The position numbers and the translations under genes were made by a program. A stretch of DNA of 64,000 nucleotides from Lysobacter stagni. Its GTDB lineage: Bacteria > Pseudomonadota > Gammaproteobacteria > Xanthomonadales > Xanthomonadaceae. This document shows positions 1 through 64,000 of the stretch, piece after piece. A model generated the notes under the pieces. It was not told where the DNA came from. It worked only from the letters and a program-made list of their open reading frames with translations, and ran no database searches. Location of the stretch: contig NZ_JASGBI010000001.1 of the NCBI RefSeq assembly GCF_030053425.1, positions 1,930,001 to 1,994,000 of the forward strand, given 5' to 3'. How positions within the stretch are numbered: the first letter of the stretch is position 1; each line of letters begins with the position of its first letter.

Positions 1-2
1 AG

Positions 3-602
3 TCGGGTGGTAAGGGTCAGTACGGTCACGTCGTGATCGAGCTGTCGCCGATGAACGAAGCCGATCGCGCCAACGAGGATGTCGAGAACGATTTCCTGTT
101 CATCAACGACATCACCGGCGGCGTGATTCCGAAGGAATTCATCCCGGCCGTCGAGAAGGGCCTGCGCGAAACCATCACCAGCGGTCCGCTGGCTGGCTTC
201 CCGGTCGTGAACGTCAAGGTCAAGCTGGTGTTCGGCTCGTACCACGACGTCGACTCGTCGGAAATGGCGTTCAAGCTCGCCGCGTCGATGGCGTTCAAGG
301 AAGGTTTCCGCAAGGCGGATCCGGTCCTGCTCGAGCCGATGATGAAGGTCGAAATCGTGACGCCGGAAGACTATGTCGGCGACGTCATGGGCGACGTGAG
401 CCGTCGTCGCGGTCTGCTGTCCGGCCAGGACGACAGCCCGTCGGGCAAGGTGATCAACGCGATGGTGCCGCTGGGCGAAATGTTCGGCTACGCGACGACG
501 CTGCGCTCGATGTCGCAGGGTCGCGCCACCTTCACGATGGAATTCGATCATTACGCCGAAGCGCCGACGAACATCGCCGACGCCGTGATGAAGAAGTCCT
601 GA
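3..602 (+). CDS. fusA: Elongation factor G, C-terminal part (5' end outside window)
   Basis: The frame is open from the first complete codon (position 3) to TGA at 600-602 and encodes the last 199 residues of EF-G, the GTPase that translocates tRNA and mRNA on the ribosome. The opening [13 protein letters not shown] is the domain IV signature. The [11 protein letters not shown] segment and the [20 protein letters not shown] stretch belong to domain V and close to the normal C-terminus. The GTPase domain lies upstream of the window. The gene is followed after 79 bases by tuf, the usual end of a str operon. The truncation is only the window edge. Confidence 0.97.
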
Positions 603-681
603 GACTGACCACCCGCGAGTGCCGGCCACGCCGGCCCTCGCAGCAAGATCAACAAGCAATTCCTTTTAAAGAGAGATAACC

Positions 682-1872
682 ATGGCCAAGGGTAAGTTTG
701 AGCGCACCAAGCCGCACGTGAACGTGGGCACGATCGGTCACGTCGACCACGGCAAGACGACGCTGACGGCGGCACTGACGAAGGTGGGCGCGGAGCGTTT
801 CGGCGGCGAGTTCAAGGCGTACGACGCGATCGACGCAGCGCCGGAAGAGAAGGCGCGCGGCATCACGATCTCGACGGCGCACGTCGAGTACGAAAGCCCG
901 AACCGCCACTACGCACACGTGGACTGCCCGGGCCACGCCGACTACGTGAAGAACATGATCACGGGTGCGGCGCAGATGGACGGCGCGATCCTGGTGTGCT
1001 CGGCCGCGGACGGCCCGATGCCGCAGACGCGTGAGCACATCCTGCTGTCGCGCCAGGTGGGCGTGCCGTACATCGTCGTGTTCCTGAACAAGGCCGACAT
1101 GGTGGACGACGCCGAGCTGCTGGAGCTGGTGGAGATGGAAGTGCGTGAGCTTCTGTCGAAGTACGAGTTCCCGGGCGACGACACCCCGATCATCAAGGGT
1201 TCGGCGCGTCTGGCGCTGGAAGGCGACCAGTCGGAGATCGGCGTGCCGGCGATCCTGAAGCTGGTGGAAGCGCTGGACACGTTCATTCCGGAGCCGCAGC
1301 GTGACGTCGACAAGCCGTTCCTGATGCCGGTGGAAGACGTGTTCTCGATCTCGGGCCGCGGCACCGTGGTGACCGGTCGTATCGAGCGCGGCATCATCAA
1401 GGTCGGCGACGAAATCGAAATCGTCGGTATCCGCCCGACGCAGAAGACGACGGTGACCGGCGTCGAAATGTTCCGCAAGCTGCTGGACCAGGGTCAGGCG
1501 GGCGACAACGCCGGTCTGCTGCTGCGCGGCACGAAGCGTGACGACGTGGAGCGCGGCCAGGTGCTGTGCAAGCCGGGTTCGATCAACCCGCACACGGAGT
1601 TCGAGGCCGAGGTGTACGTGCTGTCGAAGGACGAGGGTGGCCGTCACACGCCGTTCTTCAAGGGTTACCGCCCGCAGTTCTACTTCCGCACGACCGACAT
1701 CACCGGCGCGGTGACGCTGCCGGAAGGCGTCGAGATGGTGATGCCGGGCGACAACATCAAGATGGTGGTGTCGCTGATCAACCCGGTGGCGATGGACGAA
1801 GGCCTGCGTTTCGCGATCCGCGAAGGCGGTCGTACCGTCGGCGCCGGCGTGGTGGCCAAGATCATCAAGTAA
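682..1872 (+). CDS. tuf: Elongation factor Tu
   Basis: This 396-residue protein has the full family length. It delivers aminoacyl-tRNA to the ribosome as a GTPase. The G motifs are visible: P-loop GHVDHGKT at residues 19-26, DCPGH at 81-85 and NKAD at 136-139, followed by the two beta-barrel domains. The ATG has a purine-rich GAGAGA site just upstream (about 671-676). Codon choice looks unlike the flanking ribosomal genes: Thr is mostly ACG here and mostly ACC there. That may reflect gene conversion with a second tuf copy elsewhere, but no second copy is visible in the window. Confidence 0.98.
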
Positions 1873-1882
1873 GGAATCGGCG

Positions 1883-1935
1883 CGGGCGTCCAGACGCCCG
1901 GGTCAATCGGACCCCTCCCGAAAGGGCGGGGTCCG
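1883..1935 (+). terminator. Twin hairpins after tuf
   Basis: Two stems follow the tuf stop codon. CGGGCGTC (1883-1890) pairs with GACGCCCG (1893-1900). CGGACCCC-T-CCC (1908-1919) pairs with GGG-C-GGGGTCCG (1924-1935) around a GAAA tetraloop with one mismatch. There is no T-run, so this is a candidate terminator or 3'-end stabilising structure rather than a classical intrinsic terminator. Confidence 0.5.
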
Positions 1936-1976
1936 GAAGCTGAACAAGGTCGCGTCCTAACCCTATGGCCATGCGC

Positions 1977-2006
1977 TTGCGTGAGCTGTGGATATCCGGT
2001 TAGAAT
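1977..2006 (+). promoter_or_regulatory. Candidate sigma-70 promoter of the S10 operon
   Basis: TTGCGT (1977-1982) and TAGAAT (2001-2006) are separated by 18 bases. This lies downstream of the tuf 3' hairpins and about 315 bases upstream of rpsJ, which would give a long structured leader. It is a motif match only; no transcript data are available. Confidence 0.5.
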
Positions 2007-2009
2007 GCT

Positions 2010-2321
2010 CGACCACTGCGGCGCTCCTCGTGAGAAGCCGCAACCAGCGAAATGAGGTGCAGGATGCGCCTCGTATTCGCCAGACAGGGACATGTCGCAC
2101 GGCGCGCTCCGTACGTTCCGGGCCTTCGGGCTTCCAAGGAACGCTAAACGGGGCTCTTCGTGCGTTCTACTCCGTCTGGGCGGGCCGGGTAACCGGCCTG
2201 CCTTGTTTTTCGAGGCAAGGAAGCTCCGAAGCGAGGGTGCAGCTTCGGGGTATTCGCGTATTTCCGGGGTTCGGCACACCCAGAGGCCGGCCCGTCGCTC
2301 TTTTAACCAAGGAATTCCGTC
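2010..2321 (+). promoter_or_regulatory. Structured 5' leader of the S10 operon
   Basis: No credible gene is seen between the candidate promoter and rpsJ, although short chance frames exist. The stretch is rich in stems. CGTTCC (2114-2119) pairs with GGAACG (2138-2143) around an inner GCC-TTCG-GGC. GGCCGG (2183-2188) pairs with CCGGCC (2193-2198) around a GTAA tetraloop. GCCTTG (2200-2205) pairs with CGAGGC (2211-2216) around five T residues. In E. coli the S10 leader binds protein L4 for feedback control. A similar role here is inferred from position and structure only. Confidence 0.45.
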
Positions 2322-2633
2322 ATGGCGGACCAAAAGATCCGAATCCGGCTCAAAGCGTACGATCATCGTCTGATCGACCGCTCGGCCAGCGAGATCGTCG
2401 AGACGGCGAAGCGTACCGGTGCCCAGGTCAAGGGCCCGATCCCGCTGCCGACCAAGATCGAGCGTTACACCATCCTCGTCTCCCCGCATGCCGACAAGGA
2501 TGCGCGTGACCAGTACGAGACCCGCACGCACAAGCGCGTGCTTGACATCGTCGACCCCAACGACAAGACCGTGGACGCGCTGATGAAGCTCGAGCTCGCG
2601 GCGGGCGTTGATGTCCAGATCAAGCTGACCTGA
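2322..2633 (+). CDS. rpsJ: 30S ribosomal protein S10
   Basis: This 103-residue protein has the normal length for S10, a component of the 30S head that also acts as the NusE antitermination factor. The [13 protein letters not shown] start and the KTHKR-type motif ([11 protein letters not shown]) are diagnostic. ATG at 2322 follows an AAGGAATT ribosome-binding site. It is the first gene of the S10 operon, and rplC starts 10 bases after its stop codon. Confidence 0.98.
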
Positions 2634-2643
2634 GGCCACCACC

Positions 2644-3300
2644 ATGACCGCGAAGAAGTATTCGTTGGGCATCGTCGGTCGCAAGGCCGGCATGAGCCGC
2701 TTCTTCACTGAAGACGGCAAGTCGGTTCCGGTGACCCTGATCGAGGCGACCCCGAACCGCATCACCCAGATCAAGACCCCGGAATCCGACGGCTACAGCG
2801 CCGTGCAGGTGACCGTGGGCGTGCGCCGCGCCGCGCTCGTCAACAAGCCGGAAGCCGGTCACCTCGCCAAGGCGAAGGTTGAAGCCGGTCGTGGCCTGTG
2901 GGAGCTGCGCGTGGAAGCCGACCAGATCGGTGGGTTCGAAGTGGGCGGCGAAATCAAGGCCGACATCTTCGCCGCCGGCCAGCTGGTCGACGTCCAGGGC
3001 GTCACGAAGGGCAAGGGCTTCCAGGGCACGATCAAGCGCTGGAACTTCACGATGGGCGATGCGACGCACGGTAACTCGCTGTCGCACCGTTCGCCGGGCT
3101 CCATCGGCCAGCGCCAGACGCCGGGCCGTGTGTTCCCGGGCAAGAAGATGTCCGGCCACATGGGTGCCGATACCCAGACCACGCAGCGCCTGGAAGTGGT
3201 GAAGGTCGACGCCGAGCGCGGCCTGATCGCCATCAAGGGTGCGGTGCCGGGTGCGCCGGGTGGCGACGTGATCGTGCGTCCGTCGAGCAAGGGAGTTTGA
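2644..3300 (+). CDS. rplC: 50S ribosomal protein L3
   Basis: This 218-residue protein matches L3, which binds 23S rRNA near the peptidyl-transferase centre and nucleates 50S assembly. The signature region around [17 protein letters not shown] and the [20 protein letters not shown] loop are present. The loop Gln that is N5-methylated by PrmB in E. coli appears conserved. The stop TGA (3298-3300) lies two bases before the rplD ATG, which suggests coupled translation. Confidence 0.98.
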
Positions 3301-3302
3301 TG

Positions 3303-3908
3303 ATGGAACTCACCATTACGAATAGCAGCAAGACGCTGTCGGTTTCCGACGCGATCTTCGGCCGCGAATTCAGCGAAGACCTGGTCCACCAGGTGGTCGT
3401 TGCCTATCGCAACGCCGGTCGCGCCGGCACCAAGGCACAGAAGACCCGTTCGGAAGTCAACGGCACGACCAAGAAGTCGAAGAAGCAGAAGGGCGGCGGT
3501 GCGCGTCACGGCGCGCTGACGGCTCCGATCTTCGTCGGCGGCGGCGTGACCTTCGCGGCCAAGCCGCGCAGCTTCGCGCAGAAGGTCAACCGCAAGATGT
3601 ATCGCGCCGCGATGGCCGCGATCCTGTCCGAGCTGAACCGTCAGGGCCGCATCACGGTCGTGGAGTCCTTCGACATCGAAGCTCCGAAGACCCAGGGCCT
3701 GATCGCCAAGCTGAAGGGCCTGGAAGTCGGCAAGCGTCCGCTGATCGTCACCGAAGACGCCTCCGAGAACCTGTACCTCTCGGCGCGCAACCTGCCGTAC
3801 GTCGAAGTGCGTGACGTCCAGGGCCTGGATCCGGTTTCCCTCGTGGGCGCCGACTCGGTCGTGGTCACCGCCGACGCGGTCAAGAAGATCGAGGAGTGGC
3901 TGGCATGA
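3303..3908 (+). CDS. rplD: 50S ribosomal protein L4
   Basis: This protein lines the exit tunnel and, in E. coli, represses its own S10 operon. I start it at ATG 3303 (MELTITNS, 201 residues), seven bases after a GGGAG site (3291-3295). An upstream in-frame TTG (3297) and ATG (3300) fit the ribosome-binding spacing less well. The long basic loop [20 protein letters not shown] is the typical L4 tunnel extension. The last four bases overlap the rplW start (ATGA). Confidence 0.97.
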
Positions 3909-4201
3909 ACGACGCCAAGCTCTACAACATCATCCGTGCGCCGCGCGTGTCCGAGAAGACCGCTCGTCTGCAGGAAGTTTCCAACCAATACGTCTTCGAA
4001 GTCGCGACGGACGCTACCAAGGCCGACATCAAGGTCGCCGTGGAAAAGCTGTTCGAAGTCAAGGTCGAGGCCGTCAACGTCGTGAACGTCAAGGGCAAGA
4101 ACAAGTCCTTCCGTTTCCGCGCTGGCAGCCGCGGCGACTGGCGCAAGGCGTACGTGACGCTGGCCGAAGGCCAGTCGATCGACGTGATGGCCAAGGCCTG
4201 A
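3905..4201 (+). CDS. rplW: 50S ribosomal protein L23
   Basis: This 98-residue protein corresponds to L23, which sits at the tunnel exit and docks trigger factor and SRP. It begins at ATG 3905, overlapping the rplD stop as ATGA, with GAGGAG at 3891-3896 as ribosome-binding site. The [11 protein letters not shown] start and the [13 protein letters not shown] loop are family features. The frame opens further upstream at GTG 3896, but that start would sit on the ribosome-binding site. Confidence 0.97.
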
Positions 4202-4211
4202 GGAAAGACCC

Positions 4212-5039
4212 ATGGCATTGATGACTTTCAAGCCCACCTCCGCCGGCCGCCGCAGCGCGGTTCGCGTGGTGACCCCGGGCCTGCACAAGGGCGCGCCGCA
4301 CGCGGCGCTCGTCGAGAAGCAGGGCAAGACCGGCGGTCGTAACCACCACGGCCGCATCACCACCCGTCACATCGGTGGTGGTCACAAGCAGCACTACCGC
4401 ATCATCGACTTCAAGCGCGACAAGGAAGGCATTCCGGCGCGTGTCGAGCGCATCGAGTACGACCCGAACCGCACCGCCCACATCGCGCTGCTGTGCTACG
4501 TCGACGGTGAGCGCCGTTACATCATCGCCCCCAAGGGCCTGAAGGACGGCGACCAGGTGATCGCGGGCCGCGACGCCCCGATCAAGGTCGGCAACACGCT
4601 GCCGCTGACCAACATCCCGGTCGGCTCCACCGTGCATTGCATCGAGATGAAGCCGGGCAAGGGCGCCCAGCTGGCCCGCGCCGCTGGCGCCGGCGTCCAG
4701 CTGATCGCGCGCGAGCAGGGCTACGCCACGCTGCGTCTGCGCTCGGGTGAGATGCGCAAGGTTCCGGCCGAGTGCCGCGCCACCATCGGCGAAGTCGGCA
4801 ACGACGAGCACAACCTCGAGAAGCTGGGCAAGGCCGGCGCCAAGCGTTGGCGCGGTGTCCGCCCGACCGTTCGCGGTGCGGCCATGAACCCGGTCGACCA
4901 TCCGCACGGCGGTGGTGAGGCCAAGGCTGGCCAGGGCAACCCGCATCCGGTCACCCCGTGGGGTGTTCCGACCAAGGGTTACAAGACCCGCAAGAACAAG
5001 CGCACCCAGCAGTTCATCGTGCGCGATCGCAGGAGCTAA
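4212..5039 (+). CDS. rplB: 50S ribosomal protein L2
   Basis: This 275-residue protein has full L2 length. L2 bridges the subunits and is needed for peptidyl-transferase activity. The [20 protein letters not shown] segment near the N-terminus and the [12 protein letters not shown] loop near the C-terminus, containing the conserved His important for activity, are both present. GAGGAAAG precedes the ATG. rpsS follows six bases after the stop. Confidence 0.98.
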
Positions 5040-5045
5040 TCGGCC

Positions 5046-5315
5046 ATGGCACGTTCACTGAAGAAAGGCCCGTTCGTCGACCACCACCTGATGAAGAAGG
5101 TGGAGACCGCGGGCAGCAACAAGAAGCCGATCAAGACCTGGTCGCGTCGCTCGATGATCCTGCCGGAGATGGTGGGTTTCACCATCGCCGTGCATAACGG
5201 CAAGAACCACATCCCGGTGCTGGTCAACGAGAACATGGTTGGCCACAAGCTTGGCGAGTTCGCCCTGACCCGTACGTTCAAGGGTCACGGCGGCGACAAG
5301 AAGTCGGGCAAGTAA
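5046..5315 (+). CDS. rpsS: 30S ribosomal protein S19
   Basis: This 89-residue protein begins [15 protein letters not shown], the canonical S19 start. S19 forms the head of the 30S subunit with S13 and contacts A-site tRNA. The [20 protein letters not shown] segment is the conserved core. The likely ribosome-binding site AGGAG lies inside the end of rplB (about 5031-5035), so translation of the two genes is probably coupled. Confidence 0.98.
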
Positions 5316-5325
5316 GGAGATGACC

Positions 5326-5661
5326 ATGGAAGCGAAAGCCATCCTGCGCACCGCGCGCATCTCCCCGCAGAAGGCCCGCCTGGTCGCTGACCAGGTGCGT
5401 GGTCTGTCGGCCGAGCGCGCCGTCAACCTGCTGAAGTTCTCGGACAAGAAGGCTGCCCAGATGATCCGCAAGGTCGTCGAGTCCGCCATCGCCAACGCCG
5501 AGAACAACCAGGGCGCTGACATCGACGAACTCAAGGTCAAGACCATCATGGTGGACGAGGGTCCCGCACTGAAGCGCTTCATGGCGCGTGCGAAGGGCCG
5601 CGGCACCCGCATCCTCAAGCGCACCAGCCACATCACTGTGGTTGTGGGCGCGGGCAAGTAA
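5326..5661 (+). CDS. rplV: 50S ribosomal protein L22
   Basis: L22 lines the exit tunnel with L4, and its beta-hairpin is a known site of macrolide resistance changes. Two ATGs are in frame at 5320 and 5326. AAGGAG (5314-5319) abuts the first and stands six bases from the second, so I choose 5326 ([14 protein letters not shown], 111 residues). The C-terminal hairpin region ([20 protein letters not shown]) is intact. Confidence 0.96.
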
Positions 5662-5675
5662 GGCGGAGTCAGACA

Positions 5676-6419
5676 ATGGGTCATAAAGTTCATCCCACCG
5701 GCATCCGCCTGGGCATTGCCAAGGACTGGAATTCCAAGTGGTTTGCCAACAAGAAGCAGTACGCCAATTTCCTGGCGGCGGACCTGAAGGTCCGTGACCT
5801 GCTGCGCAAGAAGCTGGCTCAGGCCGGCATCTCGAAGATCTTCATCGAGCGTCCGGCGAATAACGCCCGCGTGACGATCCACACCGCCCGTCCGGGCGTG
5901 GTGATCGGCAAGCGCGGCGAGGACATCGAGAAGCTGCGCAAGGAAGTCAGTGACGTGATGGGCGTTCCGGCGCACATCAACGTCACCGAGGTCCGCAAGC
6001 CGGAACTCGACGCGCAGCTGGTCGCCGAGTCCATCGCTCAGCAGCTCGAGCGCCGCATCATGTTCCGTCGTGCGATGAAGCGCGCCGTGGGCAACGCGAT
6101 GCGCCTGGGTGCCCTGGGCATCAAGGTCAACGTCGCCGGTCGCCTGAACGGTGCCGAGATCGCGCGTTCGGAGTGGTACCGCGAAGGTCGCGTGCCGCTG
6201 CACACGCTGCGTGCCGACATCGATTACGGCTTCGCTGAAGCCAAGACGACGTACGGCATCATCGGCATCAAGGTGTGGGTCTACAAGGGCGAGGTCTTCG
6301 ACTTCTCCCAGGTCGGCCAGGAAAAGCAGGACGACACGCCGCGTAGCGATCGCGGTGACCGTGGTGACCGCGGTGATCGCAGCGACCGTCCGGGCCGTGG
6401 CGCCCGCGAACAGAGGTAA
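5676..6419 (+). CDS. rpsC: 30S ribosomal protein S3
   Basis: This 247-residue protein carries the KH domain ([17 protein letters not shown]) and C-terminal domain of S3, which helps form the mRNA entry channel and its helicase activity. A GGAG site precedes ATG 5676. The C-terminus ends in a low-complexity Arg/Asp/Gly tail with repeats of the unit GDR (about 6346-6397), longer than the E. coli tail. Similar charged S3 tails occur in Xanthomonadaceae by recollection. rplP starts six bases downstream. Confidence 0.98.
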
Positions 6420-6425
6420 TCGACC

Positions 6426-6839
6426 ATGTTGCAACCCAAGCGAACCAAGTACCGCAAGGTACACAAGGGCCGCAATGAGGGCCTGAGCTGGAACGGCAAC
6501 GCCGTCAGCTTCGGCGAGTACGGCCTTAAGGCGACGGCGCACGGTCAGCTGACCGCGCGCCAGATCGAGGCAGCGCGTCGTTCCATCAGCCGCTACGTCA
6601 AGCGCGGCGGCAAGATGTGGATCCGCGTGTTCCCCGACAAGCCGATCACCAAGAAGCCGATCGAAGTCCGAATGGGCTCCGGTAAGGGCAACGTCGAGTA
6701 CTGGGTCGCCCAGATCCAGCCCGGTCGCATGATTTACGAGATCGAAGGTGTGGCAGAGGACGTGGCGCGTGAAGCGTTCCGCCTGGCCGCCGCCAAGCTC
6801 TCGGTGACCACCACTTTCGTTACCCGGACGGTGCGCTAA
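6426..6839 (+). CDS. rplP: 50S ribosomal protein L16
   Basis: This 137-residue L16 organises the A-site region of the 50S subunit. The start [17 protein letters not shown] and the segment [21 protein letters not shown] (here [17 protein letters not shown]) are signatures. Its stop codon shares one base with the rpmC ATG (TAATG, 6837-6841), a classic coupled arrangement. Confidence 0.98.
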
Positions 6840-7024
6840 TGGAACTCAAGCAACTGCGCGAGAAGTCGGCCGACGAACTGAAGGCCCACCTGGCCGAGCT
6901 GCACAAGGAGAGCTTCGCTCTCCGCATGCAGAAGGCCACTGGCCAACTCGCCAAGACCCATGAGTCCCGCCGCGTGCGCCGCGAGATTGCTCGCGTGAAC
7001 ATGCTGCTCGGCGAGAAGAAGTAA
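6839..7024 (+). CDS. rpmC: 50S ribosomal protein L29
   Basis: This 61-residue, mostly helical protein begins [18 protein letters not shown], typical of L29, which sits beside L23 at the tunnel exit. The [15 protein letters not shown] region is conserved in the family. It overlaps rplP by one base and is followed by rpsQ after 10 bases. Confidence 0.97.
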
Positions 7025-7034
7025 GGACCCTGTC

Positions 7035-7304
7035 ATGACCGACAACAATACAGAGAAGGCTGTCCGCACGGTTGAAGGCCGGGTCGTCAGCAACAAGATG
7101 GACAAGACCGTCACCGTGCTCGTCGAGCGCCAGGTCAAGCACGCGCTGTACGGCAAGTACATCCGTCGCTCGACCAAGCTCCACGCCCACGATGCCGACA
7201 ACGCCTGCAAGGAAGGCGATGTCGTGCGTGTGAAGGAGATTGCGCCGATGTCCAAGACCAAGAACTGGAGCGTGGTTGAGATCGTCAGCCGCGCGGCCGA
7301 ATAA
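7035..7304 (+). CDS. rpsQ: 30S ribosomal protein S17
   Basis: This 89-residue protein has the S17 OB-fold hallmarks: [20 protein letters not shown] near the N-terminus and [17 protein letters not shown] in the middle. S17 binds helix 11 of 16S rRNA early in 30S assembly. A TAAGGA site overlaps the rpmC stop and serves as its ribosome-binding region. Confidence 0.98.
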
Positions 7305-7318
7305 GAGGAGGCTGAGTC

Positions 7319-7687
7319 ATGATCCAGATGCAGAGCTACCTCGATGTGGCCGACAACTCCGGTGCCAAGGAAGTGATGTGCATTAAGGTGCTGGGCGGCT
7401 CGAAGCGCCGTTACGCCGGCATCGGCGACATCATCAAGGTCACCGTCAAGGACGCGATCCCGCGTGGCAAGGTCAAGAAGGGCGACGTCTACGACGCCGT
7501 CGTGGTGCGTACCCGCAAGGGTGTGCGCCGTCCGGACGGTTCGCTGATCCGCTTCGACGGCAACGCCGCCGTGCTCCTGAACAACAAGCAGGAACCGATC
7601 GGTACCCGCATCTTCGGGCCTGTGACCCGCGAGCTGCGTACCGAGAAGTTCATGAAGATCGTCTCGCTCGCTCCTGAAGTGCTCTGA
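7319..7687 (+). CDS. rplN: 50S ribosomal protein L14
   Basis: This 122-residue protein is exactly L14 length. It begins [22 protein letters not shown], which is diagnostic. L14 forms an intersubunit bridge and binds the silencing factor RsfS. A strong AGAGGAGG site (about 7304-7311) precedes the ATG. In E. coli the spc operon starts here. I see no clear promoter in the 14-base gap, so the S10 and spc genes appear to be read through together. Confidence 0.98.
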
Positions 7688-7701
7688 GCGGAGGAATTGA
7701 T

Positions 7702-8016
7702 ATGAACCGTATCCGCAAGGGCGATCAGGTGATCGTCACCACCGGCAAGGACAAGGGCAAGAAGGGCGAAGTGGTGCGCGTGCTCGGCGAGAAACTCGTC
7801 GTGTCGAACATCAACGTCGTCAAACGCCACACCAAGCCGAACCCCCAGGCTGGCCAGCCGGGCGGCGTGGTCGAGCGCGAGGCGCCGATCCACATTTCCA
7901 ACGTGATGCTGTTCAACCCGGCCACTGGCAAGGGTGAGCGCGTTGCTTTCAAGGTGCTGGAGGATGGACGCAAACTGCGTGTGTTCCGCTCCAGCGGTGA
8001 GGCGGTTGACGCCTGA
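7702..8016 (+). CDS. rplX: 50S ribosomal protein L24
   Basis: This 104-residue protein carries the KOW motif ([21 protein letters not shown]) at its N-terminus, typical of L24, an assembly-initiating 23S rRNA binder. GGAGGAA precedes ATG 7702. The downstream rplE starts 11 bases after the stop. Confidence 0.98.
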
Positions 8017-8027
8017 GGAATGCTCAA

Positions 8028-8570
8028 ATGACCACCCGTCTTGAAAAGTTCTACAAGGACGAAGTCGTCCCGGCCCTGACCAAGAAGTTCGGTTACACGA
8101 ACCCGATGGAAGTGCCGCGCCTGTCCAAGATCACGATCAACATGGGCGTCGGCGAAGCCGCGACCAACAAGAAGATCCTGGAAAACGCTGTCGCCGATCT
8201 GACCAAGATCGCCGGCCAGAAGCCGATCGTGACCAAGTCCCGCGTGTCGGTGGCTTCGTTCAAGATCCGTGACGGCTGGCCGATCGGCTGCAAGGTCACG
8301 CTGCGTCGTGCCCAGATGTTCGAGTTCCTGGACCGCCTGATCAACATCTCGCTGCCCCGCGTGCGTGACTTCCGCGGCGTGTCGGGTCGTTCGTTCGACG
8401 GCCGCGGCAACTACAACATGGGCGTGAAGGAACAGATCATCTTCCCGGAAATCGACTTCGACGCCGTCGACGCGATCCGCGGCATGGACATCGCGATCAC
8501 CACGACCGCGAAGACCGACGCCGAAGCCAAGGCCCTGCTGGAAGCCTTCCGCTTCCCGTTCCGCAACTAA
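8028..8570 (+). CDS. rplE: 50S ribosomal protein L5
   Basis: This 180-residue L5 binds 5S rRNA with L18 and contacts P-site tRNA. The segment [15 protein letters not shown] and the region around [17 protein letters not shown] are signatures. In E. coli the rplE start region is the S8 repressor target of the spc operon. I did not find an obvious S8-site look-alike by eye at this start. Confidence 0.98.
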
Positions 8571-8585
8571 CTCGAGGATTGAACA

Positions 8586-8891
8586 ATGGCTAAGACCTCC
8601 ATGGTCAACCGCGAGATCAAGCGGGCGAAGCTGGCGAAGCAGCACGGCGCCAAGCGTGACGCGCTGAAGAAGATCATCTCCAGCCTGACCGCCTCGTACG
8701 AGGAGAAGCTGGAAGCCGCGACCAAGCTGCAGAAGCTGCCGCGCGACTCGTCGCCGAGCCGCCAGCGCAACCGCTGCGAGCTGTCGGGCCGCCCGCGTGG
8801 TGTCTACCGCAAGTTCGGCCTCGGCCGCAACATGCTGCGCAAGGCGACCATGAACGGCGACGTCCCGGGTCTGCGCAAGGCCAGCTGGTAA
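8586..8891 (+). CDS. rpsN: 30S ribosomal protein S14 (zinc-free type)
   Basis: This 101-residue protein is the long form of S14 without the two CxxC zinc motifs. The C-terminal [19 protein letters not shown] motif is diagnostic. It sits in the 30S head. GAGGATT precedes the ATG. Unlike most neighbours it is followed by a 158-base gap containing a perfect hairpin. Confidence 0.98.
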
Positions 8892-8899
8892 CACAGTGG

Positions 8900-8926
8900 G
8901 CCGGCAAGTCTGCTAGACTTGCCGGC
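8900..8926 (+). promoter_or_regulatory. Perfect 11-bp hairpin between rpsN and rpsH
   Basis: GCCGGCAAGTC (8900-8910) and GACTTGCCGGC (8916-8926) pair perfectly around the five-base loop TGCTA, nine bases after the rpsN stop. There is no T-run. The loop and right arm contain TAGACT (8914-8919), which resembles a -10 box, though no good -35 lies 16-18 bases upstream. It could be an attenuator, an RNA-processing site or a ribosomal-protein binding site. Confidence 0.55.
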
Positions 8927-9049
8927 TCGCTCGCGTCAGGCCTCGGCCGGCACGGCGGGGCTGCCGACGGGAACTTCCGGTTCCTGACCCGGCACTACAA
9001 CTGAATTCGCAATCCCGCGGATATCGGTGCTACTCATAGGTGAATACAC
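8927..9049 (+). promoter_or_regulatory. Non-coding leader of rpsH
   Basis: No gene is seen here. A smaller stem GGAAC-TTCCG-GTTCC lies at 8970-8984. The 3' end, TCATAGGTGAATACAC, supplies the weak AGGTGA ribosome-binding site for rpsH. A gap of this size inside the spc operon, absent from the compact E. coli arrangement, suggests a processing or control site. Confidence 0.35.
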
Positions 9050-9448
9050 ATGAGCATGACTGATCCCATCGCCGACATGCTGGTCCGCATCAAGAATGCG
9101 GCGGCTGTTCGGAAGCAGACGGTGAAGATGCCGTCTTCGAAGATCAAGGTGGCCATCGCCAAGGTTCTGAAGGACGAGGGCTACATCCTGGATTCCCGCG
9201 TGACCGAGGTTGCGACTGGCAAGTCCGAACTCGAAATCTCGCTGAAGTACTACGAAGGCAAGCCGGTGATCGAGCGCCTCGAGCGCTACTCCCGTTCGGG
9301 TCTGCGTCAGTACCGCGGAAAGTCCGAGCTGCCGAAGGTCCTGGGTGGCCTCGGCGTCGCCATCATCTCCACCTCGAAGGGCATCATGACCGACGCGCAG
9401 GCACGCCAGCAGGGCGTCGGCGGTGAGGTCCTGTGCTTCGTGGCCTAA
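9050..9448 (+). CDS. rpsH: 30S ribosomal protein S8
   Basis: This 132-residue protein begins [18 protein letters not shown]8 binds the central domain of 16S rRNA and represses the spc operon in E. coli. The C-terminal motif [15 protein letters not shown] and the ending GGEVLCFVA are diagnostic. A second in-frame ATG lies two codons downstream; I keep the first because it better fits the AGGTGA site and family members. Confidence 0.97.
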
Positions 9449-9461
9449 GGGAGGAATAGAC

Positions 9462-9989
9462 ATGTCCCGAGTTGCCAAGAAGCCGGTTGCCCTCCCGAAG
9501 GGCGTCGAAATCAATATCCAGGCCGAATCGATCAGCGCCAAGGGCCCGAAGGGCACGCTGTCGATCGCCAAGCCGGCGGGCGTGAACCTCGCCGTCGACA
9601 ACGGCCACGCCACGTTCTCGACCGACAACGTCGAGCTGATCCCGCTGACCGGTACGCTGCGCGCGATCCTGGCCAACATGGTCAAGGGCGTCTCCGAAGG
9701 CTTCGAGCGCAAGCTCGAGCTGGTCGGCGTCGGTTACCGCGCCTCGATGCAGGGCAAGGACCTGAACCTGGCGCTGGGTTTCTCGCACCCCGTGCTGCTG
9801 CAGGCTCCGGCTGGCATCACCATCGCGACCCCGACCCAGACCGAGATCGTGGTCAGCGGCGCCGACAAGCAGCAGGTCGGTGAGTTCGCCGCCAAGATCC
9901 GTGGCGTACGTCCGCCGGAACCCTACAAGGGCAAGGGCGTGAAGTACGCTGGCGAAGTCATCATCCGCAAGGAAGCCAAGAAGGCCTAA
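9462..9989 (+). CDS. rplF: 50S ribosomal protein L6
   Basis: This 175-residue protein begins [18 protein letters not shown] strong AAGGGAGGAA site (9447-9456) overlaps the rpsH stop and fixes the start at 9462; the frame is open upstream but would run over rpsH. L6 stabilises the factor-binding region of the 50S subunit. The [16 protein letters not shown] motif near the C-terminus is the family signature. Confidence 0.98.
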
Positions 9990-10018
9990 TCGGCTCTTCA
10001 GCTTTCGGAGACAAGTAC

Positions 10019-10372
10019 ATGAACAAGAACACCGCCCGCCTGCGTCGCGCCAAGTCCACCCGCGCGCACATCCGCGAACTCGGCGTGCCGCGCCTGACGG
10101 TGCTGCGCACCGGTCAGCATCTGTACGCCCAGGTCTTCACTGCCGACGGCTCCAAGGTCCTGGCTGCCGCCTCGACCGTGCAGGCCGACGTCAAGGATGG
10201 TCTGAAGAACGGCAAGAACGCCGAAGCCGCCGCCAAGGTTGGTCGCTCCATCGCCGAGAAGGCGAAGGCCGCCGGCGTCGAAAAGGTCGCTTTCGACCGT
10301 TCGGGCTACCGCTATCACGGTCGCATCAAGGCTCTGGCCGATGCTGCCCGCGAGGGTGGTCTGCAGTTCTGA
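10019..10372 (+). CDS. rplR: 50S ribosomal protein L18
   Basis: This 117-residue L18 binds 5S rRNA together with L5. The basic N-terminus ([20 protein letters not shown]) and the C-terminal [20 protein letters not shown] segment are diagnostic. TTTCGGAGACA precedes the ATG and supplies a GGAG site. A 164-base hairpin-rich gap follows. Confidence 0.98.
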
Positions 10373-10536
10373 TGCCTTGAAGGCATGGGGACTCGTCCCC
10401 ATGCCCGGGTTTCTCCCCGCCGGCGCGGGTTGTTGCGCCGGGCATCGCCACGGGTTCCCGTGGCCATGATCCATCCGATTCACATCACAACGATAAGCGG
10501 CGAAGCCGCAAATCCCACAACTACCGAGCAATCGAA
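10373..10536 (+). promoter_or_regulatory. Three-hairpin gap between rplR and rpsE
   Basis: No gene is seen. Three perfect stems stand in series. GGCATGGGGA (10382-10391) pairs with TCCCCATGCC (10396-10405) around CTCG. CCGGCGC (10420-10426) pairs with GCGCCGG (10435-10441). CCACGGG (10448-10454) pairs with CCCGTGG (10457-10463). None is followed by a T-run. The gap splits spc genes normally only a few bases apart, so an attenuation, processing or protein-binding role is plausible. Confidence 0.5.
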
Positions 10537-11079
10537 ATGGCAGAAGAACAACGTGCACCGCGGGGTCGTGATCGCGACCGTAACCGCGAAGAGGTCGACG
10601 ACGGCATGATCGAGAAGCTGATCGCGGTCAACCGCGTCAGCAAGACCGTCAAGGGCGGTCGCCAGTTCACCTTCACCGCGCTGACGGTGGTGGGCGACGG
10701 CAACGGCAAGGTCGGCTTCGGTTACGGCAAGGCGCGCGAAGTGCCGGTCGCGATCCAGAAGTCGATGGAGTACGCCCGCAAGTCGATGTCGAACGTCGAC
10801 CTGAACAACGGCACCCTGTGGCACGCCGTCAAGTCGGGCCACGGCGCCGCCCGCGTGTTCATGCAGCCGGCTTCCGAAGGTACCGGCGTCATCGCCGGTG
10901 GCGCGATGCGCGCCGTCCTGGAAGCGGTGGGCGTGAAGAACGTGCTGGCGAAGGCCGTCGGTTCGCGCAATCCCATCAACCTGGTCCGCGCCACCCTGAA
11001 GGGCCTGGCCGACATGCACTCGCCGACCAAGATCGCGGCCAAGCGTGGCAAGAAGGTGGAGGACCTGATCAATGGCTAA
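10537..11079 (+). CDS. rpsE: 30S ribosomal protein S5
   Basis: This 180-residue protein carries the double-stranded RNA-binding N-domain and the signature [21 protein letters not shown]5 helps form the mRNA entry site and proofreading region. The N-terminus [19 protein letters not shown] is a charged extension. No strong ribosome-binding site is visible before ATG 10537 (CGAGCAATCGAA), unusual in this cluster. Its last eight bases overlap rpmD. Confidence 0.97.
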
Positions 11080-11272
11080 GAAGGAAGCTGCGGCTGCCGG
11101 CACCGTGAAGGTGCGCCTGGTCAAGGGTCTGCGTGGCACCCAGTCGCGTCACCGTCTGTCGGTGCGTGCGCTGGGCCTGAACAAGCTCAATGACGTGCGT
11201 GAACTGAAGGACAGCCCGCAGGTGCGTGGCCTGATCAATCAGTTGCACTACCTCGTCCGAGTCGAGGAGTAA
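11072..11272 (+). CDS. rpmD: 50S ribosomal protein L30
   Basis: This 66-residue protein overlaps rpsE by eight bases in another frame. The core [19 protein letters not shown] is typical of L30, preceded here by an Ala-rich start. GGTGGAGG inside rpsE (about 11054-11061) may act as ribosome-binding site. rplO follows after five bases. Confidence 0.96.
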
Positions 11273-11277
11273 TCATC

Positions 11278-11715
11278 ATGCGTCTCAACACTCTGCAGCC
11301 CGCCGAGGGCGCCCGCACCGAGCGCACCCGCGTCGGTCGCGGCATTGGTTCGGGCCTGGGCAAGACCGCTGGTCGCGGTCACAAGGGTTCGTTCGCCCGT
11401 TCGGGCAAGGGCAAGATCAAGGCCGGCTTCGAAGGCGGTCAGATGCCGATGCAGCGTCGTCTGCCGAAGATCGGCTTCCGTTCCAAGCTCGCCAGGGACA
11501 CCGCCGAAGTGCTGCTGTACCAGCTGGACAAGCTGCCGGCCGGTGATGTCGACTTCGCGGCCCTGAAGGCTGCCAAGCTGGTGCCGAGCACCGCGAAGCA
11601 GGCCAAGGTCGTCGTCAAGGGCGAAGTGACCAAGAAGTTCGTGCTGAAGGGCGTGGCCGCCACGGCCGGTGCCAAGGCCGCGATCATCGCAGCCGGCGGC
11701 AAGGTCGAGGAGTAA
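11278..11715 (+). CDS. rplO: 50S ribosomal protein L15
   Basis: This 145-residue L15 begins [20 protein letters not shown], followed by the Gly-rich [17 protein letters not shown] arm that threads into 23S rRNA. The [18 protein letters not shown] motif is the family signature. It is placed directly before secY, as in most bacteria. GTCGAGGAG inside the end of rpmD provides the ribosome-binding site. Confidence 0.98.
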
Positions 11716-11722
11716 TCGACGG

Positions 11723-13087
11723 ATGGCGCGCAGCGGTAGCAACGCAGTTGCCGGCCTCGGCGGCGGACTCGGAAAGTTCACCGAGCTCCGCCAGCGCCTG
11801 CTGTTCGTCGTCGGTGCCCTGATCGTCTATCGCATCGGCTGCTACATCCCGGTGCCGGGCGTCAATCCTGAGGCGATGCTGCGGCTGATGGAGACCCAGA
11901 AGGGCACCATCGTGGACATGTTCAACATGTTCTCCGGTGGCGCACTTCATCGCTTCAGCCTGTTCGCGCTGAACGTGATGCCGTACATCTCGGCGTCGAT
12001 CATCGTGCAGTTGCTGGTGCAGATCGTGCCCAGCCTGAAGGCCATCCAGAAGGAAGGCGAGTCGGGCCGGCGCAAGATCAACCAGTGGTCCCGCATGGGT
12101 GCCATCCCGCTGGCCGTGTTCCAGGCCTGGGGTATCGCCACGGCCCTCCAGGCCGGCGGTGCCAGCCAGGGCATCCAGGTGGTGTACAACCCGGGCCCGG
12201 GCTTCATCCTGACCGCGGTGATCGCCCTGACGGCGGGCACCATGTTCCTGATGTGGCTGGGCGAGCAGGTGACGGAGCGCGGCATCGGCAACGGCGTCTC
12301 GCTGATCATCTTCGCGGGTATCGTCGCCGGCCTGCCGGCAGCGGTGCTGGGGATGTTCGAGCAGATCCGCAACGGCGACATGAACGCGCTGAAGGCGATT
12401 GCCGTCGTGGCCATCGTCCTTGGCTTCACGTACCTGGTGGTCTTCGTCGAGCGAGGGCAGCGCCGGATCACGGTGAACTACGCCCGAAAGCAGGGCGGCC
12501 GCAGCGGGTTCATGAACCAGTCGTCGTTCCTGCCGCTGAAGCTCAACATGGCGGGCGTGATCCCGGCCATCTTCGCCTCGAGCATCGTGATGTTCCCGGC
12601 GACGGCAGCGAACTGGTTCAGCCAGGGCAACACGGGGTCGTTCCTCCACCGCGTCAGCCAGTGGCTGAACCCGGGCGAGCCGCTCCACATGATCCTGTAC
12701 GCGGGTCTGATCATCGGTTTTGCGTTCTTCTACACCGCTCTGGTGTTCAATTCGCAGGAAACCGCCGACAACCTGAAGAAGTCGGGTGCGCTGATTCCGG
12801 GTATTCGCCCGGGCAAGGCCACCGCCGACTATATCGACGGCGTGCTGACTCGCCTGACGGCGGCCGGCGCGGTCTACCTGGTCCTGGTGTGCCTCCTCCC
12901 GGAGGTCATGCGCACCGAGCTGGGCACCTCGTTCTACTTCGGCGGCACCTCGCTGCTGATCGTGGTCGTGGTGATCATGGATTTCATCGCCCAGATCCAG
13001 GCTCATCTGATGTCCCATCAGTACGAGAGCCTGCTGAAGAAGGCGAACTTGAAGGGCGGCTCGCGCGGCGGTCTCGCGCGCGGGTGA
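11723..13087 (+). CDS. secY: Preprotein translocase subunit SecY
   Basis: This 454-residue inner-membrane protein forms the ten-helix channel that exports unfolded proteins with SecE and SecG. I start at ATG 11723 ([15 protein letters not shown]), after the rplO stop; the frame is open further upstream inside rplO. Signature segments include YIPVPGVNP in the first periplasmic loop, the plug-helix region [22 protein letters not shown] and the basic cytoplasmic loop [24 protein letters not shown] site overlaps the end of rplO. Confidence 0.97.
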
Positions 13088-13322
13088 ACCCGGACCATTC
13101 CGCGCGCCAGAGTAGCGCGCGGGGTCGGGCAGGGCGGTTCGCCGCGTTGTCCGACCAGTCCGGATTCGTCGCCGGAGCATGGGCACACTCCCCATGCCGG
13201 GCACTGCCGCGTCCTCCCGGAGGCGGCAGGGCTTCCTATTAACCCGAGACCTAGATATAATTTCCAGTTCACTCCGCCGGGATTAATCCGTCCTGGCCGC
13301 CAAATCAGTTGGAGATCGCGTT
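13088..13322 (+). promoter_or_regulatory. Hairpin-rich gap between secY and rpsM; rpmJ absent
   Basis: E. coli carries rpmJ at this position, but no L36-like frame is present here on either strand. The gap holds CCGCGCGC (13100-13107) pairing with GCGCGCGG (13115-13122), and CTGCCGC (13204-13210) pairing with GCGGCAG (13223-13229) with inner pairing in the loop. These could terminate or attenuate spc transcription before the alpha operon restarts. Confidence 0.5.
13233..13261 (+). promoter_or_regulatory. Candidate promoter of the alpha operon
   Basis: A perfect TATAAT (13256-13261) lies 17 bases after a weak -35 match TTCCTA (13233-13238), about 60 bases upstream of rpsM. It directly follows the post-secY hairpins, which is where an independent alpha-operon promoter would be expected. 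Confidence 0.6.
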
Positions 13323-13679
13323 ATGGCGCGTATTGCGGGCGTCAATCTGCCTGCCCAGAAGCACGTCTGGGTTGGGTTGCAAAGCATTTACGGCATCGGC
13401 CGTACCCGTTCGAAGAAGGTCTGTGATGCCGCTGGCGTCACTTCGACCACCAAGATCCGTGACCTGTCCGAGCCCGAAGTCGAGCGCCTGCGCGCCGAAG
13501 TCGGCAAGTACGTGGTCGAGGGTGACCTGCGCCGCGAGATCGGCATTGCCATCAAGCGTCTGATGGACCTGGGCTGCTACCGCGGCCTGCGTCATCGTCG
13601 CGGTCTCCCGCTGCGTGGCCAGCGTACCCGGACCAATGCACGTACCCGCAAGGGTCCGCGCAAGGCCATCAAGAAGTAA
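13323..13679 (+). CDS. rpsM: 30S ribosomal protein S13
   Basis: This 118-residue S13 begins [20 protein letters not shown] and ends with the basic tail [18 protein letters not shown] that contacts P-site tRNA. Its helix-two-turn-helix region ([17 protein letters not shown]) is intact. TTGGAGAT supplies the ribosome-binding site. It is the first gene of the alpha operon. Confidence 0.98.
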
Positions 13680-13690
13680 GGACTTAGACC

Positions 13691-14083
13691 ATGGCTAAGC
13701 CGGCTGCTGCCAAGACCAAGAAGAAGATCAAGCGAGTCGTCACCGACGGCATCGCCCACGTCCACGCTTCTTTCAACAACACCATCGTCACGATCACCGA
13801 CCGCCAGGGCAATGCGCTGTCGTGGGCGACCTCGGGCGGCGCGGGTTTCCGCGGCTCGCGCAAGTCGACCCCGTTCGCCGCGCAGGTCGCCGCCGAAAAG
13901 GCCGGCCGTGCTGCGCTGGATTACGGCGTGAAGTCGCTGGAAGTCCGCATCAAGGGCCCGGGTCCGGGTCGTGAGTCCGCCGTTCGTTCGCTGAACAACG
14001 TCGGTTACAAGATCATCAACATCATCGACGTGACGCCGATCCCCCATAACGGGTGCCGTCCGCCGAAGAAGCGCCGCGTCTGA
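13691..14083 (+). CDS. rpsK: 30S ribosomal protein S11
   Basis: This 130-residue S11 lies on the 30S platform next to the mRNA exit. The motif [19 protein letters not shown] and the C-terminal signature [18 protein letters not shown] are diagnostic. AAGGA overlapping the rpsM stop precedes its ATG. rpsD follows after 14 bases. Confidence 0.98.
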
Positions 14084-14097
14084 GGAGCTGAAAGAAC

Positions 14098-14727
14098 ATG
14101 GCTCGTTATATTGGTCCCACCTGTAAGCTCGCTCGTCGCGAAGGCGCCGACCTTGGCCTGAAGTCCTCGGCTCGCGCCCTCGACTCCAAGTGCAAGCTCG
14201 AGCAGAAGCCCGGTCAGCATGGCCCGACCGCCCGCAAGGGCAAGCTGTCGGACTACGCCACCCAGCTGCGCGAGAAGCAGAAGGTCAAGCGTATCTACGG
14301 TCTGCTGGAGCGTCAGTTCCGCAACTACTACAAGAAGGCCTCGAACAAGAAGGGCAACACGGGTGAGAACCTGCTGCAGCTCCTCGAGACCCGTCTGGAC
14401 AACGTCGTCTACCGCATGGGTTTTGCGGTGACCCGTCCGGCCGCCCGCCAGCTGGTCTCGCACCGCGGCGTCACGGTCAACGGCAAGTCCGTCAACCTTC
14501 CGTCGTACCAGGTCAAGGCCGGCGACGCGATCGCCCTGGGCGAGCGCGCCCAGAAGCAGCTTCGCGTGCAGGAATCCCTGACCGTGTCGCAGCAGATGGA
14601 CCTCTCGCCGTCGTGGGTCGAGGTTGACAGCAAGAAGTTCGCTGGCGTGTTCAAGGCTGTTCCGGATCGTGCCGACCTGCCGGCCGACATCAACGAAGCG
14701 CTGATCGTCGAGCTGTACTCGAAGTAA
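14098..14727 (+). CDS. rpsD: 30S ribosomal protein S4
   Basis: This 209-residue S4 initiates 30S assembly and, in E. coli, represses the alpha operon by binding its leader. The S4 RNA-binding domain is visible around residues 97-160 ([20 protein letters not shown], then [16 protein letters not shown]). A TGAGGAGC site precedes ATG 14098. No zinc-binding cysteine cluster is seen. Confidence 0.98.
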
Positions 14728-14746
14728 TCCCAGGAGACGCCAACAC

Positions 14747-15745
14747 ATGACGGTTACCGCAAACCAGGTGCTGCGCCCGCGCGGCCCCCAGATCGAGCGC
14801 CTTACGGGCAACCGTGCCAAGGTCGTCATCGAGCCGCTGGAGCGTGGCTATGGCCATACGCTCGGCAATGCGCTGCGCCGCGTGCTGCTGTCGTCGATCC
14901 CGGGCTTCGCAATCACGGAAGTCGAGATCGATGGCGTGCTGCACGAGTACACCACGGTCGAAGGCCTGCAGGAGGATGTCCTCGAGGTTCTCCTGAACCT
15001 CAAGGACGTCGCCATCCGCATGCACACCGGCGAGTCGGCGACGCTGTCGCTGGCCAAGCAGGGCCCCGGCATTGTAACGGCCGGTGATATCAAGACCGAC
15101 CACAACGTCGAGATCCTCAACACGGACCATGTGATCGCGCACCTGACCAAGGACACCGCGCTCAACATGCGTCTGAAGATCGAGCGTGGCTTCGGCTATC
15201 AGCCGGCCGCCGCGCGTCGTCGTCCGGATGAAGAGACCCGCGCCATCGGTCGCCTGATGCTGGACGCCAGCTTCTCGCCGGTCCGCCGCGTCGCGTATGC
15301 CGTGGAAGCGGCCCGCGTGGAGCAGCGCACCGACCTGGACAAGCTGGTCCTGGACATCGAGACCAACGGCACGATCGACGCCGAGGAAGCCGTCCGCACC
15401 GCGGCCGACATCCTGACCGACCAGCTGTCGGTGTTCGGCGACTTCACCCACCGCGACCGCGGTGCGTCGAAGCCGGCCACCAGCGGCATCGACCCGATCC
15501 TGCTGCGCCCGATCGACGATCTCGAACTGACGGTTCGTTCGGCCAACTGCCTCAAGGCCGAGAGCATCTACTACGTCGGCGATCTGATCCAGAAGACCGA
15601 AGTCGAACTGCTCAAGACGCCGAACCTCGGCAAGAAGTCGCTCACGGAAATCAAGGAAGTGCTCGCCCAGCGCGGTCTCTCCCTTGGCATGAAGCTCGAG
15701 AACTGGCCGCCGGCAGGCATCGCCTCCCACGGCATGATGGGGTAA
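14747..15745 (+). CDS. rpoA: RNA polymerase subunit alpha
   Basis: This 332-residue protein has an N-terminal dimerisation domain ([20 protein letters not shown]) and a C-terminal DNA- and activator-binding domain (the [17 protein letters not shown] and [20 protein letters not shown] segments). It nucleates core polymerase assembly and binds UP elements and regulators. CAGGAGAC precedes the ATG. Confidence 0.98.
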
Positions 15746-16026
15746 GCATCGGCGCTTGCGCGGCACTGCCGCACGCCGATGCGAACGCCCGGGCAGGAGG
15801 CCCGGGCCGGGCTCTCCGGAGCCGACCTCGTACCGCCACGGACGGCAGTTGCAACGCTTCAGGTGCCGCGCTTCTGAATTGAAGCGCGGCATTTCCGCCG
15901 ACGGGGTCAAGCCCCGCGGCATGCCGGCAACGGAACGCCGGTTCGGACCATCCGCAGTCCATTGTTTCAGCGCCTGGATGGCGACAACGAAGTCCAACGT
16001 TTCAACATTCATCAGGAATCCAAGTC
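15746..16026 (+). promoter_or_regulatory. Four-hairpin gap between rpoA and rplQ
   Basis: No gene is seen. GCATCGGCG (15746-15754) pairs with CGCCGATGC (15774-15782). GCCCGGGC (15787-15794) pairs with GCCCGGGC (15800-15807). GGCTC-TCCG-GAGCC spans 15810-15823. TGCCGCGCTTC (15864-15874) pairs with GAAGCGCGGCA (15881-15891) and is followed by TTT. In E. coli rpoA and rplQ are only tens of bases apart. These stems may lower read-through into rplQ or protect the transcript. Confidence 0.5.
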
Positions 16027-16398
16027 ATGCGCCACCAGAAAGCCGGCCGTAAGTTCAGCCGTACCAGTGCCCATCGCGATGCCATGTTCACCAACATGGC
16101 GGCCTCGCTGATCAAGCACGGCCTCATCCGTACCACGCTGCCGAAGGCGAAGGAGCTGCGTCGCGTTGCCGAGCCGCTCATCACGCTCGCCAAGGTCGAC
16201 GGCGTTGCCAACCGCCGCCTCGCTTTCTCGCGCCTGCGCGACAAGGAAGCCGTGGGCACGCTGTTCACGACGCTCGGTCCGCGTTACCAGGCCCGTCCGG
16301 GTGGTTACGTGCGCATCCTTAAGTGCGGTTTCCGCGCTGGCGATAACGCACCGATGGCCTACGTCGAGCTGGTCGACCGTCCGGAAGCGGCTGAGTAA
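16027..16398 (+). CDS. rplQ: 50S ribosomal protein L17
   Basis: This 123-residue L17 begins [20 protein letters not shown], diagnostic for the family, and contains the [18 protein letters not shown] segment. It lies at the base of the 50S subunit near the exit tunnel. CAGGAATCC supplies the ribosome-binding site. It is the last gene of the ribosomal block. Confidence 0.98.
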
Positions 16399-16447
16399 TT
16401 CCGCGATCAGGCGCGACGGCCCGCCGTCGTGTCCCGGATCCAAACAG

Positions 16448-16477
16448 AAGCCCCGGCATCGCCGGGGCTTTTGCTTT
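16448..16477 (+). terminator. Intrinsic terminator after rplQ
   Basis: AAGCCCCGGC (16448-16457) pairs perfectly with GCCGGGGCTT (16461-16470) around ATC and runs into TTGCTTT. This is a textbook rho-independent terminator that closes the ribosomal protein block. Confidence 0.9.
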
Positions 16478-16580
16478 GTCGGGTCGAAGCGTTCGGTGTG
16501 CGACGAACGGTGCACTGCCCGCGGGGAGCGGAATGCGGCGCCGGTGCAGACCGGCGTGAAGGCCGTTAAGCTTGCCGCCC

Positions 16581-17084
16581 ATGACGACCATCCTCACGCG
16601 CGCTTCGTTCCGCCTGCAGTTCTTCCTTGGCTTCCTGGCGTGTGCAGGATTGCTCGCGTACGCGATCTACCTGCAACTGCACGACGGTCTGGAGCCGTGC
16701 AATCTGTGCATCTTCCAGCGCGTCGCGTTCGCGGCGCTGGGCCTGGTCTTCCTCTTGGGCGCGTTGCACGGGCCGAAGCGTCCGGGCGGACGGCGCGCGT
16801 ACGGTGCCGTGGCGCTGATTGCCTCGCTCGCCGGCATCAGCGTTGCCGGCCGTCACGTCTGGGTGCAGATGCAGCCGCCCGGCATGACCTCCTGCGGCGC
16901 GCCGCTCTCGTTCATGCGCGAGACGATGGGCACCTGGGACGTCGTGCGCAAGGTGATGACCGCCACCGGCAACTGCGGCGACGTGGACTGGACCTTCCTT
17001 GGCCTGTCCATGCCGGCCTGGAGCCTGGTCTGGTTCGTCCTGCTGGCGATCTGGGCCGGTTACGCGGCCTTCCGCCGCCGCTAA
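16581..17084 (+). CDS. dsbB: Disulfide bond formation protein DsbB
   Basis: This 167-residue inner-membrane protein reoxidises DsbA and passes electrons to quinones. The two essential periplasmic cysteine pairs are visible: CNLC at residues 40-43 and the pair Cys105/Cys132. Four hydrophobic helices lie at about 12-32, 46-63, 73-90 and 147-163. I use ATG 16581; an in-frame TTG lies three codons upstream. It stands alone between two unrelated transcription units. Confidence 0.93.
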   Translation: MTTILTRASFRLQFFLGFLACAGLLAYAIYLQLHDGLEPCNLCIFQRVAFAALGLVFLLGALHGPKRPGGRRAYGAVALIASLAGISVAGRHVWVQMQPPGMTSCGAPLSFMRETMGTWDVVRKVMTATGNCGDVDWTFLGLSMPAWSLVWFVLLAIWAGYAAFRRR

Positions 17085-17147
17085 GTGCGTTTGCACCGGT
17101 ATCCCGGACCCGACCCAGGCGGCCCGGCTCGGTTGCCGCTGTAACGG

Positions 17148-17176
17148 TTGCAGCGTGCCGAGCGAGCGCCCATAGT
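17148..17176 (+). promoter_or_regulatory. Candidate promoter of the DAHP synthase gene
   Basis: TTGCAG (17148-17153) and CATAGT (17171-17176) are separated by 17 bases, 27 bases upstream of the gene start. Each box is an imperfect consensus match. Confidence 0.4.
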
Positions 17177-17202
17177 GGTTCGCCGCATCGCAGCATCGTG
17201 TC

Positions 17203-18591
<1,389 letters not shown>

Positions 18592-18607
18592 CGCGTGTTG
18601 TCGCAAC

Positions 18608-18633
18608 AAGGCCCGCTCAGGCGGGCCTTTTTC
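18608..18633 (+). terminator. Intrinsic terminator after DAHP synthase
   Basis: AAGGCCCGC (18608-18616) pairs with GCGGGCCTT (18621-18629) around TCAG and is followed by TTT. The stop codon of the convergent reverse-strand gene sits in the loop (18617-18619), so the right arm is also coding sequence on the other strand. Confidence 0.85.
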
Positions 18634-19042
18634 GTTTCAGGAAGCGCCACGCCGTGGCGGTCAGGGCCAGCACCAACGTGCCCACCACCAGCGCCGCCGT
18701 GGCCAGGGTCAGTGCGATCCACGCATCGCCGCGGCCATTGCCGAACACGAGGTGGAGATTGCCGGCCAGCAGGATCGAGGCGGGCAGCCAGGCGAGTGCC
18801 GCTGCAAGCGCGCACCACGACACCGCGCGCGTCCACGATTTCCTTCGGGTCAGTACGACCGCTGCGCCGGCCATCGCGCACAGGGCGACGGCGGCCAGCG
18901 CGTTGCCTGCGGGCAGGCCGCCCGGGAATTCGAACTCAAGCGACGAGCCGCCCAGGATCAGCCCGGCAATCGAGGCGGCCGCGGCCGCCAGCAGTCCACT
19001 GGAGTGCAGCCCGCGCCGGGACGCGAGCTGACGGGCCGACAT
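18617..19042 (-). CDS. Small four-helix membrane protein, function unknown
   Basis: This 141-residue protein starts at 19042 (MSARQLASRRGLHSSG). Four hydrophobic segments are visible at about residues 17-33, 45-66, 75-97 and 107-131, ending in a basic KRKRPA tail on the inferred cytoplasmic side. Its start codon overlaps the stop of the upstream amidase gene by one base (TGATG), so it is probably translationally coupled. The frame is open far upstream, but that part runs against the amidase gene. I recognise no family. Confidence 0.7.
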   Translation of the reverse strand: MSARQLASRRGLHSSGLLAAAAASIAGLILGGSSLEFEFPGGLPAGNALAAVALCAMAGAAVVLTRRKSWTRAVSWCALAAALAWLPASILLAGNLHLVFGNGRGDAWIALTLATAALVVGTLVLALTATAWRFLKRKRPA

Positions 19043-20691
19043 CACCCTTTGCTCGCTCCCAGCGATGCCGTTGCCAGGAACTTCGGCGGCTTGCGCGCAT
19101 GCGTCTTCTGTTCGAACGCGAACGCCAGTTCGATCAGGCGTGGTTCGCTCCATGCAGGCCCCATGAAGACGATGCCCATCGGCAGGCCGAAGTAGTCGCC
19201 CATCGGGACCGTGATGCTGGGCGTGCCGGCCACCGCGGCCGGGCCGTAGCCTTCGCCGAGGAAGTGATCGCCGCTCAGCGGGTCGATCAGCCATGCGGGC
19301 GCGGTCGCAGGCGCGACGATCGCGTCCAGCTTCGAGGCAGCCACCAGCGCTTCCAGTCCTTCGGCGCCGGCGAGGCGGCGAGCCTTGCTGCGCGCTTCGA
19401 TGTAGGCGATCTCGTCCAGCGTGCCCTTGGCTTCGGCGCGCTCGAACAGCTCCTGCGCGAAGAACGGCATTTCGGTCTTGGCGTTGCGGCGGTTGTACTC
19501 GATCAGCCCTGCCAGCGAATTCACCGGCGCGCCGCTGCGCGAGAGATAGGCATTCACGCCGTGCTTGAACTCGTACAGCAGCACGTCCATCTCCGCATCG
19601 TTCCACTGGCCGTCGGTCGGCAGTTCGACGTCGATCACTTCCGCGCCGGCCTGGCGCATCGCTTCCAGGCTGCGTTCCATCGCGGCGTCGGCGCCGGGAT
19701 GGAAGCCCATCGACTTGCGCAATACGCCGATGCGCGCGCCACGCAGGCCATCGCGGTTGAGGCGTGCGTGGTAGTCGAAGATGGCGCGACCGGTGCTTTC
19801 CGCAGTGACCGGGTCGCCGTCGTCGCGGCCGACGATGGCCGACAGCAGGATCGCCGCGTCGGCGACGCTGCGTGCCATCGGGCCAGCGGTGTCCTGGCTG
19901 TACGAGATCGGGATGATGCCGTTGCGGCTCACCAGGCCAACCGTCGGCTTGATGCCCACCAGACCCGCGACGGACGACGGGCAGATGATGCTGCCGTCGG
20001 TCTCCGTGCCGATGGAGGCGGCGGCCAGGCTGGCGGCCGTGGCGCTGCCGCTGCCGGAGCTGGAACCGCAGGGCGACCGGTCCAGCGCGTACGGGTTGAG
20101 CGTCTGCCCGCCGCGCGCGCTCCAGCCGGAGCTCGAGCGCGAGGAGCGGAAGTTGGCCCACTCGCTGAGGTTGGTCTTGCCCAGGATCACCGCGCCCGCA
20201 TCGCGCAGGCGTGCGACCAGGAAGGCGTCGGTGCGCGGATGGTGCGAAGCCAGCGCCAGCGAGCCGGCCGAGTTGGCCATCGGCGTAGCGTCGATGTTGT
20301 CCTTCAACAGGATCGGTACGCCGTGCAGCGGGCCGCGCACGCGACCGGCCTTGCGCTCCGCATCGCGGGCGTCGGCTTCCTTCAGCGCATCGGGATTGGT
20401 CTGGATGACCGCATTGAGGTGCGGGCCGGCATCGTCGAGCGAGGCGATGCGCGTCAGATAGGCCTGCGTCAGCGCATGGCTGGTGAGCTCGCCGCGACCC
20501 ATACGGGCCTGGAGTTCATCGATGCCGACCTCGGCGAACGCGAACTGCGCGTTCTCCTGGGTAGCGGCCTTCGGTTCCTTGGCGGCAGAGGGCGCGGCAA
20601 TGGCCGCACCCGGTGTGGCGGTGCGCTGGCATGCAGACAACAACACGAGCAGCGTCGCCAGCGGCAACGACTTCAAGAGCAAAGAGCGCAT
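19042..20691 (-). CDS. Lipoprotein amidase, similar to Stenotrophomonas peptide amidase
   Basis: This 549-residue amidase-signature hydrolase has a lipoprotein signal (LSAC, lipidated Cys21), so it should be membrane-anchored in the envelope. The Ser-cisSer-Lys triad is visible as Lys130 (HGVPILLKDN), Ser210 (SPCGSSSGS) and Ser234 (GTETDGSI). From recollection it closely resembles the peptide amidase of S. maltophilia, which removes C-terminal amides from peptides. The match includes the NLSEWANFR and GWSARGGQT segments. A GGGG site precedes ATG. It lies downstream of typA and a DUF2127 gene on the same strand. Substrate assignment is inference. Confidence 0.88.
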   Translation of the reverse strand: MRSLLLKSLPLATLLVLLSACQRTATPGAAIAAPSAAKEPKAATQENAQFAFAEVGIDELQARMGRGELTSHALTQAYLTRIASLDDAGPHLNAVIQTNPDALKEADARDAERKAGRVRGPLHGVPILLKDNIDATPMANSAGSLALASHHPRTDAFLVARLRDAGAVILGKTNLSEWANFRSSRSSSGWSARGGQTLNPYALDRSPCGSSSGSGSATAASLAAASIGTETDGSIICPSSVAGLVGIKPTVGLVSRNGIIPISYSQDTAGPMARSVADAAILLSAIVGRDDGDPVTAESTGRAIFDYHARLNRDGLRGARIGVLRKSMGFHPGADAAMERSLEAMRQAGAEVIDVELPTDGQWNDAEMDVLLYEFKHGVNAYLSRSGAPVNSLAGLIEYNRRNAKTEMPFFAQELFERAEAKGTLDEIAYIEARSKARRLAGAEGLEALVAASKLDAIVAPATAPAWLIDPLSGDHFLGEGYGPAAVAGTPSITVPMGDYFGLPMGIVFMGPAWSEPRLIELAFAFEQKTHARKPPKFLATASLGASKG

Positions 20692-20753
20692 TGCGATTCC
20701 CCGGTCGCGGATGGCTCACCGGAGCATACGTCATTCAGCTTCGTGGCGGCGGA

Positions 20754-21224
20754 TCAGTGCCGCCGCTTGACCAGGTCGCGTGCCAGCACTGCGACGACGA
20801 TCAAATTGATCAGCAGGACGCCGACGGACATCCAGCCCGGATGCCGGAACAATGCGTAGATATCCAGCGGGAGGTAGATGGCCGCGCTGATGCAGCCCAG
20901 CCACGAGGCCCAGGCCTTCGCCCGCCACAGGCCCCAGGCTTCCACCAGGCGCAGGATGCCGTACGCGAACACCACCGCCGCGGCCAGATGGACGCTGTCA
21001 GGGTTGATGGTGTTGGACAGCCAGCCCAGTGCGCCCTGGTTCGGATCGAGCTGGAAGCGCTGCGTGAGTTCGTTGACCCAGCGCAGTAGCGGCGCGGGGC
21101 CGAGCAGCTCCAGGCCGCTGGCGGCAAACAGCGCCAGCACGCCCTTGGCTGCTTCGAAGATCGCGATGACATGCAGGCCCGGATGGGCGTGCGGGTCGGG
21201 GTTGTAATGGGGGGCGTCGGTCAT
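20754..21224 (-). CDS. DUF2127-like membrane protein
   Basis: This 156-residue protein begins MTDAPHYNPDPHAHPGLHVI at 21224. The HPGLHVIAIFEAAKGVLAL segment is typical of DUF2127 membrane proteins, whose role is unknown. About four hydrophobic segments are seen (roughly residues 19-37, 73-95, 104-122 and 126-149). The His-rich start is notable. A longer frame opens at 21278 inside the end of typA but is less likely. It starts 44 bases after typA and is probably in the same transcript. Confidence 0.8.
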   Translation of the reverse strand: MTDAPHYNPDPHAHPGLHVIAIFEAAKGVLALFAASGLELLGPAPLLRWVNELTQRFQLDPNQGALGWLSNTINPDSVHLAAAVVFAYGILRLVEAWGLWRAKAWASWLGCISAAIYLPLDIYALFRHPGWMSVGVLLINLIVVAVLARDLVKRRH

Positions 21225-21267
21225 GGAGAGCTCTGACCGTTCGCCGCCCCCAATGGTTTCCGCTGGA

Positions 21268-23127
21268 TCAGGCCGCACGCGACGCGCGCTTGCGATCCGT
21301 TTCGGTGCGCAGCTTCTTGCGCAGACGGATCGCCTTCGGCGTGACTTCGACCAGTTCGTCGTCGTCGATGAATTCCAGCGCCTGCTCCAGCGAGAACTTG
21401 ATCGGCGGGATCAGGCCTTCGTCATCGTCCTTGCCGGCGGCGCGGAAGTTGGTCAGCTGCTTGCCGCGCAGGGCGTTGACGGTGAGGTCGTTGTCCTTGG
21501 CGTTGATACCCAGGATCTGACCCTCGTAGATTTCCTCGCCCGGCTCGATGAACAGACGGCCGCGTTCCTGCATTGCCGCCTGCGCATACGCCGGCGACGG
21601 GCCGGTGCCGTTGGAGATCAGCACGCCGTTGATGCGCTGGCCGATCGAGCCTTCGGCCTTCGGACCGTAATGATCGAAGACGTGGAACAGCAGGCCGGTG
21701 CCGGCGGTGAGCGTGCGGAACTCGGTCTGGAAGCCGATCAGGCCACGCGCCGGGATGATGTAATCCAGGCGCACGCGGCCCTTGCCGTCGGGTTCCATGT
21801 TCTGCAGCAGCGCCTTGCGCTCGCCCAGGCGGCCCATCACGCCACCCTGGAACTGCTCTTCCATGTCGACGACGAGCGACTCGTACGGCTCCTGCATGAC
21901 GCCGTCGATTTCCTTGATGATCACTTCCGGACGCGACACGGCCAGCTCGTAGCCTTCGCGGCGCATGTTCTCGATCAGGATCGACAGGTGCAGCTCACCG
22001 CGGCCGGAGACCTTGAACTTGTCGGCGTCCTGCGTGTCCTCGACCTTCAGCGCGACGTTGTGCTGCGTCTCGCGGGTCAGGCGGTCGCGCAGCTGGCGCG
22101 AGGTCAGGAACTTGCCGCCGCTGCGGTCCTTCACACCGGCGAACGGCGAGTCGTTCACCTGGAAGGTCATCGAGATGGTGGGCTCGTCGACGGTCAGCAC
22201 CGGCAGCTGCTCGACCGCGGACGGGTCGCACAGCGTGTCGGAGATGCCCAGGCCCTCGATGCCCGAGAAAGCGATGATGTCGCCGGCCTGCGCCTCGCCC
22301 ACTTCCACGCGCTCAAGGCCCATGAAGCCGAGCACCTGCAGCACCTTGGCGTTACGGGTCTTGCCGTCCGGCGCGATCACGGTGACCTGCTGGTTGGTCT
22401 TGACCTTGCCGCGCTGGATGCGGCCCACGCCGATGATGCCGACGTAGTTGTTGTAGTCCAGCGAGGTGACGCGCATCTGGAACGGGCCTTCCGGATCGAC
22501 CGGCGGGGCGGGCACGTGGTTGCAGATGGCCTCGAACAACGGGGTCATGTCGCCGCCGCGGACGTCCTCGGTCATGCCGGCGTAGCCCTGCAGGCCCGAG
22601 GCATAGACGGTGGTGAAGTCCAGCTGGTCGTCGGTCGCGCCCAGGCGGTCGAACAGGTCGAAGGTCTGGTCCAGCACCCAGCTGGCGCGCGCGCCCGGGC
22701 GGTCGACCTTGTTGACCACGACGATCGGCTTGAAGCCCATCGCGAAGGCCTTCTGCGTGACGAAGCGCGTCTGCGGCATCGGGCCGTCCATCGCGTCGAC
22801 CAGGATCAGCACCGAGTCGACCATCGACAGCACGCGCTCGACCTCACCGCCGAAGTCGGCGTGGCCCGGGGTGTCGACGATGTTGATGCGCCAGGTCTCG
22901 CCCGTGGTCGGGTTGGTCCAGCGGATGGCGGTGTTCTTCGAAAGGATCGTGATGCCACGTTCCTTTTCGATGTCGTTGCTGTCCATCACGCGGTCCGGGA
23001 CGACGGCGCGTTCGTTCAGCGTGCCGGACTGCTTGAGCAGCTGGTCGACAAGCGTGGTCTTGCCATGGTCGACATGGGCGACGATGGCGATGTTGCGCAG
23101 GCGTTCTACGGACTGGGAAGCGGACAT
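21268..23127 (-). CDS. typA: Ribosome-associated GTPase TypA/BipA
   Basis: This 619-residue translational GTPase acts in 50S assembly and stress adaptation. The start at 23127 gives [20 protein letters not shown]; an open extension further upstream would run into the divergent promoter region. The P-loop AHVDHGKTT lies at about residues 17-25, followed by DTPGHADF and NKVDRPGA. The C-terminal TypA-specific domain ([19 protein letters not shown]) is present. It is slightly longer than E. coli BipA. Confidence 0.96.
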
Positions 23128-23169
23128 GAGAGCAGGGCGCCAGAACGGCGCTCGTTCGGAAAAGGAAGC

Positions 23170-23196
23170 CTGACAGTATACCTGTCCCGTGACAGG
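23170..23196 (-). promoter_or_regulatory. Candidate typA promoter with GACAG repeats
   Basis: On the reverse strand a TATACT (23175-23180) resembles a -10 box 48 bases before typA. It is flanked by CCTGTC (23181-23186) pairing with GACAGG (23191-23196), and by a third copy CTGACAG (23170-23176). No good -35 is seen. The repeated element could be an operator. Confidence 0.4.
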
Positions 23197-23314
23197 TTCG
23201 CCCTGTTCAGCTGAACGCCCGTTGCGGGCCCTTGTGGATCGCCCCCGGAGCCGCCATGTGGGCCGACGAACGCGGGAATTCCTCCCCACTACCCAACGTC
23301 CAGGAGAGACGGAA

Positions 23315-23812
<498 letters not shown>

Positions 23813-23831
23813 CCGGCCAGTGCCGGTGACC

Positions 23832-23858
23832 CCCGAATTTGCTGACGCAAACTTCGGG
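23832..23858 (+). terminator. Hairpin after ppiB
   Basis: CCCGAATTTGC (23832-23842) pairs with GCAAA-C-TTCGGG (23847-23858), with one bulged base and the loop TGAC. No T-run follows, so it is a weak terminator candidate. Confidence 0.4.
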
Positions 23859-23948
23859 CCCCGCGCCACCGCTTCCAATTCCCCGCGCTGCCGCGCAGCC
23901 CCTTACTAAAGGGGCCTGTGTGACCTCCGGCGAAGCCTCGCGACAAGG

Positions 23949-23981
23949 ACGCCCGCACCGGCTTGCCGGGGCGGGCGTTTT
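23949..23981 (+). terminator. Intrinsic terminator upstream of the aminotransferase
   Basis: ACGCCCGC (23949-23956) pairs with GCGGGCGT (23971-23978), with an inner CCGGC-TT-GCCGG stem, and is followed by TTTT. It ends the ppiB transcription unit. Confidence 0.8.
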
Positions 23982-24093
23982 CGTTGCTGGCGGCGAGGCT
24001 CGCGGGCGGTGCGTGTTAACATTCCGGGGCTCGATGGCCAGCGGTTTTCGAGGCCCGGGCGCACCCCACATCGAATCCCAAGAGGTTCCCGCG

Positions 24094-25299
24094 ATGCCCC
24101 AGCTTGCCCGGCGCATCGGTCGCGCCAAGCCCAGCGCGATCATGCAGGTTGCCGAGAAGGCCAAGCGGCTCAAGGCCGAAGGCCGCGACATCATCAGTTT
24201 CTCGATCGGTGTTCCCAACTTCCTGCCCGGCGAGCATGTCTACGCCGCCGCGCGCGATGCGTTGGCGAAAGACAGCGGCCAGTACGGCAGCAATCGCGGT
24301 CCCGACGCGCTGCTCGATGCCTTCGTCGAACACATGGCGAAAATCGGCCTGACCGGCTACGGCCGCGTCAACTGCGCCACCGGCATCGGCGCCAAGCACG
24401 TCATCTACAACCTGGCCGAGGCGCTGCTCGACGAAGGCGACACCATCGCCTTCCCGACGCCGTACTGGACCAGCTACCTCGACATCGCCGAGATCGTCGG
24501 CGCGAAGATCGACCTGCTGCCGTGCCCGCCGGAACAGGACTACAAGCTCAAGCCCGCGCAGCTCGAGGCCGCGCTGGCCAAGAAGCCGAAGGTGTTCCTG
24601 TTCAACAACCCGTCCAACCCGACGGGCATGGTGTACACGAAGGAAGAGATCGACGCGCTGGCCGATGTCGTGGCGAAGTATCCGGACACCTGGATCATCA
24701 CCGACGACATCTATAACCGCATGGTGTTCGACGGCCTGGGCTACCACAACTTCGTGCACGCCCGTCCGGAACTGAAGGACCGCGTGATCTTCCTCGACTC
24801 GCTGTCCAAGACCTACGGCATGCCGGGTTGGCGCGTGGGCTTCATGGCCGGTCCGGAAGCCGTCGCGCAGGCGCTGGTGACGATGAACTCCAACCACATC
24901 ACCAACGTGCCGGAAATCGTCTGCGCCGCGGCCATCGCCGCGCTCAACGGTCCGCAGGATGTGCCCACGCAGCGCTGCGCCGAATTCCAGGCCAAGCGCG
25001 ACCAGGTGATGGCGGTGATGAATGCCATCCCGGGCGTGGTGTGCCCGCGTCCGCAGGGTGCGTTCTACGTGTTCCCGGACATCAGCGTCGCCTTCGGCAA
25101 GACGCACACGCCGTCGGGCACGAAGATCGGCAACGACGTCGACTTCTGCAACGCGCTGCTCGAAGCCAAGGGCGTGGCGTGCGTGCCGGGCTCTGCCTTC
25201 GGTGAGCCGCGCGCGCTGCGCATCAGCTACACCTGTCCGACGCCGCAGCTGGCGCCGGGCCTGCAGCGGTTCCAGGAATTCTTCGCCGAACTTTCGTAA
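24094..25299 (+). CDS. Class I pyridoxal-phosphate aminotransferase
   Basis: This 401-residue fold-type I enzyme begins MPQLARRIGRAKPSAIMQVA. The PLP Lys239 lies in SLSKTYGMPGWRVG. NNPSNPTG (171-178), DDIY (204-207) and the C-terminal LRISYTCP (substrate-carboxylate Arg) are all visible. It resembles aspartate aminotransferase subgroup Ib, but substrate cannot be fixed by eye. ATG 24094 follows AGAGG (24081-24085); the longer open frame upstream spans a terminator and is rejected. mdh, which makes oxaloacetate, lies just downstream. The two could be linked metabolically, but a terminator separates them. Confidence 0.92.
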   Translation: MPQLARRIGRAKPSAIMQVAEKAKRLKAEGRDIISFSIGVPNFLPGEHVYAAARDALAKDSGQYGSNRGPDALLDAFVEHMAKIGLTGYGRVNCATGIGAKHVIYNLAEALLDEGDTIAFPTPYWTSYLDIAEIVGAKIDLLPCPPEQDYKLKPAQLEAALAKKPKVFLFNNPSNPTGMVYTKEEIDALADVVAKYPDTWIITDDIYNRMVFDGLGYHNFVHARPELKDRVIFLDSLSKTYGMPGWRVGFMAGPEAVAQALVTMNSNHITNVPEIVCAAAIAALNGPQDVPTQRCAEFQAKRDQVMAVMNAIPGVVCPRPQGAFYVFPDISVAFGKTHTPSGTKIGNDVDFCNALLEAKGVACVPGSAFGEPRALRISYTCPTPQLAPGLQRFQEFFAELS

Positions 25300-25306
25300 T
25301 CCATTG

Positions 25307-25331
25307 CGGGGCGCGCGTCGCCCCGTTTTTT
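25307..25331 (+). terminator. Intrinsic terminator between aminotransferase and mdh
   Basis: CGGGGCG (25307-25313) pairs with CGCCCCG (25319-25325) around CGCGT and runs into six T residues. Only 16 bases separate it from the mdh start codon. Confidence 0.88.
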
Positions 25332-25347
25332 CGTCCAGGAGTTAGAC

Positions 25348-26334
25348 ATGAAGACCCCCGTCCGCGTTGCCGTCACCGGTGCTGCCGGCCAGATCGGCTA
25401 CTCGCTGCTGTTCCGCATCGCTTCCGGCGAAATGCTCGGCAAGGACCAGCCCGTCATCCTGCAGATGCTCGAACTGCCGATGGAGAAGGCCCAGGCCGCG
25501 CTCAAGGGCGTGATGATGGAGCTGGAAGACTGCGCGTTCCCGTTGCTGGCCGGCATGGTCGGCACCGATGACGCCGAAGTCGCGTTCAAGGACGCCGACA
25601 TCGCCCTGCTGGTCGGCGCGCGTCCGCGCGGCCCGGGCATGGAGCGCAAGGACCTGCTGCTCGAGAACGCCAAGATCTTCACCGCCCAGGGCGCCGCGCT
25701 GAACAAGGTCGCTTCGCGCAACGTGAAGGTGCTGGTCGTCGGCAACCCGGCCAACACCAATGCCTACATCGCCATGAAGTCGGCGCCGGACCTGAAGGCT
25801 GCGAACTTCACCGCGATGCTGCGCCTGGACCACAACCGCGCGCTGTCGCAGCTGGCCAACAAGGCCGGCGTGGCCGTGGGCGACATCGACAAGCTGGTCG
25901 TGTGGGGCAACCACAGCCCGACCATGTACCCGGACTACCGCTTCGCCACGGTCAACGGCCAGTCGCTGAAGGACAAGATCAACGACGCCGACTGGAACGC
26001 GAACGAGTTCATCCCGAAGGTGGGCAAGCGCGGCGCGGCGATCATCGAAGCGCGCGGTCTGTCGTCGGCCGCTTCGGCCGCCAACGCTGCCATCGACCAC
26101 ATCCGCGACTGGGTGCTGGGCAGCAACGGCAAGTGGGTGACGATGGGCATTCCGTCGGATGGCAGCTACGGCATTCCGAAGGACGTGATGTTCGGTTTCG
26201 CCGTCACCACGAAGGACGGCGAGTACACGATGGTCAAGGATCTGCCGGTCGACGACTTCAGCCAGAAGGCCATCGACAAGACGCTGGCCGAGTTGGAAGA
26301 AGAGCGTTCGGGCGTGGCGCACCTGCTGGGCTGA
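25348..26334 (+). CDS. mdh: Malate dehydrogenase
   Basis: This 328-residue NAD-dependent enzyme interconverts malate and oxaloacetate in the TCA cycle. The Rossmann motif [15 protein letters not shown] lies at 11-25. [24 protein letters not shown] and catalytic His189 in [11 protein letters not shown] are visible. It belongs to the cytosolic-like MDH type used by Xanthomonadaceae, longer than E. coli Mdh. CAGGAG stands about ten bases before the ATG. The upstream terminator leaves no room for a promoter, so its promoter should lie inside the preceding gene or it relies on read-through. Confidence 0.97.
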
Positions 26335-26360
26335 TTCGCCAGCGCGAATGCAGTGACTGG

Positions 26361-26391
26361 AACGCCGGCCCCGCGCCGGCGTTTCCTTTTT
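26361..26391 (+). terminator. Intrinsic terminator after mdh
   Basis: AACGCCGGC (26361-26369) pairs with GCCGGCGTT (26375-26383) around CCCGC and is followed by TCCTTTTT. Confidence 0.85.
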
Positions 26392-26473
26392 CAGGCGGTT
26401 GGTGCCGGGTCGGTTTGATCCTGGCTGAACACCGTTGTCGTTATGGTGCCTCGAGCCTCCGAGGAGAAGCGCC

Positions 26474-26845
26474 ATGGGAATCCGGATTGCGTTGTTGTCG
26501 CTGTGCCTGGTGAGCGGCGTCGCGGCGGCGCAGGTCGACCTGAAGGGCATCACGGGCGGTTCCGCGCTGCCCGGCCTGCCCAGCCTGGATTCGAGCGTCA
26601 CCGGCAACGTCGCCGGCACGTTGCAGTACTGCCTGAAGAACAACTACCTCAGCGCCGATGCCGCATCGGGCGTGAAGGACAAGCTGCTGGCCAAGGTGCC
26701 AGGGCAGGGCGACGACTACAAGAAGGGCGAGCAGGGTGTCCTCACCGGCAGCGACGGCAAGACGCTGAACATGACGACAATTTCCAGCAAGCTTCGGCGC
26801 AAGGCCTGCGATCAGGTGCTGCGCAGCGCCAAGTCGTTGATCTGA
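26474..26845 (+). CDS. Secreted DUF2501 (YjjA-like) protein
   Basis: This 123-residue protein has a clear signal peptide (MGIRIALLSLCLVSGVAAA, cleavage before Gln20). The mature part contains LQYCLKNNYLSADAASGVKD and a second Cys near the C-terminus (RRKACDQVL), the conserved pair of the DUF2501 family to which E. coli YjjA belongs. Function is unknown; a periplasmic disulfide is likely. GAGGAG (26461-26466) fixes the start at 26474. Confidence 0.85.
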   Translation: MGIRIALLSLCLVSGVAAAQVDLKGITGGSALPGLPSLDSSVTGNVAGTLQYCLKNNYLSADAASGVKDKLLAKVPGQGDDYKKGEQGVLTGSDGKTLNMTTISSKLRRKACDQVLRSAKSLI

Positions 26846-26940
26846 CCGGCGCCAGCGGCCCGGCGTTCGACCATGGTCGGAAGGATGGCGCGCAGGCGTC
26901 GTCCTATGCTGCATGGGCACGCAGATTGTGGAGTCCGCTG

Positions 26941-28839
26941 ATGGGTTACGAAGAGTTCTACCGCCGTTCGATCGAACAACCCGAGGAGTTCTGGGGCGAA
27001 CAGGCGACGGCGATCCACTGGCACAAGCCGCCGGAGAAGATCCTCGAGTACTCCAACCCACCGTTCCGCAAGTGGTTCGTCGGTGGAGAGACCAACCTCT
27101 GCTTCAACGCGGTCGACCGCCACCTGGGCGAACGCGCCGATCAGCTCGCGCTGGTCGCCATCTCGTCGGAAACCAACGTCACGCGCGAGGTTACCTACCG
27201 CGAACTGCATCGCGAGGTGAGCACGTTCGCGGCGGTGTTGCGATCGCTCAACGTCGGTCGCGGCGATCGCGTCGTGATCTACATGCCCAACATGGCCGAG
27301 GCGGTGTTCGCGATGCTCGCCTGCGCGCGCATCGGTGCCGTGCACTCGGTGGTGTTCGGCGGCTTCGCGGCGCACAACCTCGCGCTGCGCATCGACGATG
27401 CACAACCGAAGCTGCTCATCTGCGCCGACGCCGGCGTGCGCGGCGGAAAGGTGATTCCGTACAAACCGCTGGTGGATGCCGCCTGCGAGGAAGCGACGAC
27501 GCCACCGCCACACGTGCTGGTGGTGGGACGCGGACTGGACCCGCAGCATTCGGTGGTGGCCAGTCGCGATGTCGACTACGCCACGCTGCGTGCGCAGTAC
27601 GACGGCGCGGAAGTCGCGGTCGAATGGCTGGAATCGAACGAGCCCAGCTACCTGCTCTACACCTCCGGCACCACGGGCAAGCCCAAGGGCGTGCAGCGCG
27701 ATGTCGGCGGTTACGCGGTCGCACTCGCGCTGTCGATGTGGTCCATCTACGACTTGCGCGCGGGGCAGGTGATGTTCTCCACGTCCGACGTGGGCTGGGC
27801 GGTGGGGCATTCGTACAACGTGTACGGCCCGCTCATCGCCGGCGCCACCTCGGTGCTGTACGAGGGGTTGCCGACGAATCCGGATCCCGCCGTGTGGTGG
27901 GGCATCTGCGAGCGCTATGGCGTGCGCACGATGTTCTCCTCGCCCACCGGCATCCGCGTATTGAAGAAGCAGGATGCGTCGTGGCTGGGCAAACACGATC
28001 TGTCGAAGCTGCGATGGCTCTTCCTTGCGGGCGAACCGCTGGATGAGCCGACCGCGCAATGGATCACCGACGGCATCGGCAAGACCATCATCGACAACTA
28101 CTGGCAGACGGAAACGGGCTGGCCTGTGTTGTCGTTGATGCCGGGACTGGAACTGAAGCCGGTGAAGTTCGGTTCGCCCGGATTGCCCACGCCCGGCTAC
28201 AAGCTGCGCGTGATCGACGACAACACCGGCGAGGACGTCCCGGCCGGACGGAAGGGCGTGCTGGTGATCGAGCCCCCGTTGCCGCCCGGTTGCCTGACGA
28301 CGGTATGGCGCGACGACGCGCGTTTCCTGTCCAGTTACTTCAGCCACTTCAAGGAACTGGTGTACAGCTCGCTGGACTGGGCGATCCGCGACGAAGATGG
28401 TTACACCTTCATCCTCGGCCGCACGGACGACGTCATCAACGTCGCCGGCCATCGCCTGGGCACGCGCGAGATCGAGGAGTCGTGCTCCACGTATCCAGGC
28501 GTGGCGGAAGCGGCCGTCATCGGCGTGCACGACGAGTTGAAGGGGCAGGTGCCGGTGGTGTTCGCCACGCTCAAGGCCAGTGCGCAGGGCGAATCGCCGG
28601 CGCAGGCGGCCGCGCGCGTGCAGCAACGCGTGGTCGAACAGCTCGGCGCGGTGGCGCGCCCGGCACGCGTGTACGTGGTCAACGCGTTGCCGAAGACGCG
28701 CTCGGGCAAGCTGTTGCGACGCTCGCTGCAGGCGCTGGCCGAAAGCCGCGACCCGGGCGACCTGTCCACGCTCGACGATCCCGGCGCGCTGGAGGAAGTG
28801 AAGCGCGCGCTGGAGCGCGGGCCGGATATCGGCGGCTGA
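26941..28839 (+). CDS. prpE: Propionyl-CoA synthetase
   Basis: This 632-residue ANL-superfamily enzyme activates propionate through an acyl-adenylate, feeding the 2-methylcitrate cycle. The start MGYEEFYRRSIEQPEEFWGE is typical of PrpE. The phosphate-binding loop TSGTTGKPKG lies at 241-250, and the acylation-regulated Lys590 lies in TRSGKLLR. The frame is open well upstream through the DUF2501 gene, but ATG 26941 matches the family start. No strong ribosome-binding site is seen. Propionate specificity over acetate is inferred from overall similarity and the prpB/prpC neighbours. Confidence 0.9.
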   Translation: MGYEEFYRRSIEQPEEFWGEQATAIHWHKPPEKILEYSNPPFRKWFVGGETNLCFNAVDRHLGERADQLALVAISSETNVTREVTYRELHREVSTFAAVLRSLNVGRGDRVVIYMPNMAEAVFAMLACARIGAVHSVVFGGFAAHNLALRIDDAQPKLLICADAGVRGGKVIPYKPLVDAACEEATTPPPHVLVVGRGLDPQHSVVASRDVDYATLRAQYDGAEVAVEWLESNEPSYLLYTSGTTGKPKGVQRDVGGYAVALALSMWSIYDLRAGQVMFSTSDVGWAVGHSYNVYGPLIAGATSVLYEGLPTNPDPAVWWGICERYGVRTMFSSPTGIRVLKKQDASWLGKHDLSKLRWLFLAGEPLDEPTAQWITDGIGKTIIDNYWQTETGWPVLSLMPGLELKPVKFGSPGLPTPGYKLRVIDDNTGEDVPAGRKGVLVIEPPLPPGCLTTVWRDDARFLSSYFSHFKELVYSSLDWAIRDEDGYTFILGRTDDVINVAGHRLGTREIEESCSTYPGVAEAAVIGVHDELKGQVPVVFATLKASAQGESPAQAAARVQQRVVEQLGAVARPARVYVVNALPKTRSGKLLRRSLQALAESRDPGDLSTLDDPGALEEVKRALERGPDIGG

Positions 28840-28896
28840 CCGGATTTGCTCTCTCCCGCTGAGAGGCGCAGCGACAGGCAGCCAAGGGACCAACCC

Positions 28897-28956
28897 CGTT
28901 CGCCCTGAGCGTAACGAAGTGGAGTCGGCGCTGCGCACCTACGCTCAGGGCGAACG
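28897..28956. repeat. REP-like inverted repeat with 17-bp arms
   Basis: CGTTCGCCCTGAGCGTA (28897-28913) and TACGCTCAGGGCGAACG (28940-28956) are perfect inverted copies separated by 26 bases. The CGCCCTGAGCGTA core is a dispersed intergenic element in Xanthomonadaceae by recollection. It lies between the convergent ends of prpE and the HTH-citrate synthase gene and may act as a bidirectional 3'-end structure. Confidence 0.8.
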
Positions 28957-28979
28957 TGGTGAGGAAGGCCCGCCGCGCG

Positions 28980-30194
28980 CTATTCCTGCGTCGGCGGCTG
29001 CACCCCCGCATACCGCGCGCGCGGCCGGATCAGGCCGCCGTGCGCCTGTTGTTCCAGCGCGTGCGCCAGCCAGCCGGCCAGACGACCCGCCGCGAACATC
29101 ACCAGTGCCGGTGTCGCGGGCAAGGCGTAGGCGTGGCAGATGGCGGCCAACATGAAGTCGATGTTCGGACGCTGGCCGCTGATCTCGTCCGTCACCTCGA
29201 CGATGCTGTCGAGTTTCTCCAGCATCGCCCGGTCGGGCATGTGCGTGCGCAGGCGTTGCAGCAGTTCTGCCGCGCGCGGGTCGCCATGCGGATACAGCGC
29301 ATGGCGGAAACCGGGCAGATCGTCGCCGCGCTGCCAACGTGCGGCGATCGAATCGCGCGGTGACGTCGCCTGCATCGCTTCGGCGATGAGTGCGTACGCG
29401 CGTGCGGTGGCGCCGCCGTGGCGTGGTCCGGACAGCGCCGCCAGTCCGCTGCACACCGTCGCGTGCAGGTGCGCACCGGTCGAGGCCACCACGCGCGCGG
29501 CGAAGGCCGACACATTGAGTTCGTGGTCCGCGCACAGCACCAGCGCGGAGCGCACCAGATCCTCGAAGGCGGCATCGTCCGGCCGCCACGTCCGCGCGAG
29601 CACACGATGCACGGGATCGATGGAGGGCGGCTGCGCGACCAGCAGCGCGGCGTTCTGGCGCAGCAGCGTCGCCGCGACGCGGTGGCGGATCTGGGGCGCC
29701 GAGTTGAACGAATGGCGTTCCTGCAGCGCGAGCAACGGGATCGCCGCCATCGTCCGCTCCAGCGGCGGCAGGCGCGCATCGCTGGCGAGGGCAGCGACCG
29801 TGTCCGGCCAGGCGGGCACCGGCATTGCGAAGGGGTCGTCGGCGCCGCAGTCCCACAGCAGACGCGCCACGTCTTCCAGGCTCGCCCCGGCACGCAGCTG
29901 CGCGATGGCCGAGTGGCCGCGGTAGTAGGGGCCGTCCGGGCGGATCAGCGAGATGCGCGTCTCCAGCACCGGCAGACCACGGTCCAGGCTCTGCGCCGCG
30001 CCCCGCGCCGCCCCGCGACCCACGCGCTGACGCTCTGCCAGCCGCTCCACGTCCTGGCGCAGATACAGGCGGCTACGGTGGTCGGGGCCCGGGCGCGACT
30101 CCAGCAGACCGCGGCTGACATAGGCATACAGCGTGGCCCGGCTGATGCCCAGAAGGCGGCAGGTGTCGCGGGCGGAAAGCAGGTCGTCGGTCAT
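28980..30194 (-). CDS. HTH domain fused to citrate-synthase domain, putative propionate regulator
   Basis: This 404-residue protein begins with a MerR/excisionase-like helix-turn-helix (SARDTCRLLGISRATLYAYV, about residues 7-26). It continues as a full citrate-synthase fold. Catalytic positions appear intact: His224 in ADHELNVSAF, His259 in GPRHGGA, His298 in GFRHALYPHGDPRA, Asp346 in NIDFMLA and Arg390. It therefore could bind, or even make, citrate or methylcitrate while bound to DNA. It is divergent from prpB with 91 bases between and convergent with prpE. The natural inference is a transcription factor that senses a methylcitrate-cycle ligand; a plain citrate synthase with an odd N-terminus is the alternative. 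Confidence 0.85.
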   Translation of the reverse strand: MTDDLLSARDTCRLLGISRATLYAYVSRGLLESRPGPDHRSRLYLRQDVERLAERQRVGRGAARGAAQSLDRGLPVLETRISLIRPDGPYYRGHSAIAQLRAGASLEDVARLLWDCGADDPFAMPVPAWPDTVAALASDARLPPLERTMAAIPLLALQERHSFNSAPQIRHRVAATLLRQNAALLVAQPPSIDPVHRVLARTWRPDDAAFEDLVRSALVLCADHELNVSAFAARVVASTGAHLHATVCSGLAALSGPRHGGATARAYALIAEAMQATSPRDSIAARWQRGDDLPGFRHALYPHGDPRAAELLQRLRTHMPDRAMLEKLDSIVEVTDEISGQRPNIDFMLAAICHAYALPATPALVMFAAGRLAGWLAHALEQQAHGGLIRPRARYAGVQPPTQE

Positions 30195-30205
30195 CGTGCG
30201 GGAAC

Positions 30206-30233
30206 AGATTGATTGGGACGATCAAGATTGATC
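30206..30233 (+). promoter_or_regulatory. Candidate operator in the prpB divergent promoter region
   Basis: AGATTGAT occurs twice (30206-30213 and 30225-30232), 19 bases apart. The second copy lies in the palindrome GATCAA-GA-TTGATC (30220-30233). This sits between the divergent HTH-citrate synthase gene and prpB, where a regulator of both would bind. Confidence 0.5.
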
Positions 30234-30256
30234 AACCAGTGGGATGGTGCCAGATT
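30228..30256 (+). promoter_or_regulatory. Candidate prpB promoter
   Basis: TTGATC (30228-30233) and CAGATT (30251-30256) are 17 bases apart, 30 bases before prpB. The -35 box coincides with the right arm of the palindrome, so a protein bound there would cover the -35. Confidence 0.4.
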
Positions 30257-30285
30257 GGCGGCCGCCGCACACAGGAGTTCCCCCA

Positions 30286-31167
30286 ATGAGTTCCGCTTCC
30301 AACGGCGCCCGTTTCCGCGCCGCGATTTCCGAGGAAACGCCCCTCCAGGTGATGGGTGCCATCACCGCCTACGCCGGCCTGATGGCCAAGCGGGTGGGTT
30401 ACAAGGCGCTGTACCTGTCCGGCGGCGGCGTTGCCGCCAATTCGCTGGGAATCCCGGACCTGGGCATCAGCACGATGGAAGACGTGCTCACCGATGCGCG
30501 TCGCATCGTCGACGCCACCCAGATGCCGTTGCTGGTGGACATCGACACCGGCTGGGGCGGCGCATTCAACATCGCGCGCACAGTGCGTTCCTTCATCAAC
30601 GTCGGCGTCGCCGCCGTGCACATGGAAGACCAGGTCGGCCAGAAGCGTTGCGGTCACCGCCCCGGTAAGGAAGTGGTGCCGACCAGCGAAATGGTCGATC
30701 GCATCAAGGCCGCCGTGGACGCGCGCACCGACGCCGGCTTCGTGATCATGGCGCGCACCGACGCCGCCGCGACCGAAGGCGTCGACGCCGCCATCGAGCG
30801 TGCCGTGGCCTACGTGGAAGCGGGCGCCGACATGATCTTCCCCGAGGCGATGAAGACGCTGGACGACTACCGCCGTTTCAAGGCCGCGGTGAAGGTGCCG
30901 ATCCTGGCCAACCTCACCGAGTTCGGCTCGACGCCGTTCTTCACCACCGACGAGCTGCGCGAGGCGAACGTGGACATCGCCCTGTACTGCTGCGGTGCGT
31001 ACCGCGCGATGAACAAGGCCGCGTTGAACTTCTACGAGACCGTGCGCCGCGAAGGCACGCAGAAGAACATCATCGACACGCTGCAATCGCGTGCCGACCT
31101 GTACGACTTCCTGGGCTACCACGCGTACGAGGACAAGCTCGACGCCTTGTTCGCGCGCGGGAAATAA
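30286..31167 (+). CDS. prpB: 2-methylisocitrate lyase
   Basis: This 293-residue enzyme of the isocitrate-lyase superfamily splits 2-methylisocitrate into pyruvate and succinate, the last step of the 2-methylcitrate cycle. The active-site Cys122 in KRCGHR and the metal-binding DIDTGWG (85-91) are visible. ATG 30286 ([13 protein letters not shown]) follows an AGGAG site; an in-frame upstream GTG is rejected. It is the first gene of the prpB-prpC unit, divergent from the putative regulator. Confidence 0.95.
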
Positions 31168-31417
31168 GCGTGGAAAAGGTCGGCCGACGGAGCGTACAGG
31201 GCCTTCCCGTAAAGTCCCCCTGTCCCCATCTCCGCCGGCGCGTCCGTCCGCCTTTCGACCGCGGCGAGCGCGATACTGGCCCGCCACGGTCGTCTGCGAC
31301 CTGCCCGTCGCAGTCAGGCCAATCCCCTGCTGCCACCCTGTAATCCTGACAACGTCGCACCCCGGCGGCACCGGACAAGCCCGCGCCGCCACGCCAAGCA
31401 CGAGGAGGAACACCCAA

Positions 31418-32569
31418 ATGTCCGACACCAACCCGGTCCTGCCCAAGGCCAAGAAATCCGTCGCGCTCAGCGGCACCGCGGCGGGCAACACCGCGCTGTG
31501 CACCGTGGGTCGCAGCGGCAACGACCTGCACTACCGCGGCTACGACATCCACGACCTGGCGACCAAGTCGACGTTCGAGGAAGTCGCCCACCTGCTCGTG
31601 CACGGCGCGTTGCCGACCGTTTCGCAGCTGAAGGCCTACAAGGCCAAGCTCAAGCGCCTGCGCGGCCTGCCGGCGATCGTGTCCGAGGCGCTGGAGCTGG
31701 TGCCCGCCAACGCGCATCCGATGGACGTGCTGCGCACCGGCTGCTCCGTGCTGGGTACGGTGCTGCCCGAGCGCGAAGGCCATCCTGCCTCGGAAGCGCG
31801 CGACATCGCCGACAAGCTGGTCGCCAGCTTCGGCTCGATGCTGCTGTACTGGTGGCACTTCACCCGCAACGGTCGCCGCATCGACGTGGAGACCGACGAC
31901 GATTCCGTCGCCGCGCACTTCCTGCACCTGCTGCACGGCGAAGAGCCGTCGCAGCTGCACGCCGACTCGCTCGACAAGTCCCTCATCCTCTACGCCGAGC
32001 ACGAGTTCAACGCGTCCACCTTCACCGCGCGCGTGATCGCCGGTACCGGTTCGGACCTGCATTCGTGCATCACCGGCGCCATCGGCGCGCTGCGCGGCCC
32101 GAAGCACGGCGGCGCGAACGAAGTGGCGATGGACATCATCGCGCGCTACGGCACGGCCGACGAAGCCGAAGCCGACATCCGCGCACGCATGGAGCGCAAG
32201 GAAATCATCATCGGCTTCGGCCACCCGGTGTACACCATCGGCGATCCGCGCAACCCGATCATCAAGGAACTCTCGCGCAAGCTGTGCGCCGACGGCGGAA
32301 ACCAGACGCTGTTCGACGTGTCCGAGCGCATCGAGAACCTGATGATGGACACCAAGAAGATGTTCCCCAACCTCGACTGGTACAGCGCATCGGCCTACCA
32401 CATGATGGGCATCCCGACGCCGATGTTCACGCCGCTGTTCGTCATCGCACGCACCACCGGTTGGAGCGCGCACGTGATCGAACAGCGCGAGGACGGCAAG
32501 ATCATCCGCCCGAGCGCGAACTACGTCGGCCCGGAAGACCGCGCGTACGTGGCGATCGACAAGCGCTGA
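31418..32569 (+). CDS. prpC: 2-methylcitrate synthase
   Basis: This 383-residue enzyme condenses propionyl-CoA with oxaloacetate. Citrate-synthase catalytic residues are present: His195 (AEHEFNAS), His230 (GPKHGGAN), Asp320 (NLDWYSA), with [13 protein letters not shown] between. The short length and PrpB neighbour favour methylcitrate synthase over TCA citrate synthase. A GAGGAGG site (31402-31408) fixes the start at 31418; the open frame upstream is rejected. The 250-base gap from prpB contains no gene and no convincing promoter or terminator by eye. Confidence 0.93.
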
Positions 32570-32590
32570 TCGTTGCGTTTCCGTGACACG

Positions 32591-32617
32591 AAAAGGCCGC
32601 GCACTGCGCGGCCTTTT
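32591..32617 (+). terminator. Bidirectional intrinsic terminator after prpC
   Basis: AAAAGGCCGCGC (32591-32602) pairs with GCGCGGCCTTTT (32606-32617) around ACT, with a further T downstream. It would work on either strand. Confidence 0.9.
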
Positions 32618-32749
32618 TCGTTCCAGAAGCAGAGCGCGGATGCTGAACGACATGGCGATGCAGGACTTCACGCTGGCGCAACGGGCCGCGTGAAGAATCC
32701 ATCAGGCCCGCCGCGCGGGTGGGCGCACCTCCACCCCCGGGAGATCGTC

Positions 32750-34303
32750 ATGGCACAGAAGAAGGCCCCCGCGAAAAGCGGGCGCGGCACATCGCAAACT
32801 GGCTCATCGAGCAAGCCGAACATCCTGGTCATCTTCGGCGACGACATCGGCATCCCGCAGATCAGCTTCTACACGCGCGGGCTGATGGGTTACCAGACAC
32901 CGAACATCGATCGCATCGCCAATGAAGGCGCGATGTTCACCGATTCATACGGCCAGCAGAGCTGCACAGCGGGGCGCGCATCCTTCATCCTGGGGCAGGA
33001 ACCGTTCCGCACCGGTCTGTTGACCATCGGCATGCCGGGCGACCCGCATGGCATCGCCGACTGGATGCCGACGATTGCCGACGTGATGAAGTCGCAAGGC
33101 TATGCGACCGGCCAGTTCGGGAAAAATCATCTGGGCGATCAGGATCAGCACCTGCCGACCAATCATGGATTCGACGAGTTCTTCGGCAACCTCTACCACC
33201 TCAACGCCGAGGAAGAACCCGAGGGCTATTTCTATCCCAAGGATCCGAAGTTCCGGAAGAAGTACGGTCCGCGTGGCGTGATCCACTCATACGCGGGTGG
33301 CAAGATCGAGGACACCGGCCCGCTGAATACCAAGCGCATGCCGACCGTGGATGAGGAATTCCTCGGTGCCGCGCAGAAGTTCATCAAGAAGAGCGTCAAG
33401 GCGGAGCAGCCGTTCTTCGTGTGGTTCAACACCACGCGCATGCACATCTTCACCCACCTGAAGAAGGAATCGGTGGGCAAGAGTGGCAAGGGGCTGCACG
33501 CCGACGGCATGGTCGAGCACGACGGCCACGTCGGCCAGTTGCTGGACCTGCTCGACGAACTGGACATCGACGACAACACCATCGTCGTCTACACCACCGA
33601 CAACGGCGCGGAGATCGCGTTGTGGCCCGATGGCGCGATGACCATGTTCCGCGGTGAGAAAGGCTCGACCTGGGAAGGCGGATTTCGCATCCCCATGGCG
33701 ATCCGCTGGCCGGGCGTGATCAAGCCGGGTACGGTGGTCAACGATCCGATCTCGCTGATCGACATGTTCCCGACGTTATGCGCGGCCGCGGGCGTTCCGG
33801 ACGTCAAGGAACAACTGGCCAAGGGCGCCACGTTCAACAAGAAGAAGTTCAAGGTGAAGCTGGATGGCTTCAACTTCATGCCGTACTTCCAGGGCAAGGA
33901 GCAGAAGGGACCTCGCGACGCGATCTTCTATTTCGACCAGGGCGGCAACCTCAACGCGTTGCGGTTCCAGGACTGGAAGCTGAGTTTCGCGATGCAGTCG
34001 CACGGCAACATCGCCACCGGTTCGCGAACCGTCACCAATTGGGCGCTGATCGCCAACCTGCGCATGGACCCGTACGAACGGGGGCAGGACGAAGGTGGAG
34101 GCGCGGTGGATTTCCTTGCACGGCAGATGTGGTTGATCGTGCCGGTGATGGGCGCGATCAAGGCATTCTTCTCCGACTTCACGGATTACCCGTACCAGGC
34201 GGGCAGCTCGCTCAACGCAGCCGGGATCAATTACGGACTGCTCAAGCAGGCCGATGCCCTCAAGCGGCTGAAGCAGGTGGAGTCGCTGCATCCCAGCAGC
34301 TGA
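32750..34303 (+). CDS. Sulfatase with CTAGR active-site motif, no signal peptide
   Basis: This 517-residue alkaline-phosphatase-superfamily sulfatase begins MAQKKAPAKSGRGTSQTG. The metal-binding FGDDIG lies at 29-34. The formylglycine motif is CTAGR (Cys72-Arg76), an Ala variant of the CxPxR consensus. YTTDNGAEIALW and RGEKGSTWEGGFRIP carry later metal and sulfate ligands. Most bacterial sulfatases are exported, but no signal peptide or lipobox is visible, so it may be cytoplasmic. The ribosome-binding site is a weak GGGAG. No sulfatase-maturating enzyme gene is seen nearby. Substrate is unknown. Confidence 0.88.
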   Translation: MAQKKAPAKSGRGTSQTGSSSKPNILVIFGDDIGIPQISFYTRGLMGYQTPNIDRIANEGAMFTDSYGQQSCTAGRASFILGQEPFRTGLLTIGMPGDPHGIADWMPTIADVMKSQGYATGQFGKNHLGDQDQHLPTNHGFDEFFGNLYHLNAEEEPEGYFYPKDPKFRKKYGPRGVIHSYAGGKIEDTGPLNTKRMPTVDEEFLGAAQKFIKKSVKAEQPFFVWFNTTRMHIFTHLKKESVGKSGKGLHADGMVEHDGHVGQLLDLLDELDIDDNTIVVYTTDNGAEIALWPDGAMTMFRGEKGSTWEGGFRIPMAIRWPGVIKPGTVVNDPISLIDMFPTLCAAAGVPDVKEQLAKGATFNKKKFKVKLDGFNFMPYFQGKEQKGPRDAIFYFDQGGNLNALRFQDWKLSFAMQSHGNIATGSRTVTNWALIANLRMDPYERGQDEGGGAVDFLARQMWLIVPVMGAIKAFFSDFTDYPYQAGSSLNAAGINYGLLKQADALKRLKQVESLHPSS

Positions 34304-34418
34304 GCGGCGGGGCGGCCCGGGCGATGCGTGTCGCCCGGGTCGGCGCCCGGCACGCGCGCCCCTGGCCCTCTCGTGGCATAGTCGGCTGGCATTCGCAGCC
34401 AATGGTCCGGGGGGAGCC

Positions 34419-34937
34419 ATGCGCGACGACGAAGTGCCGAACAAGACCGACGCCGGGCGCGACGAGATCCAGAGCCGCGCGCTGAAGCTGCCCAATGTGC
34501 TCCGATCGATCCTGCTGATGGTGGATGGCCAGCGTAATGTCGGCCAGCTGCGCGGTGTGATCGCCGGACTCAAGGGGCCGGACGATGCGCTCGACCAGCT
34601 CGAAGCACTGGGCCTGATCGCCGCGCCCAGAAGCCTGGCCGCCGCGGCTGCCGCGACGATTCCCGACGCGGTGCGCGCTGCGGCATCGCCCGCTCCCGCG
34701 CCGTCGGCGGTGGCCGTTGGCAACGGCTATTCCGCGCTGTACACGCTGATGTCGGAAACGGTGCGCGACCACCTGGGCCTGCGCGGGTACTTCCTGCAGC
34801 TCAAGGTCGAACGCTGCAGCGACGTGGGCGACCTGATGGCGCTGCTGCCGGACTTCAGCGCGGCGCTGGGGAAAGCCAAGGACGTGGGTTTCGCGACGGA
34901 AATGGACCGCCGCTTCCGGGCGCTGGCCGAAGCCTGA
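34419..34937 (+). CDS. Conserved-looking hypothetical protein with winged-helix-like N-terminus
   Basis: This 172-residue protein starts at 34419 after GGGGGAG. The first about 70 residues (KLPNVLRSILLMVDGQRNVG, then an amphipathic helix and DQLEALGLIAAP) resemble a helix-turn-helix readout of a protein-domain type seen with regulators. A low-complexity Ala/Pro linker (about 72-100) follows, then a helical C-terminal domain (YTLMSETVRDHLGLRGYFLQ). No signal peptide or membrane span is seen. I cannot name its function. Confidence 0.65.
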   Translation: MRDDEVPNKTDAGRDEIQSRALKLPNVLRSILLMVDGQRNVGQLRGVIAGLKGPDDALDQLEALGLIAAPRSLAAAAAATIPDAVRAAASPAPAPSAVAVGNGYSALYTLMSETVRDHLGLRGYFLQLKVERCSDVGDLMALLPDFSAALGKAKDVGFATEMDRRFRALAEA

Positions 34938-34958
34938 GCGTGTGGGGCTGGTGAATCG

Positions 34959-34985
34959 CCGCGGAGGCGTCATGCGCCTCCGCGG
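34959..34985. terminator. Perfect 11-bp hairpin between convergent genes
   Basis: CCGCGGAGGCG (34959-34969) pairs with CGCCTCCGCGG (34975-34985) around TCATG, between the ends of the hypothetical gene and the glutathione transferase gene. No T-run follows on either side. It is a likely bidirectional 3'-end structure. Confidence 0.5.
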
Positions 34986-34997
34986 GATGCCTGTGCC

Positions 34998-35609
34998 TCA
35001 GGCCAGGCCTTCGGCCTTCAGCGCCGTCTGCACGCCGGGGTCGGCGTCCATGCGGGCCTTGAACGCGGCCAGATGGTCCAGGCCCGACAGGTCGATGCCC
35101 ACGCCCTGCGCCCATCGCAGCGTGATGTAGAGGTAGGGGTCGGCGAAGCTGCGGAAGCCGGCGAGCCACTGCTTGCCGGCGAGCTGGCGGTCGGCCACTT
35201 CGAACTGGGCGCGCACGCGCTTGCGGGCGGTGGCCTTCACCGCGTCGAACTGGCTGTCGTCGGCGATGAAGTTGCCCGGGCCGAACAGCGGCTTGAAGGC
35301 CGGATGCACGTCCGAATTGACGAAGGCCAGCCAGCGGGCCGCCTCGGCGCGCTGGCGCGCGCTGCCGTCGCCGGTCAGTCCGGCCTCGGGGTAGGTGTCG
35401 GCGATGTAACCCATGATCGCCGCGTTCTGGGTCAGCACGAAGTCGCCGTCGACGATCGCCGGCACCGCGCCGGTGGGATTGATCGCGAGGTAGGCCGGCG
35501 CCTTCATCGTGTCCTTGTCGAGGATCTCGACCGAGAACGGCTGGCCGGTCCACTGCAGGGCGATGTGGTCGGCGGTTGAGCACGCGCCGGGCTTGCTGTA
35601 GAGCTTCAT
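34998..35609 (-). CDS. Glutathione S-transferase, beta-class-like
   Basis: This 203-residue protein begins MKLYSKPGACSTADHIALQW, with Cys10 at the position used by bacterial beta-class transferases to contact glutathione. The thioredoxin-like N-domain includes NPTGAVPAI (cis-Pro) and LTQNAAIMGYIAD. The C-terminal helical domain follows. It is probably a cytosolic detoxification enzyme. It starts at 35609; an upstream in-frame ATG at 35672 is less likely. No operon partner is adjacent. Confidence 0.9.
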   Translation of the reverse strand: MKLYSKPGACSTADHIALQWTGQPFSVEILDKDTMKAPAYLAINPTGAVPAIVDGDFVLTQNAAIMGYIADTYPEAGLTGDGSARQRAEAARWLAFVNSDVHPAFKPLFGPGNFIADDSQFDAVKATARKRVRAQFEVADRQLAGKQWLAGFRSFADPYLYITLRWAQGVGIDLSGLDHLAAFKARMDADPGVQTALKAEGLA

Positions 35610-35764
35610 GCGGGGATCCCTGTGAAAGAAGCGAATCCCGACACTATGGCCGAGCGGGCGTGACGCCCTCAACGGCGGAGACGCAACGATTCATCCCGCG
35701 CGGGGCGTTGCCGTTTTTTCACCCCGCAGGAGCGGAACGGGCCGCCGAAGCGGCACGGGCGGAC

Positions 35765-36223
35765 TTACGTCCGCCGCGGCTTCAGCGACTGCACCTTATA
35801 GAAGGTGTGATCGCCGATCGTCGCCACCTGGTACGCCGTACGCCACGACGGGCTGGCGATGGCATGGGCGGCGAAATGGCTGGCGCCGGGAACGATCTCC
35901 TTGCGCTGGCCAGCCGGGAGCGCCCAGTTGCGCTCGGCATCGAGGGCGATGGTGACGGACTCGGCCCAGGCCTCGGTGTTGGTCAGGCGCGTGGCCGGCG
36001 ACACCAGGGTCGGGGCGAACTGCTTGCGGGCCGTGACCACGTCACAGACCGTATTGCCCCACAGACCGCTGTCGCGGCGACGCAGGGCGACCTCGGCGAC
36101 CGCCTGCTGGCCCCGGACCGACTGGTCGCGGGCTTCCAGGTAGACGGTGGTGCTCAGGCACAGCGAATCGGCGGTTTGCGGTGGCAGCACGGAGGCCAGC
36201 CACAGGATCCAAGCCAGTTTCAT
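35765..36223 (-). CDS. Secreted SleB-like cell wall hydrolase
   Basis: This 152-residue protein has an N-terminal hydrophobic signal (MKLAWILWLASVLPPQTA). A Hydrolase_2-type domain follows, beginning CLSTTVYLEARDQSVRGQQA, where Glu30 is the probable catalytic acid of this lytic family. SleB-type enzymes cut peptidoglycan glycan strands or cortex. The domain is nearly the whole mature protein. AAGGAG lies eight bases before the ATG. Function is inferred from domain resemblance. Confidence 0.78.
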   Translation of the reverse strand: MKLAWILWLASVLPPQTADSLCLSTTVYLEARDQSVRGQQAVAEVALRRRDSGLWGNTVCDVVTARKQFAPTLVSPATRLTNTEAWAESVTIALDAERNWALPAGQRKEIVPGASHFAAHAIASPSWRTAYQVATIGDHTFYKVQSLKPRRT

Positions 36224-36687
36224 CTAATCGGACTCCTTGCTCCGTTGCGCCTGCCCGCGGGTGGCGCCCTCTCTGGAAAGGAGACGGGAACCGCGACACG
36301 GACCGGCATGGCGTACTGGGGAGGGCAGCGGCTCTGCGGCGCGCTTTTGCCCATTCACCAAATCCGCGCGGAAGGTACGGCTGCGCGGGCGGTGAGGGTC
36401 GCCACCAAAAGGGGTGGCCGAAAAAGTTGGCGCAAGGTAGCGGCGCGAAGATAAACGTCACGTGAACGAAGGGGGCTTGACCGTGCGCCGCCGCATGCGG
36501 CTGGAAATTCTGGGTCCCGTCGTAACGTCTTGATTCTGCTTGGATGTTTTTCGGCCACAGGCCAGCTAAAAACCAAACGCCCGTTCAGGATTCCTCTTCC
36601 GGGCGCCCGCGCATCACTCGATGCACGTCGCGCGAATGCCGTCACAACACGCTGCAGCCCCCGTCCCGCAAGGGCTGCGCAGTTTGG
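36224..36687. other. 464-base non-coding stretch
   Basis: This region lies between two reverse-strand genes. No supported gene is seen; short open frames lack ribosome-binding sites and plausible composition. It contains the wall-hydrolase leader and one small stem, GCCACC (36401-36406) with GGTGGC (36413-36418). Part of it is distinctly less GC-rich (about 36530-36600), which may mark a promoter area. Confidence 0.5.
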
Positions 36688-38805
<2,118 letters not shown>

Positions 38806-38897
38806 TCAAGCCGCTCGCGCCATGTCGACCGGATGACCGACGGAAGGCGCCATGTGCGGCGCTTCCTTCTCCTTTCCGTCCGCGCCGGAGCCGGCCG

Positions 38898-39248
38898 TCA
38901 GCTGCCCGGCATAGGCAGGCACTCCATCACCTCCACGGCATCGCCGGGGAAGATCGCGAAATGCGGGTGGCCTTCGAACATGCGCGCCGCGGCCTCCTGC
39001 GACTCGGCGCGGACCACGGTCCAGGCGGCCAGTTCGTTGCGAACGTCGGCGATGCCCTGCGCGCTGATGCGCTTGGTCCGGCCCAGCGGGCTGCCGCCGT
39101 CGACGATCGCCGCGCGGTGCCGCTCGACCCACTGCCCCCAGGCCTCCATGCCGGCGGTCTCGCGGCGGCTTCGTTCCACGTCGTCCAGCGCCTTCCACGC
39201 GTCCATGGAGGCGGCCGATCCCAGGAACACGGCGAGGTAGTTCTTCAT
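38898..39248 (-). CDS. YCII-like small protein
   Basis: This 116-residue soluble protein begins MKNYLAVFLGSAASMDAWKA. The later DVRNELAAWTVVRAESQEAA and HPHFAIFPGDAVEVMECLPM segments fit the YCII-related ferredoxin-like fold, often found beside regulators and redox enzymes. The catalytic or binding role is unknown. An AAGGAGTG site is present just upstream on the reverse strand (about 39254-39261). Confidence 0.7.
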   Translation of the reverse strand: MKNYLAVFLGSAASMDAWKALDDVERSRRETAGMEAWGQWVERHRAAIVDGGSPLGRTKRISAQGIADVRNELAAWTVVRAESQEAAARMFEGHPHFAIFPGDAVEVMECLPMPGS

Positions 39249-39376
39249 GCGTCACTCCTTGTCGGTGGGGCGGCAGGTGGCCGTCCCTCCTGATACGACG
39301 AACGCCACCGGGCCGCATCGACATCCGCCGCCTTCCCGACGACCGGCGCGGGCGCCGGCCCCGGCTCGGCGCCGCC

Positions 39377-40396
39377 TCACCAGCCGGCCAGCACCAGCTT
39401 TCCGATGGTCGTGCCCGACTCCAGTCGGCGGTGCGCTTCGCGCAGGTTCGCCGCGTTGATGGGTGACAGCGTTTCGCGTTGCGTGCCGCGCAGTTGCCCG
39501 TCGTCGATCAGCTGTGCGACGCGGTCGAGGATGCGGCCCTGTTCGTCCATGTCCGGCGTCTGGAAGCGCGGACGGCCGAACATCATTTCCCAGTGGATGC
39601 CGATGCACTTGAACTTGTACGGATCGCCCAGGCGCACCGGTTCCTTCGGCTCCACCACCAGCCCGACGTGGCCCTGCGGCGCGAGCAGTTCGCCCAGTTG
39701 CTCCCAGTAGCGGTTGGTGTCGTACAGGTTGAGCGCCGCATCGACGTGCTCGAAACCCAGCGCCGCCAGCTGTGGGCCCAGCGGCTGGCGATGGTCGATG
39801 ACGTGGTGCGCGCCCATCTCCTTGCACCACGCGATGGTGTCCGCACGCGACGCGGTGGCGATGACGGTGAACCCGGCACGCCGCGCGATCTGGATCGCGA
39901 ACGAACCCACGCCGCCGGCGCCGGCGATGATCAGCAAGGTCTTGCCCTTGCCGCCGTTCTCGCTGTCGTAGGGCATGCGCTGGAACAGAAGCTCCCACGC
40001 CGTGAGTGCGGTCAGCGGAAGCGCGGCGGCCTGCGCGGCATCCAGTGTCTTCGGTGCGTGGCCGACGATGCGCGCGTCCACGAGCTGCAGCTGCGCGTTG
40101 CTGCCGGTGCGTGTGATGTCGCCGGCGTAATACACACGGTCGCCGGGCTTGAAGCCGGTGACCTTGTCGCCGATGGCTTCGACCACGCCCGCGGCGTCGT
40201 AGCCCAGCACCTTCGGTTGCGCTTCGACCTGCGGCTTGGGCGAGCGCACTTTCGTGTCGACGGGATTCACCGATACGGCCTCGACGCGTACGCGCAGATC
40301 GAAGCCTTGCGGCGCGGGCGGATCCGGCAGTTCGACATCGACCAGCGATTGCGGATCGTCGATGGGGAGATAACGGGTGAGTGCGATGGCTTTCAT
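39377..40396 (-). CDS. Zinc-binding-type alcohol dehydrogenase (quinone oxidoreductase family)
   Basis: This 339-residue MDR-family enzyme begins MKAIALTRYLPIDDPQSLVD. The GroES-like domain (VNPVDTKVRSP, VLGYDAAGVV) and the nucleotide-binding GAGGVGSFAIQIARRAG are visible. The usual Cys/His zinc ligands of classical ADH are absent, as in quinone-oxidoreductase-like members. It resembles a subfamily annotated zinc-binding alcohol dehydrogenase. The substrate is unknown. The frame is open upstream to 41503 but overlaps the next gene and is rejected. Confidence 0.88.
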   Translation of the reverse strand: MKAIALTRYLPIDDPQSLVDVELPDPPAPQGFDLRVRVEAVSVNPVDTKVRSPKPQVEAQPKVLGYDAAGVVEAIGDKVTGFKPGDRVYYAGDITRTGSNAQLQLVDARIVGHAPKTLDAAQAAALPLTALTAWELLFQRMPYDSENGGKGKTLLIIAGAGGVGSFAIQIARRAGFTVIATASRADTIAWCKEMGAHHVIDHRQPLGPQLAALGFEHVDAALNLYDTNRYWEQLGELLAPQGHVGLVVEPKEPVRLGDPYKFKCIGIHWEMMFGRPRFQTPDMDEQGRILDRVAQLIDDGQLRGTQRETLSPINAANLREAHRRLESGTTIGKLVLAGW

Positions 40397-40411
40397 GGGG
40401 ACCTCGATGTT

Positions 40412-40561
40412 CCTTCTCCCATCGGGAGAAGGTGCCCGGAGGGCGGATGAGGGGTGGCGAAGCAGGAGTGGCGAAGATCGTGAGTGCCGTGCGGTGCCGG
40501 ACAGCCGCATCGCATCGCACGTCCCGACCCTCACCCCAACCCCTCTCCCGCAGGAGAGGGG
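40412..40561. repeat. Pair of REP-like hairpins
   Basis: CCTTCTCCC (40412-40420) pairs with GGGAGAAGG (40424-40432). CCCCTCTCC (40540-40548) pairs with GGAGAGGGG (40553-40561). Flanking GATGAGGGG and CCTCACCCC stretches are also complementary, so the whole 150 bases can form a large inverted structure. The CCTCACCCCAACCCCTCTCC element is a widespread intergenic repeat in Xanthomonadaceae by recollection. Confidence 0.75.
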
Positions 40562-40569
40562 CTTCAACA

Positions 40570-41598
40570 TCACACCGGCGAAGGATTCCGTTCCGAGAAG
40601 CCCGCCTGGTGCCAGTACGGATACGCCGGCGTCACGGCGCTGGCTTCGTCCAATCGCGCGACCTGTTCCGGCGTGAGGTTCCAGCCCACCGCGCCGAGGT
40701 TCTGCTTCAGCTGTTCTTCGTTGCGTGCGCCGATCACGACCGTCGAGACGGTCGGACGTTGCAGCAGCCAGTTCAGCGCGATCTGCGGCACGGTCTTGCC
40801 GGTTTCCGCGGCGACGGCGTCGAGCGCATCGACCACGCGGTACAGATGTTCCTCGTCCACCGGCGGACCGTAGTCGGAGCTGCCGGGCAGGCGACTCACT
40901 TCCGGACGCGGCTGGCCGCGGCGGATCTTGCCGGTAAGACGGCCCCAGCCGAGCGGACTCCAGATCACGCCGCCCACGCCCTGGTCCAGGCCCAGCGGCA
41001 TCTGCTCCCATTCGTAGTCGCGGCCGATCAGCGAGTAGTACGCCTGGTTGGCGACGTAGCGCGTCCAGCCGTGGCGCTCCGCGGCGGCCAGCGATTTCAT
41101 CAGATGCCAACCGGAGAAGTTCGACACGCCCAGGTAACGGATCTTGCCCGCGCGCACCAGGCCATCGAGCGTGGACAGCGTTTCCTCCACCGGCGTCTTC
41201 GCATCGAAGCCGTGCAACTGGAACAGGTCGATGTAATCGGTGCCCAGGCGCTTGAGCTGTTCGTCCACCGTGCGCAGCAGGTGGAAGCGGGACGATCCCA
41301 CGGCGTTGGGGTCGTTCTCGTCGAAACGGAACGTGGCCTTGGTCGAGATCAGCACCTTGTCGCGACGGCCCTTGATGGCCGCGCCGAGGATGCTTTCGGC
41401 CATGCCGCCGGAGTACACGTCGGCACTGTCGAACAGGTTGAGGCCGGCGTCGAGGCACACGTCGATCAGGCGCGAGGCCTGCGCGACGTCGGTGTTGCCC
41501 CACGATCCGAACAGTTCGCCCTTGCCGCCGAACGTGCCGGTTCCGAAGCTCAGTGCGGGGACGCGAAAGCCGGAGTGGCCCAGGTAACGGTATTCCAT
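40570..41598 (-). CDS. Aldo/keto reductase
   Basis: This 342-residue NADPH-dependent oxidoreductase has the family tetrad: Asp57, Tyr62, Lys87 and His130 (QLHGFD). It begins MEYRYLGHSGFRVPALSFGT. It resembles the YajO/Tas-like group of general aldehyde reductases. The Gly-rich C-terminal NADP loop (VIGARNEEQLKQNLGA) is present. It is followed on the same strand by the alcohol dehydrogenase and preceded by the SGNH esterase gene, 12 bases upstream. Confidence 0.92.
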   Translation of the reverse strand: MEYRYLGHSGFRVPALSFGTGTFGGKGELFGSWGNTDVAQASRLIDVCLDAGLNLFDSADVYSGGMAESILGAAIKGRRDKVLISTKATFRFDENDPNAVGSSRFHLLRTVDEQLKRLGTDYIDLFQLHGFDAKTPVEETLSTLDGLVRAGKIRYLGVSNFSGWHLMKSLAAAERHGWTRYVANQAYYSLIGRDYEWEQMPLGLDQGVGGVIWSPLGWGRLTGKIRRGQPRPEVSRLPGSSDYGPPVDEEHLYRVVDALDAVAAETGKTVPQIALNWLLQRPTVSTVVIGARNEEQLKQNLGAVGWNLTPEQVARLDEASAVTPAYPYWHQAGFSERNPSPV

Positions 41599-41610
41599 GG
41601 TGCGTTTTCC

Positions 41611-42891
41611 TTAAGGGGAGGAAGAAGAAGCCGCGGCGTCGCCGAGCAGCGCGTCGAGGTCGATGGCCTGCGCCATCGCGCGGTATCCGGCGTCGCCGGG
41701 ATGCAGGTGGTCGCCCGAATCGTAGTCGGGCAGGAAGCGTGGGGGTCTTGCGGGATCGCGCGTGATCGCGTCGAAGTCGACGACCGCATCGAACTCGCCG
41801 CCGTCGCGGATCCAGGCGTTCACGGCCTGGCGCACGCGTTCCTTGTCGGCGTTGAAATAACCGCGCATGGGTGTGTCCTGCAGCGCGCCTTCGAAGGGTG
41901 TCAGCGTGGCACCGACGATGCGCACGCCGCGTGCATGCGCGCGCTGGATCAACTGGCGATAGGCGGCGATCAGCGCGTCCGCGCTGGCGATGCCTTCCTC
42001 GGGGCCCAGCGGCGTGCCGTGCCAGCCGATGTCGTTGATGCCCATCAGCACGATCACGGCGGCGATGCCGGGTTGCGACAGGACGTCGCGGTCGAAGCGC
42101 GCCGGTGCGTTCTCGCCCATGCGGTCGCGCAGCACGCGCGCACCGGAGATGCCGGCGTTGAGCACGGCCACGTTGCGCGATGCCAGACGCTGCGCGAGCG
42201 CGTCGGGCCAGCGCGTGTTGGCGTCCATCGTGGCCATGTTGCCGTCGGTGATCGAATCGCCGATGGCGACGACCGTGCGCGTGGACGCCGGCGCTTCCAC
42301 CTGCACGGCGCTGACGAACACGCGCGTGGTCAGCGTGGCGTCGTGCTTCATGCGCACGTTTGCGGTCTGGTTGCCGGGGCCGACGTACGCGGTCTGCCGC
42401 GCGTCCCAGTGGAACGTCGCGGGCGCCGTGGGCTGTGGGAAGTACAGACTGATCGACACCTCGCCCAGTGCTGGAACGGGCAGGTCGATCGCATCGCTCA
42501 GCATCGATGCGCCGGGCGGAACCGTCACGGACGCGTTGCCAGCGAACGTGAGTGCGTGATCGCTACCGGCGACGATGTCGGCTGCCTTGCCCGCAAGCGC
42601 CACATGCGCCGCGCCGATCCGCAACGGCTGCGTGCCGTACTGGTTCGACAGCAGCACGCGGATGCGTGGGCCGCCGACGCTCACGCGCGCGGTCTGGCGC
42701 ACGGTCTGGTCCCAGAAGTGGAAGGGCAGGTTGGTCGGCAACGCGAAGTCGCCGTCCCAGCGCGCCTGCGGGCTGGCGGTCCACGTGGGGACCCACGTGG
42801 TCGTCGGCGCCGCCGCGTGCAGCGGCGCGGCGATCACGGCGAACAGCAGGGCGGTCAGCGCAATGCGGTGGAGCGGGTTCATCTTGAACAC
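41611..42891 (-). CDS. Secreted SGNH/GDSL hydrolase
   Basis: This 426-residue protein has a signal peptide (cleavage near AAPLHA-AAP) and an N-terminal beta-sandwich-like region before the hydrolase domain. SGNH blocks are visible: GDS with Ser213, GISG near 247-250, GIND with Asn286, and DHLH with Asp394 and His397. It is probably an exported esterase acting on acetylated or acylated carbohydrate. GTG 42891 is preferred because AGGAG lies six bases upstream; ATG 42882 is the alternative. It lies 12 bases before the aldo/keto reductase and may be co-transcribed. Confidence 0.88.
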   Translation of the reverse strand: MFKMNPLHRIALTALLFAVIAAPLHAAAPTTTWVPTWTASPQARWDGDFALPTNLPFHFWDQTVRQTARVSVGGPRIRVLLSNQYGTQPLRIGAAHVALAGKAADIVAGSDHALTFAGNASVTVPPGASMLSDAIDLPVPALGEVSISLYFPQPTAPATFHWDARQTAYVGPGNQTANVRMKHDATLTTRVFVSAVQVEAPASTRTVVAIGDSITDGNMATMDANTRWPDALAQRLASRNVAVLNAGISGARVLRDRMGENAPARFDRDVLSQPGIAAVIVLMGINDIGWHGTPLGPEEGIASADALIAAYRQLIQRAHARGVRIVGATLTPFEGALQDTPMRGYFNADKERVRQAVNAWIRDGGEFDAVVDFDAITRDPARPPRFLPDYDSGDHLHPGDAGYRAMAQAIDLDALLGDAAASSSSP

Positions 42892-42940
42892 GTGTCTCTC
42901 CTGCGAGGGTTCGTATGAAGCACGGGACTTCGCGTCGGGC

Positions 42941-44188
42941 TCAGGCGCCTTCCGGTGCGCAGTGCGCGGGCAGTGCGATGCGCTGCGACGTGCGGCGCTC
43001 CAGCCACACGCTCCACAGCGCCACCAGCAGGCCGGCGACGGTCACGGCCGAAGCGACCCAGGTAATCGCCGCCAGCCCGGGGCCACGATCGATCACCATG
43101 CCGCCCAGCCACGCGCCGATCGCATTGCCCAGGTTGAACGCGGCGATGTTGAAGCTGGATGCCAGGTTCTGACCCGCGCCTTCGGCATGGCGCAGCACGC
43201 GCAACTGAAGGGGCGACACCGTGGCGAACGCGGCGATGCCGAGCACGCCGACGAAGGCCACCATCGCAACGGGGCTGCGCAGCCCGAAGCTCATCACCGC
43301 CAGCACCGCGGCCAGTGCGAGCAGCGTGCCCAGCAGCGCCGGCGTCGCCTTGCGGTCGGCCAGACGTCCACCCAGCAGGTTGCCCACCACCATTCCGCCG
43401 CCGAACACCAGCAGGATCGGCGACACCGCGCTCTCGGCGAAACCGGTGAGCTGCGTCAGCAGCGGCTGCACGTAGGTGATGACGACGAACACGCCGGCGA
43501 AGCCGAGCATCGTCATCAGCAGGCCCAGCAGCACCTGCGGGCGTGCGACGGTGGCTAGTTCGTCGCGCAGCGCGACCGGCGCGCTGTCGTCGCGGCTGCG
43601 CGGCACCAGCAACGCGATCACCGCAAGCGATACGATGCCCACCACGCTCATCGCCCAGAACGTCGAACGCCAGCCCAGGTGGAGTCCAAGCCATGCACCG
43701 GCGGGCATGCCGAGCAGGGTCGCCAGCGTCAGGCCCGAGAACATGATCGAAATGGCCGAGGCCTTGCGTTCGGCCGGCACCAGTCCGGTTGCGACAACGG
43801 CGCCGACGCCGAAGAACGTGCCGTGCGTGAGCGAGGTGATCACGCGCGCGACCATCAACGTGGCGTAGTCGGGCGCCAGCGCACAGGCGATGTTGCCGAC
43901 GGTGTAGATCACCATCAGCGCCATCAGCACCGCCTTGCGCGGCATGCGGCGGGTGAGCAGCGTCAACACCGGCGCGCCGGCGAACACGCCCAGGGCATAG
44001 CCCGACACCAGCATGCCGGCGGCGGCGATGGACACGTGCAGATCGGCGGCGACCTGCATCAGCAGGCCCATGATCACGAACTCGGCGCAGCCGATGCCGA
44101 AGGAGCCCGCAGTCAGCGCGTAGAGCGCGACGGGCATCCGGCCGGCGGCAGTGGCCGGAGCGGGAGAAGCGGAAAGGGGAGCGGCCAC
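42941..44188 (-). CDS. MFS transporter, AraJ/DHA1-like
   Basis: This 415-residue major-facilitator protein has about twelve hydrophobic spans. The GFAEFVIMGLL-like start (GIGCAEFVIMGLLMQVAADL), the motif-A loop LTRRMPRKAVLM and HGTFFGVGAVVATGLVP match the arabinose-efflux/DHA1 subgroup of exporters. The substrate is unknown. Start 44188 gives an Ala/Pro-rich N-terminus; Met at 44137 is an alternative. It is divergent from a LysR gene, a usual arrangement for regulated exporters. Confidence 0.88.
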   Translation of the reverse strand: MAAPLSASPAPATAAGRMPVALYALTAGSFGIGCAEFVIMGLLMQVAADLHVSIAAAGMLVSGYALGVFAGAPVLTLLTRRMPRKAVLMALMVIYTVGNIACALAPDYATLMVARVITSLTHGTFFGVGAVVATGLVPAERKASAISIMFSGLTLATLLGMPAGAWLGLHLGWRSTFWAMSVVGIVSLAVIALLVPRSRDDSAPVALRDELATVARPQVLLGLLMTMLGFAGVFVVITYVQPLLTQLTGFAESAVSPILLVFGGGMVVGNLLGGRLADRKATPALLGTLLALAAVLAVMSFGLRSPVAMVAFVGVLGIAAFATVSPLQLRVLRHAEGAGQNLASSFNIAAFNLGNAIGAWLGGMVIDRGPGLAAITWVASAVTVAGLLVALWSVWLERRTSQRIALPAHCAPEGA

Positions 44189-44254
44189 GGCGGCCTCCGT
44201 TACGGGAAGCGCGCAGGCTAGGCTCTTGTATCTTCTTCAGAAACCGCCACGATG

Positions 44255-44283
44255 GTTAATAAGTTTCAACCGATTGTTGATAA
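44255..44283. promoter_or_regulatory. Candidate LysR operator between MFS and lysR genes
   Basis: GTTAATAA (44255-44262) and GTTGATAA (44276-44283) are direct repeats 21 bases apart, two helical turns. They overlap the inverted repeat TCAAC-CGATT-GTTGA (44266-44280). The AT-rich block stands out in this GC-rich region. Confidence 0.45.
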
Positions 44284-44295
44284 TTGGAGGCGGGC

Positions 44296-45210
44296 ATGGA
44301 CCGGATCGGCGATATCGCCCTGTTCCTGAGGGTCCTGGACCTGGGGTCGATCAGCGCGGCCGCACGCAGCCTGGACCTGTCGGTGGCGGTCGCCAGCCAG
44401 CGCCTGAAGCGCCTGGAGCGCGATCTCGGCGTGCGCCTGCTGCACCGGACCACGCGACGCCTGCACGCCACGCCCGAGGGCGCCGCACTGGCCGAGCAGG
44501 GCCGCCCGCTGGTGGAGGACCTGGAGGCGCTCACCGGCGGCCTGCGCCAGGCCGGCACGGAGATCGCCGGCACCTTGCGTGTGACCGCGTCGGCCTCGTT
44601 CGGGCGGCAGTACCTGTCGCCGCTGTTGCCGGAATTCCTCGCATTGCATCCGCGCGTGAAGCTGAGCATCAACCTCACCGACCAGATGGTCGACCTGGTC
44701 AGCGCCGGTTTCGACATGGCCATCCGCATCGGCGCGCTGGACGACTCCTCGCTGGTCGCACGCAAGCTGGCCGTGAACCATCGCCTGCTGTGCGCCTCGC
44801 CCGAGTACGTGCGCCGCCACGGTATGCCGCGCACACCGCAGGAACTGGCCGAGCACGAATGCGTGCTGCTGGTCGGCAGCCACGGGCGACAGGACGTGTG
44901 GCGCTTCGGCGACGGTGCCGGCGGCGAGATCGCGGTGCGCGTGCGCGGTCGCGTGGAGACCAACTACGGCGAACTCGTTCGCGACGCAGCCGTCGCGGGG
45001 CTGGGCATCGCCGTGCATTCCAGCTGGCACGTCTGCAACGACCTGCGCGAAGGACGGCTGGTGCAGGTACTGCCGGACTATCCCATCGCCGACAGCGGCA
45101 TCTACGCCGTGATGCCGCAACGTCGGCTGGTGCCGCCGCGCGTGCGTGCGTTCGCGGATTTCCTGGCGGAGAAGTTCGCGGTCCCGCCGTGGGGCGAGCA
45201 GGCGCGTTAG
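44296..45210 (+). CDS. LysR-family transcriptional regulator
   Basis: This 304-residue regulator begins MDRIGDIALFLRVLDLGSIS. The winged helix-turn-helix (AAARSLDLSVAVASQRLKRL) is at about residues 19-38. A CrgA-like effector domain follows (GTLRVTASASFGRQYLSPLL). GGAGG (44286-44290) stands five bases before ATG 44296; an in-frame TTG upstream is rejected. It likely controls the divergent MFS gene and itself. The ligand is unknown. Confidence 0.93.
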   Translation: MDRIGDIALFLRVLDLGSISAAARSLDLSVAVASQRLKRLERDLGVRLLHRTTRRLHATPEGAALAEQGRPLVEDLEALTGGLRQAGTEIAGTLRVTASASFGRQYLSPLLPEFLALHPRVKLSINLTDQMVDLVSAGFDMAIRIGALDDSSLVARKLAVNHRLLCASPEYVRRHGMPRTPQELAEHECVLLVGSHGRQDVWRFGDGAGGEIAVRVRGRVETNYGELVRDAAVAGLGIAVHSSWHVCNDLREGRLVQVLPDYPIADSGIYAVMPQRRLVPPRVRAFADFLAEKFAVPPWGEQAR

Positions 45211-45361
45211 CGAGGCACTGCCTCGCGCGCCTGCACGCCGACCGGCCATGGATGGCCGGGCAGGGGTGTCCGCAGGCCCGAGCGCCGCGCCATGGATGGC
45301 TGCCGTGTTGCCGTGCGACTTCCCGGGTGCGCTTCGCTGGCCGGGCTACAACGCGCAGCCG
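45211..45361. repeat. Repeat remnants between convergent genes
   Basis: GCCATGGATGGC occurs twice (about 45246-45257 and 45289-45300). A CCGGGTGCGCTTCGCTGGCC stretch with a nearby CCGGGCTAC follows (about 45324-45348). It resembles the family's dispersed CCGGGTGCGCTTCGCT repeat by recollection. No gene is seen. It may serve as the 3'-end structure of both flanking genes. Confidence 0.5.
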
Positions 45362-46153
45362 TCAGTCAAACGCGAACGCGTCCAGCGCCAGCGATCCGAA
45401 CTCGTGCGAGCGATGCAGCGTGCGCGCCTCCGCCGAATCGCCCGCGGCGCCCAGTGCCACGAACAGCGGCATCAGGTGTTCCACCGTGGGGTGCGCGTGA
45501 TGCGCGTGCGGCGCGCGCTGCTGCCAGTCGAGCAGCGCGTCATGGTCGTTGGCGTCCAGCTGCGCATGCATCCAGTCGCCGAATTCGCGTGCCCACGGCG
45601 CCAGCGGTGCATCCGGGTGCTTCCAGTCCAGGTCGCCCAGGTTGTGCACGAAACCGCCCGAGCCGATCACCAGCACGCCCTCATCGCGTAACGGCGCCAG
45701 CGCCCGCCCCAGTGCGTAATGCTGCGCCGCCGTGCCGTGCGGCATCACCGACAGCGGCACGACCGGGATGTCGGCCTCCGGATACATGCGGCGCAACGGC
45801 ACCCACACGCCGTGATCCAGGCCGTGGTTCTCGCGCACGCGCGCAGGCAGGCCCGCATCAGCCAACCGCTGTGCGATCGCTTCGGCCAAGTCGGGCGCGC
45901 CGGGCGCGGGGTAGTGCAACGTGTACAGCTCCTGCGGGAAGCCGCCGAAGTCGTGCACGGTGTGCGGTTGCACGTGGCCGCCGAGCATCGGGCGATCGGT
46001 CATGAAATGCGCCGAGGCCACGACGATGGCCTTCGGCCACGGCAGCTCGCGGCCCAGGCCGTCGAGGAAACGGCCGGCGGGGGAGTCCTGCACGGCCAGC
46101 ATCGGTGAGCCGTGGGAGAGGAAGAGGGTGGGCAGGCGGATCGGTGCGTCCAT
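45362..46153 (-). CDS. DODA-type extradiol dioxygenase
   Basis: This 263-residue protein begins MDAPIRLPTLFLSHGSPMLA. Probable metal ligands His14 (SHGSP), His49 (SAHF) and His170 (GGFVHNL) and catalytic His114 (DHGVWVPL) match the class III aromatic-ring dioxygenase fold of YgiD/4,5-DOPA dioxygenases. Its physiological substrate in bacteria is not established. A much longer open frame upstream overlaps prpD on the other strand and is a shadow. No clear ribosome-binding site is seen. Confidence 0.85.
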   Translation of the reverse strand: MDAPIRLPTLFLSHGSPMLAVQDSPAGRFLDGLGRELPWPKAIVVASAHFMTDRPMLGGHVQPHTVHDFGGFPQELYTLHYPAPGAPDLAEAIAQRLADAGLPARVRENHGLDHGVWVPLRRMYPEADIPVVPLSVMPHGTAAQHYALGRALAPLRDEGVLVIGSGGFVHNLGDLDWKHPDAPLAPWAREFGDWMHAQLDANDHDALLDWQQRAPHAHHAHPTVEHLMPLFVALGAAGDSAEARTLHRSHEFGSLALDAFAFD

Positions 46154-46291
46154 CTGGAAAGGGTGATCCCGTCGACGGGGTTTTCCAAGCGCGACGCCCG
46201 CGCCGGTGCGTTCCGTTCGTCGGCCCAATTTCACGGCGACGCAAAGCGTGCTCTGGCACAACGCGGGTTCGGCTTCCTGGAGGGCCCGCCC

Positions 46292-47755
46292 ATGAGCCAC
46301 TTCGAACCCCGCTCGGCCGCACGCCCCCATCCCGACGCGCCGATGGTGGATATCGCCGACTACCTGGTCGATCGCACCATCGACTCGACCGAAGCGTTCG
46401 ACACCGCGCGCTACGTACTGCTGGACTCGCTGGCCTGCGCTGCGTTGGCGATGGACCACACCGAATGCGTGAAGCATCTGGGGCCGCTGGTGCCCGGCGC
46501 GGTGCTGCCGGGTGGCGCGCGCGTGCCGTTCACCGCGCACGAGCTCGACCCTGCGCAGGCCGCCTACAACATTGGCGTGCAGATCCGTTGGCTGGACTTC
46601 AACGACACCTGGCTCGCCGCCGAATGGGGCCATCCGTCGGACAACCTCGGCGCCATCCTGGCCGTGGCCGACTACCTGGGCCGCCTGGCCGAAGCCCGGG
46701 GTGATGCGGCAATGACCGTGAGGGACGTGCTGGGCCATGCGATCCGCGCGCACGAAATCCAGGGTTGTTACGCCCTGCGCAATGCATTCAATCGCGTCGG
46801 GCTGGACCACGTGATCCTGGTGCGGCTGGCATCCACCGCGGTGGCCACGCGCATGTTCGGCGGCGACAAGGACGAGATCGTCAACGCCATCTCGCACAGC
46901 TGGATCGACAACGGCGCGCTGCGCACCTACCGCCACGCGCCCAACACCGGACCGCGCAAGAGCTGGGCCGCCGGCGATGCCTGCCGCCGCGCCGTCGTGC
47001 ACGCGCTCAACGCGATGAAGGGCGTGGTGGGTTATCCCAGTGCGTTGAGCGTGCCGACGTGGGGCTTCTACGACGTCGCCTTCCGCGGCGAAGCGTTCGC
47101 GTTCGAACGCCCCTTCGGCACCTACGTGATGGAGAACATCCTCTTCAAGATCAGCTATCCGGCCGAATTCCATGCGCAGACCGCAGTGGAATGCGCGATG
47201 GCGCTGCACGACGAGGTCGCGCCGCGCGTGCGTGCGCAGGGTGTGGACGCGATCGACCGGATCGTCATCGAAACCCAGCAGGCCGGCATGCGCATCATCG
47301 ACAAGACCGGTCCGCTGTCGAACTACGCCGACCGCGACCATTGCATCCAGTACATGGTTGCAGTGCCGCTGCTGTTCGGCCGCCTTACCGCGGACGATTA
47401 CGGCGACGCGGTGGCCGCCGATCCGCGCATCGACGCGCTGCGGGACCGCACGCAGGTCCGCGAGAACCCCGATTTCACCCGCGATTACTTCGATCCCGAC
47501 AAACGGTTCATCGGTAATTCGGTTCAGGTGTTCTTTGCCGACGGCACCGCCACGCAAAAGGTTTCGATCGATTATCCCGTGGGCCACCGACGGCGCCGCG
47601 CGCAGGGTATCGGGCTGCTGATGGAGAAGTTCGAGCGGGCCGTGCGGATGAAACTGCCTGCCGGGCAGGCCGATGAACTGCTGGCTTTGGCGGCGCGGCC
47701 GGAGGAACTCGAAGTCATTTCCATCACGCGCCTCATGGCAATGCTGCGCGTCTGA
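46292..47755 (+). CDS. prpD: 2-methylcitrate dehydratase (MmgE/PrpD family)
   Basis: This 487-residue protein dehydrates 2-methylcitrate to 2-methylaconitate. It begins MSHFEPRSAARPHPDAPMVD. The N-terminal helical part (DTARYVLLDSLACAALAMDH) and the central NDTWLAAEWGHPSDNLGAIL motif are family hallmarks; the latter differs from close MmgE homologs and matches PrpD by recollection. ATG 46292 follows TGGAGGG. It is about 14 kb from prpB-prpC, with the dioxygenase gene divergent. Hydration to methylisocitrate would then need an aconitase elsewhere. Confidence 0.85.
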   Translation: MSHFEPRSAARPHPDAPMVDIADYLVDRTIDSTEAFDTARYVLLDSLACAALAMDHTECVKHLGPLVPGAVLPGGARVPFTAHELDPAQAAYNIGVQIRWLDFNDTWLAAEWGHPSDNLGAILAVADYLGRLAEARGDAAMTVRDVLGHAIRAHEIQGCYALRNAFNRVGLDHVILVRLASTAVATRMFGGDKDEIVNAISHSWIDNGALRTYRHAPNTGPRKSWAAGDACRRAVVHALNAMKGVVGYPSALSVPTWGFYDVAFRGEAFAFERPFGTYVMENILFKISYPAEFHAQTAVECAMALHDEVAPRVRAQGVDAIDRIVIETQQAGMRIIDKTGPLSNYADRDHCIQYMVAVPLLFGRLTADDYGDAVAADPRIDALRDRTQVRENPDFTRDYFDPDKRFIGNSVQVFFADGTATQKVSIDYPVGHRRRRAQGIGLLMEKFERAVRMKLPAGQADELLALAARPEELEVISITRLMAMLRV

Positions 47756-47925
47756 ATCATTTCGAAGCCGTAAAACCGCTTACGGGAACTTCCTCGAATG
47801 TTAGACGGACGTTAACACCGCTTTCACATTGGCAAACTTAACCTGCGCCCGATGGCGTCATAGGGCGGCCGTCCGAAGGACATCGCAGACGCCGTTACCG
47901 GTTTTCTGATCAAGGAGCTTGATAT

Positions 47926-49023
47926 ATGAATAAGAAACTCCTCTGCGCCGCCCTGTTGGGTGGTCTGAGTCTGGCCCAGGTCGCCAATGCTCAGGTCGCC
48001 GACGACCGCTGGTATCTCACCGGCGCGGCCGGCATGAACATCCAGGACAACGATCGCGGCACGCGCAATGCGCCGTTCGGTTCGCTGGGTGTCGGCAAGT
48101 TCCTCAACGACAACTGGTCGCTGGACGGTGAGCTGAATTATCAGAACCCGAACAACGACGACAACCAGGATCTCAACTGGAGCCAGTACGGCATCTCGTT
48201 CGATGCCCGTCGCTTCTTCAATGCCGAAGGCCGTAACTGGGCGCCGTACATCCTGATGGGCCTGGGTTACCAGCAGTCGGAAGAGGAGTTCGACAACTTC
48301 CCGAGCACGGACTCGCCGGGTGAGCGCTCGGAGGGCAACGTCGCCGCCAAGGTCGGCGTCGGTATCCAGAGCGCCCTCGCAGGCAAGCGTGCGGCGATCC
48401 GCACCGAGTTGGCCTACCGTGCCGACTACGACCACGGCACGCCCGATGCCGGTCCGGAGGCGGACCGCGACGAGAGCTGGTTCGGCGATCTGCTGGCCTC
48501 GGTCGGCGTCGTGATCCCGCTGGGTCCGCCGGTCGTTGCCGCTCCGCCGCCGGCTCCGGCGCCGAGTTGCGCAGACCTGGACGACGACGGCGACGGCGTC
48601 AACAACTGCGACGACAAGTGCCCGGATTCGCAGGCTGGCCAGACGATCGGTCCGGACGGTTGCCCGGTGCCGGTGTCGATCGACCTGAAGGGCGTGAACT
48701 TCGACTTCGACAAGGCCGTGCTGCGCCCGGATGCGATTTCGATCCTCAACGAGGCGATCGAGATCTTCAAGCGCTATCCGGAGCTGCGCGCCGAAGTGGC
48801 CGGTCACACCGACCAGTGCGGTTCGGACGAGTACAACCAGAAGCTGTCGGAGCGTCGCGCCAGGGCGGTGTACGACCACCTGACCAGCAACGGCATCGAC
48901 GCGGCGCGTCTGACCGGTCCGAACGGCTACGGCGAGAGCCGTCCGCTGGAGGACATGGGCCAGACGTTCCCGGGATGCAAGAGCGAGAAGAACCGCCGCA
49001 CCGAGCTGAACGTCCAGAACTGA
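47926..49023 (+). CDS. OmpA-family outer membrane protein, paralog 1
   Basis: This 365-residue protein has a signal peptide (MNKKLLCAALLGGLSLAQVANA), an N-terminal eight-strand-like beta-barrel (to about residue 205), a Pro/Ala hinge, a calcium-binding thrombospondin-3-like Asp repeat (CADLDDDGDGVNNCDDKCPD) and a C-terminal OmpA peptidoglycan-binding domain (VAGHTDQCGSDEYNQKLSER). It should link the outer membrane to the wall. AAGGAG precedes ATG. Unlike the other two copies it starts MNKK and has a slightly longer barrel loop (DHGTPDAGPEADRDES). A terminator follows. Confidence 0.93.
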   Translation: MNKKLLCAALLGGLSLAQVANAQVADDRWYLTGAAGMNIQDNDRGTRNAPFGSLGVGKFLNDNWSLDGELNYQNPNNDDNQDLNWSQYGISFDARRFFNAEGRNWAPYILMGLGYQQSEEEFDNFPSTDSPGERSEGNVAAKVGVGIQSALAGKRAAIRTELAYRADYDHGTPDAGPEADRDESWFGDLLASVGVVIPLGPPVVAAPPPAPAPSCADLDDDGDGVNNCDDKCPDSQAGQTIGPDGCPVPVSIDLKGVNFDFDKAVLRPDAISILNEAIEIFKRYPELRAEVAGHTDQCGSDEYNQKLSERRARAVYDHLTSNGIDAARLTGPNGYGESRPLEDMGQTFPGCKSEKNRRTELNVQN

Positions 49024-49057
49024 CGCCCGGATGCGTTCTAGCTCCATGTAGTACGAC

Positions 49058-49090
49058 GAAGCCCGGCCTGGCCGGGCTTCGTTTGTGTTT
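49058..49090 (+). terminator. Intrinsic terminator after OmpA paralog 1
   Basis: GAAGCCCGGC (49058-49067) pairs with GCCGGGCTTC (49071-49080) around CTG and is followed by GTTTGTGTTT. Confidence 0.85.
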
Positions 49091-49124
49091 ACCGTGCATT
49101 TTTACGGCAAAACGTTAACTAGTA

Positions 49125-49152
49125 TTAACAAATATCTTGACGGGTGTATCAT
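49125..49152 (+). promoter_or_regulatory. Candidate promoter of OmpA paralog 2
   Basis: TTAACA (49125-49130) and TATCAT (49147-49152) are 16 bases apart in an AT-rich patch, about 104 bases before the gene. TATCATTCCG recurs upstream of paralog 3. Confidence 0.55.
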
Positions 49153-49255
49153 TCCGGCCGTCAGCGGCCTGTTCAGGTCTCTGCCGGGTGTGTGCCCGCC
49201 TGCAGTAAAGACGTGTTCCCCCCAACCGCTTTTTTACTGATCCAAGGAGTGACAG

Positions 49256-50338
49256 ATGAAGATCCGTTTGTTGAGCACCGCGCTGTTGGGTGGTCTGGCG
49301 TTTGCCCAGGTCGCCGGCGCGCAGGAATTCGACGACCGCTGGTACCTGACCGGCTCGGCCGGTTTCAACATCCAGGACAACGACCGCGGCACGCGCAACG
49401 CGCCGTTCGGTGCGCTGGGTGTCGGCAAGTTCCTCAACCAGGACTGGTCGCTGGACGGCGAGCTGAACTACCAGAACCCGAACAACGACGACAACCAGGA
49501 TCTCAACTGGAGCCAGTACGGCTTGTCGGTGGACCTGCGTCGCCATTTCACCGCCGAAGGCCGCAACTGGGCGCCGTACCTCCTGATGGGCCTGGGCTAC
49601 CAGCGTTCGGAAGAAGAGTTCGACGCGTTCCCGAGCACCAACTCGCCGGGCCGTCGTGAGGAAGGCAACCTGGCCGCCAAGGTCGGCGTGGGCATCCAGA
49701 GCGCCCTGGCTGGCAAGCGCGCCGCCATCCGCACCGAACTGGCCTACCGCGCCGACTTCGACGACAGCAGCCATAACGCCCCGAGCGAAGACTGGTTCGG
49801 CGACCTGCTGGCCTCGGTCGGCGTCGTGATCCCGCTGGGTCCGCCGGTTGTTGCCGCTCCGCCGCCGGCTCCGGCGCCGAGCTGCGCCGACCTGGACGAC
49901 GACGGCGACGGCGTGAACAACTGCGACGACAAGTGCCCGGATTCGCAGGCTGGCCAGACGATCGGTCCGGACGGTTGCCCGGTGCCGGTGTCGATCGACC
50001 TGAAGGGCGTGAACTTCGACTTCGACAAGGCCGTGCTGCGCTCGGATGCGATTTCGATCCTCAACGAGGCGATCGAGATCTTCAAGCGCTATCCGGAACT
50101 GCGTGCCGAAGTGGCCGGTCACACCGACCAGTGCGGCTCGGACGCGTACAACCAGAAGCTGTCGGAGCGTCGCGCCAAGGCGGTGTACGACCACCTGACC
50201 AGCAATGGCATCGACGCGGCGCGTCTGACCGGTCCGAACGGCTACGGCGAGAGCCGTCCGCTGGAAGACATGGGCCAGGCGTTCCCGGGCTGCAAGAGCG
50301 AGAAGAACCGTCGTACCGAGCTGAACGTCCAGAACTGA
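49256..50338 (+). CDS. OmpA-family outer membrane protein, paralog 2
   Basis: This 360-residue protein has the same layout as its neighbours: signal peptide (MKIRLLSTALLGGLAFAQVA), beta-barrel, Asp-rich calcium repeat and OmpA C-terminal domain. The C-terminal half is almost identical to paralog 1, differing by a handful of residues (for example DAYNQ for DEYNQ). The leader and first codons are almost identical to those of paralog 3. AAGGAGTGACAG precedes the ATG in both. It has its own candidate promoter and terminator. Confidence 0.93.
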   Translation: MKIRLLSTALLGGLAFAQVAGAQEFDDRWYLTGSAGFNIQDNDRGTRNAPFGALGVGKFLNQDWSLDGELNYQNPNNDDNQDLNWSQYGLSVDLRRHFTAEGRNWAPYLLMGLGYQRSEEEFDAFPSTNSPGRREEGNLAAKVGVGIQSALAGKRAAIRTELAYRADFDDSSHNAPSEDWFGDLLASVGVVIPLGPPVVAAPPPAPAPSCADLDDDGDGVNNCDDKCPDSQAGQTIGPDGCPVPVSIDLKGVNFDFDKAVLRSDAISILNEAIEIFKRYPELRAEVAGHTDQCGSDAYNQKLSERRAKAVYDHLTSNGIDAARLTGPNGYGESRPLEDMGQAFPGCKSEKNRRTELNVQN

Positions 50339-50372
50339 CAGCCCGACACGCGGAATCGCTCCGCAACAACTT

Positions 50373-50407
50373 CGAAGCCCGGCCTCGTGCCGGGCTTCGT
50401 CGTTTTT
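50373..50407 (+). terminator. Intrinsic terminator after OmpA paralog 2
   Basis: CGAAGCCCGGC (50373-50383) pairs with GCCGGGCTTCG (50389-50399) around CTCGT and is followed by TCGTTTTT. Confidence 0.88.
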
Positions 50408-50425
50408 GTAAGAACCTTTCGCCGG

Positions 50426-50453
50426 TTCGCTCCAACTAACGTCTTCTTATCAT
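50426..50453 (+). promoter_or_regulatory. Candidate promoter of OmpA paralog 3
   Basis: TTCGCT (50426-50431) and TATCAT (50448-50453) are 16 bases apart. The -10 context TATCATTCCG and the 16-base spacing match the candidate promoter of paralog 2. Confidence 0.45.
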
Positions 50454-50526
50454 TCCGTCGCTTCGTAAGCGCAGCGATTGCAGCCGTCATGGCCCCGCTG
50501 CTCCCCTCAGTTGCAAGGAGTGACAG

Positions 50527-51609
50527 ATGAAGATCCGTTTGTTGAGCACCGCGCTGTTGGCCGGTCTGGCGTTCGCGCAGGTTGCCAACGCGCAGGAATT
50601 CGATGATCGCTGGTACGTGACCGGTGCGGCCGGCATGAACATCCAGGACAACGATCGCGGCACGCGCAACGCGCCGTTCGGTGCACTGGGCGTGGGCCGC
50701 TTCCTCAACCAGAACTGGTCGCTGGACGGTGAGCTGAACTTCCAGAACCCGAACAACGACGACAACCAGGATCTCAACTGGAGCCAGTACGGCGCCTCGC
50801 TGGACCTGCGTCGCCATTTCATCGCCGAAGGTCGCGACTGGGCGCCGTACCTGCTGATGGGCCTGGGTTACCAGCGTTCGGAAGAAGAGTTCGTCGTCGC
50901 CCGCGCGGATTCCCCGTGGCAGCGTGAGGAGGGCAACCTGGCCGCCAAGGTCGGCGTTGGCATCCAGAGCGCCCTGGCCGGCAAGCGTGCGGCCATCCGC
51001 ACCGAGCTGGCCTACCGCGTCGACTTCGACGACGGCAGCGTTCACGCGCGCGACGAGGATTCCTTCGGCGATCTGCTCGCGTCGGTGGGCGTGGTGATTC
51101 CGCTGGGTGCGCCGGCCGCGGCCGCCGTGGTCGCCCCGCCGCCGCCGGGCTGCGACGCACGCGATGACGACGGCGACGGCGTCAACAACTGCAGCGACAA
51201 GTGCCCGGACTCGCGGGCTGGCCAGGTGATCGGCAACGACGGCTGCCCGGTCGAGCAACTGACGATCGACCTGGACGGTGTGAACTTCGACTTCGACAAG
51301 GCAACGTTGCGCCCGGGTTCGATCGAGACGCTCGCGACTGCGGCGGAGATCCTGAAGCGGCATCCGGAGCTGCGCGTCGAAGTTGCCGGTCACACCGACC
51401 AGTGCGGCAAGGATGCGTACAACCAGACGCTGTCGCAGCGCCGCGCGCGCGTGGTGCATGACTATCTGGTCGCCCATGGTATCGACGCCTCGCGCCTGGC
51501 CGGCCCCAACGGGTATGGCGAGAACCGCCCGCTGGAGGACATGGGCCAGAAGTTCCCGGCGTGCAAGAGCGAGAAGAACCGCCGTACCGAGCTGAACGTC
51601 CAGCGCTAA
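50527..51609 (+). CDS. OmpA-family outer membrane protein, paralog 3
   Basis: This 360-residue protein shares signal peptide, barrel, calcium repeat (CDARDDDGDGVNNCSDKCPD) and OmpA domain with the two upstream copies, but its C-terminal half is the most diverged (EQLTIDLDGVNFDFDKATLR). It is therefore probably the older duplicate in that part. The barrel still starts DDRWYVTGAAGMNIQDNDRG, like paralogs 1 and 2. A terminator follows that repeats the one after paralog 2. Confidence 0.93.
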   Translation: MKIRLLSTALLAGLAFAQVANAQEFDDRWYVTGAAGMNIQDNDRGTRNAPFGALGVGRFLNQNWSLDGELNFQNPNNDDNQDLNWSQYGASLDLRRHFIAEGRDWAPYLLMGLGYQRSEEEFVVARADSPWQREEGNLAAKVGVGIQSALAGKRAAIRTELAYRVDFDDGSVHARDEDSFGDLLASVGVVIPLGAPAAAAVVAPPPPGCDARDDDGDGVNNCSDKCPDSRAGQVIGNDGCPVEQLTIDLDGVNFDFDKATLRPGSIETLATAAEILKRHPELRVEVAGHTDQCGKDAYNQTLSQRRARVVHDYLVAHGIDASRLAGPNGYGENRPLEDMGQKFPACKSEKNRRTELNVQR

Positions 51610-51632
51610 GCGTGTAGCTTCCCTGCAAGCTT

Positions 51633-51664
51633 CGAAGCCCGGCCTCGTGCCGGGCTTCGTCGTT
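51633..51664 (+). terminator. Hairpin terminator after OmpA paralog 3
   Basis: CGAAGCCCGGC (51633-51643) pairs with GCCGGGCTTCG (51649-51659) around CTCGT, base for base the same hairpin as after paralog 2. The T-run is shorter (TCGTT), so it may be leaky. Confidence 0.7.
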
Positions 51665-51757
51665 CATGGCCGTGGCTTCACGGCACCGCACGAGCCCGGG
51701 CGTACACTGCCCGCGCAGCCGGCGCACCGACCGTCGCGACTCGAGAGGAGAACGCCC

Positions 51758-52255
51758 ATGCGTGCATTGATGACTCTGTCGCTGTGCCTGCTCGCCGGCG
51801 CCGCACAGGCGCAGTCAGCGCAGTGTGCATCCATGGCCGCGCCCAAGTCGCTGCCGATCCGGCCGACCATCGTCGCTCCCATCGCACCGGAACTGACCGC
51901 GCCCAGTCACCAGCTCGGCGCGCCCACGGGCGTGCTCTCGCAGGCCTTCGACGAATCGCTGGCCGTCGACCAGGTGTTGTTCCGCCTGCGTCTGGAAGGG
52001 TGCCAGGTCGCCAAGGCGCTGCCCCCGCCGACACCGTCCGCCGCACCCGGTGCGAGCGATGCCGCGGCCTATAAACCCAAGACGCAATACGACAACACGC
52101 CATGGCGGTTCGACATGAACCAGAATGGCAAGCGGATGACCGCAGAAGAGTTCGATGCATGGATGAAGGCCAAGGGCGTTCGCGTGGTAAGGGCCAAGCC
52201 CGCGGCGACGGTGCCCGCCGAGCCGCCGAAGGTCGAGCCCGAAGCGAAGAAATGA
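51758..52255 (+). CDS. Secreted protein with shared YDNTP-FDAWM module (1)
   Basis: This 165-residue protein has a signal peptide (MRALMTLSLCLLAGAAQAQ) and a mature Pro/Ala-rich region with two Cys. It ends with a module near residues 105-148 containing KTQYDNTPWRF, then QNGKRMTAEEFDAWMKAKGV. A close copy of this module ends the second secreted protein at 53153. Its stop codon overlaps the next start as ATGA. GAGAGGAG precedes ATG 51758. I do not recognise the family; an envelope role is inferred. Confidence 0.75.
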   Translation: MRALMTLSLCLLAGAAQAQSAQCASMAAPKSLPIRPTIVAPIAPELTAPSHQLGAPTGVLSQAFDESLAVDQVLFRLRLEGCQVAKALPPPTPSAAPGASDAAAYKPKTQYDNTPWRFDMNQNGKRMTAEEFDAWMKAKGVRVVRAKPAATVPAEPPKVEPEAKK

Positions 52256-53022
52256 TCCGGCCGCCGCGGCGCCCCGCGGGCGTCGCTGCATCGTCGCCTC
52301 GCCATGGCCTGGCACGCGTGCTGTCGAAGCAGGGACTGTGTTCGCGCACCGAAGCCGCGCGCTGGATCCAGGCGGGTCGCGTGCAGGTCGACGGTCGTGT
52401 GGTCCGCGATCCCGAATTTCCCATCGTGCAGGGCCGCCATCGCGTGGTCGTCGATGGCCAGCCACTGGACGCCGCCACGCGGCTGTATGTGATGCTCAAC
52501 AAGCCCCGCGGGCTCGTCACCACCGTGCGCGATGAACGCGGGCGCGACACGGTCTATCGCTGCTTCGATGACGCGGCGCTGCCGTGGCTGGCACCGGTCG
52601 GGCGTCTCGACAAGGCCAGCGAAGGGCTCCTGTTGTTCTCCAATGATCCGGCGTGGGCCGCCCGCATCACCGATCCCGAAACCGGCCCCGAAAAGACCTA
52701 TCACGTGCAGATCGACAGGCAGCCCGACGACGCGCTGCTGGCCACGCTGGTGCGCGGTATCGAGATCGAAGGCGAGCACCTGCGCGCCAGTGCGGTGCGA
52801 GTGCTGCGCAGCGGAGAGCGCAACGCGTGGCTGGAGATCGTCCTCGATGAAGGGCGCAACCGACACATCCGCCGCCTGCTGGAGGCATTCGACATCGCGG
52901 TGCTGCGGCTGGTGAGAGTCGCCATCGGGCCGTTGTGCCTGGGCGAACTGCCCAAGGGGCAGTGGTGTCCATTGAGCGCGGAAGAGGTCGCTGCCCTGGG
53001 GGGCGACGCGCATTCAGCTTGA
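52252..53022 (+). CDS. RsuA/RluF-family pseudouridine synthase
   Basis: This 256-residue enzyme begins with an S4 RNA-binding domain (LARVLSKQGLCSRTEAARWI) followed by the catalytic motif GRLDKASEGLLLFSND, with nucleophile Asp120. It isomerises a uridine in rRNA or tRNA; which one cannot be told, and the RluE/RluF or RsuA groups are all possible. ATG 52252 overlaps the stop of the upstream secreted-protein gene, so the pair is translationally coupled, an odd pairing of an exported protein with an RNA modifier. Confidence 0.9.
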   Translation: MIRPPRRPAGVAASSPRHGLARVLSKQGLCSRTEAARWIQAGRVQVDGRVVRDPEFPIVQGRHRVVVDGQPLDAATRLYVMLNKPRGLVTTVRDERGRDTVYRCFDDAALPWLAPVGRLDKASEGLLLFSNDPAWAARITDPETGPEKTYHVQIDRQPDDALLATLVRGIEIEGEHLRASAVRVLRSGERNAWLEIVLDEGRNRHIRRLLEAFDIAVLRLVRVAIGPLCLGELPKGQWCPLSAEEVAALGGDAHSA

Positions 53023-53152
53023 AAACACGGGTCGCGTGAAGATGCGGCGTGCTGCGCACAATGCGGGATTGTGTGGAAGATCACCTTTTCACTTGTGCCA
53101 AACCGCCTGTTGGGCCATACACTGCCGCGAACTTCGTCGAGGGGAGAGCGTC

Positions 53153-53584
53153 ATGTTCAAGGTGTCGATGGCAGCGTCGTTGTTGCTGGTGTCCGCTGCA
53201 GCCGCAGCGCATTCGGGTTCGGGTGTGAAGGCCGAGGGCACTCGCGCTCCGGCGGCGCAGCACTCGCTCGTGCGGTTCCAGGATGGCCAGATGGTGGCCG
53301 CGGGCAAGAAGGCGGCTCCGAAGGCCGAGGAAGCCAAGGCCGAAGCTCCGAAGGAGGAGTCGGCTGCGATCAATGCGAACGAGTACAAGCCCAAGACCCA
53401 GTACGACAACACGCCGTACCGCTTCAACATGCAGCAGAACGGCAAGAAGATGACCGCCGAGGAATTCGATGCCTGGATGAAGTCGCGCGGCATCCGCGTC
53501 GCCAAGGGCGCACCTGCCGGTGGTGCCGCTCCGGCCGCGAACCCGCAGGGCTCGGCCGTGGCGAGCGAGGCGAAGAGCAAGTAA
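53153..53584 (+). CDS. Secreted protein with shared YDNTP-FDAWM module (2)
   Basis: This 143-residue protein begins MFKVSMAASLLLVSAAAAAH, a signal peptide. An Ala/Lys/Glu-rich linker is followed by the module KTQYDNTPYRFNMQQNGKKM then TAEEFDAWMKSRGIRVAKG, nearly identical to that of the protein at 51758. The N-terminal halves are unrelated. A GGGGAG site precedes the ATG. It ends in a strong terminator. The function is unknown. The exposed charged module and low-complexity linker suggest an envelope or secreted binding protein. Confidence 0.75.
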   Translation: MFKVSMAASLLLVSAAAAAHSGSGVKAEGTRAPAAQHSLVRFQDGQMVAAGKKAAPKAEEAKAEAPKEESAAINANEYKPKTQYDNTPYRFNMQQNGKKMTAEEFDAWMKSRGIRVAKGAPAGGAAPAANPQGSAVASEAKSK

Positions 53585-53615
53585 GCCTCCGCGCGAAACA
53601 GCACAACGGAACGAA

Positions 53616-53647
53616 GAAAGGCCGGTCATCGACCGGCCTTTCTTTTT
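53616..53647 (+). terminator. Intrinsic terminator after module protein 2
   Basis: GAAAGGCCGGTC (53616-53627) pairs perfectly with GACCGGCCTTTC (53631-53642) around ATC and runs into TTTTT. It may also serve the convergent kbl gene. Confidence 0.92.
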
Positions 53648-53671
53648 GCGCGCAACGAGAGCGGAGGGCGA

Positions 53672-54874
53672 TCAGCCCTTGATCACGCCCAGTTCGCGGC
53701 CGATGCGGATGAACGCGTCGATGGCCCGGTCCAGATGCTCGCGCGTGTGCGCGGCCGACATCTGCGTGCGGATGCGCGCCTGGCCCTGCGGCACCACCGG
53801 GAAGAAGAAGCCGATGGCGTAGATGCCTTCCTCCAGCAGACGCTGCGCGAACTTCTGCGCCAGCGGTGCGTCGTACAGCATCACCGGACTGATCGGATGC
53901 ACGCCCGGCTTCACGTCGAAACCGGCCTGGGTCATGCGCTCGCGGAAGTAGGCGGTGTTGGCCGCCAGCTGATCGCGCAGCTCGCCCGCGCTGGACAGCA
54001 TTTCGAATGCCTTGATGCCCGCCGCCACCACGTGAGGCGGCAGCGAGTTGGAGAACAGGTACGGACGCGAGCGCTGGCGCAGCATCTCGATCACTTCGCG
54101 CTTCGCCGTGGTGAATCCGCCGAGTGCGCCGCCCATGGCCTTGCCCAGCGTGCCGGTGAAGATGTCGATCTTGTCCATCACGCCCTTCACTTCGGCCGAG
54201 CCGCGGCCCGTCGCGCCGAGGAAGCCGGTGGCGTGGCATTCGTCGATGTGCACGAGCGCGCCGTACTGCTTCGCCAGCCGCGTGATCTCGTCCAGCGGCG
54301 CGATGAAACCGTCCATCGAGAACACGCCGTCGGTGGTGACCATGATGGTGCGCGCGCCGTCGGCCTTCGCCTGCTGCAGCTGCTTCTCCAGGTCGGCCAT
54401 GTCGCAGTTGGCGTAGCGGTAACGCTTGGCCTTGCACAGGCGCACGCCGTCGATGATGGAGGCGTGGTTGAGCGCGTCGGAGATGATCGCGTCCTGTTCG
54501 CCCAGCAGCGGCTCGAACAGGCCGCCGTTGGCGTCGAAGCAGGCGGCGTAGAGGATGGTGTCTTCCGTGCCGAAGAAGTCCGCGATGGTCTTCTCCAGTT
54601 GCTTGTGCAGGTCCTGCGTGCCGCAGATGAAACGCACCGACGCCATGCCGAAGCCGTGCGTGTCCAGCGCGTCCTTCGCGGCGGCGATCACGTCGGGATG
54701 ATCGGCCAGGCCCAGATAGTTGTTCGCGCAGAAGTTGAGCACCGCGCGCCCGTCCTCGAGCGTGATCTCCGCCGACTGCGGCGAGGTGATGATGCGTTCG
54801 GACTTGAACAGGCCCTGCGCGCGGATCGAATCGAGCTCGTCGGCGTAGCGGGCGGTAAGGGAAGCGGTCGACAT
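53672..54874 (-). CDS. kbl: 2-amino-3-ketobutyrate CoA ligase (glycine C-acetyltransferase)
   Basis: This 400-residue PLP enzyme cleaves 2-amino-3-ketobutyrate with CoA to glycine and acetyl-CoA, the second step of threonine breakdown. The PLP Lys245 lies in [15 protein letters not shown], and [10 protein letters not shown] is the alpha-oxoamine synthase motif. It starts at 54874 ([20 protein letters not shown]). Its partner tdh is on the same strand 870 bases upstream, interrupted by a gene on the other strand. Confidence 0.95.
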
Positions 54875-54981
54875 GGGTCTGGTCCATCCGATGGTGCGTG
54901 AGGTGCGCAGTTTAGCCGCTGACAGTGATGGCCGCGGTGTGTTGACACGCGCATCGCCGCGATGGCCTAGCATCGGCCGCG

Positions 54982-55665
54982 ATGGACGCCGGCGCCTCGC
55001 CCCGCTTGACCGTGCCGCTGTGGCCGCTGCCGTTGCTGGCCGCGCTGATGCCCTTCGTCGTGGGGCATCTGGCGTGGTGGCTGTCGGTGCGCGACGGGCT
55101 GGTTCCCGGCTGCAACCTTTACTGGGACGGCTGCGTGTCGATCAGCCGCGCGGCACGCCATGGTGTGGGCAACCACCTGTTCCGGCTGGTGATGCTGCCC
55201 TGCGCGACCGTGCAGGTGCTGTGCTGGTTCGCGGCCGCGCTATGGCTGCGTGGCGACACGCCTGCGCGCGCGCGCATGCTGCCGTGGCTGGGGCTGCTGG
55301 CCGGCGTGTTCCTCGCCCTGTACGCAACGTTCCTGGGCACCGAAGGCCGCGCCTACGAAGCGATGCGCCGCTACGGCATCAATCTGTACTTCGGATTCAC
55401 CTATCTGGCGCTGATGGCGACGCTGCACGCATTGTCGCGCACGACACCACGCCGGCCCGGCTATCGGCCACTGCTGGTCGTCGCGCTGGGGTTCATGGCG
55501 CTGGGGCTGGCGAGCGTCTTCGTGCGCTATGCGCTGGACGATGAAGTCGCGCTCGACCGCTGGGAGAACGCACTGGAGTGGCACCTGGGCCTGTGGCTGA
55601 CCGCGATGTTCGCGGTGCTGGCGTGGCGCTGGTGGCGCGATGGGGTACGGATCACGCTGGTGTGA
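54982..55665 (+). CDS. Multi-span membrane protein, function unknown
   Basis: This 227-residue protein has about six hydrophobic segments (roughly residues 12-34, 66-88, 98-118, 130-150, 162-181 and 198-217). Between the first two is a conserved-looking hydrophilic loop with [20 protein letters not shown]. The layout recalls Frag1/DRAM/Sfk1-type membrane proteins, but I would not assign it. It lies between kbl and tdh in the opposite direction. No clear ribosome-binding site is seen. Confidence 0.68.
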
Positions 55666-55688
55666 TTGTCGCGAACAACGGATGTCGG

Positions 55689-55718
55689 CTGTCATCCCCG
55701 CCTTCGCGGGGATGACAG
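55689..55718. repeat. REP-like hairpin repeat
   Basis: CTGTCATCCCCGC (55689-55701) pairs perfectly with GCGGGGATGACAG (55706-55718) around CTTC. This TCATCCCCGC-CTTC-GCGGGGATGA element is a very common dispersed intergenic repeat in Xanthomonadaceae by recollection. It lies between convergent genes and may end both transcripts. Confidence 0.85.
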
Positions 55719-55746
55719 CGTCATTACGAACATTCGACGGGCGCGA

Positions 55747-56781
55747 TCAGTTCCAGCTCAGCACGACCTTGCCGGCCTTGCCCGATTCCATCAGCTCGAA
55801 GCCTTCCTGGAACGAGTCGATCGGCAGCTGGTGCGTGAGCACCTTGCCGAGCGGGAAACCGCTGAGCACCAGCTGCGTCATCTTGTACCAGGTCTCGTAC
55901 ATCTTGCGGCCGTAGATGCCGTGCAGCGTGAGGCCCTTGAAGATGATCTTGTCCCAGTCGGCACCGGCGCCCTTGGGCATGATGCCGAGCATCGCGATCT
56001 TGCCGCCGTGGTACATGCAGTCGAGCATGTCGTTGAAGGCGCGCGGGTTGCCGCTCATTTCCAGGCCCACGTCGAAGCCTTCCATGTGCAGGTCGGCCAT
56101 CACGTCCTTGAGCGAGGTCTTGGCGACATTCACCACGCGCGTGGCGCCCATGTCGGCGGCCAGCTTCAGGCGGAAGTCGTTGACGTCGGTGACCACCACG
56201 TTGCGCGCACCGATGTGCTTGCAGATGCCCGCGGCGATGATGCCGATGGGGCCGGCGCCGGTAATCAGCACGTCCTCGCCGACCACGTCGAACTCCAGCG
56301 CGCAGTGCGCGGCGTTGCCGTAGGGGTCGAAGAACGCGGCCAGTTCCGACGGGATCTGGTCCGGGATCGGCCACAGGTTGCTGGCCGGCATCACGATGTA
56401 CTCGGCGAACGCGCCGTTGCGGTTCACGCCGATGCCGACGGTGTTCGGGCACAGGTGCTGGCGGCCGGCGCGGCAATTGCGGCAGTGACCGCACACGATA
56501 TGGCCTTCGGCCGACACGCGCTGGCCGATCTTGTAACCCGTCACGCCGGCGCCGAGCTCGACCACGCGGCCGACGAACTCATGGCCGATCACCAGGCCCG
56601 GCTTGATCGTGCGCTGGCTCCACTCGTCCCACAGGTAGATGTGCAGGTCGGTGCCGCAGATCGCGGTCTTCTCCAGCTTGATCAGCACTTCGTTCGGGCC
56701 GGGCGAGGGGACGGGCACTTCTTCCATCCAGATGCCCTTGCCGGCTTCGCGCTTGACCAGCGCCTTCATCGTTTGCGTCAT
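55747..56781 (-). CDS. tdh: L-threonine 3-dehydrogenase
   Basis: This 344-residue zinc enzyme oxidises threonine to 2-amino-3-ketobutyrate, the substrate of Kbl. Catalytic zinc ligands Cys42 (AICGTD), His67 and Glu68 (GHE) and structural-zinc Cys97, Cys100, Cys103 and Cys111 are visible. [12 protein letters not shown] is the NAD-binding loop. It starts at 56781; Met5 ([16 protein letters not shown]) is a possible alternative start that matches E. coli Tdh. Confidence 0.96.
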
Positions 56782-56922
56782 GTGGGTCGTCCGCGACTGG
56801 CGGTAAAGAAGCGCGAATTATACGCCGCGGCCCGCGTCCGACCGGGCCTGCGTTTGCCGCGGGCGGGCGGGTTCGCCTATCGTCGCTGGCTCCCTTGCCG
56901 CTTCCGCGAGACCCGTCTGACC

Positions 56923-59088
56923 ATGCGCCGCCGTCTGTTGACCCTGTCCCTCTCCGTCCCGCTGGCCCTGGGCCTCCTGGGCACCGCCCGCGCCGACGAG
57001 GGGATGTGGATGCCCTCGCAGTTGCCGGAGATCGCGCGCCAGCTCAAGGCCGCCGGTTTCAAGGGGCAGGCCCGCGACCTGGCCGAACTGGCGAAACCGC
57101 CGATGAACGCGGTGGTGAAGGTGGGCGGCGCCAGCGGCGCGTTCGTGTCGAAGGAGGGCCTGGTGCTGACCAACCACCACGTCGCCTTCGGCGTCATCCA
57201 GTACAACTCCAAGCCCGGGCGCGACCTCATCCAGGACGGCTACATCGCCGCCGACCGCGCGGGCGAACTGCCGGCCAATCCCGACTACCGCGTGCTGGTG
57301 ACCACCGGCTTCGACCGAATCACCGACCGCATCCTCGCCGATGCGAAGGGCAAGCAGGGCCGCGCCTACTTCGACGCCGTCGATACCGCGACCAAGAGCG
57401 CCGTGGCCGAATGCGAACGCGATCCCGGCTATCGCTGCAGCGTCGCCAACATGTACTACGGCACCGACTTCTACCTGGTGCGCCAGCTCGAGCTTCGCGA
57501 CGTTCGCCTTGTGTATGCCCCGCCGAACGACATCGGCAACTTCGGTGGCGAAGTCGACAACTTCGTCTGGCCGCGACATGCCGGCGACTTCACGCTGCTG
57601 CGCGCCTACGTCGGCACGGACGGCAAGCCGGCCGACTACTCGCCCGACAACGTGCCTTACGTGCCGCCGGCGCACCTGCAGGTGTCCACGCGCAACGTGA
57701 AGGAAGGCGACTTCGCGATGCTCGCCGGCTACCCCGGCGTGACATTCCGCCACCGCATGGCCTCGGAGTTCGCCAACCAGATCGACTGGCAGCTGCCGTC
57801 GCGTGTGGCCGTGTACCAGCGCATGATCGACGTGATCGAAGGCACGGCCGCGAAAGACGAAGCAGCGCGCGTCAGTTACGCCAACCAGGTGCGCGGACTG
57901 AAGAACACGCTCAAGCGCGCGCAGGGCGAACTCGACGGCCTGCGCCGCAGCGATGCCGCTCGCGTGCGCCGCGAGGACGAGGCGGCCATGTTCGCCTGGC
58001 TGGACACGCAGGCCGACGCGACGGCGACGAAGGCCGACATCGCCGCGGCACAGGCGGTGCTGGACGCAGGCGTGGCCATGCGCGAGCGCGACCAGCTGCT
58101 TGGCCTGATCCAGTCGCAGACGCAGCTGCTGCGCGTCGCGCTCACCGTGCAGCGCCTCGCACACGAGCGCACGCGTCCCGACGCGGAACGCGAGTCCGGT
58201 TTCCAGCAGCGCGACGAAACGCTGATTACCGGCCAGCTCAAGCAGGTGCAGCGTCGTTACGCGCCGGAGGTCGAGAAGGCGTTGCTCACCGATCTGGTGA
58301 CCCAGTACCAGGCATTGCCGGCGTCGCAGTACGTGCCGGAATTCAATGCCGTGTTCGGCACCACGCCGGCGCAGCTGAAGCGCAAGCTAGACGCGATGTA
58401 TGCCGGCACCCGTCTGGGTGAGGAAGCGCAGCGTCTTGCCGCCATGGACGCCGATGCCGCGACGCTGGCGCAGTCGGACGACACCGTGCTCAAGGCCGCG
58501 GCGACGCTGCTGCCGGCGATCCTGCGCATGGAAGAAGCCAGCAAGAACAGTGCTGGTGAGCTGCTGCGCCTGCGCCCGGCCTACATGCGTGCGCTCATCG
58601 CATTCCGCAATTCGCAGGGTCGCGGCGTGTATCCGGACGCCAACTCCACGCTGCGCGTGAGCTATGGCCGCATCAGCGCGATGGACCCGCGCGATGGCGT
58701 GCACTACCGTCCGCTGACGACGGTGCAGGGCATCCTGGAGAAGCACACCGGCGAGGAGCCGTTCAACGCACCGCAGCCGCTGCGCGATGCCATCGCCAAG
58801 GGCGATTTCGGCAGCACCGCCGAACCGAGCCTCGACACGCAGACGGTGGATTTCCTCACCAATCTGGACACCACCGGCGGCAATTCGGGTTCGCCCGTTC
58901 TGGATGCGCAGGGCAAGCTCATCGGCCTGAACTTCGACAGCAACTGGGAGGCGGTGAGCGCCAGCTGGATGTTCGATCCGCGCTTCAAGCGCGCGATCCA
59001 CGTCGACATGCGCTACCTGCGCTGGCTGCTGGCCAAGGTGTATCCGGCGCCGCACCTGTTGGAGGAAATGAATCTGCCGGCGGAGTAA
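56923..59088 (+). CDS. S46 dipeptidyl peptidase, predicted DPP11-type (Ser673)
   Basis: This 721-residue exported serine peptidase removes N-terminal dipeptides in the periplasm. After a signal peptide (cleavage near TARA-DEG) it carries DEGMWMPSQLP, catalytic His in TNHH (85-86), probable Asp222 (PRHAGDF) and Ser655 (GGNSGSP). Position 673, which sets the S1 pocket, is Ser. In the published rule, Arg or Ser here marks the Asp/Glu-specific DPP11 type and Gly the DPP7 type. I start at ATG 56923; the frame is open far upstream over tdh. No strong ribosome-binding site is seen. A second S46 gene follows. Confidence 0.92.
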   Translation: MRRRLLTLSLSVPLALGLLGTARADEGMWMPSQLPEIARQLKAAGFKGQARDLAELAKPPMNAVVKVGGASGAFVSKEGLVLTNHHVAFGVIQYNSKPGRDLIQDGYIAADRAGELPANPDYRVLVTTGFDRITDRILADAKGKQGRAYFDAVDTATKSAVAECERDPGYRCSVANMYYGTDFYLVRQLELRDVRLVYAPPNDIGNFGGEVDNFVWPRHAGDFTLLRAYVGTDGKPADYSPDNVPYVPPAHLQVSTRNVKEGDFAMLAGYPGVTFRHRMASEFANQIDWQLPSRVAVYQRMIDVIEGTAAKDEAARVSYANQVRGLKNTLKRAQGELDGLRRSDAARVRREDEAAMFAWLDTQADATATKADIAAAQAVLDAGVAMRERDQLLGLIQSQTQLLRVALTVQRLAHERTRPDAERESGFQQRDETLITGQLKQVQRRYAPEVEKALLTDLVTQYQALPASQYVPEFNAVFGTTPAQLKRKLDAMYAGTRLGEEAQRLAAMDADAATLAQSDDTVLKAAATLLPAILRMEEASKNSAGELLRLRPAYMRALIAFRNSQGRGVYPDANSTLRVSYGRISAMDPRDGVHYRPLTTVQGILEKHTGEEPFNAPQPLRDAIAKGDFGSTAEPSLDTQTVDFLTNLDTTGGNSGSPVLDAQGKLIGLNFDSNWEAVSASWMFDPRFKRAIHVDMRYLRWLLAKVYPAPHLLEEMNLPAE

Positions 59089-59100
59089 GCGGCGATGTCC

Positions 59101-59134
59101 TGATGCGGCACGCACGTTGCTGTGCACCGCATCA
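59101..59134 (+). terminator. Hairpin between the two S46 peptidase genes
   Basis: TGATGCGG (59101-59108) pairs with CCGCATCA (59127-59134), with an inner GCAC/GTGC stem. No T-run follows directly. A TAGACT box (59157-59162) further on could be part of a separate promoter for the second gene, but no good -35 was found. Confidence 0.35.
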
Positions 59135-59197
59135 TGGATCCGGTGGCGCATCGGGCTAGACTCGACCTCTGACGTTTTTTCAATGCAGGAGTGGAGC

Positions 59198-61366
59198 ATG
59201 CGACATACGGGGTTGGCGGCAGCCGTGTTCGGCGCCATCGCGACGATGGCGGGCATCGCCCATGCGGGCGAGGGCATGTGGGTGCCGCAGCAACTGCCGG
59301 ATATCGCGGTTCCGCTGAAGAAGGCGGGGCTCAAGCTCGATCCGAAGCAGCTGGCCAACCTTACCGGGGACCCGATGGCGGCGGTCGTCTCGCTCGGTGG
59401 TTGCACGGCGAGCTTCGTCTCGCCGCAGGGGCTGGTGGTGACCAACCACCACTGTGCCTACGGCGCGATCCAGCTCAACTCCACGCCCGAAAAGAATCTG
59501 ATGCGTGACGGCTTCAACGCCGCCACGCGGCCCGAGGAAGTCTCCGCCGGTCCGAACGCGCGCATCTACGCGCTCGACACCATCCAGGACGTCACGAAGC
59601 AGGTACGCGACGCCATTGCGGCCGCGCCCGATGCGCTGGGGCGCACGCGCGCGCTGGAAACGATCGAGAAGCAGCTCGTGTCCTCGTGCGAACGCGAAGG
59701 TGGATACCGCTGCCGCCTGTACAGCTTCTCCGGCGGTAACACGTATCGCCTGTTCCGCAACCTGGAGATCAAGGACGTACGCCTGGTCTACGCACCGCCG
59801 GGCAGCGTCGGCAACTACGGTGGCGAAGTCGACAACTGGACCTGGCCGCGCCACACCGGCGACTTCTCGTTCTACCGCGCTTACGTCGGCAAGGACGGAA
59901 AGCCCGCCGCGTACTCTCCCGACAACGTGCCTTATCAGCCGAAACACTGGCTGAAGGTCGCCGACAAGCCGCTGTTCGCGGGCGACTTCGTGATGGTGGC
60001 CGGTTACCCCGGCCGCACCGCGCGCTATTCGTTGGCGGAAGAGTTCGATGAAACCGCCCAATGGTCGTATCCGACCGTCGGTGCGCATTACAAGAAGCTG
60101 GTCGCGCTGGTGCAGGCCGAAGGCCGCAAGGACCCCGACATCGCGGTGAAGTACGCCAGCACGGTACGTGGCTGGCAGAACGTGATGAAGAACTACGACG
60201 GTCAGCTGGAAGGCTTCAAGCGCATCAACGCCGCCGCGACCAAGCACGCCGAGGAAACCGCGGTGCTCGACTGGCTGCGCGCGCAGGGCGGAAAGGGCGA
60301 TGAAGCGCTGGCTGCGCACGCGAAGCTCGTTTCGCTGGACGAGGCCGCACGCATCCATCGCGAACGCGACCTGGTGTTCGGTCAGCTGCGCAGCACCGGC
60401 GTACTCGGTGCGGCCACGCAGCTGTATCGCCTGTCGGTCGAGCGCGCCAAGCCGGATGCGGAACGCGAGCAGGGTTACCAGGAACGCGATCTTCCGACCA
60501 TCGAAGGCGCGATGCGCCAGATGGAACGCCGCTATGTGCCGGCGATGGATCGCGAACTGCAGGCCTACTGGCTGCGCGAGTACGTGAAGCTGCCCGACGC
60601 ACAGCGCGTGCCAGCCGTGGACAAGTGGCTGGGCGGCAACGACGAGAAGGCCATCAATGCCGCGCTCGACAAGTTGTCGAAGACCCGGCTGGGCAGCACG
60701 GATCAGCGCCTGTCGCTGATGAAGGCCGACCGTGCCTCGTTCGAGAAGAGCAAGGACCCGGCCGTGCAGTTCGCGGTGGCGATCATGCCGACCGTGCTGC
60801 AGCTGGAACAGGAAGGCAAGGCGCGCGCCGGCGATGCACTGCTCGCGCGTCCGCTGTATCTGCAGGCCGTGGCCGATTACAAGAAGAGCAAGGGCCAGTT
60901 CGTCTATCCCGATGCCAACTCCTCACTGCGCATCACCTTCGGCAACGTGATGGGCTACACCAGGACCGATGGCAGCAAGCAGGTTCCGTTCACGCGTCTG
61001 GAGGAAGTCGCAGCGAAGGCGACTGGACAGGATCCGTTCAACGCACCCAAGGTCCTGCTGGACGCGATCGCCGCGAAGAACTACGGCGGCCTGGCGGACA
61101 AGAAACTCAAGACGGTCCCGGTGAATTTCCTGTCGGACCTGGACATCACCGGCGGCAATTCCGGTTCGCCCGTGCTCGACGCGCACGGCAAGCTGGTCGG
61201 CCTGGCATTCGATGGAAACTGGGAATCGGTGAGCAGCAACTGGGTGTTCGACCCGGCGATGACGCGCATGATCGCGGTCGACCAGCGCTACATGCGCTGG
61301 ATCATGCAGGAGGTCTACCCGGCGCCGCAGCTGCTGCAGGAACTTGGCGTTCCCGAGAAGAAGTGA
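59198..61366 (+). CDS. S46 dipeptidyl peptidase, predicted DPP7-type (Gly673)
   Basis: This 722-residue exported peptidase closely resembles dipeptidyl aminopeptidase BII of Pseudoxanthomonas mexicana by recollection. The signal peptide ends AHA-GEG. GEGMWVPQQLPDIA, TNHHCAYGAIQLNST (His84-85), probable Asp222 (PRHTGDF) and Ser655 (GGNSGSP) are visible. Position 673 is Gly, the DPP7 signature for hydrophobic P1 residues. AGGAG (59187-59191) fixes the start. With the Ser673 partner upstream, the pair would cover acidic and hydrophobic dipeptides. Confidence 0.94.
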   Translation: MRHTGLAAAVFGAIATMAGIAHAGEGMWVPQQLPDIAVPLKKAGLKLDPKQLANLTGDPMAAVVSLGGCTASFVSPQGLVVTNHHCAYGAIQLNSTPEKNLMRDGFNAATRPEEVSAGPNARIYALDTIQDVTKQVRDAIAAAPDALGRTRALETIEKQLVSSCEREGGYRCRLYSFSGGNTYRLFRNLEIKDVRLVYAPPGSVGNYGGEVDNWTWPRHTGDFSFYRAYVGKDGKPAAYSPDNVPYQPKHWLKVADKPLFAGDFVMVAGYPGRTARYSLAEEFDETAQWSYPTVGAHYKKLVALVQAEGRKDPDIAVKYASTVRGWQNVMKNYDGQLEGFKRINAAATKHAEETAVLDWLRAQGGKGDEALAAHAKLVSLDEAARIHRERDLVFGQLRSTGVLGAATQLYRLSVERAKPDAEREQGYQERDLPTIEGAMRQMERRYVPAMDRELQAYWLREYVKLPDAQRVPAVDKWLGGNDEKAINAALDKLSKTRLGSTDQRLSLMKADRASFEKSKDPAVQFAVAIMPTVLQLEQEGKARAGDALLARPLYLQAVADYKKSKGQFVYPDANSSLRITFGNVMGYTRTDGSKQVPFTRLEEVAAKATGQDPFNAPKVLLDAIAAKNYGGLADKKLKTVPVNFLSDLDITGGNSGSPVLDAHGKLVGLAFDGNWESVSSNWVFDPAMTRMIAVDQRYMRWIMQEVYPAPQLLQELGVPEKK

Positions 61367-61729
61367 ACGTCGTGGCCTGCCTTCCCTGACGGTGGAGGCA
61401 GGCCTGTGACCGCCTTGACGAGCACGCGTCCGAAAGGCGCGTGCCGTGAACTCGACTGACGCGTTCGGGCGTTCCCGCCCGCCCAGCGAACCGCCAGCGT
61501 CGGCAAAGCGTCCGATTCCGATCCACCCGCGAACCCGGTAGACTCCGCCGATTCCTGCGACGGCGGTCACATGTCGCTGCGGGTTGGGGAACAACCCCGT
61601 CGCCACGCGAACGCGCATCGGCACACGGGTCAGGGGATACATCCGGAAGTAATCCAGTGGGCAGGCCGGGCGGGCTGCCCGCGGTCGTGCGCGCGTCGCC
61701 GGCCGGGTCGCGGTTTTCAGGGGGAATAC
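61367..61729. promoter_or_regulatory. 363-base gap with candidate promoter for the repeat protein
   Basis: No supported gene is seen. TTCCGA (61517-61522) and TAGACT (61540-61545) are 17 bases apart and could form a promoter. It would leave a leader of about 180 bases before the start codon at 61730. Imperfect GC-rich stems occur, but none has a T-run. CAGGGGGA just before ATG 61730 serves as the ribosome-binding site. Confidence 0.35.
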
Positions 61730-64000
61730 ATGGCAGGGAAGAACATCGGGCGCGCATTCGGCGCGCGCGTGCTGTCGCGGTTGCGCGACGGAGCAGGGTC
61801 TTTGGCATTGCTGCTGGCGCTGGTCGCGGGTTCGGCGCTGGCCGATGCGCAGGCGGCAGTCTTCAGCGAGACGTTCACGGCGCAGCCGCCGGGGTTGCCG
61901 ACCGCGCCAACCCCCGGCGTCACCAGTTTCAGCATGATGCTGGGTGGCCAACCCTTCACGTACTCGATCGTCGGACCCTCCGCGGACCTGTCCTGGGATC
62001 CGTCGAGCTATCCGGGCGACCCGGGCGTCAACATCAACAGCGGGGGGGCGGCCACGCTCACCATCGCGCGTTCCGACGCTGCCAATTTCCGCATCGATGG
62101 CATGACGGTCGACGTCTCGCCCGCGGCGCCTTCGGTGGTGATGCTGCAGGGCTACCTCGACGGGGCGCCGGTCGGACCGGGGGCCACGATCATGCCGGGC
62201 GTGCGAACCCATGTGGGTCTGGGCATGGTCGTCGACGAGGTGCGCCTCACCTCGGACGAGTTCGTGTTAACGCTGATCGACAACATCAGCGGCGACAGCG
62301 CGGTCGACCTGACCGCGCCGTCGGTGACATCGATCAGCAGCAGTACGCCCAACGGCACGTACAAGGTCGGCGACGTCGTACCGGTCCAGGTCAATCTCAG
62401 CGAAGCGGTTTTCGTGATCGGCACGCCGCAGCTGACGCTGGAAACGGGCGCCACCGATCGTGTCGTCAATTACGTGAGCGGCTCGGGAACCAGCACGCTG
62501 ACCTTCATCTACACCGTGCAGGCAGGCGACCAGAGCTTCGATCTGGACTACACGAACACAACGGCGCTTGCGCTCAATGGGAGCACCATCCGCGATGCCG
62601 CCAACAACAACGCCACGCTGACGCTGGCATTGCCGGGTACCTTCGGTTCGCTGGGCGCCGACAAGAACATCGTGATCGACGGCGTCGTGCCGACGGTCAG
62701 CACCGTCAGTTCGTCCACCGCGAACGGAAGCTACAAGATCGGCGACGTCATTTCGGTGACGGTCGCGCTCTCCGAATCCGTTGTCGTCACCGGCACGCCG
62801 CAGCTCACGCTCGAGACCGGGGCCATCGACCGCGTGGTCAACTACGTGAGCGGTTCGGGCACCGGTACGCTGACCTTCAACTACACCGTGCAGGCAGGCG
62901 ACCAGAGCGCCGACCTGGACTACACGGGCACCACCGCGCTGGCGCTCAACGGCGGCACCATCCGTGATGCCGTCGGCAACAACGCCACACTGACGCTGGC
63001 CTCGCCGGGTGCCGCCGGCTCGCTGGGCGCCAACAAGGCCATCGTCGCCGACGGTGTCGCCCCGGCGGTGAGCAGCATCGTCGTCAGCGGTTCGCCGGCC
63101 GCCACGGCCACGACGATGGCGTTCACGGTGACGTTCGGCGAAACCGTGAGCAACGTGTCCACCGATGACTTCACCCTGGTCGGGTCGGGAAGCGCGTCGG
63201 GCACCATCGCCAGCGTGTCCGCGTCCAGCGGCAGCACGGTCGATGTCCAGGTCAGTGGTATCCAGGGCACCGGCACGCTCAAGCTCAACCTCAACGGCGG
63301 CACCAACGTCATCGACGTCGTCGGCAACGCGGCGCCGGCGTACACCAGCGGGTCCACGCACACCGTGGCGATTCCCACCGCGCCGGACGCACCGACGATC
63401 GGCGCCGCGACCCCGAACAATGGCCAGGTGTCGGTGGCGTTCACCGCGCCGGTCAACAACGGCGGTTCGGCGATCACCGTCTACACGGTCACGTCCAGCC
63501 CCGGCGGCCTGACCGCCTCGGGTGCATCGTCGCCGATCGTGGTGACCGGCCTGACCAACGGCCAGAGCTACACCTTCACCGTTACCGCGACCAATGCGAT
63601 CGGCACCAGCGTCGCTTCGAGCGCCACCGCAGCGGTCACGCCGAAGACCAGCCAGACGATCGCTTTCGCCAACCCCGGCGCGCAGAACTTCGGCGCCACG
63701 CCGACGCTGACGGCGATCGCGAATTCGGGCCTGACCGTGAGCTTCTCGTCGTCGACGACGGGCGTGTGCACCATCACCTCCGGTGGCGCGCTGACCTTCA
63801 TCACGGCCGGCTCGTGCACCGTCAACGCCGACCAGGCCGGCAACGCGGCGACCAACGCTGCCACCACGGTCTCGCAGACGTTCACGGTGAACGCCGTGAC
63901 GCCGGGTGCGCCGACCGTCGGTACCGCGACGGCGGGCAACACGCAGGCGACGGTGACCTTCACCGCGCCGGCCAGCAACGGCGGCGCGAGCATCACCGGT
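61730..64000 (+). CDS. Secreted Ig-like/fibronectin repeat protein, 3' end outside window
   Basis: The frame is open from ATG 61730 to the window end (757 codons). A signal peptide ([19 protein letters not shown]) precedes an N-terminal domain to about residue 190. Two Ig-like repeats of 124 residues follow (about 62311-62682 and 62683-63054), sharing [25 protein letters not shown] and VNYVSGSGT. Next is a SwmB-like segment, a fibronectin type III domain ([20 protein letters not shown]) and a repeat starting [20 protein letters not shown], before another fibronectin domain begins. This mix is typical of large surface proteins ending in an IPTL-CTERM sorting signal; that end is not visible here. 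Confidence 0.88.

Follow-up and report, generated by a model that had tools for sequence, protein, structure and literature searches.

The window, a 64,000-nucleotide stretch of the Lysobacter stagni genome, carries a gene that joins a helix-turn-helix (HTH) domain to a citrate synthase (CS) domain and is transcribed divergently from prpB and prpC. We refer to this gene and its homologues as HTH-CS. The features of the locus are as follows.

28980..30194, minus strand: HTH-citrate synthase (HTH-CS) gene, 404 aa, proposed regulator
30024..30182, minus strand: winged HTH domain, HTH_17, residues 5-57 (Pfam and structure model)
29019..29981, minus strand: citrate synthase domain, residues 72-392
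30208..30233, minus-strand reading GATCAATCTTGAT-N7-ATCAAT: operator-like element, recognised by conservation
30209-30213 TTGAT, 30221-30225 ATCAA, 30228-30232 TTGAT and 30231-30235 ATCAA, plus strand: half-sites of the element
30228..30233, plus strand: presumed prpB -35, TTGATC, within the operator-like element (consensus reading only)
30251..30256, plus strand: presumed prpB -10, CAGATT
30286..31167, plus strand: prpB, methylisocitrate lyase (NF008455 and TIGR02317, over cut-off)
31418..32569, plus strand: prpC, 2-methylcitrate synthase (NF009006, over cut-off)
26941..28839, plus strand: prpE, propionate-CoA ligase, convergent with the HTH-CS gene (TIGR02316, over cut-off)

We used profile scores and a structure prediction, made for the monomer only, to assess the domain composition of the window protein. 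It exceeds the Pfam cut-offs for HTH_17 (37.5 bits against 27) and for the citrate synthase family PF00285, and the predicted structure contains a winged HTH as well as the citrate synthase fold. The first-pass annotation was thus right to join an HTH to a full citrate synthase fold and to place the gene divergent from prpB-prpC. The winged HTH_17 domain is related in type to the HTH of the MerR family, but the MerR models themselves stay below their cut-offs (MerR_1, narrowly, 19.7 against 21.6; MerR, 19.2 against 28.2). A search of solved structures with the HTH alone returned a single weak match, SkgA (7cla, E 0.8). Tyr23, Tyr25, Ser27 and Arg28 of the HTH are invariant in all 77 aligned sequences. 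The protein also falls short of the PrpC models (TIGR01800, 147.4 against 421.3 bits; NF009006, 125.5 against 550 bits) and of every one of the 21 NCBIfam citrate-synthase-type cut-offs listed, and PrpR_N is found neither among its Pfam matches nor anywhere in the window genome. We dropped a frame or assembly accident as an explanation, as at least 120 homologues among the matches listed have the same fusion. Their database names are 'citrate synthase' or 'citrate synthase family protein'.

Downstream of prpC, at 32573-34303, lies an arylsulfatase-like gene whose best NCBIfam match scores 91 bits against a cut-off of 481. The place after prpC is occupied by acnD in three related loci (L117-L119) and, by eye, in L006; the acnD of the window genome is at C1:2779944, 0.8 Mb from the prpC locus.

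The HTH-CS gene is divergent from prpB in 45/45 loci drawn from the family of the window and its close kin, with 97-310 bp between the estimated start codons. These loci comprise 16 from database records (for one, placement goes no further than order) and 29 from genomes; four sequences occur twice. Every one of the intergenic gaps, and that of the window, contains GATCAATCTTGAT-N7-RTCAA. Gap rows were aligned on a 13-mer, and none was dropped for lacking it. Across the 42 distinct gap sequences GATCAATCTTGAT is invariant, as is the TCAA seven bases further on (mostly ATCAA, in a few cases GTCAA). Most other columns vary, save those of another block, cAATcTGgCACc, that is compatible with a prpB -10; the arrangement TTGATC-17-CAnATT is present in 39 of the 42. 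No clear promoter for the HTH-CS gene itself could be discerned in the window. One locus, L040, has a 310-bp gap with two copies of the element 218 bp apart, one near each gene, and reads as a divergent promoter region that has undergone natural duplication.

The element is unique in the 3.9-Mb window genome when up to three mismatches are allowed, the single match being the window site, and we therefore dropped a wider regulon in this genome. Control of its acnD was likewise dropped because the site is absent there. A pattern with the spacer one base shorter gave six other matches; the one viewed (L062) lies inside a gene read by eye as rmlB.

We extended the analysis to 149 genomes of the family. 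prpB is present in 148, a near-full-length HTH-CS in 31 (one copy split over two contigs) and PrpR_N in 16, and in no genome do HTH-CS and PrpR_N occur together. Raw homology matches to HTH-CS are found in 148/149 genomes but include PrpC and GltA, and hence are not a count of HTH-CS. The hypergeometric probability of the mutual exclusion is 0.019 with the genomes treated as independent, though they are related, and the exclusivity is weak once that relatedness is considered. By coordinates, PrpR_N genes occupy a similar position, divergent from prpB and at most 0.7 kb away in 14 of the 16 genomes; they are 3.6 kb off in the other two (G022 and G067). In one genus (g30), HTH-CS is found in one genome and PrpR in four, and in the three loci read there, one with HTH-CS (L117) and two with PrpR (L118, L119), the regulator gene is in each case divergent from prpB. 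Dedicated control of either kind is dispensable, since in 101 of the 149 genomes prpB is present and both HTH-CS and PrpR are missing.

Absence of the gene goes with absence of the site. Two of the four same-genus genomes that lack HTH-CS have the order mdh-prpE-prpB-prpC, with prpB and prpC 91-96% identical to those of the window, and the word TCAATnTTGA is absent from both strands of the 8-9 kb read. Among the best-scoring 30 prpB loci of the 148 genomes, the word occurs within 400 bp upstream in two, both with HTH-CS, and is absent upstream in all 28 that lack HTH-CS; in many of these 28, by eye, a frame resembling mdh or prpE precedes prpB on the same strand.

The first-pass annotation had treated the fusion as a distinctive way of controlling propionate use; the prpB-linked proteins are a single branch within a far broader family. 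At a threshold of E <= 1e-45, HTH-CS is found in 34 of 299 genomes of the phylum and 19 of 154 genera, and tblastn detected a homologue in 81 plasmid records, 12 of which were retrieved. Outside the phylum there is one actinomycete and one Deinococcus locus. By database name, homologues include proteins of Xanthomonas translucens, X. protegens, Stenotrophomonas humi and Luteimonas. In a tree, 33 HTH-CS rows make up one side of a branch with SH-aLRT 99, apart from PrpC and CitA-type CS, although the method was a quick one and several branches are long. In L018, L120 and L138 the gene is split over frames or has an in-frame stop, through decay or sequencing error. Phage records gave eight citrate-synthase-like matches, all below 60% identity and at 27-36% in the five listed; OR848994.1, OR850028.1 and others carry no annotation, are labelled as phages of Listeria and Staphylococcus, and are probably host DNA.

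The pairing of gene and site also extends beyond the family. The core word TCAA[TC]nTTGA lies upstream of the HTH-CS start in 34 of 40 outside loci: within 120 bp in 11 of 14 (L019, L020 and the 12 plasmids) and within 200 bp in 23 of 26 further phylum-wide loci. In the background it is found in 32 of 26,835 stretches, and Markov resampling gave it 47 times in 28,000. The usual form of the site outside the family is GTCAATCTTGATT-N6-ATCAATATG, with a shorter spacer in L070 and L020. In 22 of the 26 phylum-wide loci HTH-CS is divergent from a CitA-type CS that is 51-58% identical to the Agrobacterium partner, and a CitA-type CS is likewise the divergent partner in L019 and L020. Other divergent neighbours among the 26 are acnD (L120) and, by eye, a CoA-transferase-like gene (L127). 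The word is absent in L130 and L143, whose neighbours are, by eye, of cation-efflux and 2-hydroxyacid dehydrogenase type, and upstream in L136, although its neighbour is a CitA-type CS. The plasmid neighbours are more varied.

L069 (A. fabrum C58) and L076 (Chelatococcus): CitA-type CS
L070 (Deinococcus): HMGL-like enzyme
L071 (Azospirillum) and L073 (Comamonas): family-III CoA-transferase
L079: MFS transporter
L077: DUF2332 protein
L075 (Acidovorax): aromatic dioxygenase
L078 (Cupriavidus): porin

In L072 the HTH-CS gene is co-directional with the genes upstream, and L074 and L080 are records without annotation. The word is absent upstream in L072, L075 and L078, the last two being the members that lack catalytic residues. 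The upstream region of L075 has, by eye, another palindrome, AGATCGAT-N6-ATCGATCT.

In the window protein His224, His259, His298, Asp346 and Arg390 are retained, as had been noted from the sequence, and Arg307 and Arg371 complete the active-site set; all seven are identical in the PrpC and GltA of the same genome. The seven are invariant in 77/77 aligned sequences, including that of the window. In a set of 53 rows built around the family of the window, His224 is kept in 52 and the other six in all. Across the 26 phylum-wide loci, His224, His259, Asp346, Arg307 and Arg390 are present in all, Arg371 in 25 and His298 in 24. A harder set of 33 sequences retains Arg307, Arg371 and Arg390 throughout, His298 in 32, and His259, Asp346 and His224 in 31 each. 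Two plasmid members, L075 (3944-5245) and L078 (3983-5227), have lost both His259 and Asp346, and L078 also His298. Both keep the HTH and CS domains and the substrate arginines, the HTH of L075 scoring 24.8 bits, below the cut-off of 27. Thus the citrate synthase fold can persist in this family without catalysis, and catalysis is therefore not needed throughout it.

A further difference concerns residue 297, within the G-F-x-H motif, in the GFGH loop, which contacts the acyl-CoA in known structures. It is Arg in the window protein and Gly in all 11 PrpC, GltA and CitA-type rows that cover the position. Among the 53 family-centred rows it is Gly in 33, Arg in 8, His in 8, Asn in 2, Asp in 1 and Ser in 1, whereas all 26 phylum-wide loci have Gly. 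The Arg speaks weakly against efficient turnover by the window protein. The first-pass description 'apparently active' is a reading of the retained residues, against which stand the Arg in place of the loop Gly and the two catalytically dead members. In the CitA-type partners themselves, Glu (in NVEF) stands where HTH-CS, PrpC and GltA have Asp346, in 4/4 aligned (L019:4799-5905, L020:4736-5884, L069:2797-3897 and L076:2765-3901). The sequence of M. tuberculosis CitA likewise has Glu for the catalytic Asp.

The window protein combines a DNA-binding domain and a ligand-type domain with a conserved site at the target promoter, which is the composition of a one-component transcription factor. A local factor of this kind is indicated by the divergent target, the site common to both promoters, the single genomic site, the use of PrpR in relatives and the variety of targets elsewhere. 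We put at roughly 80% the probability that the window HTH-CS is a one-component transcription factor with a citrate-synthase sensor that controls itself and prpBC; on this sequence evidence, it very probably acts as the switch for the propionate-degradation genes beside it. The conserved site beside prpB, the joint absence of site and gene, the presence of PrpR instead and the wider gene-plus-site pairs make it most likely that the HTH-CS proteins are a family of local transcription factors that regulate their own genes and use a citrate synthase as sensor. The regulatory interpretation of the first-pass annotation is strongly supported by the divergence, the conserved site, the replacement by PrpR and the recurrence of the same pair elsewhere. 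The use of the citrate synthase fold as a ligand sensor, the other half of that interpretation, would follow from the comparative evidence for a regulatory role.

We propose that the winged HTH at the N-terminus recognises the TTGAT/ATCAA repeats in the gap between the HTH-CS gene and prpB, and that the C-terminal domain senses a metabolite that takes part in (methyl)citrate synthesis. The recurrence of a citrate synthase enzyme as neighbour suggests that the sensor has kept the ligand of the enzyme. Citrate synthase enzymes close upon oxaloacetate, and we expect ligand binding similarly to close the CS domain and alter the spacing of the two HTHs in a presumed CS dimer. Because the element sits immediately before the start codon of HTH-CS and over the presumed prpB -35, the protein should repress its own gene, as seems likely, and control prpBC, for which either sign would fit. 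Our first choice of ligand would be 2-methylcitrate, because it has been described for other prp regulators: PMC9765439 names it as coactivator for PrpR of the Fis type and as the probable signal for P. aeruginosa, with propionyl-CoA as the signal for M. tuberculosis PrpR. Oxaloacetate, propionyl-CoA or a ternary complex would come next.

The conservation of the active site could also mean that the protein is an active (methyl)citrate synthase that regulates as well, with catalysis or substrate occupancy switching DNA binding. The seven residues unchanged in the 77 sequences and nearly so in the 53, together with His224, His259, Asp346 and Gly297 in every phylum-wide locus, fit such a trigger enzyme. 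We nevertheless regard it as a minority possibility: retention of these residues is also explained by ligand binding, a dedicated PrpC is encoded next door, the window protein has Arg297, position 297 varies among the 53 rows, His298 is lost in two of the 26 loci, and L075 and L078 retain both domains without His259 and Asp346.

The repeated pairing of a citrate synthase enzyme with a regulator of the same fold (CitA-type CS in 22/26 loci, prpB-prpC in the window's family) raises the idea that the CS domain acts through PrpC or the CitA-type CS, in a mixed oligomer that reports enzyme occupancy. This seems improbable, as a shared ligand explains the pairing equally well and members beside CoA-transferase, HMGL-like, MFS and DUF2332 genes have no other citrate synthase in their annotated 4-kb flanks. 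It is more doubtful still that the conserved site is that of a different regulator, with HTH-CS not binding it. Assignment of the site to HTH-CS draws on conservation, and that conservation follows the gene: the site is absent where HTH-CS is absent (28/28 prpB loci and 2/2 same-genus loci) and is found next to HTH-CS genes whose neighbours are unrelated. An ordinary citrate synthase isozyme with a vestigial HTH, as the database name and intact residues would have it, is the least credible reading, given the four HTH residues invariant in 77/77 sequences and an operator-like site that accompanies the gene across phyla.

As a local one-component factor, HTH-CS would share its target with PrpR of the Fis family (PrpR_N, PF06506; E. 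coli, Salmonella and Xanthomonadales) and with the GntR-type PrpR of Pseudomonas. It has neither a PrpR_N nor a GntR domain, its sensor being of citrate-synthase fold, and the presumed prpB promoter here is of the -35/-10 rather than the sigma-54 type. From PrpC and CitA-type CS (6s6f, 8s9d) it differs in sequence (24-26% identity), in its extra winged HTH and in forming a separate clade. The MerR family has a related type of HTH. MerR operators lie between a -35 and a -10 spaced about 19 bp apart, whereas the presumed prpB spacer is 17 bp (39/42) and the site covers the presumed -35 and upstream.

MocR (a winged HTH with an aminotransferase fold), BirA and PutA also join an enzyme to a DNA-binding domain, and in them, as proposed for HTH-CS, an enzyme fold serves with that domain as a metabolite sensor. 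The kind of protein is thus already known; the enzyme fold differs, and the DNA-binding domain of HTH-CS is HTH_17. Among the matches listed in open-licence full texts we found no paper on a DNA-binding citrate synthase, and Suvorova 2012 could mention the family. The regulator name 'PrpQ' gave 0 joint matches with methylcitrate and, alone, nothing relevant among the matches listed. PMC9765439, citing Suvorova 2012, states that all analysed Xanthomonadales use Fis-type PrpR; in contrast, PrpR_N is present here in only 16 of 149 family genomes.

In summary, we think it rather more likely than not that HTH-CS is an ancient and so far undescribed family of factors in which a citrate synthase paralogue came to regulate the enzyme itself (CitA-type CS or prpBC), with a complete active site and an operator core hardly altered between an actinomycete, a Deinococcus and gammaproteobacteria, and in which side branches gave up catalysis and shifted to other operons. 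In members with an intact active site, the bound ligand of the sensor may be a reaction intermediate or a product formed in situ. Because of their database names, the proteins may be listed among the TCA enzymes when metabolic models are built. Should they be regulators, one class of local organic-acid control has gone unnoticed, and propionate control would probably be explained for many Lysobacteraceae (named loci cover Lysobacter, Pseudoxanthomonas and Luteimonas) and also, by protein similarity, for some Stenotrophomonas and Xanthomonas. With its intact and catalytically dead members and a predicted operator, the family would allow the change from enzyme fold to sensor to be tested directly.
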